Shown here: one piece after another, positions 1 through 64,000 of the stretch | Position numbering within the stretch: position 1 is the stretch's first letter | Layout: the number at the start of each line of letters is the position of its first letter | Origin: Picrophilus oshimae DSM 9789 | GTDB lineage: Archaea; Thermoplasmatota; Thermoplasmata; Thermoplasmatales; Thermoplasmataceae | DNA length: 64,000 nt | Direction: 5' to 3' | Assembly (NCBI RefSeq): GCF_900176435.1 | Contig: NZ_FWYE01000001.1 | Span: forward strand, 62,001-126,000 | Notes under the pieces: model-generated | Told to the model about the DNA's origin: nothing | What the model saw: the letters and a program-made list of their open reading frames with translations, nothing else | Databases searched by the model: none | Program-made: the position numbers and the translations under genes

Positions 1-329
1 TGATGAAGATAAAGGGCGTTGGCACAAAGACGGCAAATATAGTGCTAACACAATCATTTAACAAACCTGCTATACCGGTTGACACGCATGTGCACAGAAT
101 AGTAAATAGAATAGGCTTTGTCAATACAAGAACACCAGAGGAGACAGAGACCGAGCTCAAAAAGATTATACCATTGGAATACCAAATAGAGTTCAATCCT
201 GTTCTTGTTGAGTTTGGAAAAAATATATGCAAACCGGTATCACCAAAATGCGATATATGCCTTGTCAGGGATTGCTGTGATTATTATTCGAGAAAATCCA
301 TAAATAATGTTAAAGCAAACAAAGCATGA
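1..329 (+). CDS. nth: Endonuclease III, C-terminal part (partial, begins before the window)
   Basis: This is the C-terminal half of a DNA glycosylase/AP lyase of base excision repair that removes oxidised pyrimidines. The visible part starts inside the helix-hairpin-helix (GVGTKTA, with the expected catalytic lysine), followed by PVDTHVHR with the catalytic aspartate. It ends in the cysteine cluster [16 protein letters not shown], which binds a [4Fe-4S] cluster. Only about 108 residues are seen against about 210 for the family. The frame is open to the window edge and the first ATG (base 3) lies inside the conserved domain, so the true start is upstream. Confidence 0.9.
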
Positions 330-380
330 TGTTTCCTTCAATTTTTAGCAATATAAAGACTTTGTTTAAGGATAAACAAA

Positions 381-391
381 AAATAAATATA
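381..391 (+). promoter_or_regulatory. TATA box for the ferredoxin/geranylgeranyl reductase operon
   Basis: AAATAAATATA is centred about 26 nt before the ATG at 412. This is the spacing expected if transcription starts at the start codon (leaderless mRNA), as is common in Thermoplasmatales. The box is seen in the sequence; its function is inferred. Confidence 0.5.
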
Positions 392-411
392 TTCTTAATA
401 ATTCATAGTGC

Positions 412-624
412 ATGGAAGTTAAGCTAAAGAGTGAGATGGACGTTGATCGAAGTCTATGTAATTATTGCGGCGCATGTGTGGGCATGTGCCCTACTGATGC
501 AATATTCATGGATGAAACTGTAATAGACATAAATGAGGAAAAATGTATAAAATGTGGTTTCTGTGTTGTTGGCTGCCCAACAGGCGCAATAACTGCGGAG
601 TGGTTCCATGGAAGTAAATTATGA
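412..624 (+). CDS. 2[4Fe-4S] ferredoxin
   Basis: A 70-residue ferredoxin with two classic cluster motifs, CNYCGACVGMCP and CIKCGFCVVGCP, each giving CxxCxxCxxxCP. It should carry electrons in the cytoplasm. Its last 17 bp overlap the start of the geranylgeranyl reductase gene, so the two are translationally coupled. The inference is that it is the dedicated electron donor for saturating the isoprenoid chains of membrane lipids. A TATA box lies 26 nt upstream of the ATG. The length fits a minimal dicluster ferredoxin with no N-terminal extension. Confidence 0.93.
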   Translation: MEVKLKSEMDVDRSLCNYCGACVGMCPTDAIFMDETVIDINEEKCIKCGFCVVGCPTGAITAEWFHGSKL

Positions 625-1801
625 TGTTCTGGTTATAGGTGCCGGCCCTGCAGGGAGCTCTGCTGCAAGGTTTGCTGCCAGGAAGGGGCTTAAAACACTT
701 TTAATAGAGAAGAGGCCTGATATTGGCTCACCTGTCCGTTGTGGTGAGGGTGTCTCAAAGTCATGGATGCCCGAGGTTGAGCTAAAACCTGAAGATCACT
801 GGATATCAGATGAGGTAAAGGGGGCAAGGATCTACGGTCCATCTGAGAAAAAACCGATAATGCTCACCGCGGAGAACGCCGGAAATGAGGTTGGCTACGT
901 TGTCGAAAGGGACAAGTTTGACAAGCACATAGCAGCACTTGCAGCTTCCGAGGGTGCTGATGTCTGGGTAAAATCACCGGCGCTTTCAGTTATAAAGGAC
1001 GGAAATAGAATAGTTGGCGCAAAGGTCAGGCACAACTCCGAGATCGTTGATGTAAGGGCAAAGATGGTTATAGCTGCTGATGGCTTTGAGAGCGAGTTTG
1101 GCAGATGGGCAGGATTAAAATCATTGATACTTGCCAAAAACGATATAATATCATGCGTTGAGTACAGAATGATAAATGTTGATTCCGATGAGGATTACAC
1201 AGATTTTTACCTTGGTTCATGCGCACCTGCAGGATACATCTGGGTCTTTCCAAAGGGTAAGCATGAGGCAAACGTTGGTATCGGTGTAACAATATCAAAG
1301 ATGAGGGATCGCTTTGACGTTAAAAACTATCTTGATGCATTTATAAAGTCACATCCAGGCTATAGCAAGGGAAAAACAATACAGTTAATAACAGGCGGCG
1401 TTTCAGTATCAAAGGTCAGGGACAAATTCACATTACCAGGATTATTAACAGTGGGCGATGCCGCAAGGTTAATAGACCCAATAACAGGAGGAGGCATAGC
1501 AAACGGCATGATCTCTGGAAAGTACGCTGCGGAGGTTTCCAAGAAGGCAATAGACAATGAGGATTACTCACAGGAGATGATGAACAATTACGAGCGCATG
1601 GTAAAGGATAAATTCGAGAGGAAGCACCTTAGAAACTGGTTTGCCAAGGAAAAACTTGGAACGCTCTCTGATGAAACACTGGACAAGCTTGTTGATGTAA
1701 TTGCCGATGTAAAAATAAATGAGATCTCTGTTGAGGAAATATTAAAGGCAGTGCAGCTTAAGTATCCTGAGCTCGTTGAGGAGCTTGAAAGCCTTATATA
1801 A
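608..1801 (+). CDS. Digeranylgeranylglycerophospholipid (geranylgeranyl) reductase
   Basis: A flavoprotein that hydrogenates the double bonds of digeranylgeranyl-glycerophospholipids to give saturated archaeal ether lipids. At 397 residues it matches the size of the structurally known Thermoplasma acidophilum enzyme. Visible motifs are the N-terminal FAD Rossmann motif VIGAGPAG (residues 9-16), the RCGEGVSK segment, the substrate-site motif PAGYIWVFP, and GDAARLIDPITGGGI, the second FAD-binding motif. It overlaps the ferredoxin gene upstream, which probably supplies its electrons. Its stop lies 2 bp from the convergent srp54 stop. Confidence is high for the family and good for the substrate. 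Confidence 0.93.
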   Translation: MEVNYDVLVIGAGPAGSSAARFAARKGLKTLLIEKRPDIGSPVRCGEGVSKSWMPEVELKPEDHWISDEVKGARIYGPSEKKPIMLTAENAGNEVGYVVERDKFDKHIAALAASEGADVWVKSPALSVIKDGNRIVGAKVRHNSEIVDVRAKMVIAADGFESEFGRWAGLKSLILAKNDIISCVEYRMINVDSDEDYTDFYLGSCAPAGYIWVFPKGKHEANVGIGVTISKMRDRFDVKNYLDAFIKSHPGYSKGKTIQLITGGVSVSKVRDKFTLPGLLTVGDAARLIDPITGGGIANGMISGKYAAEVSKKAIDNEDYSQEMMNNYERMVKDKFERKHLRNWFAKEKLGTLSDETLDKLVDVIADVKINEISVEEILKAVQLKYPELVEELESLI

Positions 1802-1803
1802 AT

Positions 1804-3174
1804 TTATTTTATATTTTCCAGATCCTCAAGACCGAAGTTGCCTGATTTCATCTGTGATTTTAACAATTTTTTAAAGTTTCTGTTGCTTTTTATCATCTTC
1901 ATGTTATTCTTCATTGCATTGTATTCCTTTAAAAGGGCACGAACCTCCCTTTCATCCTTTCCTGAACCAATGGATATCCTCTTTATCCTTTTTGCATTTA
2001 TTATATCTGGATTTTCAAGCTCACTGTATGTCATTGAATCAAGTATAACCCTGTAAATGTTCAGCTTTTCATTGGCACGGTCTATCTCGCTATCGTTTAG
2101 TTTATCACCGCCAGGTATTCTTGACAGTGGCATTGAATTAAATATCTTTTTTAACAGCCCTGGTTTTGAGAATTTTTCCCAGACATCATACATGTCCTTT
2201 AAATTGAATTTTCCGGACATTAATTTATCAAGTGATTTTTCAGCCTCCTCCTCTGTTATATTTGTCTCCTTTACGGCCTCCATTAACGCATCAATGTCGC
2301 CCATGCCCAGAAGCCTTGAAAGAAACTTCCTTGGATTGAATACCTCAAAGTCCTCCATATGCTCCCCGGTGCCTATGAAATAAACTGGAGACTTTATCTC
2401 GGCAACGGCGCTCAGTGCACCACCACCCTTTCCTGTACCATCCATCTTTGTTATTATTACACCGCTTATGCTAACTGCGTCATTTAGTACCTTTGCCTGT
2501 GGACCGACCTGCTGGCCAAGGGTTGCATCGACAACGTATAAAACCTCGTCAGGTTTTATTTCGTTCTTAATCCTTTTAATTTCATCTATTAATTCATCAT
2601 CAAGCGAATCCCTGCCGCTGGTATCTATGATCTTTACCTTTGCATCCCCAAGCCTATCAAGCCCATTTTTTATAATTTTCACAGGGTCCTTTTCATTTTT
2701 TTCACCGTAGAATAGCGAATTCACCTGTTTTGATATCTGCTCAAGCTGCTCATAAGCTCCTGGTCTGTGAACATCTGCCGCTATAAGGCCAACGCTTAGG
2801 CCCTTTTTTATAAAGAATCTTGCAAGCTTCCCTGCGGTCGTCGTTTTTCCATTTCCATAAAGACCGACAAGCATTATTGTCTGGGGCTTTAGCTCAATCC
2901 TTGATTCCTCACCAAGTATTGATAATAGCTCCTCGTAGATGATCTTTAATATAAAATCCTGCTCACTCATGCCTGCCGGCGGCTTTTCAGTTGCTGCGCG
3001 CTCCTGCAGCCTGTTCGTTAATGAAATAACAAGCTTTACATTAACATCTGCCTTAAGAAGGGCTCTTTGTATATCTTTTGATACCTCTTTTATCGTTTCC
3101 TTATCAATGTAACTTGATCCTGAAATCTTTTTAAATACATCCTTTAATGATGATGATAAATTTTCAAGAACCAT
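1804..3174 (-). CDS. srp54: Signal recognition particle GTPase SRP54
   Basis: The SRP subunit that binds signal peptides and 7S RNA and delivers ribosomes to the membrane by GTP-controlled docking with FtsY. Its 456 residues contain an N-terminal helical bundle with ALLKADVNV, a GTPase domain with G1 GLYGNGKTT (about 104-112), G3 DTSGR (184-188), G4 TKMD (242-245) and GTGEHMEDFE, then a helical M domain. The G1 and G3 loops differ slightly from the usual GxQGSGKTT and DTAGR. The convergent neighbour is 2 bp away and the TFS gene lies just upstream on the same strand. Confidence 0.95.
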   Translation of the reverse strand: MVLENLSSSLKDVFKKISGSSYIDKETIKEVSKDIQRALLKADVNVKLVISLTNRLQERAATEKPPAGMSEQDFILKIIYEELLSILGEESRIELKPQTIMLVGLYGNGKTTTAGKLARFFIKKGLSVGLIAADVHRPGAYEQLEQISKQVNSLFYGEKNEKDPVKIIKNGLDRLGDAKVKIIDTSGRDSLDDELIDEIKRIKNEIKPDEVLYVVDATLGQQVGPQAKVLNDAVSISGVIITKMDGTGKGGGALSAVAEIKSPVYFIGTGEHMEDFEVFNPRKFLSRLLGMGDIDALMEAVKETNITEEEAEKSLDKLMSGKFNLKDMYDVWEKFSKPGLLKKIFNSMPLSRIPGGDKLNDSEIDRANEKLNIYRVILDSMTYSELENPDIINAKRIKRISIGSGKDEREVRALLKEYNAMKNNMKMIKSNRNFKKLLKSQMKSGNFGLEDLENIK

Positions 3175-3208
3175 GATTTAAATTATATAAATAAAGTATA
3201 TAATATTT

Positions 3209-3514
3209 TCAATACTCACGCCATCTGTAGCCGCATGCTGCACATGTGTAAAATTTTGTTTCAGGCTCATCTGCAGATCTTGTCTGCTTTAAAAGATAGT
3301 ATGCACCAACATGATGGCATTTTGGACATACAGCCTCACTGTCAAGGGGCTCTGCATTTACCTCCTTTTCTATCATTATAATTTCCTTATCTGAGCTCTT
3401 ATTAACTATTTTTGTACTCTTTTCAGCTCCCTTTGACATCTCGTAACCACAGCTTCTGCATATGTATTTTCCATTTGATGGAGTCATAAGAGAACCGCAT
3501 TTTGGGCAAAACAT
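3209..3514 (-). CDS. tfs: Transcription factor S (TFS, TFIIS-like)
   Basis: The archaeal transcript-cleavage factor that rescues backtracked RNA polymerase. Its 101 residues hold an N-terminal Rpb9-like zinc ribbon (CPKCGSL...CRSCGYE) and a C-terminal TFIIS zinc ribbon (CPKCHHVGAYYL...CAACGYRW). The acidic hairpin QTRSADEPET carries the Asp-Glu pair that reaches the polymerase active site. It lies 34 bp upstream of srp54 on the same strand and may share a transcript. Confidence 0.94.
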   Translation of the reverse strand: MFCPKCGSLMTPSNGKYICRSCGYEMSKGAEKSTKIVNKSSDKEIIMIEKEVNAEPLDSEAVCPKCHHVGAYYLLKQTRSADEPETKFYTCAACGYRWREY

Positions 3515-3589
3515 AGATTTTTAATATTGATAAAAAGTATTTAAATTTATACATCAGAAAGGTTTAATATCCAGCGCGGATTTATAAAT

Positions 3590-3979
3590 ATGGATACATC
3601 CGAGATTCTGAAAAAATATAGAAATATAGCAGTAATCGGTATATCTGACAAGCCTGACAGGCCCGGATACTACGTTCCAAAATACCTAAGGGATCATGGA
3701 TATAATATTATACCGGTAAATCCAAACATAGAGTCCTGGGATGGCATAAAATCATACAGGGATATATCAGATGTGGATGAGAATATAGATGTAATAGAGA
3801 TATTCAGAAGGCCGGAGGCGGTTCTTGACATTGTGAGGCAATCATTGAATAAAAAACCAAAGGTTATATGGATGCAGGAAGGAATAATTAACGAGGATGC
3901 AAAAAAACTCGCTGAGGAAAATAATATTACCGTGGTAATGGATAAATGCATGATGAAGGAGCACATGAAATTAAAATGA
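3590..3979 (+). CDS. CoA-binding domain protein (YccU type)
   Basis: A 129-residue single Rossmann-like CoA-binding domain. Typical features are an N-terminal strand followed by VIGISDKPDRPGYYVPKYL, then PVNPNIESWDG, and WMQEGIINEDAKKLAEENNITVV near the end, with a conserved late Cys (MDKCMM). Family members bind CoA but have no settled reaction. It stands alone between the divergent TFS gene and tRNA-Ser. The ATG at 3590 is preceded by an AT-rich stretch, so a leaderless start is plausible. Confidence 0.85.
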   Translation: MDTSEILKKYRNIAVIGISDKPDRPGYYVPKYLRDHGYNIIPVNPNIESWDGIKSYRDISDVDENIDVIEIFRRPEAVLDIVRQSLNKKPKVIWMQEGIINEDAKKLAEENNITVVMDKCMMKEHMKLK

Positions 3980-4014
3980 AAAATTTTTATGTGATTTTTT
4001 AATTATGCATTGAT

Positions 4015-4101
4015 GCTGGGATAGCCTAGCCCGGTAAGGCGGTAGACCCGAAATCTACTGCTCTCTGTAGCTCGGGAGTTCAAATCTCCCTCCCAGCGCC
4101 A
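4015..4101 (+). tRNA. tRNA-Ser (anticodon CGA), CCA encoded
   Basis: The acceptor stem GCTGGGA pairs with TCCCAGC (4091-4097). There is a long class II variable arm, a T-arm GGGAG-TTCAAAT-CTCCC, and an anticodon stem GTAGA/TCTAC holding the loop CCCGAAA. The anticodon is CGA, reading UCG. The discriminator is G and CCA is encoded. The base before the anticodon is C rather than the nearly universal U33. Confidence 0.9.
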
Positions 4102-4136
4102 TAAGATGCATTGATTCTAAAGAATTAAAAATAATA

Positions 4137-5090
4137 TTATAATGAGACCTTACCAGGTACCTTTGGGAATGGATTTGTATCCTCTATCCTCTCAAGACCG
4201 CAGACATACCTTGTAAACCTTTCAATGCCTATGCCAAAGCCTGCAGACATCTTTATACCGTGCCTTGCAAGTTCAATAAACCATTTGAACTGCTCCTCTG
4301 TTTGGCCTTTCTTGTGTATCCTTTCTATTATTCTTGGCAGCTCATATTCCCTCTCGCCGCCGGATGATGCTTCCTGGTATCCTTCCGGCCATATTAAATC
4401 CATGTCCCTTAGTATTCCGGGCTTATCATCGTATTCACGATCATAGAATTCCCTTGCCTCTAATGGTATATCTATTAACCATACAGGCTCCTTTGATTCC
4501 ATTGATAGCTCGCGCTCAAAGTCCTTTCCATATTTTTTCTCGGCCTCCATGTACGTGATCTTCCGGAATGGCTTCTTGAAATCTGGCAGTGACCTCTTAA
4601 AGAATTTAAGCTCATCTGCATCGTTTTCCTTTATCTTTTTTATTGTGTATATAATGAGATCTTCTGCCAGATCCATCATCTCCTCCCTGGTCTTTTCAAG
4701 AGCCTCGATATCGACCTGAGTGAATTCGTAAAGGTGCCTGCCAGTCTTGGACTTTTCCTCAACCTCAAGCCTGATGTTTGGTGACATTATAAATATCTTT
4801 TTTAATGACTGAACTGCAATCTGCTTATGGAAGATCATGCTCTTTGTAAGCCATAGGTCACCGCCATATGCACTTATCTTTGGATCATAAACAGGATGGT
4901 TTAATGGGTCTGTTAACGGCGATATTATTACAGGAGGTATTTCTATATAGCCTTTTCCCCTAAGGAACTCTGATATGTATCCGCGTATATCACTGCCAAC
5001 CTTTATTGCATGCCTGACCTTCTCATCGCCGAGATGCTTTAATGAGTATTCTATCTCATTCTGTACATATTCTTCAATATTCATTGACAT
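4137..5090 (-). CDS. Archaeal asparagine synthetase related to AsnRS (AS-AR type)
   Basis: 317 residues forming only the catalytic core of a class IIb aminoacyl-tRNA synthetase. Motif 2 lies around SPNIRLEVEEKSKTGRHLYEF and motif 3 is GFGIGIERFTRY. There is no N-terminal OB-fold anticodon-binding domain, so it should not charge tRNA. Proteins of this architecture in Pyrococcus make free asparagine from aspartate, ATP and ammonia, and that is the most likely role here. It diverges from an Lrp/AsnC regulator across 93 bp, an arrangement that recalls bacterial asnA/asnC. A shortened AsnRS of other function remains possible. Confidence 0.82.
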   Translation of the reverse strand: MSMNIEEYVQNEIEYSLKHLGDEKVRHAIKVGSDIRGYISEFLRGKGYIEIPPVIISPLTDPLNHPVYDPKISAYGGDLWLTKSMIFHKQIAVQSLKKIFIMSPNIRLEVEEKSKTGRHLYEFTQVDIEALEKTREEMMDLAEDLIIYTIKKIKENDADELKFFKRSLPDFKKPFRKITYMEAEKKYGKDFERELSMESKEPVWLIDIPLEAREFYDREYDDKPGILRDMDLIWPEGYQEASSGGEREYELPRIIERIHKKGQTEEQFKWFIELARHGIKMSAGFGIGIERFTRYVCGLERIEDTNPFPKVPGKVSL

Positions 5091-5103
5091 AATATCATAA
5101 GCA

Positions 5104-5134
5104 TTTTTGAATTAATAAACATTTTAATCAAAAT
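5104..5134. promoter_or_regulatory. Candidate operator: imperfect inverted repeat between asparagine synthetase and Lrp genes
   Basis: TTTTTGA (5104-5110) and TCAAAAT (5128-5134) form an inverted repeat around the probable leftward TATA element (revcomp TTTATTAAT, about 5111-5119), itself about 26 nt before the asparagine synthetase ATG. A protein bound here would block that promoter. The arms are AT-rich and could arise by chance. Confidence 0.35.
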
Positions 5135-5152
5135 AATAAACAAAAATAGTTT

Positions 5153-5161
5153 TATTTAAAT
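5153..5161 (+). promoter_or_regulatory. TATA box of the Lrp/AsnC gene
   Basis: TATTTAAAT is centred about 27 nt before the ATG at 5184, consistent with a leaderless transcript. Confidence 0.5.
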
Positions 5162-5183
5162 ACTTCCTTGTCATTTTGTTTTA

Positions 5184-5627
5184 ATGCTGGACAAGGTTGA
5201 TAAGAAGGATATGGAGATTATATCATATTTAAGGGATCATGGCCGTGATAAGATATCTGATATTTCGAACAGCCTTCAGATACCAAGGGCCACGGTTTTT
5301 GAAAGGATGGAGCGTTTAAGAAAGGAGGGCTTTATAAAAAAGTACACTGTTGACCTTGACTATGAAAAGCTTGGTTATTCAGTTATGGCATACATATTAA
5401 TAGAGTACGATTCCAAGGCAAAGGTGGATCAGAAGACACTTTGCAGGAATCTTGCCGCAATGGAAAACGTAATATCAGCATCCATAATAACAGGAGACTG
5501 GGATATAATAATATTGACTGTGCAGAAATCAATGAAGGATCTATCAGAATTTGTCCTTGAAAAGCTTAGAACAATGGACGGCGTCCAGAGATCGCAGACA
5601 ATACCAATATTTGAAAGGATTTTATAA
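5184..5627 (+). CDS. Lrp/AsnC-family transcriptional regulator
   Basis: A 147-residue feast/famine regulator. The N-terminal winged helix-turn-helix (residues 5-60) includes ISDISNSLQIPRATVFERM. The C-terminal RAM ligand-binding domain begins near VMAYILIEYD and contains ITGDWDIIILTV. Such proteins assemble as dimers and octamers and sense amino acids. Its divergent partner is the asparagine synthetase-like gene, so local control by asparagine or a related ligand is a reasonable inference. tRNA-Ser(GGA) follows 40 bp downstream. Confidence 0.92.
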   Translation: MLDKVDKKDMEIISYLRDHGRDKISDISNSLQIPRATVFERMERLRKEGFIKKYTVDLDYEKLGYSVMAYILIEYDSKAKVDQKTLCRNLAAMENVISASIITGDWDIIILTVQKSMKDLSEFVLEKLRTMDGVQRSQTIPIFERIL

Positions 5628-5666
5628 CCGTAATATTCATAATCTAAGATTCGATTCAGAATTGAT

Positions 5667-5749
5667 GCTGGGATAGCCTAGCCTGGTAGGGCGCAGGTCT
5701 GGAAAACCTGTGCTGAAATAGCTCGGGAGTTCAAATCTCCCTCCCAGCG
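5667..5749 (+). tRNA. tRNA-Ser (anticodon GGA)
   Basis: The acceptor GCTGGGA pairs with TCCCAGC. The D-arm, T-arm and acceptor are nearly the same as in the tRNA-Ser at 4015. The anticodon stem CAGGT/ACCTG carries the loop CTGGAAA with normal U33, giving anticodon GGA for UCC/UCU. It has a class II variable arm and a G discriminator. A full CCA is not encoded. Confidence 0.93.
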
Positions 5750-5758
5750 CATTTGCAG

Positions 5759-6280
5759 TTATTTTATATACCTGTCTATGTAATGCATTTCAAGTTCTAT
5801 GTGCATGTCCCGTTTAAAATCATATTTATTAAAGATGCTTTCAAGCTCATCCTGATTTATCTTTATGCTTTCAGGCGGCCCAAAATTTGTACCCTTTTTA
5901 AATTCTATTAAAACAACATACTTTGTATTAACTATCTTTTTCATTAATTTATCCCTGCATTCTATATCATGAAAAACGTTTGAAAAAAATGCCTTGTTAT
6001 GCTCTGGAAGCTCCATATCACAGAGATCGCCATTGATGATCTGAACCTTTTTATTATCATTTATCCTTTCATTTATCATTGATATGGCCTCATCATCGTT
6101 CTCAATGGCATAAACGTAACCACATCTTAAAAAGTTTGAGAACAAGATTGAATAGTAACCATCACCGGCGCCAAAATCTATTATCCTGTCATCTGGCTGA
6201 ATGTTCATCGCCTCAAGAACCTTTGAATCAGGTATGTATAATTTTCTCATCTCTGCTATTCGTTTTCTATCAAACTTCAT
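5759..6280 (-). CDS. Class I SAM-dependent methyltransferase
   Basis: A 173-residue protein with the SAM-binding motif I IIDFGAGDGYYS (about residues 33-44), an acidic end of strand 2 (AIENDDEA), and NGDLCDMEL before the motif IV region. No targeting or extra substrate domain is visible, so the substrate is unknown; small-molecule, protein and RNA targets are all possible. It stands alone, convergent with tRNA-Ser(GGA) and 29 bp before the citrate synthase stop. Confidence 0.8.
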   Translation of the reverse strand: MKFDRKRIAEMRKLYIPDSKVLEAMNIQPDDRIIDFGAGDGYYSILFSNFLRCGYVYAIENDDEAISMINERINDNKKVQIINGDLCDMELPEHNKAFFSNVFHDIECRDKLMKKIVNTKYVVLIEFKKGTNFGPPESIKINQDELESIFNKYDFKRDMHIELEMHYIDRYIK

Positions 6281-6309
6281 GGGCTAATATAAAATAATAT
6301 TTAATAATA

Positions 6310-7431
6310 TTATCTTTTATCTATTGGTACAACATCTCTCTTCTCAGGGCCTATATATATTGCCCTTGGCCTTATTAATCTCTCCTCGCTCTCAACGTAC
6401 TCTGATATGTGTGCAACCCAGCCAACAACCCTTGAAAGTGCGAAGAGCGTTGTGAACATGTATAATGGAAAGCCTATCTCATTAAAGACTATGCCTGAAT
6501 AGTAATCAGTGTTTGGAAAGATCTTTTTCTGGCCAAAGTTCTTAACGCCCAGAGCCTCAAGCCTCTCTGCAAGCTCAAGTATTTTTTTCTGTTCATCGGT
6601 TTTTGCATTTTTCCTTGCAAGCTCCTTGAAGATTAACATCCTTGGATCGTATGTTTTATAAACCCTGTGGCCAAAGCCCATTAACCTCTTTTTATTGTTT
6701 AATATATTTTCATTGAACCATGAATCAACGTTTTCAGGGGATTTTATTGCAAGGAACTGCTTATAGGCAGCCTCTGCCGCCCCTCCGTGAAGCGGGCCCT
6801 TCAGTGCAGCTATTGCTGCTGTAACACATGAGTACATATCAGATAACGTTGATGATGCAACAAGTGCTGCCGTGGTTGATGCCGGTACCTCATGATCTAT
6901 GTAAAGTATCAATGCTGCGTTCATTGCCTTTATTTTATCCTCATCTATGCCTGAATCAAAGCATGCATTAAGAAATGCCTCGGCATAACCCTTATTCTCA
7001 GGATCCTTTATTTCCCTTCCGTCCCTGTACCTAAAGACAGCCGAGACAATTCCAAGGGCGCGGCCCATAATCTCTGCGGCCTTTTCACGATCCCTTTCCT
7101 TTTCCCATGTGTATTCCTCGGTGCTCAATGCCGCGAAGGCTGCCTCCATGATTGCAAGGGCATCGCCATCCCTTGGCATGTTTTTTATGATGTTTTTTAC
7201 ATTTTCAGGAATTTTATAATTCTTCATTACATTGCTTTTAAAGTGTTCTAGCTCGTCCCTTTTTGGAAGCTCGCCGTAAAACATTAGATAGGCAACCTCC
7301 TCAAAGGAGCAGTGTTCAACGAGATCTTTTATATCATAACCCCTGTACCTGAGCTCCCCCTTTTCACCATCTATCGATGTTAATGATGTGTACTTTATGA
7401 AAACGTCCTCAAGACCAAGACTTATACTCAT
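6310..7431 (-). CDS. gltA: Citrate synthase
   Basis: Condenses acetyl-CoA and oxaloacetate to citrate, the entry step of the citric acid cycle. From MSISLGLEDV the protein has 373 residues. It shows the conserved LKGPLHGGAAEAA and MGFGHRVYKTYDPR segments with the active-site histidines and PNTDYYSGIV with the catalytic Asp, and it ends in the RLIRPRAIYIGP signature. The frame extends 10 codons further upstream into the CBS gene, but the ATG at 7431 fits the family. It lies 1 bp from the stop of the upstream CBS gene, so the two are co-transcribed. Confidence 0.96.
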   Translation of the reverse strand: MSISLGLEDVFIKYTSLTSIDGEKGELRYRGYDIKDLVEHCSFEEVAYLMFYGELPKRDELEHFKSNVMKNYKIPENVKNIIKNMPRDGDALAIMEAAFAALSTEEYTWEKERDREKAAEIMGRALGIVSAVFRYRDGREIKDPENKGYAEAFLNACFDSGIDEDKIKAMNAALILYIDHEVPASTTAALVASSTLSDMYSCVTAAIAALKGPLHGGAAEAAYKQFLAIKSPENVDSWFNENILNNKKRLMGFGHRVYKTYDPRMLIFKELARKNAKTDEQKKILELAERLEALGVKNFGQKKIFPNTDYYSGIVFNEIGFPLYMFTTLFALSRVVGWVAHISEYVESEERLIRPRAIYIGPEKRDVVPIDKR

Positions 7432-7432
7432 A

Positions 7433-7864
7433 TTAATCACTTCCCTCCCAGTCACTATCATTAATATTGCCGAGATTCCTTATAATGTCCTTTTCCCTGA
7501 AAAGATCCCTTGTTGATATTATTCCTGTAACCTTTCCTGATTTTGATTTAACTATCAAATGCCTTATGTTATGTTTTCCCATCAGTGCAGCGGCCTTTGT
7601 TATCGGTTCATCCTCATCTATAAATATTAGGTTATTCTTTGTTGCTATCTTTGATACATTGTCGTTAACAGGAATCGATTTTGCTATTGCCCTGATTATG
7701 TCGCGCTCTGTTACTATTCCTGTTAATTTTTCAGGGGTTCCAACAAGAATGGATCCCTTGTTTTCACCGGACATTATGCTGGCGGCCTTTTCAATACTCT
7801 CATTATCATTTATGTAAAGCGGCCTCTTGTTCATTGCGTCCCTGACTGAGATCCCCATGCTCAT
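7433..7864 (-). CDS. Tandem CBS-domain protein
   Basis: 143 residues made almost entirely of two CBS domains (about 8-60 and 70-130), with the repeated signatures GIVTERDIIRAIAK and GIISTRDLFREKD. Such pairs bind adenine nucleotides or SAM and act as energy sensors. It has no catalytic domain. It is the first gene of a two-gene operon with citrate synthase, so an effect on citrate synthase activity or level by an adenylate signal is possible but unproven. Confidence 0.88.
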   Translation of the reverse strand: MSMGISVRDAMNKRPLYINDNESIEKAASIMSGENKGSILVGTPEKLTGIVTERDIIRAIAKSIPVNDNVSKIATKNNLIFIDEDEPITKAAALMGKHNIRHLIVKSKSGKVTGIISTRDLFREKDIIRNLGNINDSDWEGSD

Positions 7865-7964
7865 TTATTTATACTTAAAACATAAACATTATGTTTAGGA
7901 ATTATGTTAAATGCAAATTTTTAGACTAATACAAACTTTTTTTTACTTAAAATGATAATCAATT

Positions 7965-9305
7965 ATGAAAGAATACGATGTTGTAACAATTGGGGCTGGG
8001 GGTGCCGCATATCCGGCCGCATTTAAACTGAAGAGATCAGGTTATAATGTAATCATGATAGACAAGAAGGGAGTAATGTCAGGAAACTGCCTTTCAGAGG
8101 GCTGCGTTCCTTCAAAGGCAATTATAGAATCCGTTCATAAATACAATACATTAAAGGGAATCCTTGACCTTAAAGTGGATTACAAAAAAATTGTTGATCA
8201 TAAGGATAGCGTCCAAAGGCTGCGTTACAGTGACCATGATAGGGAGCTTGGTGAGGCGGATCTAAAGATAATAAAGGGCACTGGAAGGCTCGTTGACGAA
8301 AATACCGTGGAGGTTGACACAGGCACCGGCATTGAGAGGTATCACGCAGATAATATAATAATAGCCACTGGTGCTGATACATTTATACCAAATATAAAGG
8401 GAAGCGAGCTTGCGGTAACAAGCAGGGATTTTTACTCAATGGATCCAAAAATAAAAAGCGTCCCGGAAAGCATAACAATTATTGGTGGTGGCTACATAGG
8501 CGTTGAAACAGGCTCATTTCTATCCATTTTAGGCTCAAGGGTTACAATAATAGAGATGCTTGATAGAATACTGGAAAGCATGGAGACCGATATAATAGAT
8601 AAATTAATACCTCTTCTTCCAAGGATGGATGTAAAAACATCAAGTGAGGTTAAATCCATAGAAAAATTCAACGATAAATTAAAGGTTTTATTAAACGATG
8701 GTGAGATTGTATCTGATATGGTAATGATGGCTGCAGGCAGGCATCCTGTGCTTCCTGAAGGACTTGACGACCTTGGAATAAAGTATACAAAGCATGGAAT
8801 AAATGTAAACATGTCAATGCAGACAAACATTAAAAATATATATGCAACCGGGGATGTAAATGGCATAACACCACTGTTCCATGCTGCAAAGAGGCAGTCG
8901 ATAATAGCGGCAAATAACATCATGGCCGGAAATGTACCTGTTGATTACTTTGATCCAATCTCGGTTCCATTTACTTTATATACAATACCACAGCTCGCAT
9001 ACGTTGGCATACTCCCAGCACAGGCTGAAAGGCTTGGTATAGAGCATTACGAGGCCACATACGATATGAAAAAGGATTCCCTGGCAGAGATAAACAACGA
9101 GGTTTACGGTGAAATAACATTGGTTTTTGATAAGAGAATGAAGATCATTGGCGGCTACGTAATAGGCAATGATGCCGGCAATATTATAAATGAGATAGCC
9201 CTTTGTGTTTCCAGGGGTTTAAGCCTAAGAGACCTTGCAGAGATGTCACATCAGCATCCGATGTCATTTGAAGGCCTAGATTCTGCTGCCAGAAAGTTCT
9301 ACTAA
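7965..9305 (+). CDS. FAD-dependent pyridine nucleotide-disulfide oxidoreductase (dihydrolipoamide dehydrogenase-like)
   Basis: 446 residues with the FAD motif TIGAGGAAYPA, the redox-active pair C42/C47 in GNCLSEGCVPSKA, the NAD(P) motif IIGGGYIGVETGSF, the second FAD motif YATGDVNG, and a C-terminal SHQHPMSFEGLD holding the His of the catalytic dyad. This is a complete class I disulfide reductase. The substrate could be dihydrolipoamide, mercuric ion or another thiol. No E1 or E2 gene of a 2-oxoacid dehydrogenase complex is adjacent, so the specific name is uncertain. Confidence 0.85.
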   Translation: MKEYDVVTIGAGGAAYPAAFKLKRSGYNVIMIDKKGVMSGNCLSEGCVPSKAIIESVHKYNTLKGILDLKVDYKKIVDHKDSVQRLRYSDHDRELGEADLKIIKGTGRLVDENTVEVDTGTGIERYHADNIIIATGADTFIPNIKGSELAVTSRDFYSMDPKIKSVPESITIIGGGYIGVETGSFLSILGSRVTIIEMLDRILESMETDIIDKLIPLLPRMDVKTSSEVKSIEKFNDKLKVLLNDGEIVSDMVMMAAGRHPVLPEGLDDLGIKYTKHGINVNMSMQTNIKNIYATGDVNGITPLFHAAKRQSIIAANNIMAGNVPVDYFDPISVPFTLYTIPQLAYVGILPAQAERLGIEHYEATYDMKKDSLAEINNEVYGEITLVFDKRMKIIGGYVIGNDAGNIINEIALCVSRGLSLRDLAEMSHQHPMSFEGLDSAARKFY

Positions 9306-9346
9306 TTATAATATTGTTTAATTTATTTTCATTTATTATGATATAA

Positions 9347-9360
9347 TTTTTTTAATTTTT
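9347..9360 (+). terminator. T-tract terminator after the disulfide reductase gene
   Basis: A run of seven T followed by AA and five more T lies about 42 bp past the stop. Archaeal RNA polymerase commonly stops at such T-tracts without a hairpin. Confidence 0.35.
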
Positions 9361-9456
9361 AAATACGTTATTGAATGTTTTATTTTATCATATTTATGCA
9401 TTTTTCATCGAAAAAATTATAATTTCTTTCAAAGATACTTAGTATGAAAAATAATG

Positions 9457-9465
9457 TTTAAATAT
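9457..9465 (+). promoter_or_regulatory. TATA box of the beta-propeller gene
   Basis: TTTAAATAT lies 28-36 nt before the ATG at 9493 and inside the first codons of the longest frame. This supports a start at 9493 or 9484 rather than 9454. Confidence 0.4.
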
Positions 9466-9492
9466 GATATATTACTCATAATTATGATTAAA

Positions 9493-10989
9493 ATGGATAA
9501 AAGATCTAGAAATATAATTATAATAATAATCGTGGTTTTATTTATAGGAGCAGCCTTTGCCGGTGGATACTATTACCATGAACCGATAAAAAAGCCTGAA
9601 AAGAAATACATGGAATATCTAAACGGAATTCCGGTGTGCGATGTATATTACAAAAATAATCTAAAAAATCTTTTAATAACAGGACCATCAAGCTACATTG
9701 AATATGCAAATAACAACTCAAGGGATAATACAGTCAATGGTAATCTTTCCGCAAGATGGACGTTAAAACAGAGCGATGCCTTTGAGGACAATATAAGCGT
9801 TTTTTATAAGGATTTTAAGGAGCTTGGCTATGGCTGGATTCCGGGATACACACAGATGGTCGGTGACGTTGTTGCACCAACGATTGTAAATGGCATAGTT
9901 TACATAACGTCATCGGACGGTATGGTCTATGGAATAAATGATAAAACAGGCAATGTGATATTTTCACTAAGTGTCCCGTCATCAATAATGTCTGAAACGC
10001 TTGTTTATAAAAACATAGGTTACGTTGGACTTGGATCTGCATTCTTTACATATGATCAGGGTCTTTTAAATGCATTTGGCGGTGGCTACCGTGGCAGGTA
10101 TTCAGGTTTAACAGGCATACTTGCGTTTAATGCCACAACAGGAAGGCCTTTATGGCTGCATTTAACAAAAGCACAGGCAATGCCAACGGGTGTGATAGCG
10201 AATAACCAGTTGATCTGGGACGATGGTGACGGAAATATATATTCAATGAACCTAACAAATGGTAATACTATATGGAAATACCATTACAATGGCTCCGCAA
10301 ACATGGCATCATTATTATATTACAGGCCGATGAAATTAATAATTGCCGGGTTTTCATCGGGTTATCCAACGAACATGTCTGCATTTGTTGAATTATATAC
10401 AAATGGAACATTGTACAAAATAATAAGGCTGCCGTTTGCAGCAACATCCGGTGCAGGTGATGCGGTTCCCGCAATATACAATGGAAACATCGTTGACACA
10501 TTCACAGCGTATCCGGTATACTATGGGCCTGAGCTTAAGGAGATCTCAATAAAACAGGCCTTCATTGTTGCCAGTATAAAGACAGGGAAAATAATAATAA
10601 ATGAAAACCTCACAAAAAGGTTTCATGTTGGCGGTACAAATAACGGAAACTCGCCTTTAATAATTAATGGTATAGCATATGTGCCATCAATAATAGACCA
10701 TAGGATAATAGCAGTGAATGTAACAAACGGAAGGATTCTATGGAAATCTCCAGAGCTGAGCGTGTATGCCTTTTTGCACGATGAGCCAGCATATTACAAT
10801 AACATGCTTTTTGTTCCGGATCTGAATAATATAACAATAATAAATGCAACAACCGGCTCAATAATAGCTAACTATACAACAAACTATATCTACGCAATAC
10901 AGCAGCCACTGATAGTTGGAAATACATTAATAGAGGATTCAATAACAAACTATGCATACGCGGTTCCATTAAAGGATATAATAAAATAA
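9493..10989 (+). CDS. Membrane-anchored PQQ-type beta-propeller surface protein
   Basis: About 498 residues from MDKRSRN. An N-terminal hydrophobic anchor rich in Ile/Val is followed by a large extracellular domain. Repeated blade motifs such as VNGIVYITSSDGMVYGINDK, FNATTGRPLW and VTNGRILWKS mark a PQQ/quinoprotein-like propeller of about eight blades. About 13 N-x-S/T sequons are present, as expected for a glycosylated protein facing hot acid. Quinone binding and enzyme activity cannot be shown, and many such proteins are structural or scaffold proteins. The frame reaches back to 9454, but the TATA box overlaps that part. Confidence 0.75.
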   Translation: MDKRSRNIIIIIIVVLFIGAAFAGGYYYHEPIKKPEKKYMEYLNGIPVCDVYYKNNLKNLLITGPSSYIEYANNNSRDNTVNGNLSARWTLKQSDAFEDNISVFYKDFKELGYGWIPGYTQMVGDVVAPTIVNGIVYITSSDGMVYGINDKTGNVIFSLSVPSSIMSETLVYKNIGYVGLGSAFFTYDQGLLNAFGGGYRGRYSGLTGILAFNATTGRPLWLHLTKAQAMPTGVIANNQLIWDDGDGNIYSMNLTNGNTIWKYHYNGSANMASLLYYRPMKLIIAGFSSGYPTNMSAFVELYTNGTLYKIIRLPFAATSGAGDAVPAIYNGNIVDTFTAYPVYYGPELKEISIKQAFIVASIKTGKIIINENLTKRFHVGGTNNGNSPLIINGIAYVPSIIDHRIIAVNVTNGRILWKSPELSVYAFLHDEPAYYNNMLFVPDLNNITIINATTGSIIANYTTNYIYAIQQPLIVGNTLIEDSITNYAYAVPLKDIIK

Positions 10990-11062
10990 TCAATATTTTT
11001 ATTTAAAAATATATTCTGTATTGATCTGTAAGGAAATTTTTCATTATAAAAATCTGCAATAA

Positions 11063-11137
11063 TGCTCCCGTCGGGATTTGAACCCGAGTCGGGGGATTGA
11101 GAGTCCCTAATGCTTGGCCGGACTACACCACGGGAGC
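11063..11137 (-). tRNA. tRNA-Glu (anticodon CTC)
   Basis: On the minus strand the acceptor GCTCCCG pairs with CGGGAGC, the anticodon loop is CTCTCAA (anticodon CTC), and the T-arm is CGGGTTCAAATCCCG. The first pair of the anticodon stem appears to be an A-C mismatch. The discriminator is A and CCA is not encoded. Confidence 0.93.
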
Positions 11138-11156
11138 CTAATAGTGAATTGCTATG

Positions 11157-11167
11157 TATTATATTAT
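11157..11167 (-). promoter_or_regulatory. TATA element for tRNA-Glu
   Basis: The AT-rich element read on the minus strand as ATAATATAATA is centred about 25 nt before the 5' end of tRNA-Glu. Confidence 0.4.
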
Positions 11168-11244
11168 TCTTGCGCATACTGTTACACTTTTAAATATAGA
11201 AATGATTAAAAAAGTTTAAATCAAACATTTTAATTCAATTAATC

Positions 11245-11412
11245 ATGCCAAAGAACAATACAAATGAAAATTTCCAGTCCGGAGCCGGACTTATAAGGTA
11301 CTTTAATGAGGAGGAGATAAAGGGCCCGGCACTTGATCCAAAGCTAATTATATACATAGGCATAGCCATGGCCGTTATAGTTGAGCTTGCAAAGATCTTC
11401 TGGCCGGTTTAA
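11245..11412 (+). CDS. secG: Preprotein translocase subunit SecG (Sec61-beta homologue)
   Basis: A 55-residue gene, below common ORF length cut-offs. The protein has a short N-terminal cytoplasmic segment with the family signature GAGLIRYFNEEE and LDPKLI, then a single C-terminal membrane helix (IIYIGIAMAVIVELAKIFW). This is the archaeal Sec61-beta layout: a tail-anchored small subunit of the SecYEG channel. Its TAA stop shares four bases (TTAA, 11409-11412) with the stop of the convergent XPD helicase gene. Confidence 0.92.
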   Translation: MPKNNTNENFQSGAGLIRYFNEEEIKGPALDPKLIIYIGIAMAVIVELAKIFWPV

Positions 11413-13226
11413 TTTTGAAAGATGTCACGCCAGTAAGCTAATGAAAAGCGATCGTCGCAGAGCCATATATCGGCGACATCGTTTTCAGACCTTGTTGATC
11501 TGCCAGCGGCCTGCTTTACCTTTATCATTGCGTTTTCATAGTAAAGATTATCCTGCATATTCCTTTTGGATTGCCTTTCAATGAACTTTATTTTATCGGT
11601 TCTGTAATCGTCCATTGGTATTAATGGAAGGCCCATTATTATGACATCGCTTATCAGGCTCCTGTTTTTATTTACAAGCTGAACGCCTTCGAGAAGTTTA
11701 CCACCATGAACGGAAAATATTAACAGTTTTTCCCTTAATGCCCTGCCCTTTATATAAGAAAATGATAATTTTCTTGTTTCAATTATAACATGCGGTTTTA
11801 TATCATCATCTATAAATGATGATATACTTTTATCCCCAGAGAGGATGCTGTAAGCCGGTACGGCAACAAGAACCGAGCCTGATGCGCTGTTATATCTTTC
11901 TTTGATAAAATCCATGTATTTTTTTAACATTGGCTCCCAGGTGTCGCTTTTTAATCTGTATTTATTCAATGTTGTAAACCCTGTGACAATATGGTATTTT
12001 TTCTCGCCGCCGGCATTTTTAAAGATTTTTTCTACTGATATGTAAATAATATTTTCAAAACCCCAGACCAGTGATATATGCTCCGGTGACGGCATGGTTC
12101 CAGACATGAAAATCACGGGTGAGCTGTTTAAAAATCTTAAAAATGATGATACATCATAGTACATGATTTTCAATAATATTCCATTTTTATCGCTGTAATA
12201 GTATAAACCAGAATTCTCAGAATTAAATACATCATATAGAAAATTGTATAATGATTCTAGGTAATTTCTATGCCTTTGCCCTGCAGGGTTTTTCTCATTT
12301 ATGTCATTGAACATGTCGCTGAATCTTTTTATTATATCTATATCAAGATTATCAATGAAATCCTTTGAGAATGAAAATCTTTTTAATGTTCCGGATTCTT
12401 TTAAATCGAGCTCTAATAGTAATCTTTCAAGCATTATGCCAAGCCTTGTCCTATCATTGCATTTGTATTCTTTAACCGGAAAATAGTTCATTGACTGTTC
12501 TATGGCTCTTTCAACGGTTTTTGGCCTTAATGATCTCCCAAAGTTCTCAACAAAATCGTCTATGTTATGCGCCTCGTCAAAAACTATGCAGTAATCATTA
12601 AAATTTTCAATGCCAAAGGTTCTGTACCTTATTCCCGGATTTAAAAGATAATTATACGTCATTACTATTATATTATGAGATAATGCAGACAGCCTAACAG
12701 AATAGTACGGGCAGAATCCAAGAGAGTTCTTCTCCCTTTTATAATAATAATCACCCTTTTCATTTTTAACAAGGGATCTGTTCTTTATATCTATGTTTAT
12801 ATTCTCCATGGATTCCCTTAATAAAAAATTACATAGTTCCTCGGGCTCCATATCAAATTTGACATCAATGGTTTTGTCCTTTAAAAAGCAGCCGGTGCAT
12901 ATATCACGGTCTGAATCATCATTTTCAAGCCACCTGTCCGGCAGCGGGCACAATGATTTTTTACCAAACATGTATGCAATATCCAGATTAAAGAATCTTT
13001 TGTTATCCTCGTATATCCTTGTGAATTCATTGTGCGTTCTAACACTGTATATAAATTTTTTCCCGGACAGAAATGCAAGATACAGTATAAAGCTTGTTTT
13101 ACCTGAGCCCGTTGGGGCCTCCAGTGCGATCTTGCCATTATTATTTAAATTTGACAGAATCGTCGAGGTTATTCCATCCTGCCAGCCTCTTGGTCTGAAT
13201 CCTTCCACGTATAAATATCGATGCAT
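11409..13226 (-). CDS. xpd: XPD/Rad3-family DNA helicase with iron-sulfur cluster
   Basis: A 5'-3' superfamily 2 helicase of 605 residues, close in size to the crystallised Thermoplasma XPD. It has Walker A APTGSGKT (37-44), DEAH in FDEAHNIDD, and motif VI QAAGRSTR. The likely [4Fe-4S] cysteines are C93, C110, C113 and C172 (the last in FCPYYS), which position the wedge that separates strands. The family acts in DNA repair, although its exact archaeal role is unsettled. An MTHFR-like gene lies 11 bp upstream on the same strand. Confidence 0.94.
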   Translation of the reverse strand: MHRYLYVEGFRPRGWQDGITSTILSNLNNNGKIALEAPTGSGKTSFILYLAFLSGKKFIYSVRTHNEFTRIYEDNKRFFNLDIAYMFGKKSLCPLPDRWLENDDSDRDICTGCFLKDKTIDVKFDMEPEELCNFLLRESMENINIDIKNRSLVKNEKGDYYYKREKNSLGFCPYYSVRLSALSHNIIVMTYNYLLNPGIRYRTFGIENFNDYCIVFDEAHNIDDFVENFGRSLRPKTVERAIEQSMNYFPVKEYKCNDRTRLGIMLERLLLELDLKESGTLKRFSFSKDFIDNLDIDIIKRFSDMFNDINEKNPAGQRHRNYLESLYNFLYDVFNSENSGLYYYSDKNGILLKIMYYDVSSFLRFLNSSPVIFMSGTMPSPEHISLVWGFENIIYISVEKIFKNAGGEKKYHIVTGFTTLNKYRLKSDTWEPMLKKYMDFIKERYNSASGSVLVAVPAYSILSGDKSISSFIDDDIKPHVIIETRKLSFSYIKGRALREKLLIFSVHGGKLLEGVQLVNKNRSLISDVIIMGLPLIPMDDYRTDKIKFIERQSKRNMQDNLYYENAMIKVKQAAGRSTRSENDVADIWLCDDRFSLAYWRDIFQN

Positions 13227-13237
13227 AATATATAAAA

Positions 13238-13909
13238 TTAGAGCCTGTTTATTATAAATGAAAGTGATTCAAAGTCGCCAGGGCATGATAATAAAACGGC
13301 ACTATAATCAAGGATATAGAAAAGATCGTAGACCTCATTTAAATTAAAGCTGTGCTGCCTCATTGATCTTATAATGTTTCTATTCTTTTCTGTTTCTATT
13401 ATAATATATGGTATTATCCTTTCATCATTGTAAAATGTAAGGCCATCAAAGTTCGTGCCCAAAAAGAAATCGGCCCTTGTTTTTAATCTTTCCCTGATTA
13501 AAGATTCAGGTTTTCTAAGGCTTAGTATAAGACCGGCTCTTAGATGCCTTTTGTGTGCTATTTCAAAAGCTTTTAATGAATCGACATCGTTCACAGATAT
13601 GCCGTATTTTGGATCGTCACCAAGGGTAAACGCCATTGACACACCAAGGAATTTCGCCGTTTTTATTAATGACCTTAACTTCAATTCATTTATATCCTTT
13701 AACCTCTGGTTTATTATTATATCCTTATTATCATAGTAATTTTTAATTATGTATGCAATAACCTCCGGGCTCATTGTGGGATAGCCAAGCGGGTTATCAG
13801 GAATGTCTATGCCATCGAACTGCGATATTGATTCTATCTCATCGAGCAATGAATCCTTTTTTGAATATGGATATATCTCAGCGTAAATCTTCATTCTATT
13901 ATGATTCAT
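13238..13909 (-). CDS. MTHFR-like TIM-barrel protein
   Basis: A 223-residue protein with no strong signature beyond resemblance to methylenetetrahydrofolate reductase-like TIM barrels. The similar parts are FDGIDIPDNPLGYPTMSP near the N-terminus, NQRLKDINELKLRSLI, and AKFLGVSMAFTLGDDP, which corresponds to the family's L..GD.P turn. It is shorter than MetF (about 280-300) and the key FAD-site residues cannot be confirmed. It ends 11 bp before the XPD start, so the two are probably co-transcribed. Confidence 0.5.
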   Translation of the reverse strand: MNHNRMKIYAEIYPYSKKDSLLDEIESISQFDGIDIPDNPLGYPTMSPEVIAYIIKNYYDNKDIIINQRLKDINELKLRSLIKTAKFLGVSMAFTLGDDPKYGISVNDVDSLKAFEIAHKRHLRAGLILSLRKPESLIRERLKTRADFFLGTNFDGLTFYNDERIIPYIIIETEKNRNIIRSMRQHSFNLNEVYDLFYILDYSAVLLSCPGDFESLSFIINRL

Positions 13910-13981
13910 TTATGGATAAAAAGCTTTTTTGGTCTCTTTAAAAAAATTACGGTAATAACTAAATTATTATATTAAATAATA

Positions 13982-14599
13982 TTATGAAATGAGCGATCTT
14001 ACAAAGGCCTCTTTCCCGGCATCATTCAACGATTTAAAGTAATCTATTTTTAAATCTGTTCTATTTATCTCTATTCCTGAATCAATCATCTCCCTCAATG
14101 GCATTGCTATGTTCGTTGTGTATGAGCCGTAGAATTCTATTGCAATGCCTATGCTGACAAATTCCTCAAGAAAGTTCCATACATCCTCTATTATATATTG
14201 AATCATGTCCTGCATTGTTTCTATCTCATCCCTTTTAAATTCATTAAATCTGTCGATATTCCATGAAAAGCCTGAGAGAAGCTGAAGGCCAAGCATTGAA
14301 GATATCGATGCATATCCAAGAGTGCCTGCAAGCGAGATATAAACAAGGTTTTTATTGTATTTCTTAATTATGTTTTTTATTTCGTCCTTCTTTGAATTTA
14401 TTCTATAAAATAATATATCACGCAAATTAACGTTATCAAGCATTGATTCCATTTTTTTGTAAAGTTCAGGATATTTTGATCTGTATGGATTTATGTCAAA
14501 ATTGTACTCAAGGCCAATGGCCCTTGCATACATCATTGCGGCTATTATCGAGGCGTCTTTATCATTATCGACATGGCCCTTTATGTAATCAATAATCAT
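13982..14599 (-). CDS. Conserved-looking hypothetical protein, 205 residues
   Basis: No recognised family. The protein is mostly helical and acidic, with no signal peptide; the hydrophobic stretch LVYISLAGTLGYASISSMLGLQLL is short and glycine-rich. Coding character is good, and the ATG overlaps the stop of the upstream aldo/keto reductase gene by 4 bp (ATGA), so the two are translationally coupled. A helper or regulatory role linked to that enzyme is possible but cannot be read from the sequence. Confidence 0.7.
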   Translation of the reverse strand: MIIDYIKGHVDNDKDASIIAAMMYARAIGLEYNFDINPYRSKYPELYKKMESMLDNVNLRDILFYRINSKKDEIKNIIKKYNKNLVYISLAGTLGYASISSMLGLQLLSGFSWNIDRFNEFKRDEIETMQDMIQYIIEDVWNFLEEFVSIGIAIEFYGSYTTNIAMPLREMIDSGIEINRTDLKIDYFKSLNDAGKEAFVRSLIS

Positions 14600-15393
14600 A
14601 ATATGGAATTTCTTACTTCATTATAAACATCATCACTTAGATCTATCTTCATGGCTGATACTATTTCATCAATATGTTTCATATTCCTTGACATCGGTAT
14701 CGGCAGTGACAACCTTTTTAAATAGGCAAGCGTAAGCTGAACATTGCTCATATTATTCTTCTTTGCGATGCTGTCTATTGATCTGTTTAAATATCCACGG
14801 TTTAACGGCGAGTATGCTATTACCGATATCCTGTTTTTAATACAGTATTTTATTACATCGTTCTCAACGACAGATGCGTTGTTCAGATTGTATTCTATCT
14901 CGTTTGCAACGATCTCGTATTTCTTCATGGATGATAATGCCTCGTCAAGAAGTGACTCATTGAAGTTGCTTACACCTATATCCCTTATGTATCCTGAATC
15001 CTTCAGGTATTCCATTGCTGATAGGGTCTCATTTAATGGTATAGATTTATTCGGCCAGTGAATTAAATAAAGGTCTATATAATTGGTGTTAAGCCTTTTC
15101 AGGCTGTTTTTAAGCGATCTTATTACATCCTCGTAATGTAAATGGTTGTGCCATACCTTTGATATTATGTATATATTATTCCTGTTAAAATCCTTTATTG
15201 CCTTTGAAACTAGCTCCTCGGTATGACCATTACCATAGTACTCGGCTGTATCTATTACACTTAATCCACGTGATAATGCATATTTTATAATGTTTAAATC
15301 GTATTCATCGTTTTCATATACTGGCGTTGAGCTGCCGCCAAGCCTGTATGTCCCAAACCCAATTGAGGGCAAATTTTTATCGTCTATCCTCAT
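14596..15393 (-). CDS. Aldo/keto reductase
   Basis: A 265-residue (alpha/beta)8 NADPH-dependent oxidoreductase. Its catalytic tetrad is visible: Asp and Tyr in VIDTAEYYGNG, Lys in IISKVWHNH, His in LIHWPN. GVSNFNESL and AYSPLNRG are also typical. The likely substrates are small aldehydes, ketones or sugars; the specificity cannot be read. It is coupled to the downstream 205-residue gene by a 4-bp overlap and diverges from the Lhr helicase gene. Confidence 0.9.
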   Translation of the reverse strand: MRIDDKNLPSIGFGTYRLGGSSTPVYENDEYDLNIIKYALSRGLSVIDTAEYYGNGHTEELVSKAIKDFNRNNIYIISKVWHNHLHYEDVIRSLKNSLKRLNTNYIDLYLIHWPNKSIPLNETLSAMEYLKDSGYIRDIGVSNFNESLLDEALSSMKKYEIVANEIEYNLNNASVVENDVIKYCIKNRISVIAYSPLNRGYLNRSIDSIAKKNNMSNVQLTLAYLKRLSLPIPMSRNMKHIDEIVSAMKIDLSDDVYNEVRNSIL

Positions 15394-15484
15394 CTTTTAA
15401 TATTTTTAAAATAAATAAAAAGTTTTTTATGAAACAGAATTTTAACAAAAGCTAAATAGTTTTAAGCATTTTAATAAGGTCTTT

Positions 15485-18400
15485 ATGTACACAGATTTCA
15501 GAATTGAGGATGAGTTTCCGTTTCTTGACCCGGTGGTGGCAGAGTGGTTCAACTCAAAATACGATTCATTAAGCGAGCCACAAAGGTATGGCATACCTTT
15601 AATTCATAATAAAAATAATGTTCTTGTTTCATCGCCAACTGGTACCGGAAAAACACTTACAGGTTTTCTATCAATAATAAATGAGCTTTTTATAAAGGCA
15701 AGATCAGGCAGCCTTGAGGATAAGATATACTGTGTTTATATAAGCCCTCTAAAGGCGCTTGCAAATGATGTTAATAAAAATTTAAAAACGCCTTTAAATG
15801 AGATATATGAAATAGCCAGGAGTCACGGAATTGATCTTCCTGATATAAGAATAGCTGTAAGGTCCGGTGATACTGATGCAAGGGAAAGGGCAAGGATGTT
15901 GAGCAAGCCGCCGCATATTTTAATAACAACGCCTGAATCGTTATCATTGGTTTTAACAGCAAATAAATTTAGGGAGAAGTTCTTTGGTGTTGAGTATGTA
16001 ATAGTTGATGAGATACATGAGATCTCATCAACAAAGCGCGGATCGCTCCTATCTTTAAATCTTGAGAGGCTTGCTTATATAGCCGGCGACTTTGTTAGAA
16101 TAGGTTTATCCGCAACGCAGGCGCCGCTGGATTTAATAGCGGCCTATCTCTGCGGATACGATGGCGAAAAAAGGCGTGAATGCAGGATAATAGAGGTTAA
16201 CACAAATAAATACCTTGACTTAAGGGTTATAACGCCGTCAAAGGATCTTACAAAGGTAAGCTATGAAATAGCAACCGAGAAGATGTATGATATAATAGTG
16301 GATCTGGTAAATTCACATAAAACAACATTGATATTCACAAACACCAGGGGCTCTACAGAACACGTTGCCATGCGCTTAAAGGCCCGTGGCATAGAAAACA
16401 TAGAGGCGCATCATTCATCCCTGGGAAAGGAGACCAGGGTCGATGTTGAAAATAAATTAAAACGCGGTGAATTAAAATGCGTTATAACATCAACGTCCCT
16501 TGAGCTTGGCATAGACATAGGATACATAGACCTTGTAATACAGATAGGAAGCCCGAAATCCGTTTCCAGGGCACTTCAGAGGATAGGCAGATCCGGCCAT
16601 GGTGTGAGGGACTTTTCCAAGGGCAGGCTTGTTGTCTTTGATATTGATGATTTAATGGAATGCACTGTGCTTACAAGGGCTGCATATGATCATAACATAG
16701 ACAGGGTGCAGGTTCCCTTAAACCCGCTGGATGTGCTTTCACAGGCACTTGTTGGCATGGCCCTTGAAAAGACCTGGAATGTCGATGAGGCATATAAAAT
16801 AATAAAAAACTCGTTTTCATTTCATACCCTTGATTACAGGGATTTTATATATACATTAAAATACCTGTCCGGCAAGATAGAGGGCAATACCATTTACTCA
16901 AAGATCTGGTACGATGAGGAAACATCAACCTTTGGAAAGAAGAGGAGCACTAGATTAATATATTTCATGAACGTTGGAACCATACCTGATGAGGCTAACT
17001 ACAACGTTTTTAATGACCATGGCAGGATGATAGGACAGCTCAGCGACAAGTTTGTTGAAAAACTCAGACAAGGCGATATCTTTGTCCTTGGGGCAAGAAC
17101 ATATAAATTTATAAAAACCGTTAGAAACAGGGTTATGGTAAGTGATGCCACAGGCATGACACCAACCGTTCCTTCCTGGACCGGCGAGCTTTTGCCAAGA
17201 AGCTATGACCTTGGTGTATTAATAGGAAGATTCAGAAAGGAGCTTGCCTCCATGGATGACAATTCCGCAAAGGAATGGCTGATGAAAAATTATTATATAG
17301 ATGAGTTTGGGGCCATGAGCCTTGTATCATACATAAAGGCCCAGAAACCATACGGAATACCATCTGAGGACTTCCTTTTAATAGAGGGTTACATGGATAA
17401 AAATTACAATATAATATTCCATATACCGCTGGGCAGGCGCGTAAATGATGCCCTTTCCAGGGCCTATGCATACATTATATCAAATAATTATGACGTCAAT
17501 GCAAGGATAAGTGTCAATGATAATGGTTTCATGATAAGCTTTGATAAAAAGATAGAGATAAAAGATGTTATTAGAATGCTTACATCCAGGAACTTCGATG
17601 ATATATTAAAAAGGTCAATAGAGAATACCGAGATGTTTAAGCAGAGGTTTAGATACTGTGCAACAAGGGCATTGATGGTCTTAAGGAAATATAAAAGTGC
17701 AGATGTGCCTGTAACCAGACAGCAGCTAAGAAGTGATAAGCTCCTCAGGGTTCTTGAAAACATGGACAATTTTCCTGTGATAAAGGAAACTTACAATGAG
17801 ATATTAAATGATGTTATGGATATGGAGCATGCGCTATTATACATAAAAAATGTTATAGAAAAGGGGAGGTTTAAAATAAATGACTATTCAAGGGAAACAA
17901 GCCCGTTTTCATATAATCTTATAATATCAGGCGCATCAGATGTTGTTTTAATGGAGGATAAATCAAAACTTCTCAGGGAATTCCAGAATAAATTGCTTGA
18001 TAAAATATATGGAAGCAGCATAAACTTCCTTGTAAACGATGCGAGGCTTGTTGAGAATTACTACAAAAATAACGTGCCAAGGATAGACAGCATTGAATCC
18101 TACATGGATTTTGCAAGGCACTTCCCGTACATAGATCCATTTAAAAGAAGGTTTAACGGTCCATATGATTACTCAATAATAGATATAGAGAACGCAACAG
18201 AGGAATTAATAAATAGCGATAAGATAGTCTCTGTTTTTATAAGGTCAACACAGTGGACTTCAATAGATTACTATAACATATTTTATACGTTGTTTAGAAA
18301 AGAACACGAATTAAATGACGTTGATAAAATGATATACGATGTTATAGATAACACAAGCTTTAAGGAGATAAAGTTGAAAACAAAGCTCGATGATGATGTA

Positions 18401-20488
18401 ATAGAGTCATCACTTATAAAACTGGAATCATCATACATTATAAGAAAGCATGTTAAGGATAAAATCACCATTTACATAAAGAATGATATAAAACCAGGCG
18501 AAATAAACAGAATCGATGCCATTAAAAGGGCCATTGAATTAACTCTGGGTGCCTATGGACCGCTTTCCTTTGATGAGCTGATAATAAAAATACCTGTAAA
18601 CGAGTCAGAAATGGAATCTGCGTTGAATGATCTTATAATGAATAAAACCGTGGTAAACGATTATATTACACCAATGTTTGTTAGGCAGTATATTCTATCA
18701 TCTGATTTAAAGAACCTTGTAAACGTTAATAATGATGATATAAACAAAAAGAGGATAAACTATTTTTCACAGCCATGCGATACCATTGAAGATTACTTTG
18801 ATAAATATGGCTTCGCCTTTTCTCTGGAAAACATAAAATCAAGGGTGAAGAATTTCAATTATAATAATCTTAAGAGCCTGATGGAATCCGGTGCCGTTTA
18901 TTACACAAGGGCAATAAAAAACAGGTATGTCTACATTGCTAAATGGCTGCTTGACACATTATATTATCTTAGAAGGGAAAATCCGGGCAGGAACGATGAG
19001 CGGATAATTAAATACATAGAGGATGGCCTTGGAATAAATGAGATTTCAAAACTCACAGGCCTTGGAGATTCCGTTGTAAAGGCTATTGTAAAGGATCTTG
19101 AATACCGCCTTGAGATTATAAACGATGGTAAAAGGATTTATAAATACAAACCAGGAAATGATGTAAGAGACCTTGTGGATAAATTCGGGCCCGTGACATT
19201 AAAGGAGCTAACAAGATTTTTCTGGGTAAGCCCATCAAGAATTGATTTATCAGGCAGGGTTCCATTGTATTATAAAAATGAGGTATATTATGGTGATATC
19301 AGAGATTCTGGACCATCAAGGATCATTGTAAACGTTCTTGACCCGCTTTTAATATACCTTGGAAAATTTTCGGACAACGATTCTTCAATATTCATAGATA
19401 ACGGCCATGAGTCCGGCTTCATGAGGATATTCGACAGTGGATCTGTTCTCTGGATAGAGGGCCTTGAGCTTGAAAGTGGATCGGAAAAAAGCTTCCTGGA
19501 TTATATAAATTCTAGGTATTTTAACTATAGCATTGTCATAGATAATAATGATCTTCATGATGATAAATACAAAAGGTATGGCAGATACCTTTGCAATACA
19601 AATGCATTGGTTATAAACAGCATGAATGATTTAATATCCATGTTTACGCCGGAGATGATCGAGCAGCCACTGAATTACAATAAGCTTGAGAGGCTGCATC
19701 TTGGCATAAGGACAGATGTCGAGGGCATATACACGGGCATAAAACCGGCTGACATGGAAAAATACTTTGAATCCGGATTTTTATACATAATAAACGGCCC
19801 GTTTGATAGCAGCACGTACATTACAAAGAACATGATAAGTTTATACCGTTCAATAAGATCAAGGAAATTAAATGATATCGAGGAAAGGATAGTAAAGATA
19901 TTATTAAATGATAGCAAAACCGAATCAGAGCTAATAAGAGATATCCATGAATCATACAGGGTAAAATCCGCAATAAAGTCGCTGTTTAAGATAAACGCAG
20001 TGGCGCGCGATTATAAGAGAAGGTATGTATTTATACACGAAAGCATATCAAGAAAGGATGCAATAAAAACCATGCTGAAAAGCATATTAAATACCTTTGG
20101 CTTCTTTGACGATGAGCATTATAAAAGGATGTTCTCCGTTGATATAGATAATGATTACATTGATGCTGTAAGGGAATTAAAAATGGAGAATAAAATAGCA
20201 GACGCCATAGTTCTGGATGAAAAAAAGCTTGTTTATCTATCAGTTGAGAAAAATAACCATAACAATGGCACGATGGTTGTGACGCCAAAGGATCTGTTCT
20301 ATCTTTATTATAGCGATTATTTAAAGGCCAGATACGGAAGCTCTTACATATTAATGGATGATGGAAAAATCAAAACATCGTTTTCGGTGAAAAAATCAGG
20401 AAGATTTCTAATGATAGAGAATAACGACTACATGGATTTGATAAAGAGCGAGATGTCCAGTGCAGGTTACATAGTTAACAGCAAATAG
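15485..20488 (+). CDS. lhr: Lhr-type large SF2 helicase with long winged-helix-rich C-terminus
   Basis: 1667 residues, nearly twice the size of Lhr-core proteins. The N-terminal helicase core has Walker A SPTGTGKT (50-57), DEIH (175-178), SAT (209-211) and motif VI QRIGRSGHG (365-373), followed by the Lhr winged-helix and beta-bundle region to about 870. The rest contains several winged-helix-like segments, for example near VIESSLIKLESSYIIRK, EMESALNDLIMNKTVVNDY and KAIVKDLEYRLEIINDG. Lhr proteins move 3'-5' on single-stranded DNA and act in repair. The long C-terminus recalls full-length bacterial Lhr. No nuclease or uracil-glycosylase motif was recognised. Confidence 0.88.
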   Translation: MYTDFRIEDEFPFLDPVVAEWFNSKYDSLSEPQRYGIPLIHNKNNVLVSSPTGTGKTLTGFLSIINELFIKARSGSLEDKIYCVYISPLKALANDVNKNLKTPLNEIYEIARSHGIDLPDIRIAVRSGDTDARERARMLSKPPHILITTPESLSLVLTANKFREKFFGVEYVIVDEIHEISSTKRGSLLSLNLERLAYIAGDFVRIGLSATQAPLDLIAAYLCGYDGEKRRECRIIEVNTNKYLDLRVITPSKDLTKVSYEIATEKMYDIIVDLVNSHKTTLIFTNTRGSTEHVAMRLKARGIENIEAHHSSLGKETRVDVENKLKRGELKCVITSTSLELGIDIGYIDLVIQIGSPKSVSRALQRIGRSGHGVRDFSKGRLVVFDIDDLMECTVLTRAAYDHNIDRVQVPLNPLDVLSQALVGMALEKTWNVDEAYKIIKNSFSFHTLDYRDFIYTLKYLSGKIEGNTIYSKIWYDEETSTFGKKRSTRLIYFMNVGTIPDEANYNVFNDHGRMIGQLSDKFVEKLRQGDIFVLGARTYKFIKTVRNRVMVSDATGMTPTVPSWTGELLPRSYDLGVLIGRFRKELASMDDNSAKEWLMKNYYIDEFGAMSLVSYIKAQKPYGIPSEDFLLIEGYMDKNYNIIFHIPLGRRVNDALSRAYAYIISNNYDVNARISVNDNGFMISFDKKIEIKDVIRMLTSRNFDDILKRSIENTEMFKQRFRYCATRALMVLRKYKSADVPVTRQQLRSDKLLRVLENMDNFPVIKETYNEILNDVMDMEHALLYIKNVIEKGRFKINDYSRETSPFSYNLIISGASDVVLMEDKSKLLREFQNKLLDKIYGSSINFLVNDARLVENYYKNNVPRIDSIESYMDFARHFPYIDPFKRRFNGPYDYSIIDIENATEELINSDKIVSVFIRSTQWTSIDYYNIFYTLFRKEHELNDVDKMIYDVIDNTSFKEIKLKTKLDDDVIESSLIKLESSYIIRKHVKDKITIYIKNDIKPGEINRIDAIKRAIELTLGAYGPLSFDELIIKIPVNESEMESALNDLIMNKTVVNDYITPMFVRQYILSSDLKNLVNVNNDDINKKRINYFSQPCDTIEDYFDKYGFAFSLENIKSRVKNFNYNNLKSLMESGAVYYTRAIKNRYVYIAKWLLDTLYYLRRENPGRNDERIIKYIEDGLGINEISKLTGLGDSVVKAIVKDLEYRLEIINDGKRIYKYKPGNDVRDLVDKFGPVTLKELTRFFWVSPSRIDLSGRVPLYYKNEVYYGDIRDSGPSRIIVNVLDPLLIYLGKFSDNDSSIFIDNGHESGFMRIFDSGSVLWIEGLELESGSEKSFLDYINSRYFNYSIVIDNNDLHDDKYKRYGRYLCNTNALVINSMNDLISMFTPEMIEQPLNYNKLERLHLGIRTDVEGIYTGIKPADMEKYFESGFLYIINGPFDSSTYITKNMISLYRSIRSRKLNDIEERIVKILLNDSKTESELIRDIHESYRVKSAIKSLFKINAVARDYKRRYVFIHESISRKDAIKTMLKSILNTFGFFDDEHYKRMFSVDIDNDYIDAVRELKMENKIADAIVLDEKKLVYLSVEKNNHNNGTMVVTPKDLFYLYYSDYLKARYGSSYILMDDGKIKTSFSVKKSGRFLMIENNDYMDLIKSEMSSAGYIVNSK

Positions 20489-20525
20489 AATTAAATGCTT
20501 TAATATATAATAACAATACCTATAA

Positions 20526-21500
20526 GTGTTTGATTACATACCAACGATATTAAGATCACAGGAAATAATAAATAAATCCTTTAAAAGGGCATCGAATATA
20601 GAGGAACCTTACTTTCCCAGGAAGGAGGATAAGGTAAAAAAGGAGATCATGGACAGGATATCAACAATAGAATCCACTGCATGCTCACATTTCGATAGGA
20701 TAATAAAAAAGTTTCCAACAATTGAAAAGATCCATCCATTCTATTACCATTTAATAGACCTGATGTTTGATGTTGATCATTACAAATTAAGCCTTGGTAA
20801 GGTTCAGTGGACAAGTGATAACATAAAAAGACTTAGCACTGATTATATAAAAAAATTGAGGTATGCAAAGACCATAAACGAGATGAACGTTTTAATGAAG
20901 AGCTACTATGGAAGGTTTTCATCACTGGTAAAAAACATAAATGATGATCTTGTTTTTCTTGGAAATTGCAGGGATTCAATGAGAAGGCTTCCAGGCATTA
21001 TTACAGATATGCCCACATTTATCATGGCCGGAATGCCAAATGCCGGCAAGAGCTCACTGATATCAAAAATAACAGATGTCAGGCCAAAGATAGCGCCGTA
21101 TCCGTTTACAACGCTGGACATTATAATAGGATACCGCAGCTTTAAATCAGGAAAAGCACAGTTCATAGACACGCCGGGCCTTCTTGACAGGGACATGTCC
21201 AGAAGAAATGATATGGAAAAAAAGGCAATAATAGCATTGTCATACATAGATGGTATAATATTATTTTTATTTGATTACTCCGGACAGGTTGATTTAGATG
21301 CACAGGCCAGGCTATACAGCGAGATAAGGGAGAATTTCCCAAACAGGATAATTAGGGTTCAGACCAAGCTTGATCTATCAAAAAGATATGAGGATATTGC
21401 AGTATCAGCCGTGACCGGTGATGGTATGGATCATTTTATGGAATTTATAGAGGGTGAGGTCGGTGAGTATTACAGAAGAAATAAGGAAGCAGGCAATTAA
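20526..21500 (+). CDS. NOG1-like GTPase
   Basis: A 324-residue GTPase of the Obg/NOG1 group, starting at a GTG codon. The NOG1-like N-terminal helical domain (1-160) precedes the G domain with G1 GMPNAGKSS (169-177), a G2 region [13 protein letters not shown]3 DTPG and G4 TKLD. Eukaryotic and archaeal NOG1 proteins act in 60S/50S subunit assembly. It is followed by GluRS with a 38-47 bp overlap, so the two are co-translated. Confidence 0.88.
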
Positions 21501-23109
21501 AAATGCATACTTGCATGATGGAAGGGCCGATGTAAAATCCGTAGTTAGCAAGTTAATGGCGGAGTTTCCTGAGGCCAGAAAGAATCCTGGTGATTTAATC
21601 AACGATGTTAAAAAATGCGTTGATGAGATAAATTCAATGGGAAAGGACCGTATTATTGAAATAATAAACAATGAGTACCCGGAATTTAAAATAAAGGAAA
21701 AAAAGGAGGAGAAGCACGAGCTGCCAGAGCTGCCAAATGCAAAAAATGGCGTTGTCATGAGGATGGCGCCTTCACCATCAGGACCATTGCACATAGGCCA
21801 TTCAAGGATGGCAATACTCAACGATGAATACGTAAAAAGATACGGTGGTGATCTAATACTAAGAATAGAGGATACCAATCCCGGAAACATAGATATAGAT
21901 GCCTATGATATGATACCTGAAGATTTAAAATGGCTGGATGTGAATGTAACAAAAACGGTTATACAGACATCGAGAATGGATCTATATTACAGGGAGGCAA
22001 AAAAGCTTATAGAAAATGGATATATGTACATAGCGGAGACCGATCAGAAAAGGTTTAAGGAATTAAAATTAAAATCAATGGCCCTGCCAGACAGATCCAT
22101 GGATCCTGGCGTACATTTGGATAGATTTGATAAAATGCTTAACCGTGAATACAGGGAGGGCGAGGCTGTAGCTGTTTTAAAGACTGACCTGAATCATCCA
22201 AATCCATCAATAAGGGACTGGATAGCCTTTAGAATATCATATAAAAGGCATCCGCTTACAGGCGATGAATACTGTGTTTATCCAATGATGAACTTTTCCG
22301 TTGCCATTGATGATCATTATCTTGGATTAACACATGTTATAAGGGGCATGGACCATCTGGTAAATACAGAGAAACAGAAATATATATTTAATTACAACAG
22401 CTGGAAGCTTCCTTACTATTACCATTATGGAATTATAAAGATACCAGGTTCGGTATTAAAAACAAGCATAATAAAGAATGGTATAAAATCTGGAAAGTAC
22501 ACAGGCTGGGATGACGTAAGGCTTGGAACGATACGTGCGCTAAGAAAGAGGGGTTACAGGCCTGAGACGTTTAGAAGATACTGGATAAACTCCGGCATGA
22601 AGGAAACAGGTGCAACGTTCTCCTGGGAGATCTTTGATTCAATAAACAGGCAGCTGATCGATAGGGATGCAATGAGGTTCTTCTTTGTTAATGATCCTGT
22701 TCTACTTGATTTAAACAATGATATTGACCTTGAGAGCCATGCAAGGTACCATCCTGATATTGATCTTGGATACAGAAAATACATTATAAAGAGCCATTCA
22801 AGGATATATTTAAGCAGGCGTGACCTTGATGATATCAAACCTGACGAGATATTCAGATTAAAGGATCTTTGCGTGGTTAAAAGAACAGAGGATGGAATAG
22901 CATACATTGATGATGATTCAGGCAAAAGGCTCAAGATTATACAATGGTGCCCTGAAAACAGCCATGAATTTACCGTTCAGAAGCCTGATGGAACTGTTGA
23001 CTCTGGTATGCTTGAACCCCTTGCATATAATTACAATGGCGTATCACAATTTGAGCGCTATGGCTACGTAAATATTATAAACAGAAAGGGATACTTCTTG
23101 CATAGATAA
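21454..23109 (+). CDS. gltX: Glutamyl-tRNA synthetase (archaeal/eukaryal type)
   Basis: Charges tRNA-Glu, and possibly tRNA-Gln for later amidation. About 551 residues with a charged N-terminal extension, the class I HIGH motif in [11 protein letters not shown] (113-116), [13 protein letters not shown], and the archaeal-type C-terminal beta-barrel anticodon-binding region instead of the bacterial helical one. The second signature is the unusual LKTSIIKNG where many archaeal enzymes have a TSK-like loop. The start is a GTG at 21454 or, with a better-placed GGTGAGG upstream, the GTG at 21463; both lie inside the NOG1-like gene. Confidence 0.94.
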
Positions 23110-23135
23110 ATATATTTTATATTAATACAATAAAC

Positions 23136-23372
23136 ATGAGAACTGAGGATCAGAGAAATATCATGTGCGGTGGTGCACCTGAAAGCTATCTTAAGGCCTA
23201 TTTCAAAGGGCTTTACTTTGATTTGGATGATGATGAGGAGGTTGAGATATTATTCTCAAAGGATAAGTTCAGCCTTGGGGAGGAAAAATTCAGTGAGATA
23301 GCTGAATCAACGGGTTTAAGTTTAATCTCATACAATGTCAATGATGATGTCACTGTAAAACTAAAAAAATAA
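23136..23372 (+). CDS. Small TusA/SirA-like protein (tentative)
   Basis: 78 acidic residues. The layout resembles TusA, the small sulfur-carrier fold: an N-terminal CGGAP where TusA has CPxP, a long helix, a strand EVEILFS, a second helix EEKFSEIAESTGLSLI, and a final strand VTVKLKK. The first proline of the CPxP motif is missing. No sulfur-transfer partner gene is adjacent. It follows gltX by 26 bp and its stop codon directly abuts the convergent neighbour's stop. Confidence 0.5.
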   Translation: MRTEDQRNIMCGGAPESYLKAYFKGLYFDLDDDEEVEILFSKDKFSLGEEKFSEIAESTGLSLISYNVNDDVTVKLKK

Positions 23373-24020
23373 TTAAAATTTGCCGTATTTTAGTGCCTCT
23401 TCCCTGTTAACAGAAAGCGCGTATTTAAACAATTTATAATGGTCTGAACCGCCCTGAACGATCATATGGCATTTCATCTCTGAAAATTTAATCCTCTTTA
23501 TCCTTATTTTCTGATATTTTATCGAGCCAAATTTTTTACCTGAACCGAAGATAAATGTTTCATCAAAGTTTTTGAATTCCGGAGTTAATAATGCATCTAT
23601 TATAACATCTGAATCCCATGGAAGCCATGTACCCTTTATAAATGTAACGCCAGATCTCATAAGGTATTTTATTTTATCCTCCATGTGTACTGATGCGGCG
23701 TACAGGAATGGCATGGAACCGGTTGCAAAAAGTTTTACCTTTAAAAGGCCATTTCTATTCTTGCCTATGTATAATTCCCTGAGCCTTTTATCGGCAATGT
23801 AAATGTAAAAGGCATTATTTCTTTTCTCTATTCTGTGCAATGAATAATGGTCATTTATATTAAGTATCATCGTTGAATAAAAAACGTTGTTTTCATCATC
23901 ATGTATGCATGGAAAGTACCGTTTATTTGATGTTGAATGTTTAAAATTCCTTTTTTTATAATATGATCTTCCCGATGAATTAAAATCGGATACAAAATTG
24001 GTTATGATATTCCATTTCAT
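23373..24020 (-). CDS. Hypothetical protein, 215 residues
   Basis: Unrecognised basic protein. The open frame runs upstream through tRNA-Ser(UGA), but those codons are only the tRNA read as protein; the first sensible start is the ATG at 24020 (MKWNIITNF). The residues are rich in Lys, Tyr and Phe, with likely beta-strands (LKVKLFATGSMPFLYA, FIFGSGKKFGSIKY). No membrane segment or motif was recognised. It lies just downstream of the tRNA and rpl15e on the same strand. Confidence 0.7.
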   Translation of the reverse strand: MKWNIITNFVSDFNSSGRSYYKKRNFKHSTSNKRYFPCIHDDENNVFYSTMILNINDHYSLHRIEKRNNAFYIYIADKRLRELYIGKNRNGLLKVKLFATGSMPFLYAASVHMEDKIKYLMRSGVTFIKGTWLPWDSDVIIDALLTPEFKNFDETFIFGSGKKFGSIKYQKIRIKRIKFSEMKCHMIVQGGSDHYKLFKYALSVNREEALKYGKF

Positions 24021-24032
24021 ATTATATAAAGG

Positions 24033-24114
24033 CGCCACGGGGGAGATTCGAACTCCCGATCCACTATGGGAACCAGCTCTCAAGGCTGGCGCCGTACCGC
24101 TGGGCCACCGTGGC
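24033..24114 (-). tRNA. tRNA-Ser (anticodon TGA)
   Basis: On the minus strand the acceptor GCCACGG pairs with CCGTGGC, the anticodon stem is CCAGC/GCTGG with loop CTTGAGA (anticodon TGA, reading UCA), and there is a class II variable arm and a GGGAG-TTCGAAT-CTCCC T-arm. The gene starts 1 bp after the rpl15e stop codon, so they may share a transcript. The 3' end encodes GCC but not a full CCA. Confidence 0.93.
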
Positions 24115-24115
24115 A

Positions 24116-24703
24116 TTATCTTCTAAGGCGGCCATTGGCCCTTATTGATGGCCTGCTCTTTGCAGAACCAAGCCGGCCGTGTCCAAGGCCTCTCGATTTG
24201 TAGCCTGCGGATGTTAATCCACGATAGACGCGACCCTTGTTTGCGCTGTTTGCTATCCATGATACATTTTTGTCTGATAGTACAGCAGGAGATGATCTGT
24301 CTATTAGTATTACCTCATAGTACTTGTAAAGACCGTCCTCACCAACGTAGTATGAGTTCAGGACCTCCATGTTTGGATACTTATCCGCGGCACGCTCCTC
24401 TGCTATTAGCTGTATGCTCTTTTTAACAGTAAGCTTGTTGTATGCCAGCCTTCTGGGCCTTCTGCCTCCCATAATCTTTGGCCTGTGCTGGCCACCCTTT
24501 CTTACCCTTGACCTTACAATAATAAAGCCCTGCTTTGCCTTATAACCAAGGCTCCTGGCACGGTCTAACCTTGTTGGATAATCTAAACGTACAACTGAGC
24601 CACTTTTCCTCCATGATACCATCCTGGCCTTCTGCACAGGATATATATCGGACTTCTTTAATTTCTTCCATGAATCTCTAATCATTGAATATGAGCTTAA
24701 CAT
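24116..24703 (-). CDS. rpl15e: 50S ribosomal protein L15e
   Basis: 195 residues, highly basic, with the L15e signature [20 protein letters not shown], then [18 protein letters not shown] and [16 protein letters not shown] near the C-terminus. This is a large-subunit protein found only in archaea and eukaryotes. The annotated ATG gives [14 protein letters not shown]; the internal Met at residue 7 is an alternative. tRNA-Ser(UGA) follows directly. Confidence 0.96.
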
Positions 24704-24796
24704 TCCAAAGACCTAAAACCTTATTTTAAAATAATATAAATAGATTATTGTATCCCTTTAAGGTTAAATTTATAAACCATATTAAAAATACACCAT

Positions 24797-25123
24797 ATGG
24801 ATCAGATAGATATAGACCATTTTCATACCATAGATCTCAGGGTTGCAAGGGTCATAGAATGCGAAAAGGTTGAGAAATCAAGATCTTTATTAAGAATTGT
24901 TCTTGACCTTGGCGATGAGAGAAAGCAAATAGTATCAAGCATAGCGGATTATTACAAACCAGAGGATATTATTGGAAGGAATCTTATTATAATAAACAAT
25001 TTAAAGCCTGCAAAATTTATGGGCATAGAAAGCCAGGGGATGCTCCTTGCGGCCGAGGATGAATCCGGGGTTTCGCTGCTGACAACGGATAAAGACGTAA
25101 AGCCTGGCACGAGGGTTCATTAA
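24797..25123 (+). CDS. OB-fold tRNA-binding protein (MetRS beta/CsaA/EMAP-II type)
   Basis: A 108-residue free-standing tRNA-binding domain. Typical features are IDLRVARVIECEKVEKS, the strand KQIVSSIADYYKPEDIIGR, and LKPAKFMGIESQGMLLAA. In archaea this domain occurs as a separate MetRS beta subunit that helps the enzyme hold tRNA-Met. No metG gene is in view, so a general chaperone-like role (CsaA) is also possible. Its TAA stop overlaps the rfcL ATG by one base (TAATG), so translation is coupled. Confidence 0.85.
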   Translation: MDQIDIDHFHTIDLRVARVIECEKVEKSRSLLRIVLDLGDERKQIVSSIADYYKPEDIIGRNLIIINNLKPAKFMGIESQGMLLAAEDESGVSLLTTDKDVKPGTRVH

Positions 25124-26355
25124 TGGCATGGGCTGACAAGTACAGGCCGGTGGATATTTCCGAGCTTATAATGCCATCTGATGAATTAAACAGTATAATA
25201 AGATGGGCCGATTCATGGAGGAACAATGAGGTAATAAAAAAGTCGCTTATACTTTACGGTGATCCGGGAACGGGTAAAACAACAACAGCCACGGTGATAG
25301 CAAATTACCTTAATGTGCCATTAATAGAGATGAACGCCTCTGATGAAAGAAATGCGGATAGCATGAAGCGTGTTGCATTAATGTCATCGCTGTATTCAGA
25401 TCTATTATCCGAGAGGAGAATACCAGACAGATTAATATTAATAGATGAGGCTGATAACATCTTTGAATCCAGGGATCCAAAAAGGGGCGGTGACTATGGA
25501 GGCATTACAGAACTATTAAATGTTGTAAAGGAAACAAGGAATCCTGTTATAATAACCATGAACGACTACTATTCATTTAGATCGAAAAGGAGCGGCAGGG
25601 AGATCATTGACAATTCACTGGTTATAGAGATGAGGCCATACAGGAGAAGAAACGATCAGAGGTACCGTGAATTTATAAACAAATGCCTTGAAAGATGCCA
25701 TTACATATTAAAAAAGGAGGGAAAATCCGTACCTGAAAACGATATAATAAGAATAATAAAGGAGAACGAGCCTGACATAAGATCGATAATAAATGATCTT
25801 GAGGCATATGCACAGGATTCAAATCCGGGAACAAGAAATAAAAAGATCGATATATACAGGTATGTAATTGATACATTTCACAGCCATGATTATGATAAAT
25901 TAATAAACTCATTCAGCGATGCAGACTTTGATCCTGATTATTATATAAAATGGATAGACCAGAACCTAAAGGAGGAGTATCAGGATCCTGAAGATCTAAA
26001 AAATGCATATGATATCCTATCAATTGCGGATCTCTATGGCAGGCTTTCATACAGGGCAAACTACATGCTTACAGGCATTTCGCAGGAAATAGCTGCTGGT
26101 GTCTCATTAATGGTTAAAAACAAAAACAGAAGCACCGGCAGGTACTCGATGCCGGATATAATAAAGATGTACTCATCCAGAAAGGGAATAAACGGCGCAA
26201 GAACACTTTTGGAAAAGCTTGCAGCATTGAACCATACATCATCAAATGTGATTGTATCATATCTATGGTTTTACAGGATTATTAAAAGAACGGCTGAATT
26301 TAAAAGGATATCAAGAATACTGGATCTAAGCGATAACGAGGTTAAGCAAATTTAG
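25123..26355 (+). CDS. rfcL: Replication factor C large subunit
   Basis: The clamp-loader subunit that, with RFC small subunits, opens the PCNA ring. 410 residues with an N-terminal WADKYRP, Walker A YGDPGTGKTTTA (about 46-57), Walker B LILIDEADNI, the sensor region VIITMNDYY, and a helical C-terminal collar. It is shorter than many archaeal RfcL proteins (470-500), and no clear PCNA-interacting box is seen at the end. Its 3' end overlaps the convergent pop5 gene by 14 bp. Confidence 0.94.
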   Translation: MAWADKYRPVDISELIMPSDELNSIIRWADSWRNNEVIKKSLILYGDPGTGKTTTATVIANYLNVPLIEMNASDERNADSMKRVALMSSLYSDLLSERRIPDRLILIDEADNIFESRDPKRGGDYGGITELLNVVKETRNPVIITMNDYYSFRSKRSGREIIDNSLVIEMRPYRRRNDQRYREFINKCLERCHYILKKEGKSVPENDIIRIIKENEPDIRSIINDLEAYAQDSNPGTRNKKIDIYRYVIDTFHSHDYDKLINSFSDADFDPDYYIKWIDQNLKEEYQDPEDLKNAYDILSIADLYGRLSYRANYMLTGISQEIAAGVSLMVKNKNRSTGRYSMPDIIKMYSSRKGINGARTLLEKLAALNHTSSNVIVSYLWFYRIIKRTAEFKRISRILDLSDNEVKQI

Positions 26356-26587
26356 ACTGCAATGACATTATTTTCTTGCATTTTTTTATGGTTCCGCTGA
26401 CGTATATTACATCATGGCCTGATTTCCTTAAAAGCCTTATTATTAAATCCTTATTGAACTGGTTTGCAAGAACTATTGTATAGTTATTATCATTAAATTT
26501 TACCTTTACACCGTACCCTGATAAATGCCTGTAATCAACATTTCCCTTGATTAGAATGTACCTCTTTCTGTATATTGATGATTTCAC
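26342..26587 (-). CDS. rnp2: Ribonuclease P protein component 2 (Pop5 family), very short
   Basis: 81 residues. Two hallmarks of archaeal Pop5 are present: the basic start RKRYILIKG and the C-terminal YVSGTIKKCKK, with a strand pattern between them (GVKVKFNDNNYTIVLANQF) that matches the Pop5 core. Pop5 with Rpp30 activates the RNase P RNA for tRNA 5' maturation. Typical archaeal Pop5 has about 115-120 residues, and the first long helix appears to be missing here. It overlaps the end of rfcL. Confidence 0.72.
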   Translation of the reverse strand: MKSSIYRKRYILIKGNVDYRHLSGYGVKVKFNDNNYTIVLANQFNKDLIIRLLRKSGHDVIYVSGTIKKCKKIMSLQSKFA

Positions 26588-26677
26588 GTTTCTGTATCAA
26601 TTATAAATTAATCTATTTTTCCAGTTTTTAAAAGAAGTTTAAAAAAAGTTAATAAATAATCTATTATACATGTAAAC

Positions 26678-26977
26678 ATGGAGTACAAATGCTATATTTG
26701 CAAGAAGGCTTTCAGAAGCGGGGAGAAGTTCACATTTACAAAGGAGGGTTCGGTTCATCTTGACTGCTTTGTTTCAGATAAGAGATTAAAAATAGAGGAA
26801 AATAAGATAGAGAAGCTTAGGACCCTGAGCCTGATCCTGGACTATGAGCTCACATACCTTGTTGAGCTTTTGAACATAAAGCCAGAGGATGACGAATCTA
26901 AGGAAATAACAAGGCAGAAAATAAAGGAGCTTGAAAAGGCAAGTGGCGAAACAACAAAAATGATTTATGAACTTTAA
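26678..26977 (+). CDS. DUF2175 zinc-finger protein
   Basis: 99 residues with an N-terminal treble-clef-like zinc site, CYICKKAF...HLDCF (two Cys, then His and Cys), around the [10 protein letters not shown] core typical of DUF2175. A helical, charged tail follows. The family is archaeal and of unknown function. The stop shares TTAA (26974-26977) with the convergent rps27ae stop. Confidence 0.82.
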
Positions 26978-27129
26978 TTTTTCCTTTTAAATTCTGTGTA
27001 GCCACATCTGCCGCAGGAGAATCTATCCTCGTGCTCTGCAAGGAAGACGCCAGGGCCGCATCTTGGGCAGAACCTTCTCTTTCTTACTATTTTGTTATCC
27101 TTTAATTCATATAATTCTCTCTTCTCCAT
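26974..27129 (-). CDS. rps27ae: 30S ribosomal protein S27ae
   Basis: A 51-residue zinc-ribbon ribosomal protein, below usual ORF cut-offs. It reads [11 protein letters not shown], then [19 protein letters not shown] and [10 protein letters not shown]; the four Cys (21, 24, 39, 42) form the zinc site. The ATG overlaps the rps24e stop by one base (TAATG). It is the last gene of the operon rpo7-spt4-dephospho-CoA kinase-rps24e-rps27ae. Confidence 0.95.
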
Positions 27130-27437
27130 TACTGATTACCTTCCTTTACCTTTAATTTGTTTCTAAAAAGCTCGTAATCCGGCTCATAGAGCATTGCATG
27201 CTCCTTTGTATCGTAAATCTTTGCGTATCCCTTTATTTCATGCTTGCCTGTTTCCTGTCTGTTTTTATCGACTATAATCAATGATTCGTCTGAGCCGTAG
27301 TTATTGGCAAGCAGCTTTCTTATATCCTCCCTGCTTGGTGTCTTATCGTTCTCGAATTTTATTGTGTAATTTATCTCCTTTCTAAACAGTAGCTTGTTAT
27401 CCCTCTCCATATCAACGTTAAATTCAAGTTTTGCCAT
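27129..27437 (-). CDS. rps24e: 30S ribosomal protein S24e
   Basis: 102 residues with the S24e features [38 protein letters not shown], and [19 protein letters not shown] near the C-terminus. It overlaps the upstream kinase gene by 14 bp and the downstream rps27ae by 1 bp, part of a conserved archaeal transcription/ribosome cluster. Confidence 0.95.
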
Positions 27438-27921
27438 TTAAATCCCTCAATATATCAGTTACCATAGATTTTATTTCAGTATTTATAAATATGCATGCCA
27501 TACCTGTATCTGGTACACCATACACAACTAGTGTATTAATATCGCCATAAAAAATTATCGGTATTACGGCAAGATCCTCCTCACCATTTATTTCAATTCT
27601 TGTCTTTTTATTACTTTTTATTGATGATTCTATGGCCCTTATTAACGATAACGATATCGTTCCTGGCCTGTTTTCTATGGATATGGAATTTTCCCTATGA
27701 TTATATGTTTTCTCTCCGCGCTTCGTTTTTAGGTCAACAACCTCGATAAATATATCAAGACCTGCCCTTTCAAGGTTCTCTGTTGTTACATCGCCCACGG
27801 TTATGATCCTGCCACCATGTTTTTTAATATCATCAATGCTGCAAATACTATGTGAAAATTCTTTTATTTTATTTATGGACTCCTGGTTTAATACAAGGTC
27901 ATGATCGAACTTTAATTGCAT
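27424..27921 (-). CDS. GTP-dependent dephospho-CoA kinase (DUF359)
   Basis: A 165-residue DUF359 protein. Visible family motifs are [29 protein letters not shown], the [15 protein letters not shown] segment, and [15 protein letters not shown]. Members phosphorylate dephospho-CoA with GTP, the last step of CoA synthesis in many archaea that lack bacterial CoaE. It overlaps spt4 by 23 bp and rps24e by 14 bp. This placement between transcription and ribosomal genes recurs in archaea. Confidence 0.88.
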
Positions 27922-28093
27922 ACATACCAGGCTCGGTTATTCCGGCTCTTTTTGCTATTACAGAACCCTCAGGATCATTTACAATAACAAAGCCAAACCA
28001 CTCCTCTGTGGTCTTCTCATCGCCATGAACAGGGCAGAACTGGTCCGTGGTAAGCCTTTTACAGATCTTGCATGCAAGATACTGCTTTTTCAC
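27899..28093 (-). CDS. spt4: Transcription elongation factor Spt4
   Basis: A 64-residue Spt4 (formerly RpoE''). The zinc site is made by CKICKRL and FCPVHG with EEWFGFVIVNDPEGSVIAK following, and it ends in GMYAIKVRS. Spt4 pairs with the Spt5 NGN domain and makes RNA polymerase processive. It overlaps rpo7 by 4 bp and the kinase gene by 23 bp. Confidence 0.95.
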   Translation of the reverse strand: MKKQYLACKICKRLTTDQFCPVHGDEKTTEEWFGFVIVNDPEGSVIAKRAGITEPGMYAIKVRS

Positions 28094-28677
28094 TGTGTTT
28101 CACCCCTTTTAATTGTTCTTGTCGTCCAGTTCTCCTTTCCAAGGCCGGGCTGTTTTGCAGTAAGTCCTATCTTTGCATCCTCTATTGATGATGATGACAG
28201 GTTCATTGCCACTATCCTAACACGTATCTTATCGCCGATCTTAAGATCCTCCTTCGTATCCCTGCCAACAAACCTCTGATTTGCCATGTCTATATTTATT
28301 ATATCATCCATGATCTGGCTTATGTGCAGAAGCCCCTCAAACGGGCCGAACTTGACAAAGGCCCCGAACTTCTGTATTGAGATAACAACGCCGTCAACAA
28401 CCTCATGCATTTTTGGATAGTAGGCTATGGCAGTGTAAACAACATCCTGGTAAACCCCGCCGTCACCATGTACTATGGTTCCATCACCAACCAGCTCTAT
28501 ATTTTCTATTGAGACAATAAAACATTTGCCCATGTTTCTGCCGGTGGAATCATTTATATCGACAAGCTTTCCAACGAGGTTCCTTTTAGTGATTTCAAGC
28601 ACTGCCTCCCTGTAATCATCACCGAGGAGCTCTGGCGGAACCCTTGCAACGTAATCATTTTCCAAAGAGATGTACAT
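28090..28677 (-). CDS. rpo7: RNA polymerase subunit Rpo7 (RpoE')
   Basis: A 195-residue RPB7-type stalk subunit. The N-terminal tip domain (MYISLENDYVARVPPELLG) is followed by an S1/OB RNA-binding domain, with GVVISIQKFGAFVKFGPFEGLLHISQ characteristic. With Rpo4 it forms the stalk that guides RNA and aids promoter opening. It is the first gene of a tightly overlapping five-gene operon and starts 93 bp from the convergently arranged cydB stop. Confidence 0.95.
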   Translation of the reverse strand: MYISLENDYVARVPPELLGDDYREAVLEITKRNLVGKLVDINDSTGRNMGKCFIVSIENIELVGDGTIVHGDGGVYQDVVYTAIAYYPKMHEVVDGVVISIQKFGAFVKFGPFEGLLHISQIMDDIINIDMANQRFVGRDTKEDLKIGDKIRVRIVAMNLSSSSIEDAKIGLTAKQPGLGKENWTTRTIKRGETQ

Positions 28678-28770
28678 AATTACCTACCATTAATGTATTG
28701 GATATTAATTTATCTGTATAAATATTTTCAATTAATATTTAATTTAAAGGCAAAATTATTAAAATAAAAT

Positions 28771-29748
28771 TTAATTTACATCCTTTATTTTTAGGCTGCC
28801 GTTGTTGTAAACAAAAGAGTATGCTATCATTAAGAGCGTTACACCTATACCGCCAGCAATGCTTAATATTATATTAAAGCCAAGCATTGGTGCTGGTGAT
28901 TCAAAGATTTTAACAGGGAATGCACCGGCTGCAATATAATTTACAGGGTACTCCAGGAAGAATATGCCTATGATCATTAAAACGAAGAAGAATGGCTTGT
29001 ATGATGCAAGGTACGTTGTTTTATCAAATATATAAAGTACCGGTATTATTATTCCTATTATTACAGGTATTAAAAGATAATCAATGCTGAGTAGCTTGTC
29101 GTTAAATGTTAAACCATAAAGACCATAGGCTGATATGATTATGCCTGCTATATTAAATAAAAGTGGCATGTACCTTTTTTCAGATGTCCTGTAGAAAACC
29201 ATTGAGAAACCGTACATTAATATCAGCGTGCCTGCAAAGAATAGATAAAAGTAAAAAGTTGAGAATAGTGGTACAAAATTAATGTATGATCCTGATAAAT
29301 TCGATGAATCAAGGTTTATGCCCTTTCCATAGATAAGTGCGGAGACGGCTATCAAAAAAACCGCGACCATTATAAAAGTTGCTATTGAATAGAACCTGTA
29401 TAAGTTCCTCTTATTTATGGATTTACCGTCCTTCCATAGGAACTCGGCGTATATTATCCATGCATTTCTTAGTATTAAAAAGGCAACAAAGATGCCAACA
29501 AGCGGTATTAAAAGGTATGATGAGATCGGAACTAATGATGAGTATATAAGCTCAAGCTCAACAACAAAGAAAACAATGAATGTACCTGTTATCTCCCATA
29601 CAGGAACTATGTGCTTTAAAACATTTTTCTCGTATCTCTCAAAGTTTTTTGAAATTATTGGATAAATTGCCATGAATTCCGATAATAAAAATGTTAGCAT
29701 TGATGCCAGAACAATCTTAAAAAATATCTCATTTTCATAGTATAACAA
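28771..29748 (-). CDS. cydB: Cytochrome bd-type oxidase subunit II
   Basis: A 325-residue membrane protein with about eight to nine hydrophobic helices, placed immediately after a CydA-type gene. Charged turns such as RNAWIIYAEFLWKDGKSINKRN and YRTSEKRYMP separate the helices. CydB carries no haem ligands and is poorly conserved, so the call rests mainly on gene order, length and topology. Together the pair would be a quinol oxidase reducing O2 to water. Confidence 0.8.
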   Translation of the reverse strand: MLYYENEIFFKIVLASMLTFLLSEFMAIYPIISKNFERYEKNVLKHIVPVWEITGTFIVFFVVELELIYSSLVPISSYLLIPLVGIFVAFLILRNAWIIYAEFLWKDGKSINKRNLYRFYSIATFIMVAVFLIAVSALIYGKGINLDSSNLSGSYINFVPLFSTFYFYLFFAGTLILMYGFSMVFYRTSEKRYMPLLFNIAGIIISAYGLYGLTFNDKLLSIDYLLIPVIIGIIIPVLYIFDKTTYLASYKPFFFVLMIIGIFFLEYPVNYIAAGAFPVKIFESPAPMLGFNIILSIAGGIGVTLLMIAYSFVYNNGSLKIKDVN

Positions 29749-29753
29749 TTATA

Positions 29754-31166
29754 TCACCTCATTCCAGCAGGTGTTGATTTCCCAACCTTTGAGAGGTCAT
29801 CATCTGCATGCCTTAGATCGTCCTCTATATTTGATACCTTAAGCACCTTGGCCATGAAATATAGCGTCAATGGTATTAGAACGATGTAAAAGATTATTAT
29901 TGCCATTCCAAGCGGAAACACCACAGGTGATGTTGATGCTGCCTGGCCTATGGTCATAACATAATACGGTGGTTTATCATAAAGTATTATGCCAGGTACC
30001 CTGCCAACCTCTGCCGTGTACCAGCCATCCTCCATTGTGTAAACGGCCATGCCTGAAAAGAACATTAAAGCCTTAAGCACGGATCTTTTATTTAATGGAT
30101 CCTTCTTCATGAAGTACATTATTACAACGATTAGCCAGAAGAATCCCATTAATACTCCGAAGCCGACCATTAGATCCAGTGTATCATGAACAAATGATGG
30201 CGGCCATACACTTGAAGGATATGATGAAAGTCCAGGTATGTATCCATGTCCAAATGTAAACGGATATGCAAGCAATGACTGTGCCAGTGGCAGATTAACA
30301 TAGTATGCAGGATGTCCGTTTATTATTACACCAAAGATGTGCTCAGGTGCACCGTATGTAACAGGAACCATGTCCTGCTCCAGGGCTGCATACTTTAATG
30401 GCTCAACAACCAGTAATGTATCAAGTTCGTTTGAACCACTGGCGCCAACTATTATTATATCTATTATTGCAATGACTGATAAAATTTTAAGCCCTGCGCT
30501 GTAAACAAGCCTCTCATCTGCACCCGATGATCTTAGATATTTGTATGCAAAATAGCCCAGGAGCATCATTGAACCTGCAAAGTATTCCACAGCATACATA
30601 TGGAACTGCTCCGCAAATGTTGATGGCTCCCAGAAAACCTTCCATGGGTTTACATCTGTTATAATTCCAGTTTTTAAATAATATGGAATGTTAAATGAGC
30701 CCTCTGGTGTGTTCATCCATGCATTTACGTCTGTTATCAATGCTGCAGATCCACCGGTGCCTACAAGCACGCCGATCGAGGTTAGCCAGTGGTTCCACCT
30801 GTTCTTAAAATTGTCCCAGAAGTAGACATACATCATTAATGTTATGGATTCCAATAGAAATGCAAAGACCTCTGCATAAAATGCTGACATTGCAACTGCC
30901 CCAACAACCTTCATAAACTCTGGCCAGAAGAGATAAAGCTCAACGGCCATAAAGATGCCTGAGGCCGTTCCCACGGCAAAGTTTATGACAAGGGCTGTTG
31001 ATGCCTTTCTTGCCAGTGTTAAAAAGTACCTGTTTTTGTATTTTATTCCGATAAATTCTGAGATTGTTATTAAAAGCGCAAGTCCAAGTGTTAACGTTAC
31101 CAAAAGTATGTGGGATGATATTGTATACGCAAACATGGCACTATCCCATACCGGATATGAAACCAT
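29754..31166 (-). CDS. cydA: Cytochrome bd-type oxidase subunit I
   Basis: 470 residues from MVSYPVWDSAMFAYTISSHI; the frame extends 27 codons further upstream but this Met fits the family. Many transmembrane helices are present. The conserved His in ISSHILLVTL is the expected high-spin haem ligand, the helix with AEQFHMYAVEYFAGSMM holds another likely haem ligand, and EDGWYTAEVGRVPG corresponds to the conserved GW..TE.GR region near the quinol site. The Q loop is short. The subunit II gene begins 5 bp downstream. Confidence 0.9.
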   Translation of the reverse strand: MVSYPVWDSAMFAYTISSHILLVTLTLGLALLITISEFIGIKYKNRYFLTLARKASTALVINFAVGTASGIFMAVELYLFWPEFMKVVGAVAMSAFYAEVFAFLLESITLMMYVYFWDNFKNRWNHWLTSIGVLVGTGGSAALITDVNAWMNTPEGSFNIPYYLKTGIITDVNPWKVFWEPSTFAEQFHMYAVEYFAGSMMLLGYFAYKYLRSSGADERLVYSAGLKILSVIAIIDIIIVGASGSNELDTLLVVEPLKYAALEQDMVPVTYGAPEHIFGVIINGHPAYYVNLPLAQSLLAYPFTFGHGYIPGLSSYPSSVWPPSFVHDTLDLMVGFGVLMGFFWLIVVIMYFMKKDPLNKRSVLKALMFFSGMAVYTMEDGWYTAEVGRVPGIILYDKPPYYVMTIGQAASTSPVVFPLGMAIIIFYIVLIPLTLYFMAKVLKVSNIEDDLRHADDDLSKVGKSTPAGMR

Positions 31167-31433
31167 AGTTATCGATTTATGATCGCATCCTCTAATAAAT
31201 ACTTTTTGATATAATATAAAAGATTTTTGTAATTGATAATGATACACAATTTATTTAAAAAATAATAAAAATATAAGCAGTAAGAAATATTATATAATTA
31301 ATAACGGCATAAAAAGTCCTAAAAGAATATTAAAAAATAAAAATCGTTAAATAATTGCATAATTAAATCATTGCCATAAAAAAATAAATGTTTAAAAACA
31401 GTATTATCATGAATAATTAATCAAAATTTGATT

Positions 31434-31592
31434 TTATGAAAATTCTTCCTCAAGCTCAAGCATCACCTCGCTTAGAACGTCCTCAAGTGTTAATCCGGTA
31501 TATTCCCTTAGACCACCCATTTCAGTTCTAAGCCTGGCAAGGTAACCATCCTCGGTCTTCTCAAATTCTATGTTGCAAAGGAGCTCTTCCAT
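31434..31592 (-). CDS. Small acidic protein, 52 residues, HicB-like pattern
   Basis: An ORF too short for usual cut-offs, reading MEELLCNIEFEKTEDGYLAR and then LRTEMGGLREYTGLTLEDVL plus a helical acidic tail. The pattern strand-DGYLARLR-strand-GLTLEDVLSEVM-helix recalls the antitoxin-type HicB fold (edG.y.a...GdTleEAl). No HicA-like toxin is next to it. Codon use looks coding and it fills a gap otherwise unexplained between cydA and the aminopeptidase. Function unknown. Confidence 0.55.
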   Translation of the reverse strand: MEELLCNIEFEKTEDGYLARLRTEMGGLREYTGLTLEDVLSEVMLELEEEFS

Positions 31593-31756
31593 ACTATCAC
31601 AAAAGTTTAGATAAACAAGATATTTAAAGATTTTTAAGCTCCAACATGCATTAATTTTTAAAAATTATAAATAAAATATCTTCTTAAAATCAGATTAAAA
31701 TCAAAATTTTTATTATATATAACAAAACATTATAACCATATAAAATATAACGTTTC

Positions 31757-34126
31757 ATGGATATTTTAAGTTATGAAATAACACTGGACATAAAAAATGA
31801 TCATAAATACACAGGGCATGAGATAATTACATTGGATGGCAACGAGGAAAAGCTAATATTAAATGAGTCTGGCCTTGTCATAGATGAAATAAAAGTGAAC
31901 AACAAAGAAAAAAATTACAAGTTTTACAGTGAAAATGATGAGCTCGTTGTAGACGGTATAATAACATCAAGATCTGTTGTTGAAATAAGGTTTCATGGTA
32001 AGATCCTGGAAAGCCTCGATGGTTTCTACGTGGCAAGGTACGGAGATAATGAGATGTACACAACCCAGTTTGAGGCAAGCAGTGCAAGAAGGATGTTTCC
32101 ATGCATAGATAATCCATCATACAAGGCCACTTTTAAAATCAGGGTTATAATTGACAAAGATTTAAGTGCAATATCAAACATGCCTGTAAAATCAGAGACC
32201 ATTGAAAATGGTAGAAAGATCGTTGAATTCCATGAAACCCCGAGGATGTCAACATATCTTATCTATCTTGGTATCGGCAGGTTTGAGGAAAAACATGATA
32301 AATACAAAAATATAGATATAATCCTTGCCGCTCCAGAGGGCAGGCTTACAGGTTCTGATTATCCAATGGAGATAGCAAAGAGATCCATAGAATTCTATGA
32401 AAATTACTTTGGAATAGATTACGTGCTGCCAAAGATGCATTTAATCTCTGTTCCTGAATTTGCAGCCGGTGCAATGGAGAACTGGGGTGCAATAACCTTT
32501 AGGGAGATATATCTTAATGTGGATTCGCACACGGGAAACTCTGTAAAAAAGGCCATAGCAGATGTCATAGCCCATGAGATAGCGCATCAGTGGTTCGGCG
32601 ACCTTGTTACAATGAAGTGGTGGAACGATCTCTGGCTAAATGAGAGCTTTGCAACCTTCATGTCATACAAGGCCATTGATAGTATGTATCCTGAGTTTGA
32701 CATGTTTGGTGACTTTGTTATAAGCGAGACGTCAGGCGCACTCTCCGGAGATTCTTTAATAAACTCGCATCCTATAGAGGTTGAGGTAAAGAACTCTGAT
32801 GAGATATCACAGATCTTCGATGAGATAAGCTATGGAAAGGGCGGTAGCATCCTAAGGATGATAAATAAATACATTGGTGATGAAAACTTTAAAAATGGAT
32901 TAAACAGGTATTTAACAAATTTTAAGTACAAAAATGCTGAGGGTACAGATCTCTGGGAGTATCTTGCAAAGACCTCAAATGAACCGGTACGTGAGATCAT
33001 GGAGTCCTTTATAAAGAGGAGCGGCTATCCCATGATAAGGGCATCAGTAAACGGTAAAAAATTGAGTCTAAAACAGGAGCGCTTTCTGCTAAATGGCTCT
33101 GATAACAGAATATGGAAGGTTCCGCTGACGATAAAATATAAAAATGGTATAAAGAGCATGCTTTTATCAAAGGATTATGATGAAATTGATTTAAACGGGG
33201 ATTTCATAAAGATTAATGCTGATGAATCTGGATTCTACAGGGTTTTATACGATGAGGCCTTCTACAATGATCTGGATTTAAAATATCTATCAAACCTTGA
33301 TGCCTGGGGCATTGTAAACGATGCGTATGCATTTCTTCTGGCAGATAGAATCGATATGAATTTATACAAAATGATAATAGAAAAGTTCTCTGAATTAAAG
33401 AATTACCTTGTAATAAACGAGATATCAAATGAACTGTTTAGATTGAAAACGATAATACCTGAGAACAGGTGGCTGCTTGAATACGGAAAGAAATACCACA
33501 GAATGATCCTTGATTATCTTGGTGATAAAAAACCGGGCGAGGACTTCAATGTATCCATAATAAGGGGAATTGTATCCTCCAGGCTTGCATTGTTCGATGA
33601 AGAATACGCAATGGAACTTGCAGAAAAAATAGATGATTTTGATAACATCGATGGCGATATGAATGCCTCTGTATTAAATGGATATGCCGTTGCATTAAAC
33701 GATGCTTCAAGATTAAGGGAAATGCTCAAAAAAACAGACAGTGATGAAACAAAGGTAAAGATAATAAATGCAATGGCGCTTACACATGGCGATAGGAATT
33801 TTAAAATCATTGAGGATGCAATGGCCACAGGAGATATTAAAAAACAGGACACAATGAGGTACTACATAAACGCAGCAATGAATCCAATGTCCAGAGAATA
33901 TATTTACGGTAAGCTGGATTACATTGTAAAGGAACTTTCAAGGATATTCGAGGGCTCTGGATACACATCAATGGTCATAGAATCGATAATACCTTACATA
34001 GGACTATCAATTGACATAAAGGAAAAGTTAAAATCCATTGAAACAAAAGAAATAAACAGGGGCATTAAAAAGGGTCTCGAGTACCTTGAGGTCTATTCAA
34101 GGCTTTATAATAAATATAAAATTTAA
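31757..34126 (+). CDS. Tricorn protease-interacting factor F2/F3 (M1 zinc aminopeptidase)
   Basis: A 789-residue M1-family aminopeptidase with GAMEN (238-242), the zinc motif HEIAH (273-277) and the third ligand in NESF (E296), followed by the long helical C-terminal domain. The 130-300 region closely resembles the Thermoplasma factors F2/F3, which trim peptides released by the tricorn protease to free amino acids. F2 and F3 cannot be told apart here. The tricorn gene itself is not in the window. The stop shares TTAA (34123-34126) with the convergent tldE stop. Confidence 0.92.
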   Translation: MDILSYEITLDIKNDHKYTGHEIITLDGNEEKLILNESGLVIDEIKVNNKEKNYKFYSENDELVVDGIITSRSVVEIRFHGKILESLDGFYVARYGDNEMYTTQFEASSARRMFPCIDNPSYKATFKIRVIIDKDLSAISNMPVKSETIENGRKIVEFHETPRMSTYLIYLGIGRFEEKHDKYKNIDIILAAPEGRLTGSDYPMEIAKRSIEFYENYFGIDYVLPKMHLISVPEFAAGAMENWGAITFREIYLNVDSHTGNSVKKAIADVIAHEIAHQWFGDLVTMKWWNDLWLNESFATFMSYKAIDSMYPEFDMFGDFVISETSGALSGDSLINSHPIEVEVKNSDEISQIFDEISYGKGGSILRMINKYIGDENFKNGLNRYLTNFKYKNAEGTDLWEYLAKTSNEPVREIMESFIKRSGYPMIRASVNGKKLSLKQERFLLNGSDNRIWKVPLTIKYKNGIKSMLLSKDYDEIDLNGDFIKINADESGFYRVLYDEAFYNDLDLKYLSNLDAWGIVNDAYAFLLADRIDMNLYKMIIEKFSELKNYLVINEISNELFRLKTIIPENRWLLEYGKKYHRMILDYLGDKKPGEDFNVSIIRGIVSSRLALFDEEYAMELAEKIDDFDNIDGDMNASVLNGYAVALNDASRLREMLKKTDSDETKVKIINAMALTHGDRNFKIIEDAMATGDIKKQDTMRYYINAAMNPMSREYIYGKLDYIVKELSRIFEGSGYTSMVIESIIPYIGLSIDIKEKLKSIETKEINRGIKKGLEYLEVYSRLYNKYKI

Positions 34127-35382
34127 AAACCCTTACTTATATTTATATTATTTACAAGTGCGTATGGCATTATCGATGGATGTATTTCATCCCACCATTT
34201 TACATTGACCCTTTCCCTTGACACTTCCTGAAGGTTTCCCAGTATGTTTATTATCGAGTCGCTTATTCTTATGCCTGAAACCGAGCCGACGATCTCACCG
34301 TATTTTATGTAAAAAACGCCATCCCTTGGAACTGTAGAGAATATGCCGGCACGCTGATCCTGAAACCTTGTGTACCAGGAATTGTTTATAAATATTCCGG
34401 TATCAATGTCATTTATAATATCAATATAGCTCCTTGATCCTGGCTCTATTGAGAGCTGCCATGGTACAGGATGTATTATTCCTGCGTTTCCTGTGGTTGC
34501 CGTGCCGGCCTTAACAGATGTTGAGTATGAATGAAGATATGTCTTTAATACCCCATGGTCTATAATTTTCTTGTTTGATGTTAATGTTCCCTCATCATCC
34601 ACGGGCCGGTATCCAATCCCGTTCATGTTCAATGGCTCGTCATTTAATGTTAGATTTTCAGGGCCGACCCTGGAATTTAAAAGATCAATGAATGGGCTGA
34701 TCCCTGCGTCTATATTATAATATGAAAAAAAATTTGAATTGTACGTCATTATTGTGCCAAGTGCATATGGCGATAATATAATATCATATTTCCCCTCATC
34801 TATATCTATTTTTTTACTGGTCTTTCTTGCAGTTTCAGCCGCAAGCTCACCGTACCTGTATGGATCTATATTGAATTTAAAACCTGTATGCACAGATTCC
34901 TGACCGCTGAAGCCATCCTTAAATGATCTTATAACGATCTCATAGCCACCGGTGATGTATTTTATATCATTGTAATTTGTAATCACACGATTTTTAAATT
35001 TCTTTTTATAAACCAGGCCCGCACTGCTGTCAGCACCGGAAAGTTTTGCGGAATCCACCATCTGTTTCATGATCTCATAGATCTCAAGATCATCCATTTC
35101 CATGTCTTTTTGTTCAAACGAGTAGTGCCTGTTGTTTATTCCATTGTAGGATGGATTCTCAACCGCATTTTTCATTAAAAATTCAATGTTATTTATATCA
35201 TTTTTATTTTGAATCTCGATGTTGACAATCCTCCTGCCACTTGCGGCAAAGATATTATATAAATGATCTGACCAAACATTGTTTAAATCACATTCATTGT
35301 TTGAGAATCTTATCTCATCTATATCATAATATGATTCGTTGACGGAGTATTCATCAGCATACTTTTTTATCTCATCAATCAT
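34123..35382 (-). CDS. tldE: TldE/PmbA-family protein
   Basis: 419 residues from MIDEIKKYADEYS; the open frame continues upstream into tldD, but this Met is 5 bp after the tldD stop and fits the family. TldE lacks the zinc motif and pairs with TldD to form a heterodimeric metalloprotease that degrades unfolded peptides. Family features include YDIILSPYALGTIMTYNS and a C-terminal GEIVGSVSGIRISDSI. It is the last gene of a six-gene operon led by smc. Confidence 0.9.
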   Translation of the reverse strand: MIDEIKKYADEYSVNESYYDIDEIRFSNNECDLNNVWSDHLYNIFAASGRRIVNIEIQNKNDINNIEFLMKNAVENPSYNGINNRHYSFEQKDMEMDDLEIYEIMKQMVDSAKLSGADSSAGLVYKKKFKNRVITNYNDIKYITGGYEIVIRSFKDGFSGQESVHTGFKFNIDPYRYGELAAETARKTSKKIDIDEGKYDIILSPYALGTIMTYNSNFFSYYNIDAGISPFIDLLNSRVGPENLTLNDEPLNMNGIGYRPVDDEGTLTSNKKIIDHGVLKTYLHSYSTSVKAGTATTGNAGIIHPVPWQLSIEPGSRSYIDIINDIDTGIFINNSWYTRFQDQRAGIFSTVPRDGVFYIKYGEIVGSVSGIRISDSIINILGNLQEVSRERVNVKWWDEIHPSIMPYALVNNINISKGF

Positions 35383-35387
35383 AAAAA

Positions 35388-36740
35388 TCACTTTATGTAA
35401 AGGTTCCTCAACCTTAAATGGGGGCCGCCCATCCATACCGGCACCCCCTGCTCCGGATCGCCCTTGCCGCATGTGCCGGCGCTGAACTCAAGATCATTGC
35501 CAACGGCATCTATGGATGAATAGAAATTAACAGTGTTCGTTTCAATAACAGGCCTTCTAACCCTGTTTTCTATTCTTCCGTTCTTTATTATATATGCCTC
35601 CTTGCCAACGTACTTTTCATTGAATCTTAAATCATCTATGTTCCATTCAGTAAATGATTTTATGTAAACACCATTTTTTATGTCTTCAATAAGCTCGTCA
35701 AATTTGTAATCTCCGGGCTCTATGTATGTTGTGCTCATCCTTGCAAGCGGCTCCATATTCCATGATGATGATCTCCCGCCGCCGTTTGATCTCTGAGATA
35801 AAATACCGGCACTCTCCCTGTTTAGTATGTATTCATTAACCATGCCATTTTTGTAAAGGTATCTCTTTTTTGCAGGTGAACCCTCATCGTCGTAAAGATA
35901 GAAACCATAGCTGTTTTTTATTTCTGGATCATCAACAACGTTAACGTGCTCGCTGCCAATCCTCATTTTTTTATTTATAAATGATTTCCCTGCCTGTGCA
36001 GCCTCCCTGCCAATGATTCGATCATATTCCATTGGATGGCCTGCGGATTCATGTGCAACTATGCCTGATATTTCCGGACCAACCATGACATCGTATCTTC
36101 CAGGTTCAATCCTGTTCGATTTCAATGACATTTTAAGTGAATTAATATCATTTTTTATTCTTTCATCAAGATTTAAATTATAAATATAATCATAGCCGCC
36201 CGTGCAGCCGTACTCCTGAAATGATTCCTCAAAGTCACCTGAATCCTCTATTCCAGCCATATAAAAATAGAATATTCTTGAATATTCAGATTTTATCTCT
36301 GATCCGGATGTGTTTAAGTATATTTCATTAACCCTTGTCTCGTTCAGGCCATTTATTCTTACAGATGCATCATTTTCAAGCATTAACCTGTCAAGATCCA
36401 TTAAAAATGAGATCTTTTCGCTTAAATCAACATCATCGATTTTCCTTTTCCCAAGGCAGTTCCAGGATGATTTTATTCCACCGGATTCGTCAATAATATT
36501 CTTTCCAGGCATCATCGATTTTTTTATTGCAACGTCGATTTTGTCTCTATCGAAGTCAGTTATATAGGCCATTGCGATTGAATTGTTTATAACGCGAACA
36601 GCGTATCCAGATGATGACGATCTTTCTATTCCCTGGAACTCGCCGTTTCTTACATTAAAATAATCATCGTTCATTGATATGTATCTTACATCGGCATATC
36701 TTGACCTCTTTGATGCATAATCCAGGATCTTATCAATCAT
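35388..36740 (-). CDS. tldD: TldD-family metalloprotease
   Basis: 450 residues with the TldD zinc motif HESAGH (230-235, HExxxH) in GIVAHESAGHPMEYDRI, followed by the long-known IGREAAQAGKSFI segment and VVDDPEIKNSYGF. TldD supplies the active site of the TldD/TldE peptidase. Its start overlaps the stop of the CBS gene by 4 bp (ATGA), and tldE begins 5 bp after its end. The neighbouring convergent tricorn factor suggests a local cluster for peptide breakdown. Confidence 0.93.
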   Translation of the reverse strand: MIDKILDYASKRSRYADVRYISMNDDYFNVRNGEFQGIERSSSSGYAVRVINNSIAMAYITDFDRDKIDVAIKKSMMPGKNIIDESGGIKSSWNCLGKRKIDDVDLSEKISFLMDLDRLMLENDASVRINGLNETRVNEIYLNTSGSEIKSEYSRIFYFYMAGIEDSGDFEESFQEYGCTGGYDYIYNLNLDERIKNDINSLKMSLKSNRIEPGRYDVMVGPEISGIVAHESAGHPMEYDRIIGREAAQAGKSFINKKMRIGSEHVNVVDDPEIKNSYGFYLYDDEGSPAKKRYLYKNGMVNEYILNRESAGILSQRSNGGGRSSSWNMEPLARMSTTYIEPGDYKFDELIEDIKNGVYIKSFTEWNIDDLRFNEKYVGKEAYIIKNGRIENRVRRPVIETNTVNFYSSIDAVGNDLEFSAGTCGKGDPEQGVPVWMGGPHLRLRNLYIK

Positions 36741-37816
36741 TTTTCCTTTATCATCTCCTCGTATGTTTCAAAGATTTCCTTGAGGCCCCTTCCGTAGTTG
36801 TAATCTGCCTTGTCAACGTTTAAATGGTATCTTCCGGCAATAAGCTTTGATCTTATTGAATATTTACCACGGCCCTCTGTTTTGTACTTCCTTACGTGTA
36901 TTAAAAGCCTGCCTGATTTACCTATGATCCTTGAGACATTTGAAAGAAAACGGTCTGCCATGAAGTATGTTATATCATAAAGGTCATCATCATAGTCATT
37001 TAAACCGGAGATTTCTATAAAGTATCCCTCCTGCTCGCCTGTCTGTATTGCATTTAGTATATCTGATATATCTATTATTCCTGTGACTATGTTTTTATCG
37101 TTTACAACCGGAACAACATGAAGATTGTTTTTTATCATTACATCGCATGTTTTTTTTATGCTGTCATCCTCGTAAACCGAGACTGGATTATCCATTATTG
37201 ATGAGACAATGACCTCTACCTTTGACTTTCCCGAGGTAAATTCACCGTAGCTTATCTTTTCCTTGTCCTGTATAATTGCATTCATTGCATCCTCGATCCT
37301 TAGTATGCCCCTGAGCACCTTTTTCTCTGTAACCGGGATCTCGTACTCATCAAAGCCCCTTATCTCGTCTATTGCATCATCAACGGTATCATTAATTTCT
37401 ATTGTTACAGGATCGCTGTTCATAATCTGAAAATTCTTTATGCTATCCGCGTTGCCTATGATCCTGTCTATATTTTTTATTATGTCTGTTCTTGATAATA
37501 TGCCTATTAAACTGTCTTTATTAAAAACTGGTATTGCGTTTAAACCGCTTTCCTTTAAAAGTTCTATTGCCTTGTATATATCCATGTTATCTGAGAGCCT
37601 TGGCGTGTTTATGGAAAAATTGTAGCATTTTGAGCTTGTTTTTATGCTGCCACGCCTCATGATCTCCCTGTATGTTAACATGCCAACGTATCTCTTACCG
37701 TCAAGAACCGGCATCTGCTTTATGCCGGTATCCTTCATTATTGATAGTGCCTTTGATATTGGCTCCTCCTTATCTATCGTATCAACATCCCTTGTCATTA
37801 TGTCCTTTACTTCCAT
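36737..37816 (-). CDS. Four-CBS-domain protein with an HPF-like C-terminal domain
   Basis: 359 residues. CBS domains lie at about 5-55, 66-115, 128-182 and 204-257, each with the usual P.V....k..GI...D pattern. The C-terminal 95 residues (264-358) form a separate domain starting FIEISGLN, with LLIHVRKYKTEGRGKYSIR and a final helix. This pattern looks like the ribosome-binding S30AE/HPF fold. If so, the protein could link nucleotide status to ribosome dormancy. It overlaps tldD by 4 bp and lies 4 bp after the SHMT-like gene. Confidence 0.82.
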   Translation of the reverse strand: MEVKDIMTRDVDTIDKEEPISKALSIMKDTGIKQMPVLDGKRYVGMLTYREIMRRGSIKTSSKCYNFSINTPRLSDNMDIYKAIELLKESGLNAIPVFNKDSLIGILSRTDIIKNIDRIIGNADSIKNFQIMNSDPVTIEINDTVDDAIDEIRGFDEYEIPVTEKKVLRGILRIEDAMNAIIQDKEKISYGEFTSGKSKVEVIVSSIMDNPVSVYEDDSIKKTCDVMIKNNLHVVPVVNDKNIVTGIIDISDILNAIQTGEQEGYFIEISGLNDYDDDLYDITYFMADRFLSNVSRIIGKSGRLLIHVRKYKTEGRGKYSIRSKLIAGRYHLNVDKADYNYGRGLKEIFETYEEMIKEK

Positions 37817-37820
37817 GATA

Positions 37821-38954
37821 TCACCAGTACATTATTTTAAATTGTCTTACTATATCTTTAATGCTTATACCCATATTTATTTTATTGTAAACAGAATAAA
37901 ATATCTCTGAGATTTTATACATGTCATCATAACCAAGCCTTGTGATCTCCTGAAGGCCTATTCTGCCAACACGGTCTATTAGTATTCCTGCCCTTTCCAT
38001 TGAGTATGAAAAGCTTTTAAAATCGTAATCCTTTGCTTTTAAATCATTTATATTTAAAAGAAGCTGGTGGCTCTCGGTCTCCGGTATATTAAATGATCTT
38101 TCATTCATGTATTCTCTTAATTTTTTTGAATTTTCTATAACCTTTGATGCGTATTCCACACCGTATCTAAGCATCTCCTCAACGGCAACGCCAAGTGCCG
38201 CAAACCTTGATAAATTGTAGTTATCCATGAACTTAAACATTATATTTTTTTCTATTTTTTTATATATTTCATCATTGTTGGTTAATATTATTCCACCCTG
38301 TGGTCCAAAGAACGTTTTGTGCGTTGAGCCCAGGAGCACATCAGAATACCTCAATGCGTCGGGCTGGAACCTCCTCCCGGCAATTAAACCAAGAACATGC
38401 GACGCATCATATATAATTCTGGAATCTATCTCCCTTGAAAGGTCATAAACCCTTTTAATATCATATGGCATTGTAAATTCAGACTGGCCAAGAATAATGA
38501 CCGATGGTCTTTCTGACCTTGCAATCTTTTCCATTGCATCATAGTCTATACTTCCAGATTTTACAGGGATGCTTATCAAATTGTAATTTAAAAGATTTTG
38601 GAGCGCAACATATCCAGGATAGCCACCGTTGTCCTCATGAACTGCCATGACCTTTCTGTTCTCCATTAATGAGTACAATGAAACAGAAGCAGCTATATGA
38701 CCGCTCAATGGTCTTGGGTCACAGAATTTTGCCGAGAACAGATCTGAAACGTTCTTATATATATTATCAAGTATCTCATGGAAATATTTATTCCCGGCAT
38801 AGCCATCATCGCCGTTGAAATCAAGTGAATACCTTGATGCCAGGTCCGATGAAAGCGCGGTCCTTACATTTGGGCTTAGAATATTTTCCGAGGCCTGCAT
38901 CGGAATAAAAGATGCACGGTACTCATCGTTCTTTTTTATTAAATCAAGAATCAT
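37821..38954 (-). CDS. Serine hydroxymethyltransferase-like PLP enzyme
   Basis: 377 residues of fold-type I. It has SENILSPNVR near the N-terminus, YAGNKYFHE, DASHVLGLIAG (Asp183 pairs with the PLP nitrogen), and the PLP lysine K213 in GSTHKTFFGPQGG. It is clearly SHMT-related but shorter than typical GlyA (about 410-430) and diverged, so it may be a second copy with a changed substrate or an aldolase-type enzyme. It lies inside the smc-scpA-tldDE operon, 24 bp after scpA. Confidence 0.75.
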   Translation of the reverse strand: MILDLIKKNDEYRASFIPMQASENILSPNVRTALSSDLASRYSLDFNGDDGYAGNKYFHEILDNIYKNVSDLFSAKFCDPRPLSGHIAASVSLYSLMENRKVMAVHEDNGGYPGYVALQNLLNYNLISIPVKSGSIDYDAMEKIARSERPSVIILGQSEFTMPYDIKRVYDLSREIDSRIIYDASHVLGLIAGRRFQPDALRYSDVLLGSTHKTFFGPQGGIILTNNDEIYKKIEKNIMFKFMDNYNLSRFAALGVAVEEMLRYGVEYASKVIENSKKLREYMNERSFNIPETESHQLLLNINDLKAKDYDFKSFSYSMERAGILIDRVGRIGLQEITRLGYDDMYKISEIFYSVYNKINMGISIKDIVRQFKIMYW

Positions 38955-38978
38955 GTATTGTAATATCTATGTTATTAA

Positions 38979-39689
38979 TTATTTTTCAGTTTTGAAGTAA
39001 AGTACATCACCGTATGGTACCTCCTGTGAGAATTTTAGTTTATTCATTTTAACCAGGAATAATGAGTAAAGTATAAAATTTGCCCGCTCTGATCTTTCAT
39101 TTCCCCAGTGATCCTCAAGTTTAAATGGATTCTCAAATGATTCCATGTCTGATATTAACTTTTTTATACCCTCCTCTATCTCATCACGGTTTGATTTTAC
39201 AATTACCTCTGAAACGGTTTGCCTCTTTTCCTGGACGTCATTTTTCCTTATTTTTTTTATATCCTCTATTATATCGAGTATCGTCACCTTTGCTGTCTCC
39301 TTATGTGCTATATTTTCCTCGATCTCGGGTATGTAATAATCATCATTATATACAGGCTCATCATAGTAATCCGGTTCCGGCTCTGGCTGCCTTGGTATAA
39401 GCGACTTGCTCTTTTCATATAGTATATGCCATGCCCTTGCAAGTATGATGCCGTGGAGCTCAAAGTCCCTTTTATCGATATGGCTTATTGCCTCGCTCAG
39501 CTTTGAGATATCAACGTTCCATGGATCTATCTTTCCAAGTATGCATAATTTAAAAAGTGTGGATATTGTCCTGGATATCTGATCAGGATAGTTTATATCA
39601 TCATCGAGATTATCCAGTATCCTCGAATAATATTCTATATCATCGCTGTTTACAAGTATCTTTAATATATCATCCTTATTCATCGTCAA
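38979..39689 (-). CDS. scpA: ScpA/kleisin, SMC partner
   Basis: 236 residues in the kleisin layout: an N-terminal domain with IDPWNVDISKLSEAI, the ScpA signature, a flexible acidic Pro/Tyr-rich linker (EPEPDYYDEPVYNDDYY), and a C-terminal winged helix. It bridges the two SMC heads in chromosome condensation and segregation. The start overlaps the end of smc by 14 bp. No ScpB gene follows in this operon. Confidence 0.92.
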   Translation of the reverse strand: MTMNKDDILKILVNSDDIEYYSRILDNLDDDINYPDQISRTISTLFKLCILGKIDPWNVDISKLSEAISHIDKRDFELHGIILARAWHILYEKSKSLIPRQPEPEPDYYDEPVYNDDYYIPEIEENIAHKETAKVTILDIIEDIKKIRKNDVQEKRQTVSEVIVKSNRDEIEEGIKKLISDMESFENPFKLEDHWGNERSERANFILYSLFLVKMNKLKFSQEVPYGDVLYFKTEK

Positions 39690-42600
39690 GACTCTTTTCT
39701 ATAATTTCGGTATTCTCCTTATCATAGGTTGTCACACCTATTATATGATCGGCATACTTTGAAACGGCACCCTTCAATGAAACCATAATTATCTGCGCAT
39801 GCCTTGAATTTTCCTTGAACATTGAACCCATGTGCTCGGCATTGTAACCATCCAGGAACATATCAACCTCATCGAGATAATAAAACGGCGATGGCTTTGC
39901 ACGCTGAAATGCCATTATAAGCGACAGCGCTGCAAGGCTCTTTTCACCGCCGCTAAGTGATTCTATCTTTATCATATACTTTCCCTTTGGCCTGGCCTTT
40001 ATAAATACCTCCGAATTCAGCGGATCGTTCTGGTTTGAAAGTTCAAGCGTTGCCTCACCACCATCGCTTAGCCTTGAATATATATCCTTAAACTCATTGT
40101 TTATATTATTAAAAAGATCCAAAAATGCCATTTTTTCTTCATTGATGAGCCTGCTTTCTATCTCCCTAAGCTCTGACCTTTCACTCTCAAGCTTTTTGTA
40201 CTTTTCCATATTCTCGCCGTATCTTTCCAGGGTCTCGTTGTATTCTGAAACGGCCATCTGGTTTATTGGGCCAAGTGCGTTTATCTCTGACTTGTATTTA
40301 TCAACCAGGGCCTTTATCTCTGAGATGCTTTTATTATACTCCTTTATATCACCATTTAAAGACGAATTTATCTCATTTATTTTCAATGATATATTTTCCA
40401 TCCTTGATTTCATGTTCACAATGATTATATTATTTTCATTGATTGAATCATCGATCTCCTTCTGCCTTTTCTCAAGTTCATAGTAATACCTCTTTTTGGA
40501 TTCTATTTGATTAAAAACCTCCTTGAACGATGACTCCAGCCTTGATAGCATTAAATTTTTCTTGTTTAATTCAAATTCCATGGATTCCTTTTTATCATTT
40601 AAATTCTTTATGTTGCTGGACTTCGATGCTATTTCATTATTATATGATGATATTCTTGATTTAAGATCATTTATTCTTTCATTTAGATGATCTATATCAT
40701 TCATTAAAATTGAAATTTCGTTCTTTGCATTGTTATATTCATTGTTTAATTCATCAAGATTCTTCTGCATGGATTTTTCTATTTCAAGATCCTCGGGACT
40801 TATCTTTTTCAGCTCGTTAAAGATCTCTGATTTTTCATTGTTTAATTTGTAAAGATCAAGCTTCAGGCTATCCTCATCAAAGGAAAGTTTTTGAATGCCT
40901 TTTTCAATTTCATTTATAGCATTTTTTATCTCACCAAGTTTTTTTTCTTTTTCATTTATTGATATTACTGTCTCCTCAATGGATGATTTATAGTTCTTTA
41001 TATTCTCGACAAGTGCTGTGTTCTTCTTTGTTATATTAATTAATGCTGCAGATATTCTGTTAAGTTCATCACTCTTAACCTTTAGCTCATCATTAAGTAT
41101 ATTATTCTCGTTTTCAAGATTTGATATCTCCTTCGTTATTTTGCTGTATATTAGCTCATCGTTTTTTAGATAACCGCCTGTTATTGCACCTGCCGGCTCA
41201 AAGATCTCGCCTGAAAGTGTTACGATCCTTACACCGGTCATGTGCTTCCTTGCAGTTTCCATGGAATCTGCAAGCAGTGTATCAGAAAATACATAGTATA
41301 TAATATTCTCAAATTCCTTATCGTATGAAACAAAATCCCTTAGAAATCCAAGTATGCCATCACTGTTTATTAAATCAATGGCCTTTGGATGATCCCGGGG
41401 CTTCAATATTTTGTTAACTGGCAGAAATGTAAGCCTGCCAAGCTTCTTTTCCTTCAGTGTTTCTATGCATCTCTGGGCTGTCAGATCGCTGTCAACGACA
41501 ATGTTGTATAGCCTGCTCCCTGCTCCGGCTATTATTGCATTTGAATAATCATCCCTGTAATCTATTAAATCCTTAACCTGGCCGTATATGCCCTTCAAAA
41601 CATCTTTTAATGCATATATCTCCTTAAGCGCCTCTGAAACAACGGGCCTGTAGTTAAGGTTTCTTAGCTCCCTCTCAAGGCTTTTTATTTTACTGTTATT
41701 GTTTTTTATATTCTCTGATATATTATAGGTTTCTGTTCTTAACAGCTCATAGTTTTTATTAGCTGTCTTCATTGAGTTCTCTATATCATTCATCTCAATC
41801 TCTGAGTTCTTGATCCTCCATTTAAGGTCGTTTTCTTTTAATCGAAGATTTTTTAATTCCTCCTCAAGTATTGATGATTCCTTTAAAAGCGATGATTTCT
41901 TGTTAATATAATCTGATTTTCTTTCATTTATACTGCCTATTTCATCGCTTTTGATTTTTATCTTCTCATCTATGGACTTAAGCTTTAAATTTAGCTCTGA
42001 GAGCCTCTTTGACCTGTTTAGATTTTCCTCCCTGAAATGCTCAAGCTCTTTTGCGGCCTTTGAAACATTTGATTCGATTATTGATAGCCTCTTTAATTTT
42101 GAATCCCTTTCATCGATCTGCTTTTTCATGTTTTTCTCTGAAAATGCCAGGGCCTCCTCTGCAGTTTTTAATTTCATTTGTATGTTTTTCAGTTCGGTAT
42201 CCTCTGATGATATAATGGCATCTATTTTTCCAATCTCAACGTTTATTGATGAGATCTCTGATCTTATTTTGTTTATCTCATTGCCTGATAAATCGTTTAT
42301 CTTTTTCTCGAGCTCATTAATATCATTTCTTGTTTTGTTTAATTCATCATTATTTTCGGAGCCTTTTTTTCTTAGCCCGATTATCTTATTTTCTATATCA
42401 GTCACATTCTTCTGAAATATCTCCAATTCTGAAAGCAATCGTTCCTTTTCCTTGAATCTAAGATAATTTTCCATTGAATTAATGCTCTCGCTTAATTCAT
42501 GGTATTTCTCTGCTGTCTCCTTCTCTATTCTCAGCTTTTCAAGCCTTGATGAGATCTCTGATATCAATGCACTAACGGTATTCATGTTGTTCTCAACACC

Positions 42601-43128
42601 CTGTATATCCGACCTTGCATTCTCTATCTTTTCCTTAAAGCTTTCTATGCCTGCCAGTGCCTCAAAAAGCTTTCTCTTTTCAGAACCGGACATTGTAATT
42701 ATATTATTTATATCACCCTGGAGTACAAAGCTGTACGAATCAAGATATATATGAAATGAATCTATAAGATTTGATACATCATTGTACTTTGATTTATTAT
42801 TATTTATATAATAGTTTGACTTGTATTCACCATTTTCCTTTTTTATCTCACGCTTTATTGAATATAAATTGCCATTATCATTTATGTTTAATTCTACATA
42901 GCAGTAGTTCCTTGATGATTTTTCAGATTTATGTATAAGATCTGATAGCCTTTCAATTCTTACTGTTTTATTTGACCTTATTCCAAGAACAAAGAGAATT
43001 GCATCGCCTATGTTGCTTTTGCCAGAACCGTTCGGACCTATTATTACGGTAAAACCTGGCTTGAAATATATTTTTGTTTTTTTACCGTATGATTTGAAAT
43101 TATCTATTTCTATTGATTCTATAAACAT
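39676..43128 (-). CDS. smc: Chromosome segregation protein SMC
   Basis: 1150 residues: Walker A GPNGSGKS (31-38), a long coiled coil, a hinge around residues 490-640 with conserved glycines, a returning coiled coil, then the ABC signature LSGGEKSLAALSL and Walker B YYLDEVDMFLD. It forms the ring that organises the chromosome with ScpA. It leads a six-gene minus-strand operon. The region upstream (43129-43382) is AT-rich and divergent from the small wHTH gene. Confidence 0.96.
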   Translation of the reverse strand: MFIESIEIDNFKSYGKKTKIYFKPGFTVIIGPNGSGKSNIGDAILFVLGIRSNKTVRIERLSDLIHKSEKSSRNYCYVELNINDNGNLYSIKREIKKENGEYKSNYYINNNKSKYNDVSNLIDSFHIYLDSYSFVLQGDINNIITMSGSEKRKLFEALAGIESFKEKIENARSDIQGVENNMNTVSALISEISSRLEKLRIEKETAEKYHELSESINSMENYLRFKEKERLLSELEIFQKNVTDIENKIIGLRKKGSENNDELNKTRNDINELEKKINDLSGNEINKIRSEISSINVEIGKIDAIISSEDTELKNIQMKLKTAEEALAFSEKNMKKQIDERDSKLKRLSIIESNVSKAAKELEHFREENLNRSKRLSELNLKLKSIDEKIKIKSDEIGSINERKSDYINKKSSLLKESSILEEELKNLRLKENDLKWRIKNSEIEMNDIENSMKTANKNYELLRTETYNISENIKNNNSKIKSLERELRNLNYRPVVSEALKEIYALKDVLKGIYGQVKDLIDYRDDYSNAIIAGAGSRLYNIVVDSDLTAQRCIETLKEKKLGRLTFLPVNKILKPRDHPKAIDLINSDGILGFLRDFVSYDKEFENIIYYVFSDTLLADSMETARKHMTGVRIVTLSGEIFEPAGAITGGYLKNDELIYSKITKEISNLENENNILNDELKVKSDELNRISAALINITKKNTALVENIKNYKSSIEETVISINEKEKKLGEIKNAINEIEKGIQKLSFDEDSLKLDLYKLNNEKSEIFNELKKISPEDLEIEKSMQKNLDELNNEYNNAKNEISILMNDIDHLNERINDLKSRISSYNNEIASKSSNIKNLNDKKESMEFELNKKNLMLSRLESSFKEVFNQIESKKRYYYELEKRQKEIDDSINENNIIIVNMKSRMENISLKINEINSSLNGDIKEYNKSISEIKALVDKYKSEINALGPINQMAVSEYNETLERYGENMEKYKKLESERSELREIESRLINEEKMAFLDLFNNINNEFKDIYSRLSDGGEATLELSNQNDPLNSEVFIKARPKGKYMIKIESLSGGEKSLAALSLIMAFQRAKPSPFYYLDEVDMFLDGYNAEHMGSMFKENSRHAQIIMVSLKGAVSKYADHIIGVTTYDKENTEIIEKSLDDE

Positions 43129-43382
43129 GTATGTATGACAATGTCGTAGGAATATAATTATTTTACGCTTCTTTTAAATACACAGTGCATTTTATAAATT
43201 TTTAAAGAAATGGAAGTGTGATTTACATTATATCTTACTCTTTTATAAATTTTATGCTTAATTATAATGAAAAATAATTTATTTCGTTAAAATTTTTATT
43301 TTAATACATATAATGTATTTTTTAATAAAAAAAATTGCAAAAAAAGAAAAATGTTTTTATATTATCTTTGTAATGACTAATT

Positions 43383-43697
43383 ATGATAACACAAAATGAA
43401 AATGAAATTATAAGGCCAAAGGCACAGATAAGATCATATATAGGCAGGCCATGCAAGCTGAGCAAGGAGCAGATTGCAGAGCTTAGGGACTTTATAGTAA
43501 GGAAAAAATTCTGCACCGTTAAGGAGATAAGAGATTACATAAAAAATAGATTTGATGTTGATTACTCAACAAAGGAGATAAGGGAGATTCTTAAAAAGCT
43601 TGGATTTATGTATTATCCATTGTTAAGGAAATATACATATGAAGAATATTACTACGAAAAGGTAATGAAAAAATTTGAGGCAAATGAAATTTATTAA
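43383..43697 (+). CDS. Small winged helix-turn-helix protein, IS630-transposase-like N-terminus
   Basis: 104 residues. The segment GRPCKLSKEQIAELRDFIVR, the turn TVKEIRDYIKNRF, and STKEIREILKKLGFMYYP match the DNA-binding winged helix found at the start of IS630/Tc1-type transposases. The catalytic DDE domain is absent and no terminal inverted repeats are evident, so it is either a domesticated DNA-binding protein or a transposase relic. A TATA-like TTTTATATTAT sits about 23 nt upstream, which argues that it is expressed. Its stop is 7 bp from the convergent rps7 stop. Confidence 0.7.
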   Translation: MITQNENEIIRPKAQIRSYIGRPCKLSKEQIAELRDFIVRKKFCTVKEIRDYIKNRFDVDYSTKEIREILKKLGFMYYPLLRKYTYEEYYYEKVMKKFEANEIY

Positions 43698-43704
43698 AAA
43701 ATTT

Positions 43705-44268
43705 TTATCTTGCGGATGCTGCAACCCTTTCTATTTCTTCCTTCTTGCTGACGGCGTATGAGTTTCCATCGTTTCTTGACGCAAGTATTATTTCGTTTGC
43801 CAGGCATTCCTCTATTGGAACCTTGCTTTTAAATGACTTGCTTGTTGCGCCTATGCATATGTTTCTGAGTGCCTCATCAAGCCTCCTTGAAGGTGAAACA
43901 TCAACGGACTTCGGCACAGCTATACCGCCATACTTTAATCTTGTTACCTCCTCCCTTGGAGCGCTGTTCTCTATTGCATTTATTAAAACCTGAACAGGAT
44001 TCTGCTTTGTCTTCTGCTCAACGATCTCAAAGGCCTCCTTTAAAACACGATATGCGGAATACTTTTTACCGGTCCATTTCTCAGTTCTCATCAATTTGTT
44101 TAAAAGGCGCTCGATGGTGTTTACGTTTCTCTTTCCCGCGGAGTAATTTGAATATCTGCCGCCTGTATGAAGATTAAAGTATGAATTTAAATTTATATAC
44201 TTTGCAAGGCCCATATCATGTATCTGTATTCCTGAAACATCATACTTTCCCATTATTAAACGATCCAT
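43705..44268 (-). CDS. rps7: 30S ribosomal protein S7
   Basis: 187 residues with the S7 features [41 protein letters not shown] and [16 protein letters not shown]. It organises the 3' major domain of 16S rRNA. It follows rps12 by 2 bp, the usual order, but no EF-2 gene follows here. Confidence 0.96.
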
Positions 44269-44270
44269 GC

Positions 44271-44699
44271 TTACCTCACCGTCTTCTCCTTTCTGCCCTT
44301 AACAAGCTCATGCAGTGAAATGCCATTTACCTTTATAACCTTGTATCTGACTCCAGGGATATCACCCTTACTTCTTCCCATTCTTCCGCCTATGCCCTCA
44401 ACAACGACCTCATCGTGCTCATCTATGTAGTTTATTGCACCATCACCGGGCGCAAATGCTGAAAGCTGCCTGCCGTTCTTTATTAGCTGTATCTTAACGC
44501 ATTTCCTTATACCCGAGTTGGGCTGCTTTGCCTCTATACCAACCTTTTCTATGACTATACCCTTGGCCTGCGGGGCACCCTCCAGGGGATCACTCTTCTT
44601 CTTTAGATTTAATACCCTGCGCTTGTAATCCCTGTCAGACCATCTATACGTTTTTCTTGACTTCATAAGCTTTTTGCCTGCGTTTAATCCATTTGCCAT
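44271..44699 (-). CDS. rps12: 30S ribosomal protein S12
   Basis: 142 residues of the archaeal/eukaryal S12 (S23e) type. It has [26 protein letters not shown] with the conserved KQPNSGIRK decoding-site loop, then [21 protein letters not shown]. It lies 4 bp after the YchF-like GTPase gene and 2 bp before rps7. Confidence 0.97.
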
Positions 44700-44703
44700 T
44701 AGC

Positions 44704-45819
44704 TCACCTTGAACCTGAAACTATTTTTACAACATCATTATTTATTAATTTATAATCTTTTCCAATAATCCTGTGCGTTCTTCCATTTATTGCTTTTATA
44801 AAATTTTCGCCTATCTCGCTGTGAACCTTAAATGCAAGGTCCAGTGCGGTATCACCATCCCTCATTATAAATGCGTCAGGAAGGACGTTTCCATTTTTAT
44901 CTGTCCATTTCGTCTCATCGTAGACCGGGTATACTATTATATATCCAAGCGAGTTGACAATGCCTGATATAACATCATCGAACATGGTATTTTTCTCGTA
45001 GAATTCATGGATACTGTTTAAAACAGCCCTCTGCTGCCCGTTGCACCTATCCGATATTTTAAAATCTCTTGAATACTTATCTATGTAACCATTTCTATAT
45101 GCCCTGGCCAGTGCAAGCTCGTATCCTGCCGATATAACAGGGTATTCTAGTTTTTTTATATTCGATTCATTTAATAGATCGGCCTTGTTTCCAACATCAA
45201 AGACAGGCTTTATGTACTTTAATATTGCATTGGATAGTTCAATAACATCATCCTCTGTCCATACCGAAAGCTGCTGTGGCATGTTAACCTTTGTTATAAG
45301 ATATTCGACCTGTTTTTCATTAATGCCAAATGTCGCGAGCTTCTTTAATAGTTTTAATGCCAGCCTGTCTCCAGATGCATCCTCCTTTCTTGAAAACTTT
45401 TGCCAGTTGTCATAGATCTTTGATGATATCCATTTTATTATTTCATTTCTAACCATTGATATATCATTTTTATAATCAGATGAAGCATCAAACAGGTTTA
45501 TTATTATATCTGAATCACGTATATTGTCCAGGAACTGGTTTCCCATACCCTTACCCTCGCTTGCACCCTCAATTAATCCCGGAACGTCTATGATCTCAAT
45601 GGGTATGTATCTTGTACCATCAATGCATTTCCCCTCCCTTGGATTGCATTGTACATTTATCTCTGTATGCGGGCATTTGCTTTTTATATATGATATTCCA
45701 ACATTTGGCTTTATCGTTGTAAATGGGTAATCTGCTATATCAACATCGATCTGTGTTATTGCTGAGAATAGTGTTGACTTACCGGCGTTAGGTTTTCCAA
45801 CTATGCCGATTTTTATCAT
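44704..45819 (-). CDS. YchF/Obg-family GTP-binding protein with TGS domain
   Basis: 371 residues. G1 is [13 protein letters not shown] at the N-terminus, G2 lies in [12 protein letters not shown]3 is [20 protein letters not shown] and G4 is NKAD. A C-terminal TGS-type domain ([18 protein letters not shown], then the terminal VVKIVSG) closes the protein. YchF-like proteins bind ribosomes and use ATP or GTP. It lies directly upstream of rps12-rps7 and 4 bp after UPF0179, which supports a translation link. Confidence 0.9.
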
Positions 45820-45823
45820 AATA

Positions 45824-46255
45824 TCACGATTCTATCTTTCTCATATCATAGCCCTTCGGGCATTCTATCCTGCCCAGTATCTTTTTTATTACAATCTTTC
45901 TTGGCTCCTTAATATGTATTAAATTGCATGTCTCTATATTCGGGCAGGTCAAGTAATCACATTCCATGGACTTTAATTCTATTGATGAGCCCTCCATTAT
46001 ACGCCTGCTGTACTGTACATTAAATGTACTTGTTGCTTCCTCAACCTCTATTGTTGAAACCTTGTTTTTATTGTATATAAAGCATGGATTAATATTCTCA
46101 CGAACGTTTAAAATTCTGTAATGCCTGCCCTTTTCAAGGTTAAAGCATACGTTCTTCAGGCTACATTCATCACACTTTCCTGATAATGGACCAACGAATG
46201 TGAACTCCATACCTGCCTTTGCAAGGTCTGTTCCTATAAGTGTAATTTTGCTCAT
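45824..46255 (-). CDS. UPF0179 family protein
   Basis: 143 residues with the conserved cysteines of this archaeal family: CDECSLKNVCFNLEKGRHY near the N-terminus and CDYLTCPNIETCNLIH later, probably binding a metal or iron-sulfur cluster. Function unknown. It is the first gene of the operon with the YchF-like GTPase and the S12 and S7 ribosomal proteins. A perfect 12-bp palindrome lies upstream at 46312-46323. Confidence 0.88.
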   Translation of the reverse strand: MSKITLIGTDLAKAGMEFTFVGPLSGKCDECSLKNVCFNLEKGRHYRILNVRENINPCFIYNKNKVSTIEVEEATSTFNVQYSRRIMEGSSIELKSMECDYLTCPNIETCNLIHIKEPRKIVIKKILGRIECPKGYDMRKIES

Positions 46256-46311
46256 AATAATGGGATAAAAAGCCTTAACATATTAACATTGTGTTTTTTC
46301 AAAATTAACTG

Positions 46312-46323
46312 TTACAATTGTAA
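46312..46323. promoter_or_regulatory. Perfect 12-bp palindrome upstream of the UPF0179-ribosomal operon
   Basis: TTACAATTGTAA lies 57-68 nt upstream of the UPF0179 ATG and 33 nt past the egsA stop. It could be an operator for a dimeric regulator, although AT-rich DNA gives such palindromes by chance. Confidence 0.3.
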
Positions 46324-46355
46324 ATTATTTTATTATAATATATAAATTTACATTA

Positions 46356-47414
46356 TTATATAATTCCTGTTATTGATAATATTCTTTCTGCAACATTGTA
46401 TGATAAATCGCTTTCACCAAGTATGGTGTACCTTGATGGCCTTATCCTGTGTGCTATGCTTAATGCCTTTATTGCTATCTCCCTGCCTATTCCATAGGAT
46501 TCTGCCCTTGTGTTTAAACCTATTTTTCTGTATGTATTTTTTAAAAGCTCCCAGTCCCCGCCGTGAAGGTACATTGATATTAAGGACCCCATGGCACACT
46601 GCTCACCATGTATTGAGCTGCCAGGACCAAGTATTTCTATTGCATGCGAGAACAGGTGCTCGCTGCCACTTGCAGGCCTGGAACTGCCTGCTATGGCCAT
46701 GGCTGCGCCAGAGGCCAGTATCTGCTTTGTTACAAGCCATATGCTTTCCTCAAGCCCGGGCTGGATCATCGATGATCTTTCAATGAGCTCCCTTCCGGCG
46801 TATTCAGACATAACGGCAGCTGTGCTGCTGAATTCCTCCCCCTTTAAACGGTTTGCAAGCTTCCAGTCAAGAACCGCTGTTATATTTGATATTACATCTG
46901 CCGCGCCTGCGGCAACGTATCTGTAAGGTGCAAGAACCATTATTGATGTGTCCGCAACTATTGCCGAAGGCATCGTTGCCTCCTCGGAGTAAACAGATTT
47001 GCCATCATATATTGATGCCCTTGGAGATGCTATGCCATCATGGCTTGGCGTCGTTGGCACACTTATAAAAGGTATGCCCAAATCATATGCTATCTTCTTT
47101 GCTATATCTATTTTGGAGCCACCGCCAACGCCAAGCACTATACCTGATCTCCTGTTTTTCAAAGATTCCTCTATGCTTTTTATTGAATCCCTTGTTGCCC
47201 TGGATGCTATTATTACATTAACATCAAAATCATTTAAGTTTGATAGAACCTTTTTGCCAGCTATATTATATGTGTTTTCACCGGTTATTAAAAGAACATC
47301 GCCTGACTTTAAGAACTTTGAAACAACACTGCCTATATTTAAAATTGCATCGTGACCTATGTAAACATCGCTTGGGAAGTGCATGCTCTTTATCTTGTTG
47401 AAATTCATGTGCAA
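46356..47414 (-). CDS. egsA: sn-Glycerol-1-phosphate dehydrogenase
   Basis: 352 residues. Makes sn-glycerol-1-phosphate from dihydroxyacetone phosphate, setting the stereochemistry of archaeal lipids. Visible features are the NAD(P) motif GVGGGSKIDIAKK (95-107), SVPTTPSHDGIASPRAS, and metal ligands Asp173 in GAADVISN and the His residues of SEHLFSHAIE and SIHGEQCAMG. Together with the isoprenyl diphosphate synthase and geranylgeranyl reductase elsewhere in the window, it covers much of the membrane lipid route. Confidence 0.96.
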   Translation of the reverse strand: MHMNFNKIKSMHFPSDVYIGHDAILNIGSVVSKFLKSGDVLLITGENTYNIAGKKVLSNLNDFDVNVIIASRATRDSIKSIEESLKNRRSGIVLGVGGGSKIDIAKKIAYDLGIPFISVPTTPSHDGIASPRASIYDGKSVYSEEATMPSAIVADTSIMVLAPYRYVAAGAADVISNITAVLDWKLANRLKGEEFSSTAAVMSEYAGRELIERSSMIQPGLEESIWLVTKQILASGAAMAIAGSSRPASGSEHLFSHAIEILGPGSSIHGEQCAMGSLISMYLHGGDWELLKNTYRKIGLNTRAESYGIGREIAIKALSIAHRIRPSRYTILGESDLSYNVAERILSITGII

Positions 47415-47477
47415 CTATCTTTATAATGCATATAAATCTATTCATTAATTTTAAATCCAAAATATGGATATGAACCC

Positions 47478-48308
47478 ATGGATTACATTAAAAACTTTGA
47501 GAACTACATGATAGGCGAGAGAAAGAGCCTTAACACGATAAAGGAATATAAATCACTTGTCCGTGATTTTATAAATTATATAAACAAAAAACCCGAGGAT
47601 ATAAATGATTTTGATATAGAGGATTACAAGAGGCATCTTGCCGTTGATAAAAGATACTCAAAGTCCTCACAGTACCTGAGCATGAAGGCAATAAAGCTCT
47701 TTTTGCAGTCACGTGACATAAAGATACCAAGAACACTAAATGCACCAAGAAGAAATAAAAAGATACCTGTTTATTTAAACACAAATGAGGCAAAAAACCT
47801 TATAAAGGCCTCATCAAATAACAGGAAACACCTTGCCATAGTATCACTGCTGCTTTACTCTGGAATAAGGGTAAGCGAGCTTTGCAATTTAAAAATAGAG
47901 GATATAGACCTGAATGAAAACATAATATATGTAAGATCCGGAAAGGGAGGCAAGGATAGAATAGCCATAATACCAGATGAATGCTCTGAGATATTAAGAT
48001 CATATTACAATGATAGATTAAAGTATCCTGGTGATACGTTTTTTATCAGTAATAAAAAATCAAGATACGATACAAGCACTATTGAAAGATTAATAAAAAA
48101 GCTTGCAGTAAAGGCGGGTATAGAAAAGCATGTCACCCCGCATGTGCTAAGACATACCTTTGCAACATCTGTTCTCAGAAACGGCGGTGATATAAGGTTT
48201 ATACAGCAAATACTTGGACATGCAAGCGTGGCAACAACACAGATATATACACATATAGATGACGGAACACTAAAGGACATGTATAAAAAGCACAGACCAG
48301 ATTATTAA
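47478..48308 (+). CDS. xerA: XerA tyrosine recombinase
   Basis: A 276-residue Xer-type recombinase that resolves chromosome dimers at a dif site. It has an N-terminal SAM-like DNA-binding domain (1-95) and a catalytic domain with R131 (SGIRVSELCNL), the K loop GKGGKDR, H222-x-x-R225 (HVLRHTFAT), H248 (LGHASVATT) and nucleophile Y257 (QIYTH). The compact single-gene form is normal in archaea. The stop shares TTAA (48305-48308) with the convergent gene. No dif-like site was recognised nearby. Confidence 0.94.
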   Translation: MDYIKNFENYMIGERKSLNTIKEYKSLVRDFINYINKKPEDINDFDIEDYKRHLAVDKRYSKSSQYLSMKAIKLFLQSRDIKIPRTLNAPRRNKKIPVYLNTNEAKNLIKASSNNRKHLAIVSLLLYSGIRVSELCNLKIEDIDLNENIIYVRSGKGGKDRIAIIPDECSEILRSYYNDRLKYPGDTFFISNKKSRYDTSTIERLIKKLAVKAGIEKHVTPHVLRHTFATSVLRNGGDIRFIQQILGHASVATTQIYTHIDDGTLKDMYKKHRPDY

Positions 48309-49342
48309 TTTGATCTGTTTAATATATAATCAGATAAATATTCAAGCATGGCCTTTGATTCCTCATTGCCGCTAACCATCTTCAATGCGCTCTTGCCCTT
48401 TGATATTAAATCTTCCATGATTTTTAACGAGTAATTATATGAGCCTGTTGAAACAACAATATCCTTAAGCTTTTTAAAATCTATATCACTTATATCGCCG
48501 GATGAGAGGCATGTTTTTATGTAATCCTTTATCATACTATTTGATCTTTCATAGGCCTTTATCATTAAAAGGGTTTTTTTGCCCTCGTTTACATCACTTT
48601 TTATAGATTTACCTGTTTGTTTTTCATCACCAAAAAGTCCAAGAATATCATCCTTTATCTGAAATGCTATGCCTATGTTCTTACCATAGATTCTTAAATA
48701 ATCGATGTCCTTTTTATTTCCTGCAAGCATGGCTCCCATCACCAATGGCCCTTCAATTGTGTACCTTGCAGTCTTCATATAATGCAGCTTCATTAACCTT
48801 GATTCAGAAAATTCATCGTCAAGTGATGAAAAGATGTCTATCAGCTGCCCCTTTCCGGTATCCTCAATAACCTTTGAAAATTCATAATCAGCAGATATAA
48901 GATTTTTTATATCAAAACCAGATGTTAGCAGTGCCTCATGTGAAAATGAATCTATAAGATCTCCTGCAACTATTGCTATGTTCATTGAGTTCCTTGGATC
49001 ATTTAGTCTTGTCTCCACGGATCTGTGAAAGCTTGGCCTTCCGCGGCGCATGTCGCTTTGATCCATTATATCATCATGTATTAATAAATATGATTGTGCA
49101 AGCTCTATTGATATCGATGCCTTTATTATATTATCATCGATATCATGGAATAGCGAGTAGCCGGTTATCATCATTATCGGCCTCAATCGCTTACCGCCAT
49201 TCATTGTGAATTCCATTAGCTCCTTTATTACATACCTTATGTTTTCGTCGTCACATGCATCCAGCTTTTTCTCGAAAAAGTTTTTTAGCTCTTTTTCTAT
49301 TTTATCCTTTAATGATGATAAATGTATACTGTATTCGTTCAT
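48305..49342 (-). CDS. idsA: Isoprenyl diphosphate synthase (geranylgeranyl/farnesyl type)
   Basis: A 345-residue trans-prenyltransferase. The first Asp-rich motif DDIMD (90-94) is followed by the RRGRPSFH region, and the second is DDILGLFGDEKQTGK. The aromatic Tyr85, five residues before the first motif, is the usual chain-length determinant of archaeal GGPP synthases, so GGPP is the likely main product. It feeds ether-lipid synthesis. It diverges from the TPR gene across about 92 bp. Confidence 0.92.
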   Translation of the reverse strand: MNEYSIHLSSLKDKIEKELKNFFEKKLDACDDENIRYVIKELMEFTMNGGKRLRPIMMITGYSLFHDIDDNIIKASISIELAQSYLLIHDDIMDQSDMRRGRPSFHRSVETRLNDPRNSMNIAIVAGDLIDSFSHEALLTSGFDIKNLISADYEFSKVIEDTGKGQLIDIFSSLDDEFSESRLMKLHYMKTARYTIEGPLVMGAMLAGNKKDIDYLRIYGKNIGIAFQIKDDILGLFGDEKQTGKSIKSDVNEGKKTLLMIKAYERSNSMIKDYIKTCLSSGDISDIDFKKLKDIVVSTGSYNYSLKIMEDLISKGKSALKMVSGNEESKAMLEYLSDYILNRSN

Positions 49343-49434
49343 ATTTAGAATGGTGAGTTTTATTTTATATAATTAACTTTCGCTGGCGGATTATAATCGA
49401 AAAGAGTTTAAATATTATATAATAATATAAATTG

Positions 49435-50121
49435 ATGGCAGATTATATATATAACAAAAGTGAGCAGGCAGATGACTATAACGAGCGTGGTATATCATAC
49501 TTTAATGTAATGCAATATGAGGATGCGGTCAAGGAATTCACAAAGGCAATAAAATTGATAAGCGATGACCCGGATCTTTATCATAACAGGGCCCTTGCAT
49601 ATTACTCGCTTAAAATGTACAACGAGGCAATAAAGGACTGCGAAAAGGCCATAAGCCTTGATTCATCAAAGGGTGATTATTATAATATACTTGGATCGAT
49701 ATACGATGACATAAAAAAATTTGACAGGGCACTAGAGGCCTTCACAAACGCAATAAGAATAGAGAGCGATGTCCCTGATTATTATTATAACAGGGGAAAC
49801 GTATACCTTGAGTTAAAAATGTTCGACAGGGCTCTGGAGGACTACAATATGGCTGTTAAATTGAACAGCATGGAGACAATATTCCTTTACAAGAGGGCGA
49901 TGCTGCTTGATGATCTAAAAAGATACGATGAGGCGCTAAACGATTTAAACAGCTGCATAAAGATATCACCGAATCCTGAGTACTTTAAATATATGGCAGG
50001 TATCTATGAAAAGCAGGGAAGATTCAAGGAGGCGCTAAATACACTTAAGGAGGCTGAAAAGTATTCAAATGACATTGGAATAAAGAGCATGATAAAGGAC
50101 ATTGAAAGCAAAATTAATTAA
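49435..50121 (+). CDS. TPR repeat protein
   Basis: 228 residues built of about six tetratricopeptide repeats of 34 residues, for example AVKEFTKAIKLISDDPDLYH, EAIKDCEKAISLDSSKGDYY and RALEDYNMAVKLNS. No other domain or signal peptide is seen. TPR proteins are scaffolds for protein-protein binding and the partner is unknown. A TTG codon lies in frame just before the ATG at 49435; the ATG is preferred. Confidence 0.88.
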   Translation: MADYIYNKSEQADDYNERGISYFNVMQYEDAVKEFTKAIKLISDDPDLYHNRALAYYSLKMYNEAIKDCEKAISLDSSKGDYYNILGSIYDDIKKFDRALEAFTNAIRIESDVPDYYYNRGNVYLELKMFDRALEDYNMAVKLNSMETIFLYKRAMLLDDLKRYDEALNDLNSCIKISPNPEYFKYMAGIYEKQGRFKEALNTLKEAEKYSNDIGIKSMIKDIESKIN

Positions 50122-50177
50122 TAAATATCTTTTTCTTTATTGGAAAGGTTTTTTTATTGATTAAATAATATCAATCA

Positions 50178-51131
50178 ATGAGGGCCATAGTTCTTGAAAG
50201 ATTTGGTATAGAAAATATAAAGATTGAGGATATCAATGATGAATCTCCCGGAATACCGGTGAAAATAACAATGGCCGGATTAAATCCGGTGGATTATTCA
50301 ACAGTAAACGGAAACATTATGTATGGTGTTAAACCAATGCCGCATGTACCTGGTTCAGAGGCAATAGGCATTGCAATGGCCGATGGAAATTACATAAAAA
50401 GGGGCGACAGGGTAATAATATACAACAGGATCTTTGACGGTACCTGTGAGCAGTGCATAACAGGCAATGAACACCTGTGCCTGAATGGTGGAATTCTGGG
50501 CGTTGCATCAAATGGCGTTTACCGTGAGATGATAAAATTACCCGAGATGAACCTTTTTAAGATTCCGGATTCAATAGATGATTATGTTGCAGCAAGCATG
50601 GGGGTCGGCGCGCTGACCGCATACAGGGCGTTAAAAACCATGAACATAGAGGCTGGTAAAACCATACTTGTCTACGGTGCCGGTAATACAGGAATATTTA
50701 CAGCACAGCTTGCCAGGATATTCGGCCTTGAAACGTACGTTTTATCAAGAAAAAAGGATCTTGAAAGGTATAATATAAATGTACTTGACAGCGTGCCGGA
50801 AGATTTTAAGGCTGATTATATTATAAATCCACTTGGCGGTTCAATATTTGAGGAATCATTGAGGCATATTAAAACGGGTGGCAAGATAGTAACCTTTGGC
50901 ATTTTAACAGGCCGTGAGGCAAAAATTGACATAGGAAGCCTGTACGCAAATGAGATAAAAATTTACGGTAGCACCGGAGGTACAAGGAAGGATCTACTTG
51001 AATTAATAAAAATAATTTCAATGAACAGGATCTATTTACCTGTTGAAAAAACTTTTAGTCTGTGGGATTTAAAGGAGGCCATGAACTATTTTAAGAACAG
51101 GAGTACGGGCAGGATACTATTAAAAGCTTAA
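50178..51131 (+). CDS. Zinc-type medium-chain alcohol dehydrogenase family protein
   Basis: A 317-residue MDR-family oxidoreductase with PHVPGSEAIGIAM in place of the usual GHE zinc motif, a partial structural-zinc segment CEQCITGNEHLC, and the Rossmann motif YGAGNTGIFTAQLARIFG. A catalytic zinc therefore seems doubtful, and a quinone-reductase-like or zinc-independent activity is possible. A short inverted repeat (ATTGAT...ATCAAT) ends 2 bp before the ATG. The stop shares TTAA (51128-51131) with rpe. Confidence 0.85.
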   Translation: MRAIVLERFGIENIKIEDINDESPGIPVKITMAGLNPVDYSTVNGNIMYGVKPMPHVPGSEAIGIAMADGNYIKRGDRVIIYNRIFDGTCEQCITGNEHLCLNGGILGVASNGVYREMIKLPEMNLFKIPDSIDDYVAASMGVGALTAYRALKTMNIEAGKTILVYGAGNTGIFTAQLARIFGLETYVLSRKKDLERYNINVLDSVPEDFKADYIINPLGGSIFEESLRHIKTGGKIVTFGILTGREAKIDIGSLYANEIKIYGSTGGTRKDLLELIKIISMNRIYLPVEKTFSLWDLKEAMNYFKNRSTGRILLKA

Positions 51132-51772
51132 AAGTTCTTTAATGTTTTTATTGGATTTATAACCCCATTTTTGAATATAAATGACGCTGAAACAAGTATA
51201 TCAGCACCGGCATTTGCCGCAAGCCTGCCAGTTTCATCATTTATGCCGCCGTCTATCTCAATCCTTGTCTTTAAATTGTTGGCCCTTATAAATTCCCTGG
51301 CCTGTGAGACCTTTATTAATGAGTCGTCGATGAATTTCTGGCCTGAAAAACCCGGGTTAACAGACATTATTAATAATATCTCTGCATTTTCAATTAATGA
51401 TTTTACCCTTTCAAAATTGGTTTCAGGATTTATTACTATGCCATACCTTATATTTTCCCTATGAAATTTTTTAAGAAGCTCCATTGTGTTTACAGGCGAT
51501 TCATAATGTATTAAAAGAACATCTGCACCGGCATCCAGAAATGATTTATAATATTTATCAGGCCTTTCTATCATCAAATGTGCATCCAGTCTTAGCCCTG
51601 TTGATTTTCTTATTGCCCTTATAAGGTCCGGGCCCATTGTAATGTTGTTTACAAAATGACCGTCCATAACATCAAGGTGGAATGATCCTGCACCGGCATC
51701 CTCGCATCTTTTTATTTCATCGTAAAGATGTGAAAGATCTGATGATATGATCGATGGTGAAACCTCTACCAT
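51128..51772 (-). CDS. rpe: Ribulose-phosphate 3-epimerase
   Basis: A 214-residue TIM barrel that interconverts ribulose-5-phosphate and xylulose-5-phosphate. It has the N-terminal VSPSIISSDLSHL, the metal and catalytic site in HLDVMDGHFVNNITMGP, DAHLMIERPDKY, the active His in LIHYES, MSVNPGFSGQKF and EIDGGINDETG. It supplies pentoses in the non-oxidative pentose route. Confidence 0.94.
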   Translation of the reverse strand: MVEVSPSIISSDLSHLYDEIKRCEDAGAGSFHLDVMDGHFVNNITMGPDLIRAIRKSTGLRLDAHLMIERPDKYYKSFLDAGADVLLIHYESPVNTMELLKKFHRENIRYGIVINPETNFERVKSLIENAEILLIMSVNPGFSGQKFIDDSLIKVSQAREFIRANNLKTRIEIDGGINDETGRLAANAGADILVSASFIFKNGVINPIKTLKNF

Positions 51773-51860
51773 GTATGAATATATTTAATGTAAATATTAA
51801 TATTAACAGTAAAATATGCATATAAATGTGTTTTTTAATATCAAAATATTAGAGTTGATA

Positions 51861-51870
51861 AAATTTAAAT
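51861..51870 (+). promoter_or_regulatory. TATA box of the APC transporter gene
   Basis: AAATTTAAAT is centred about 26 nt before the ATG at 51892, consistent with leaderless transcription. Confidence 0.45.
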
Positions 51871-51891
51871 AAAATATAACATTAATGCCAC

Positions 51892-53643
51892 ATGGCTGAG
51901 GTATCCGTCTCCTATAAAAGGGATTTAAGTCTTGTTAATTTAATAATGCTTAATGCAATGGGCATGATAGGATCGGGCTGGCTCTTTGCCGAACTATATG
52001 CAAGCAGCTATGCCGGGTCTCTTGGATCAATTATAGCATGGCTTCTCGGTGGATTTATAGTTCTAATGATAGCACTGACATACATGGAGGTCTCATCTGC
52101 ATTTCCACTTGCCGGCGGCTCAACCCCGATAGGGGAGATGACCCATGGCAAGCTTGTTGGTTTTATCGCAGGCTGGGGTGCCTGGATCTCTGATATAATG
52201 ACACCACCAATAGAGGCAATAGCCATGGTTACATACGCATCAGCATTCATACCTGGACTTGTAAACAGGCATGGAATACTTTTAACGGATGGTTATATAT
52301 TTGCCGTGGCAATAATGATCATAGTCCTTCTGGTAAACCTTCTTTCAGTAAGGGTTTTTGGCAATGCCATGTCAATACTTATGATATGGAAATGGTTAAT
52401 ACCATTGCTTGTCATAGTAACGCTGATACCACTGGCATTTCATCCGGCAAATTTAACAACGTATAATCCGTTCTATGCCGGCTATCATGGTATCTTCTAT
52501 GCCCTGGTCCTTGGAGGCATAATATTCTCATTTGAGGGGTTCCGCGCTGCCGTGAACATGGCAGGTGAGGCAAGGAGAAAGGATTACATCTGGAAATCCG
52601 TGATAATATCACTTCTTCTTGTCATAGCACTGTACACACTTTTACAGGTTGCCTTTGTTGGGGCTGTCAGATGGAGTGTCATAGGAATAAAGCCGGGCGA
52701 CTGGGGTGCAATAACAAGCACATCATTGACAAACGGGCCCTTTGCAAGGATAGCCTATGACATAGGCTTTGGCTGGCTGGCAGTGATACTCCTTGTTGAT
52801 GCTGTTATATCACCCGGAGGTGCCGGAATAAGCTATGCAGCTTATCCTGCAAGGATCTTCCAGTCCATGGCAAATTACGGATACGCCCCAAAGTTTTTTT
52901 CAAAACTGGATAGAAGGGGAGTGCCATCCAGGGCACTGATCCTTGGATTCTTCCTTGGACTTGCCTTTATATATGAATTTCCTGGCTGGGATCTGCTTGT
53001 TGGAATATTAACGTCCACACTTGTAATAGCCTACGTTGTTGGCCCCGCCTCCATAAATATATTAAGAAGAACCGCACCGGATGTGGAGAGGCCATTTACA
53101 CTGAGGGGTTCATCAGTAATAGCACCAGTTGCCTTTATATTTACATTTCTTGTTATATACTGGTCCGGATGGCCACTGTCAGGTGAGGTTGTTATAGTCA
53201 CCCTTGCAGGCCTTTTGATGTTCTTTTTCTTATATTTATTATCAGGCAATGAAAAATTTAGCAGGAATGAGAGCTACATGTTCCTTTTAAGCATGGTTGT
53301 TCCGTTCCTGTTCTCGTTGATACTTGTTTTGTATTATACTTACTCCTGGCCAGTTTATGTGATTTACATAGATATAGTGCTTTTTATTGTATCAATATAT
53401 TCATATTTAAGGCTCTCAGGAAAAACCGATATAATCAGTGGTTCATGGTACGTTTACATGCTTCTTGCAGCCATGATATTATCATATATAGGACCGGCAG
53501 CATACGGTGGAATAAATATAATAAAATTTCCTTATGATTTCATAGCGGATGGTATAATAGCTTTGATATTCTATATTGTTGCACAGGCCACAGGTCACAG
53601 AACAAAATCACTGGAAGATTATGTAAATACATCAAATGAATAA
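51892..53643 (+). CDS. APC-superfamily amino acid permease
   Basis: 583 residues with about 12 or more hydrophobic helices. The start MLNAMGMIGSGWLFAELYA holds the G(S)G substrate loop of helix 1, and IIFSFEGFRAAVNMAGEARR is the helix 6 signature of amino acid/polyamine/organocation transporters. The substrate cannot be read. The family often uses proton symport, which would suit an acidophile. It stands as a single gene, with tRNA-Leu downstream on the other strand. Confidence 0.9.
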   Translation: MAEVSVSYKRDLSLVNLIMLNAMGMIGSGWLFAELYASSYAGSLGSIIAWLLGGFIVLMIALTYMEVSSAFPLAGGSTPIGEMTHGKLVGFIAGWGAWISDIMTPPIEAIAMVTYASAFIPGLVNRHGILLTDGYIFAVAIMIIVLLVNLLSVRVFGNAMSILMIWKWLIPLLVIVTLIPLAFHPANLTTYNPFYAGYHGIFYALVLGGIIFSFEGFRAAVNMAGEARRKDYIWKSVIISLLLVIALYTLLQVAFVGAVRWSVIGIKPGDWGAITSTSLTNGPFARIAYDIGFGWLAVILLVDAVISPGGAGISYAAYPARIFQSMANYGYAPKFFSKLDRRGVPSRALILGFFLGLAFIYEFPGWDLLVGILTSTLVIAYVVGPASINILRRTAPDVERPFTLRGSSVIAPVAFIFTFLVIYWSGWPLSGEVVIVTLAGLLMFFFLYLLSGNEKFSRNESYMFLLSMVVPFLFSLILVLYYTYSWPVYVIYIDIVLFIVSIYSYLRLSGKTDIISGSWYVYMLLAAMILSYIGPAAYGGINIIKFPYDFIADGIIALIFYIVAQATGHRTKSLEDYVNTSNE

Positions 53644-53865
53644 AATTATTCAATATTTTTAAATTCCATAATTTTCACTGGGTATTAAAAATTATTCCCC
53701 TGCATAAGTACAATTTAATAATCTATTTTTCAATGTTAAATTAATTATATTAAGAATATGCCATATTCAATTATTTCCAGACCCAAGCCATTATTATTTT
53801 CATTTCAACAATAAACTTCAATGCTCTTGATAATTATAAAAACATGCATTGGACTTTTATATTTA

Positions 53866-53950
53866 TGCAGAGGACGGGATTTGAACCCGCGGATCCCTAC
53901 GGAACTAGACCCTCAATCTAGCGCCTTTGTCCAGTCTCGGCAACCTCTGC
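53866..53950 (-). tRNA. tRNA-Leu (anticodon GAG)
   Basis: On the minus strand the acceptor GCAGAGG pairs with CCTCTGC. The anticodon stem CTAGA/TCTAG carries the loop TTGAGGG (anticodon GAG), with a class II variable arm and a CGGG-TTCAAAT-CCCG T-arm. The discriminator is A and CCA is not encoded. Confidence 0.93.
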
Positions 53951-53966
53951 TCATACCTGTATTAAT

Positions 53967-53981
53967 TTAAAATATATTAAC
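53967..53981 (-). promoter_or_regulatory. TATA element for tRNA-Leu
   Basis: An AT-rich element read on the minus strand as ATATATTTTAA is centred about 25 nt before the 5' end of tRNA-Leu. Confidence 0.4.
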
Positions 53982-54212
53982 TTTAACTGGATGATTTAAA
54001 ATTATATTCTTATAATTTTTATATTTTAATTGTTAATTTTTATGGCATAGGGTTAAATTGCAATAATATATATTTAAAAATTTTTATATTAAACTTTTAT
54101 TTTGATTTATATTTAATTTTTGTTGTTTAATATTATTTTAGAATAATTTTTTGAAGCTTTGTCTTTCAATAAATGGTAAAACATTATGCTATTATTTATC
54201 ATAGTAAAAATA

Positions 54213-54231
54213 TTAGGTTAACCTTACCTAA
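54213..54231. promoter_or_regulatory. DtxR/IdeR-type metal box (candidate operator)
   Basis: TTAGGTTAACCTTACCTAA matches 17 of 19 positions of the DtxR/IdeR consensus TWAGGTTAGSCTAACCTWA, including both outer half-sites. It sits directly against a TATA element at 54235-54243, so a bound metal-loaded repressor would block initiation. The likely target is the HTH-10 regulator gene at 54307. Confidence 0.65.
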
Positions 54232-54234
54232 ATA

Positions 54235-54243
54235 ATATAAATA
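54235..54243 (+). promoter_or_regulatory. TATA element next to the DtxR/IdeR-type box
   Basis: ATATAAATA would place the transcript start near 54265, leaving a leader of about 40 nt before the ATG at 54307. A second TATA-like GTTTATTAT about 25 nt before the ATG is an alternative. Confidence 0.4.
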
Positions 54244-54306
54244 CTTTCTGCAAAATAATAAAATTAAAATAGAAAAGTTTATTATCTGCTCCTTATTTAT
54301 AAATTA

Positions 54307-54936
54307 ATGAATGTCACCTACGTACTTTCATATGACAAATGCTTTACATCCGCGATTGTTAGAATGTTTGATGTCAGGCTTAGAATATTAAAAAAGGAAA
54401 TTACAGAGGACAATCATTTAAAGGAGATAGTGGAGATATTCTCTGTTAATCCAGCGGCCATTGAAAATGCAATAGAGTACCTAAGTGAGTATGATCATAT
54501 ATATAATCTTGAGGTAATATCAAGAAATGACAAGCTTGCCCTTGTAAATATCGTAACTGACCAGTGCCCAATCTTTAATATAATGAAGAATTTCGGCATG
54601 CATGGTAATGAATATCCCATGATGGAGCGCGTTGACAGGGACGGAAAGATGTTCTGGAAGATTAAACTTGATAGCATGCATAAGGTGAATCATATCTCAG
54701 AGGCATTAAGGGAAAAGCTCTCAATAGATGATATCTCGGTAAAAATAGATAAGGGAAGAACAATAGACACAAGGTCAATTTACATATTAAAAGAGGCATA
54801 CGAGCTTGGATTTTTCAATGTGCCAAAGAGCATAGGTTTAAATGAGCTTTCAGAGATATTACATATACCGCCAACAACATTGAATTTAATATTGAGAAGG
54901 GCGTTAAAAACAGTGCTTGATGAGAGCCTAAAATGA
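54307..54936 (+). CDS. HTH-10 (bacterioopsin-activator-type) transcriptional regulator
   Basis: 209 residues. The C-terminal 50 form an HTH-10 domain: IYILKEAYELGFFNVPKSIG, then LNELSEILHIPPTTLNLILR. The N-terminal about 150 residues are the variable input domain common to archaeal HTH-10 regulators and carry no recognised ligand motif beyond two cysteines (C12, C92). A near-consensus DtxR/IdeR box and TATA element lie upstream, so expression may depend on iron or another metal. The next gene starts 47 bp downstream on the same strand. Confidence 0.87.
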   Translation: MNVTYVLSYDKCFTSAIVRMFDVRLRILKKEITEDNHLKEIVEIFSVNPAAIENAIEYLSEYDHIYNLEVISRNDKLALVNIVTDQCPIFNIMKNFGMHGNEYPMMERVDRDGKMFWKIKLDSMHKVNHISEALREKLSIDDISVKIDKGRTIDTRSIYILKEAYELGFFNVPKSIGLNELSEILHIPPTTLNLILRRALKTVLDESLK

Positions 54937-54983
54937 AAAATAAATTCGAATAAGTTTTTATAGAAATATTCTCTTTTCATTTT

Positions 54984-55712
54984 ATGGTAAGTGATGCAAT
55001 AAAAAACAACAAATCGTATTACATTAAATCGTTAGCGGATGATGATGAGTTTTCTAGACTTGATGCCTGGTATAAGGTTAATTTCTTGATTGAAAATAAC
55101 ATATTAGACAAGGATTATGTGGTAAATCATAAGGATCTATTCCTTGATTTATTAACCACGGATGATGAGATGGTTAAGGTTCATGCCTGGGTTCTTGCCA
55201 GGAGATTTGCTGATGCCGGATATATAAGCAAGGAGGACATAGAGAAAAGAAAGGATTATCTATTGCCATACATAAAAGCAGGTGATTTAACGGCATGGTG
55301 GAACGCCGATGATTTAATCAACGGAAAATACCTTGAACCGGACTATTTAAGAAAATACAAGGACATATTCATAGAAAAGCTCCATGACAGCGATATAGGC
55401 ACATTAACGGATGCCTGGCATATGATACCTTTAATGCTCCGTGATAATATAATAAACAGGGATGATTATGTAAAATATAAAAGCCATATACTCTCGGTTC
55501 TTGATCAAAAGAACCCGTACATTAGATTGAATGGATGGGAAACAATTATAAATCTAACAGAGGCCGGTGTTCTTTCCAGGGAGGATGTTGCACCATACAA
55601 GGATAAGGCAGGTGAGTTATTAAAGGGTGATGACATAATAAAATTGACATCGCTTTTTGATACAACTGTTGAGAAGTTTAAGGAAAGACTCAAAAATATA
55701 GGTTTAATTTAA
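54984..55712 (+). CDS. Helical repeat protein with five Trp-centred about-40-residue repeats
   Basis: 242 residues, acidic. Repeats contain a central W at residues 29, 69, 105, 145 and 185, each followed by a segment like ...[19 protein letters not shown] or ...[19 protein letters not shown]. The spacing of 36-40 residues and helix-turn-helix pattern suggest a HEAT- or armadillo-like alpha-solenoid used for binding a partner. No known family was recognised. It follows the HTH-10 regulator by 47 bp, and its stop shares TTAA (55709-55712) with the convergent dnaJ stop. Confidence 0.75.
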
Positions 55713-56782
55713 AAATGGAACCACGATTTCTTCTTTTCATTTCTAAATTCTTCTAATAGTTCCTTCTGCCTTGATGTTAAATGCTTTGGAACCTCAATTT
55801 TTATTATTACATTAAGATCTCCTGAGCCATGTCCGTTTATTCTTGGCATGCCGGCACCCTTTATCTTAAGGATCTCACCTGGCTGGGTTCCTGCAGGAAT
55901 CTTGAGATTGTAGCTTTCCCTAAATAATTTTATTTCCTCCTCACCGCCAAGTGCGGCCTCAGGAAAATCAATTGTGTGCTCAACGTATATGTCCTGGCCG
56001 GATCTTCTTATGCCAGGCGGATTATTTACAATAAGTACTATGTATAGATCGCCTGTAACACCACCATAGGAGTTGCCCATGTTCTTTAGCCTGAGCTTAA
56101 GGTTTGTATCCGCGCCTTTTGGTATGTTAACAGAGATATCCTCGTTCTTTGATACTGTACCTGTTCCATGACAGACGGTGCATGGCTTTTGCGGTATCTT
56201 TCCGCGTCCATTACATGTTCTGCACTCTGTTACTGTAACCATTCTGAAAAATCCCTGACCCCTGGTAATCCTCTCCTGTCCGGAGCCGTGACATGTCGGG
56301 CATGTGATAAGAACCTTGTTCTCTGCACCTGTACCAGAGCAGTGCTCGCACATTGCATTTCTTCTATATTTTACGTTTTTGGATGCACCGTAGTATGCAT
56401 CCTCAAGAGATATATTAACCCTTAAATATATGTCAAGATCTGGCTGGTTTGTATAACCGCCGAAGAATGTATCACCGAAATTGCCACCAAAAAATTGGTT
56501 GAATATATCATTTATATCATCGAAATGCGTGAAATCCTGCCAGTTGAATCCTGAACCGGCATTGAAATCCGTTGTTCCGGTTTCATCGTACTGTTTTCTC
56601 TTCTGCGGGTCTGATAGAACCTCGTAGGCCTCTGCTATCTCCTTGAACTTTTCCTCGGCCTCCTTGTTTCCAGGATTTGCATCAGGATGATATTTCTTTG
56701 CAAGCTCCCTGAAGGCTTTTTTTATATCATCCTGCGAAGCGTTTCTGTCAACGCCAAGAATGGCATAGTAATCCTTTGCCAT
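55709..56782 (-). CDS. dnaJ: Chaperone DnaJ (Hsp40)
   Basis: 357 residues, full-length type I: a J domain with the HPD motif ([10 protein letters not shown]), a short Gly/Phe region, four zinc-finger repeats ([32 protein letters not shown]) and the C-terminal substrate-binding domains. It stimulates DnaK ATP hydrolysis and delivers unfolded proteins. It follows dnaK by 8 bp in a grpE-dnaK-dnaJ operon. Confidence 0.96.
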
Positions 56783-56790
56783 TTATCCCC

Positions 56791-58632
56791 TCATTTTGAT
56801 TCCTTGAAATCCGCATCAACGGTATCGCCATTATTATTCTGTGAGTTATTATTCTGTGAGCTGTTCTGGGATGCGCCCTGGGTTGCCTGGCTCTGGTACA
56901 TCTTTGTTCCTATTTCCTGTATCTCCTTTGTTAATTTTTCAGAGAGTTCTTTTATCTTATTTATATCCTTTGATGATATTGCATCTCTAAGATCCTTTAC
57001 AATAGATCTGACGCTTTCCTTTGATGATTCATCGATTTTATCCCCGGCATCATTTATTGTTTTCTCTGCCGTGTATGCAAGTGTCTCGGCGTTGTTTATT
57101 GTTTCTATCTCCTCCTTTGCCTTTTTGTCCTGTTCAGCGTACTGCTCGGCCTCCTTCTTCATCCTCTCAATCTCGTCCTTTGATAATTTATTCGTGGCCG
57201 TTATTGATATGCTCTGCTGCTTTCCTGTTCCAAGATCCTTTGCGGATACGTTTAATATACCGTTTGCATCTATATCGAATGTTACCTCTATCTGCGGCAC
57301 ACCCCTAGGTGCAGGCGGAATTCCATCAAGATTGAACATGCCAAGTGATACATCATCCTTTGCAAGCGGTCTTTCCCCCTGTACAACGTGAATTGTAACA
57401 GTGGTCTGCATATCAGCTGCTGTTGTAAATATCTGTGATTTTTTCGTGGGTATCGTCGTGTTGGCAGGTATCAGCGGTGTCATGACGCCGCCCAGGGTCT
57501 CTATGCCAAGTGTTAATGGTGTTACATCTAAAAGAACGATATCCTTTACCTCACCTGCAAGAACTGCTCCCTGGATGGCAGCACCCATTGCGACCGCTTC
57601 CATTGGATCAACACCGCCCTCTGCCTTTCTGCCAAAGTAATCCTCAACGTACTTTCTTACATATGGTATTCTTGTTGGACCGCCTATTAATATGATCTTA
57701 TCGATGTCGCCCTTCTTTAGCTTTGCGCCCTCAAGTGCAGTATCCAAAGGTACCTTTGATCTATCAACAATTGGCGCTATAAGCTCCTCAAACTTTGCCC
57801 TTGTTAATGTGTACTGAAGATGTTTTGGACCGTCCTGTGTTGCAGTTATGTATGGCAGGTTTATCTCTGTTTCAAGAACCGTTGAAAGCTCTATCTTTGC
57901 CTTCTCTGCAGCATCCCTCAAACGTATGTACGCGGAATGATCCTTCCTGAGATCTATGCCGTTTTCCCTCTGGAAGTTATCCGCCAGGAAGTTTACAATG
58001 GCCTCATCCATATCCGTTCCGCCGAGATGCGTATCACCGGATGTTGAAAGCACCTGGAAAACGCCCTGACCAAAGTCCATTATGGTAACATCAAGCGTTC
58101 CACCGCCAAGGTCATATATAACGATTTTTAATGACTGGTTTAATTTGTCAATACCATAGGCAAGGCATGCCGCTGTAGGCTCATTAATGATTCTTCTTAC
58201 ATTGAGGCCTGCAATTGCACCGGCATCCTTTGTTGCCTGCCTCTGGTTGTCGTTAAAGTATGCAGGCACCGTAATCACAGCATCTGTTACTGGTTCCCCG
58301 AGAAATGCCTCTGCATCACGCTTTATTTTCTGCAGTATAAAAGCTGAGATCTGCTGCGGTGTGTACTCCTTTCCAAAGATTTTGTATTTATAATCCGTGC
58401 CCATCTTCCTCTTTGCGGCATATACTGTACCCTCGGGGTTTAACAGGGCCTGCCTTCTTGCAGGTTCACCAACAAGCAGCTGACCATCCTTTGTAAAGGC
58501 AACATAGCTTGGAAATGCCTTACCGCCAAGTGAAACGCCCTCGGCTGCCGGAATAACAGTTGGCTTTCCTGATATTACAACCGCGGCAGCTGAGTTGCTT
58601 GTTCCCAAATCAATTCCTATTATCTTGCTCAT
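56791..58632 (-). CDS. dnaK: Chaperone DnaK (Hsp70)
   Basis: About 613 residues from [16 protein letters not shown]. The ATPase domain shows [24 protein letters not shown] and [14 protein letters not shown]. The substrate domain follows from about 380 and includes [13 protein letters not shown]. The C-terminal tail is rich in Asn, Gln and Ser and ends acidic. The frame allows three more N-terminal codons (to 58641), but the third Met fits the family. The start lies inside the end of grpE. Confidence 0.96.
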
Positions 58633-59152
58633 TATTACCACCTTTTGAAACTATAACCTTCGAGGTTCTTAAAACCTCATTGTTTAATATATATCCCTTT
58701 TGAACTTCCTCAACGACGATGTCATCATCGCCTTTAACTATACCCACTACCTCATTAAGGTATGGGTCAAATTTTTTTCCACGGCTTTCAATCTCCTTTA
58801 AACCGTAGTTTGATAGTATTTTAATTAACTGTGATCTAATTGGTTTAAGCTTTTCATCGTGTAGTATTCCGGCATCAAGAGAGTCAAGTACTGGCAGCAT
58901 TGTTTTAATAAGATCTGCATTTGCATTTGCCTTTATGTTATTAATGGTCTTTTCAATGTATCTTTGATAGTTTTCCATTTCGCTTCTCTGCCTCATGTAT
59001 AGGTTCTTGTAATCCTCAAGATCGCTCATTGCCTGCTGATATTTTTTTAAGAGCTCCTCGTTTTTTTTGCGCTCCATCATCCACATTCTCTTCCTTGTTT
59101 CTATCAGGTCGTATTCCACACTGTCTATATATTTTTTGTTATAGGTCATCAT
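58610..59152 (-). CDS. grpE: Nucleotide exchange factor GrpE
   Basis: 180 residues in the GrpE layout: a long N-terminal helix/coiled coil (about 15-85), the dimer helices with [16 protein letters not shown], and a C-terminal beta domain with [17 protein letters not shown] and [12 protein letters not shown]. It releases ADP from DnaK. It heads the grpE-dnaK-dnaJ operon and overlaps dnaK by about 23 bp. No bacterial-type CIRCE repeat is seen upstream, as expected for an archaeon. Confidence 0.93.
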
Positions 59153-59198
59153 TGGTATATTTGTTCTTCTATATAAATATTTTCTATATAAACATTCC

Positions 59199-60146
59199 CT
59201 AAAACGGCTCCTTTAGGAAATGTTCATAGCCGTGTGATCTCAATTCCTCCCATGAGCCGTCCATGTTTATAATATTGGCGCCATCATAGGTCTCGCCTAT
59301 GCATGAGACATTAATATTGTTTAAAGACATTGACCTCTCAAAGGCCTCTGATGTATCATATGGAACAGAGAATAATAATTCGTAGTCGCCGCCACCTGAA
59401 AGTATTATTTCCTTTTCGTCAACGCCTGATATTTTTGATGCCTCCTTGACATACATGCTCTTTGGTATCCTTTCATAGTATATCTTAAATCCGGTTTTAT
59501 AGTCATTTCTTATCTGATAAAATGATGCGGCAAGGCCGTCGGAAAGATCCATCATAAACATTGCCCCAGACTGGCTTATTTTTATTGCCTCATTTATTCT
59601 GGGCTCGACGTTCATCATTAATGATATGCCAAGATCCCTTTTATAATTATTTTTATAAAATAAAAAGCCCGAGGATGATCTTCCTATATCGTTTGTAACA
59701 TAGACCTTTTGGCCTGGTTTTATATCACTCCTGCGTCTTACAAGGGATCTCTCCTGGATGCCGATGATTGTACCTGATACCGTGAAATCCTCACCCTCCT
59801 TTGTATCACCCCCGAGGATCTTTGCATTAAATCTATTCATCTGCTTTTTTATACCGTCATGGAAGGCCTTTAAATCTCTTATGTCAAGATCCGGGTTTAC
59901 GGAATATGATACCATTATGCCAATGGGCCTTCCGGCCATGGCGGCTATATCGCTCAGATTTATTGTTGCAAAGAACTTTCCTGCAAGATCATACGATGCA
60001 CCATCCGGTATGTGCGTCTTCCTTGTTATAAGATCTGATGATATTAAATAATAACTGTTACCGGATTCTATTAATGAGCAGTCGTCCCCGGGTTCAGGTT
60101 CAAGCTCTTTTATGATAAGCCTCTCACCAAGCTCGCTGAGCTTCAT
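59199..60146 (-). CDS. thiL: Thiamine-monophosphate kinase
   Basis: A 315-residue PurM/ThiL fold. It has the N-terminal LGERLIIKEL and EPGDDCSLIE, then ATINLSDIAAMAGRPIGIM, GGDTKEGEDFTVSGTIIG, the kinase motif MDLSDGLAAS, and SGGGDYELLFS. It phosphorylates thiamine monophosphate to the active cofactor, used by 2-oxoacid oxidoreductases and transketolase. It lies 46 bp upstream of grpE on the same strand. Confidence 0.94.
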   Translation of the reverse strand: MKLSELGERLIIKELEPEPGDDCSLIESGNSYYLISSDLITRKTHIPDGASYDLAGKFFATINLSDIAAMAGRPIGIMVSYSVNPDLDIRDLKAFHDGIKKQMNRFNAKILGGDTKEGEDFTVSGTIIGIQERSLVRRRSDIKPGQKVYVTNDIGRSSSGFLFYKNNYKRDLGISLMMNVEPRINEAIKISQSGAMFMMDLSDGLAASFYQIRNDYKTGFKIYYERIPKSMYVKEASKISGVDEKEIILSGGGDYELLFSVPYDTSEAFERSMSLNNINVSCIGETYDGANIINMDGSWEELRSHGYEHFLKEPF

Positions 60147-60234
60147 TGTTGTGTATAAAATAAAAGGATAAAAACATCTTTAAAAATATTTTTATCATCA
60201 ATGCATAAAAAAAGTGATTAATGACCAATTAAAT

Positions 60235-60243
60235 TTTTATATA
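60235..60243 (+). promoter_or_regulatory. TATA box of the chorismate mutase-tyrA operon
   Basis: TTTTTATAT-type element centred about 26 nt before the GTG at 60265. This spacing supports the GTG, rather than the later ATG at 60286, as a leaderless start. Confidence 0.45.
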
Positions 60244-60264
60244 TGATAGATATAATCTATCAGG

Positions 60265-60783
60265 GTGGTAGCATTTATAGACGAGATGGAGCTTCTAAGA
60301 TCAGAGATTATGAAGAATACAAGGGAGATAATAGAATTAATTGAAAAAAGAAGGGAGCTTGCCACGATGATTGGCATATCAAAGATGAGGAATCATTTAA
60401 GCCCAAGGGATTCATCAAGGGAAAATTACATAAAAAATAATTTAAAACTTGATGATTTTGGTTTATCCATTCTAAACATGATCTTTGAGTTCACAATACA
60501 TTATGAAAAAAATATTAGTTTGGATATAAACAAGGATTCAATTATAGAGGTAAACGGTGATTATGCATCAAGGATATTATCAATTGCAAAGATCATATCA
60601 AGACCGGGCCGTGAGATCTACATTGAGGATAATAATGATCTCATAGAGGAGGCCTTTTCAAAAGCATTCTGCCATGTTATTATAGGATTGCCTGATAGGG
60701 ATCATCACATTGTTAATATAAACTCAGGAATAAAAACAGAGGTAATTCTTGACAGCAAACCGGTGCTTGTAAAATGGAAATAA
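60265..60783 (+). CDS. Chorismate mutase (AroQ type) with an unexplained C-terminal domain
   Basis: 172 residues. Residues 7-90 form an AroQ-type helical chorismate mutase: MELLRSEIMKNTREIIELIE, KRRELATMIGISKMR, then SPRDSSREN. The last about 80 residues (NKDSIIEVNGDYASRILSIA onward) are mixed alpha/beta and not recognised. The start is GTG, supported by the TATA spacing. It overlaps tyrA by 10 bp, so the pair would convert chorismate to prephenate and on to the tyrosine branch. Confidence 0.85.
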   Translation: MVAFIDEMELLRSEIMKNTREIIELIEKRRELATMIGISKMRNHLSPRDSSRENYIKNNLKLDDFGLSILNMIFEFTIHYEKNISLDINKDSIIEVNGDYASRILSIAKIISRPGREIYIEDNNDLIEEAFSKAFCHVIIGLPDRDHHIVNINSGIKTEVILDSKPVLVKWK

Positions 60784-61409
60784 TAATTGGCGCCAATGGC
60801 AGGTTCGGATCGCTGCTCTGCAGTTTACTTGATGACAGGATATGCATTGATATTGATAATATAAATGAGCTTGGTGTTTACATAAAAAAGGCAGACCATG
60901 TTTTTCTTTCAGTTCCTGTTGATGCTGCATTGAATATTATTGATAGTTATGATTATAATAACTTTGTTGAGATATCTTCTGTTAAATGGCCGTTTAAAAA
61001 GTATTCCGGTAAGATTACATCAATACATCCATTATTCGGCCCGATGAGCTATAATAAAATAAATGATGTTATATTTATAAATGACATATCAAGGGATAAT
61101 TCTTTAAATGAATTAAATAAGATTTTTAAAAACTGGCATTTTATAGAGATGACATCGGATGAACACGATTTATTAATGTCTGAAATTATGGTGAAGCCAT
61201 ACATTATATCAATGATGCTTGACTGCAAATCTGATATAAAAACAGGTTCATATAAAAAGCTTTTAGAGGTCTCTGAAATAAAGAATAAAGAGAGCTGGAA
61301 GGTCTTTAATGATACGCTAATTTATAATCCTTATACAATGAATGTAATAAATGATTTAATAGAAAGATTGAATAAAACAAGGGATTTAATAGAACATAAC
61401 AGACTCTGA
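60774..61409 (+). CDS. tyrA: Prephenate dehydrogenase
   Basis: 211 residues, compact. The NAD(P) motif GANGRFG (6-12) starts a Rossmann fold; VEISSVKWPF and the prephenate-site motif SIHPLFGPMS (His85) are the TyrA hallmarks. It is shorter than most TyrA proteins (about 270-290), with a reduced C-terminal dimerisation domain. It overlaps the chorismate mutase gene at its start and the convergent radical SAM gene by 24 bp at its end. Confidence 0.87.
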   Translation: MEIIIGANGRFGSLLCSLLDDRICIDIDNINELGVYIKKADHVFLSVPVDAALNIIDSYDYNNFVEISSVKWPFKKYSGKITSIHPLFGPMSYNKINDVIFINDISRDNSLNELNKIFKNWHFIEMTSDEHDLLMSEIMVKPYIISMMLDCKSDIKTGSYKKLLEVSEIKNKESWKVFNDTLIYNPYTMNVINDLIERLNKTRDLIEHNRL

Positions 61410-62444
61410 TAGATGACTTACAAGCTTTTTGTAATCGCTTTGAAAGATCATTCTGTCCTCAAGATCGATTTCCATGTAGTATTTTGATTTATCAATTGAA
61501 TTATAGTATTCATCCAATTCATTGAAGTCCTGGTTTAATGAGGATCTTACAATTAAATCAAGAAGCTTTCCATCGAATTCATCATTATGGACGCCGCGAT
61601 CCCTGTTCCCTCCTGTTGGATATGATAAAACCTCGGTACCAGAATCCCTTGATTTTAATAATGATTCGGCCAGAGAGAAAAGCCTTGGGGGCCTGTAAAG
61701 CCCGCGTTTCCATAATGCCTCAACCATGGTATTTTTCTGTATATTCATGGGATTTATTGAAACATCGTTTGAGTACCCTGCTACCGCCCTTACAGAGGAT
61801 ATCACATCTGAAATTGCCATTTTTTCAGATATAAACGGTGGCTTTAAAATTAGATATGTTCTTAATTCAAGATTGTTCGCCCTCAAAAGTTTTGCCGCCG
61901 ATAAAAATTTATTAAAATTTGTTCCCTTGTTTACTGAATATTTTATAATGTAATCGTTTGCACTCTCAAGACCTATTGCTATTCTTAGAGGTATTTTATG
62001 TCTTTTTATATCATCCAGTGTTTCCTGTTTTATGAACTCTGTCCTTGATTCAATTAAGATTTTATCGACAGAATCCTTAAAACTTTCAAAGAAATAGTCA
62101 CGGACGTTCTTTGGTATTTCCCTTGGATCAAGAAAGCTCCCTGAGGTAAAGATCTTTAGGACTTTTGCGCCATTGAGTGATGACTTTAAAATATCTATCT
62201 GCTTAAATAGATTCTCATCTATTATACCTGATGAAACGTCATTAAAATAACCGCACATTGAGCATGAGCTGAATTTGTACCAGGCACAGCCGTTTGTTCT
62301 GAATATGCATACAACGGTCTTTTCAGGAAAACCTCTTAATCTATCAAGTTCCTTCCATATAGATACCGGCTTGTTTGGATCTTTTGAATTTTCGAATTCG
62401 GGCATGAGATTTTTAACAAACAGTGCAAGATCTCTGTTAATCAT
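61386..62444 (-). CDS. Radical SAM protein, probable archaeosine synthase component RaSEA
   Basis: 352 residues. The cluster cysteines are C53, C61 and C64 in NGCAWYKFSSCSMCGYF, a spacing and CxMCGY ending typical of the RaSEA family; LKIFTSGSFLDP and RIAIGLESANDYI follow. RaSEA with ArcS makes archaeosine (G+) at position 15 of archaeal tRNA. No arcS gene is in the window, so a related radical SAM role is possible. It diverges from an aldo/keto reductase gene. Confidence 0.78.
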   Translation of the reverse strand: MINRDLALFVKNLMPEFENSKDPNKPVSIWKELDRLRGFPEKTVVCIFRTNGCAWYKFSSCSMCGYFNDVSSGIIDENLFKQIDILKSSLNGAKVLKIFTSGSFLDPREIPKNVRDYFFESFKDSVDKILIESRTEFIKQETLDDIKRHKIPLRIAIGLESANDYIIKYSVNKGTNFNKFLSAAKLLRANNLELRTYLILKPPFISEKMAISDVISSVRAVAGYSNDVSINPMNIQKNTMVEALWKRGLYRPPRLFSLAESLLKSRDSGTEVLSYPTGGNRDRGVHNDEFDGKLLDLIVRSSLNQDFNELDEYYNSIDKSKYYMEIDLEDRMIFQSDYKKLVSHLSESVMFY

Positions 62445-62522
62445 TGATTAAATATTGATTATTGATATATTTAGTTATTTATTGATATTATAGATTAATA
62501 TAGAATAAAAAAATTCTTGTTT

Positions 62523-63485
62523 ATGGATTATGTTAATCTTGGCCACACAGATCTAAGGGTTTCAAGGCTATGCCTTGGTGGAATGTCCTTTGGCAGCTCT
62601 GAATGGATGGTTCGCGGCGGGGATGCAGATAGAATTATTAAAAAGGCAATTGATTCCGGTATAAATTTTATAGATACTGCAAATATATATTCAAATGGCG
62701 AGTCTGAAATAATCATAGGTAACACCATAAAGGATTACAGAGATGACCTTGTAATAAGCACAAAGGGCGGCGGCAAACTCTCTGATTTTTACCAGGGCTT
62801 CAACAAGAGGGTAATTAAAAGGGAAATTGATATGAGCCTGAAAAATCTAAAAACAGATTATGTTGATGTCTATTTCATGCATACAATATTTTATTCTACT
62901 GATCTAAATGATTTAATCAAAACGCTATCAGAATTAATTGATTTGAATAAAACACATTACATAGGATTAAGCAACTTTCCAGGATCATTGCTCGGTGAGT
63001 TTTATGCAATATCTGATTTGGTTTATAACTTCAGACCTGTAATAGTTCAAAACCATTACAATGCGGTATACAGGGAGGATGAGCGTGATGTTATACCGTT
63101 CTGTTATAAGCATAAAATATCATATTCGCCGTTTTCACCAATGGCCGCAGGCTTTTTATCAGGAAAGTATTCAAGACATGGAAACAATGAAACAGCGAGA
63201 ACCAGGAGCTATCCAGTCATGAAATCAAGGTATTTCAAGGATTATGACTTTGACGTTCTTGAAACCATGGAGAATATCGCAGAGGAAAAAGATGTCAAGG
63301 TATCTCAAATTGCACTGGCCTATGTAATATCAAAGAATTTTATACCCGTTATTGGTGTTACAAAACCGGAGTACCTTGATGATGATCTTGAGGCCCTTGA
63401 AATAAAGCTCAGCGATGATGACATTAAAAGAATCGAGGAAAATTATAAGCCACATAACGTTATAAATGGTACCGCTGGTTATTAA
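62523..63485 (+). CDS. Aldo/keto reductase
   Basis: 320 residues from the ATG at 62523 (a TTG two codons earlier is less likely). The tetrad is seen as Asp and Tyr in FIDTANIYSNGESE, Lys in VISTKGGG and His in FMHTIF. It also has GLSNFPG and SYSPFSPMAAGFLSGKYS, as in the YajO/Tas-like branch of the superfamily. It is a different subfamily from the reductase at 14596. The substrate is unknown. tRNA-Val follows 39 bp downstream. Confidence 0.9.
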   Translation: MDYVNLGHTDLRVSRLCLGGMSFGSSEWMVRGGDADRIIKKAIDSGINFIDTANIYSNGESEIIIGNTIKDYRDDLVISTKGGGKLSDFYQGFNKRVIKREIDMSLKNLKTDYVDVYFMHTIFYSTDLNDLIKTLSELIDLNKTHYIGLSNFPGSLLGEFYAISDLVYNFRPVIVQNHYNAVYREDERDVIPFCYKHKISYSPFSPMAAGFLSGKYSRHGNNETARTRSYPVMKSRYFKDYDFDVLETMENIAEEKDVKVSQIALAYVISKNFIPVIGVTKPEYLDDDLEALEIKLSDDDIKRIEENYKPHNVINGTAGY

Positions 63486-63493
63486 AAGTAAAA

Positions 63494-63505
63494 AATTAAA
63501 TATTA
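63494..63505 (+). promoter_or_regulatory. TATA element for tRNA-Val
   Basis: AAATTAAATATT is centred about 25 nt before the 5' end of tRNA-Val. Confidence 0.4.
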
Positions 63506-63524
63506 TCTTAAAATTAGGTGGTAA

Positions 63525-63596
<72 letters not shown>

Positions 63597-64000
63597 TTCA
63601 AAATTATAATCAGGCCCTAATTCTTGCGGATAGGTAAAGCGTTGTGTAATTGATTAAGTGTATATGAAAGAGTAATTTGTTCCTTCTCTCTAAATAAGTT
63701 CTTTCCAGAGCAGGATGACTTTTATGTCAATCTCATGAGACAGTGGCCTCTGGGCGAATGAGCATATATACTACTTGGTGATCCGACCTGTATCAATTCA
63801 AATAATACCATGAATTAATGGCCATTTTCTTCCATTTTTAATTTATTTGTTGTTATCCATACTTTTGTGTGGGCAACTTTGGACAAAATGTATACCCGGA
63901 GTGCCCAACAGACGGGCAGGTAGTGTAAACAAAGATTGTTATTGCAGAAATTTCATACATTTTATGTAAAATCCATATTATCTAAGGCTTTTTCGTTGCT
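63597..64000. other. Gene-free tail after tRNA-Val, possibly a decayed element
   Basis: 404 bp with no credible ORF and a less AT-rich, less repetitive texture than other gaps here. On the minus strand near 63870-63950 a short frame reads CPSVGHSGYTFCP, faintly like a degraded zinc ribbon. A small inverted repeat TGGGCA/TGCCCA lies at about 63872-63908. No intact insertion sequence end or duplication of the tRNA end was found. Confidence 0.4.

Follow-up and report, generated by a model that had tools for sequence, protein, structure and literature searches.

A divergent archaeal asparagine synthetase and Lrp/AsnC-family gene pair, a probable counterpart of the bacterial AsnC-asnA control pair

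The divergent pairing of an Lrp-family regulator gene with its target is a familiar arrangement (PMC2995911), and for most archaeal regulators of the family the targets and ligands are unknown (reviewed in PMC2995911). In E. coli, asnC and asnA are divergent with 151 bp between the genes, and AsnA is a paralog of the class II aminoacyl-tRNA synthetase (aaRS) core (PMC3532385). In the Sulfolobales, the pair formed by BarR and an aminotransferase gene has been studied experimentally and is an archaeal example of a divergent region from which both genes are controlled (PMC10201364). The nearest solved relatives of the synthetase described here, 1nnh and 3p8t, are AsnRS-related asparagine synthetases of Pyrococcus.

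The locus lies in a 64,000-nucleotide stretch of the Picrophilus oshimae DSM 9789 genome (G000:C1:62001-126000), referred to in its entirety as the window. Two open reading frames, at the coordinates and on the strands given in a preliminary description of the region, are divergent with 93 bp between them; as in E. coli, an Lrp/AsnC-family gene is divergent from the gene of a predicted ammonia-dependent, class II aaRS-derived asparagine synthetase. The leftward gene (4137-5090, minus strand) encodes a 317-residue protein that was described as an AsnRS core lacking the anticodon-binding domain, and this is borne out: the class II D/K/N catalytic core (PF00152) occupies residues 13-311, Pfam reports no other domain and specifically no AsnA domain (PF03590), and the NCBIfam model NF005054 ('asparagine synthetase A') scores 470 bits against a cut-off of 309. 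The two Pyrococcus structures match at 196-201 bits over residues 25/28-313, and the enzymes are alike in being members of one family that match over their full length and lack the anticodon domain. Unlike the Pyrococcus enzymes, members of the window's clade have no WPDPG-type insert after TDPL. The class II motif 2 and motif 3 arginines are retained, the segments SPNIRLE and GxGIGIER being invariant or almost so in alignment A1. On these matches the product is an archaeal asparagine synthetase (AS-AR).

The rightward gene (5184-5627, plus strand) encodes a protein of 147 residues with an N-terminal winged helix-turn-helix (PF13412, HTH_24; 32.8 bits against a cut-off of 21.9) and a C-terminal RAM domain (PF01037, AsnC_trans_reg; 50.7 bits against 25), and by these domains, its subfamily tree and its signature (Q83 and G-[DE]-W-D at 104-107) it is an Lrp/AsnC regulator. 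The best-scoring NCBIfam regulator model is LysM (NF040947), at 74 bits and far under its cut-off of 180, and unlike LysM the window pair has no lysine genes beside it.

The enzyme is likely the only source of free asparagine in the host genome. A separate full-length AsnRS is present (G000:C2:134502-135779, 506 bits against a cut-off of 414), a Pfam search finds no AsnA, and there is no sign of AsnB, as the genome gives only weak matches to PF00733; with AsnRS present and AsnA and AsnB absent, AS-AR is the probable supplier. A single protein carries a GatB_N domain, in a 594-residue frame that has the size of GatE, not GatB. Elsewhere in the order a full AsnB occurs in only five genomes; a renewed search found no AS-AR of any type in four of these and no type I/II AS-AR in the fifth, G014. 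Five genomes of genera g23 and g24 (G006, G009, G012, G013 and G016) have AsnRS, and profile searches found neither AS-AR nor a full AsnB in them. In g23 and g24 genomes that lack AS-AR the Lrp matches are all distant, and the two of these placed in the tree (L277 and L289) fall outside the group of linked regulators described below.

Within the order the pair is the rule. Among 117 genomes sampled at the order level, 82 carry a total of 83 type I/II AS-AR copies, and these are linked to an Lrp gene in 78 of the 82 copies that can be evaluated, 74 of the 83 being divergent from the adjacent Lrp gene and four, all in genus g25, convergent with it. The five unlinked type I/II copies include one at a contig end (G107) and four in genus g6, where both genes are present and lie apart from each other. 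The pair is conserved in other Thermoplasmatales, and the concern that it might be unique to this strain can be set aside. The convergent g25 genes (L112, L111, L117 and L121) are 17-23 bp apart, a layout that leaves them no common control region, yet the genes stay together. Some genomes, G117 (L226, L146) and G105 (L031, L087) among them, have two divergent modules in which each AS-AR has its own Lrp. Other AS-AR types are arranged in the same way: the AS-AR is Pyrococcus-like in three g20 genomes and DPANN-like in four g9 genomes, and each is divergent from an Lrp gene.

In the window the pair is flanked on the left by a tRNA-Ser(CGA) gene (4015-4101, plus strand) and on the right by a tRNA-Ser(GGA) gene (5667-5750, plus strand), both conserved in clade I genomes. 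At the old locus in genera g7, g8 and g9, the tRNA-Ser(CGA) gene, a clade I Lrp gene and the tRNA-Ser(GGA) gene remain, and AS-AR is missing from between the tRNA genes. The loci on which these two observations rest are L049, L051, L071, L020, L022, L023, L135 and L137. The idea that the g9 genomes became asparagine auxotrophs after losing AS-AR was rejected when a broader profile search turned up a further AS-AR type in them, paired with its own Lrp.

The linkage extends far beyond the order. We searched named genomes with an AS-AR profile and took the best 80 of 360 matches, which are not a random sample and of which 73 loci have enough flanking sequence to evaluate. In 37 of the 73 evaluable loci among these best 80 of 360, an Lrp gene lies upstream of AS-AR at a distance of at most 300 bp and is divergent in almost every case, and no other Lrp gene was found within 4 kb of AS-AR at the evaluated loci of this set. 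The linked loci among the best 80 of 360 matches belong to about ten archaeal phyla, among them Nitrososphaerota, Bathyarchaeota, Thermoproteota, Geothermarchaeota, Heimdallarchaeota, Aenigmatarchaeota, Nanobdellota, Microcaldota and Thermoplasmatota. When the 36 divergent linked loci from the best 80 of 360 are compared with one another, the Lrp gene is common to 561 of 630 locus pairs, and any of four flanking genes is common to just 18 of 630. Thermococcales, Aigarchaeota-type and Thorarchaeota AS-AR genes in the same best 80 of 360 are unlinked, so that the Thermococcales differ from the window in having no adjacent Lrp; in the Thermococcales and Aigarchaeota genomes examined the Lrp is kept elsewhere in the genome. 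The regulatory type of pairing proposed for an AsnRS-derived synthetase and an Lrp/AsnC gene is thus strongly supported, and in about ten phyla rather than in the Thermoplasmatales alone.

In a tree that includes paralogs from the same genomes, every linked Lrp groups together, on one side of a branch with a support of 94 when ambiguous rows are left out. L278, L280 and L285 had been included as paralogs, yet the tree placed all three inside the linked group, and each was later found to adjoin an AS-AR gene missed before, an unplanned confirmation of the group. Its members also share a signature in the RAM domain: Q83 is present in 58 of 61 linked Lrps and in 5 of 36 other Lrps, W106 (within G-[DE]-W-D) in 42 of 61 linked Lrps and R129 in 47 of 61. 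An effector domain conserved from phylum to phylum suggests that the subfamily has one ligand in common, asparagine being the natural guess.

The two genes also share their history. Clade I AS-AR proteins accompany clade I Lrps and clade II accompany clade II with no exceptions in the trees, and the two genes are correlated by a Mantel test (r=0.80, 0 of 2000 permutations). Partner exchange within the order is unneeded, since the AS-AR and Lrp clades match. A stronger argument than tree agreement, some of which the species phylogeny alone would give, comes from transfers and replacements. In both genes, the pair of G005 (family f2) is nearest to that of genus g15, which belongs to another family, and the g20 relatives of G005 carry a different AS-AR/Lrp pair. 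In the AS-AR tree and in the Lrp tree alike, the g9 pair clusters with Micrarchaeota-like sequences, and g9 appears to have gained the two genes together. Foreign AS-AR genes thus appear to arrive with their own Lrp, the pair moving between phyla as a unit.

The 93 bp that separate the genes (5091-5183) are about 58% identical overall among the genera compared. Conservation is concentrated in two TATA-like elements and above all in TGTCATTTTG (5169-5178), beside the Lrp start. A probable synthetase TATA element (GTTTATTAAT, minus strand, about 5111-5120) lies about 26 nt upstream of the AS-AR ATG and a probable regulator TATA element (TTTAAATAC, plus strand, 5155-5163) about 25-26 nt upstream of the Lrp ATG. 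Both are kept in genera g1, g2 and g5, and conservation in three genera thereby backs the synthetase TATA box of the preliminary description. With both elements about 26 nt from the start codons, both transcripts are probably leaderless. The inverted repeat that had been placed around the synthetase TATA box (5104-5134) fares otherwise. Its arms form 9 of 11 pairs, and arms as good arise in 2000 dinucleotide shuffles of the same 93 bp with P=0.75 (P=0.98 when it is scored as a 31-nt palindrome); in two sister genera only 2-7 of the 11 positions pair. The stretch is AT-rich and shuffles give equal arms, so the repeat is at chance level, and as a candidate operator it is rejected on the shuffle result and the lack of conservation outside the genus.

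Perfect 10-nt palindromes counted over all intergenic regions are barely more frequent than in shuffles, and for this reason the operator search used a profile constrained to be palindromic, with five genera for training and others held out for testing. The trained palindrome, TAGACATWATGTCTA, recurs in the held-out genera, reaching p<=0.01 in many of them, and the distance from the beginning of a match to the AS-AR start codon is often 44-47 nt (circular-shift P=0.02). When this palindrome, trained on genera other than that of the window, is sought in the window, the highest-ranking match is TTGTCATTTTGTTTT (5168-5182; p=0.02, range 0.02-0.04), which is the best operator candidate. It has a degenerate right half, its core is the most conserved 10-mer of the region, and it occupies the position at which other archaea have TTG-N9-CAA palindromes, 2 nt ahead of the Lrp start. 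Judged by the distances from TATA element to start codon, it would cover the Lrp transcription start site. The alignment hints at a second, upstream operator position in sister genera (TGTTATTAAAACA), corresponding to 5138-5150 in the window, where the sequence would be a largely decayed copy with its AAACA half retained.

In other archaeal phyla, 1.7 of 33 intergenic regions would be expected to contain the TTG-N9-CAA palindrome and 18 do; in 10 of the 18 its end is no more than 15 nt from the Lrp start. Three Nanoarchaeota loci (L191, L193 and L202), from genomes of about 0.4-0.5 Mb, retain the AS-AR/Lrp pair and have TTG-N9-CAA palindromes in an intergenic region of 200 bp. Perfect module II sites number 0-3 per genome, and in 6 of 18 genomes one is at the AS-AR/Lrp locus. 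A wider regulon for the module II operator was considered and set aside, the few other perfect sites lying mostly within genes. We note that at L305 (G105) a perfect module II palindrome near 1501 overlaps the start region of a gene judged from its sequence to encode an APC-type permease. At L063 (G082) an orphan clade I Lrp gene (1900-2343) has upstream of it a gene (2-1249) judged in the same way to encode an APC-type amino-acid permease. Uptake genes are possibly second targets of the regulator.

Drawing together the gene identities, the pan-archaeal linkage, the co-inheritance and joint transfer and the operator-like palindromes in relatives, all established here at the level of sequence, we think it quite probable that the locus is a self-contained control module for asparagine biosynthesis, in which the Lrp would be a dedicated, autoregulated and probably asparagine-responsive local regulator of AS-AR. 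A plausible scenario is that AS-AR would convert aspartate, ATP and ammonia to free asparagine, which would feed AsnRS, and that the Lrp protein would occupy palindromes lying between the two genes. It would repress its own gene through the operator over its own transcription start and would set AS-AR transcription from one or more sites upstream of the AS-AR TATA box. The signal would most likely be asparagine, and by analogy with BarR and AsnC, AS-AR would be activated when asparagine is low.

An alternative, which we regard as unlikely, is that the Lrp is a broader amino-acid or nitrogen regulator with AS-AR as one of many targets and an effector such as aspartate, glutamine or lysine. Clade I Lrp genes without an adjacent AS-AR at the tRNA-Ser locus of g7, g8 and g9 and elsewhere in g17, the APC-type permease gene (sequence-judged) upstream of the Lrp gene in G082, and the position of LysM, at 74 bits and under its cut-off, as the closest NCBIfam model are what such a regulator might leave. 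Set against this, perfect module II sites are rare (0-3 per genome) and six genomes have one at the AS-AR/Lrp locus; no clear second set of metabolic targets is seen among them; and the effector-domain signature (Q83, G-E-W-D and R129) is kept in linked members from many phyla. Since the regulator persists without an adjacent AS-AR in g7, g8, g9, g14 and g17, it may nevertheless have targets besides AS-AR. Neutral conservation of gene order, by which descent and a common promoter region would account for the adjacency with no regulatory link, is highly improbable: the flanking tRNA-Ser genes are also conserved within clade I, so that synteny alone explains some of what is conserved locally, but across phyla the pair persists where the flanks do not (561 versus 18 of 630 pairs), adjacency outlasts the change of orientation in g25, each AS-AR type has its own Lrp and g9 seemingly acquired both at once, and palindromes lie between the genes.

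Under the local-regulator reading, AS-AR becomes the probable target of one recognizable Lrp subfamily and asparagine its probable ligand, and candidate operators come with them. The subfamily spans the Thermoplasmatota to the Asgard archaea and DPANN archaea with very small genomes such as Nanobsidianus. The pair also offers a test of whether a metabolic enzyme and its sensor move together in evolution, and of whether asparagine control had one origin or two. The enzyme family and the divergent Lrp-target layout are already known; no report of the archaeal AS-AR/Lrp pairing was found in the searchable literature, which is incomplete in that subscription journals are missing.

Comparison with the known systems places the pair more closely. 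The preliminary description took the E. coli pair to be AsnC beside asnA, an unrelated protein performing the same reaction. The divergent arrangement, with its 151-bp spacing, stands, but 'unrelated' is too strong for an enzyme that is itself a class II aaRS paralog (PMC3532385); in sequence comparison the likeness of AsnA (PF03590) to AS-AR is limited to the motif-3 stretch. The regulators differ as well: the window regulator scores 68.3 bits with the AsnC equivalog model NF008384, under its cut-off of 227, and E. coli AsnC lacks the Q/GxWD signature of the linked subfamily. That the pairing arose independently with a different enzyme, as was proposed, agrees with the best tree, in which AsnC falls outside the linked archaeal subfamily, but the test does not reject a tree in which the two are joined (p-AU 0.54). 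We consider it quite unlikely, and put it forward as speculation, that archaeal AS-AR/Lrp and bacterial AsnA/AsnC descend from one ancient divergent unit of an aaRS-derived synthetase and an Lrp sensor; if they do, asparagine control by Lrp predates the split of the domains and in archaea the module travels between phyla. BarR resembles the window regulator in organization, as an archaeal Lrp-family gene divergent from a metabolic target, and there several operators lie between the genes and serve control of both the regulator itself and its target; it differs in that the target is an aminotransferase and the effector beta-alanine (PMC10201364). By analogy, the best reading is that the window regulator would work like AsnC at asnA or like BarR, from within a different Lrp subfamily. 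Given that the two genes are found together in many archaeal phyla and seem to pass between them as a unit, the pair is probably the archaeal counterpart of the bacterial AsnC-asnA control pair.
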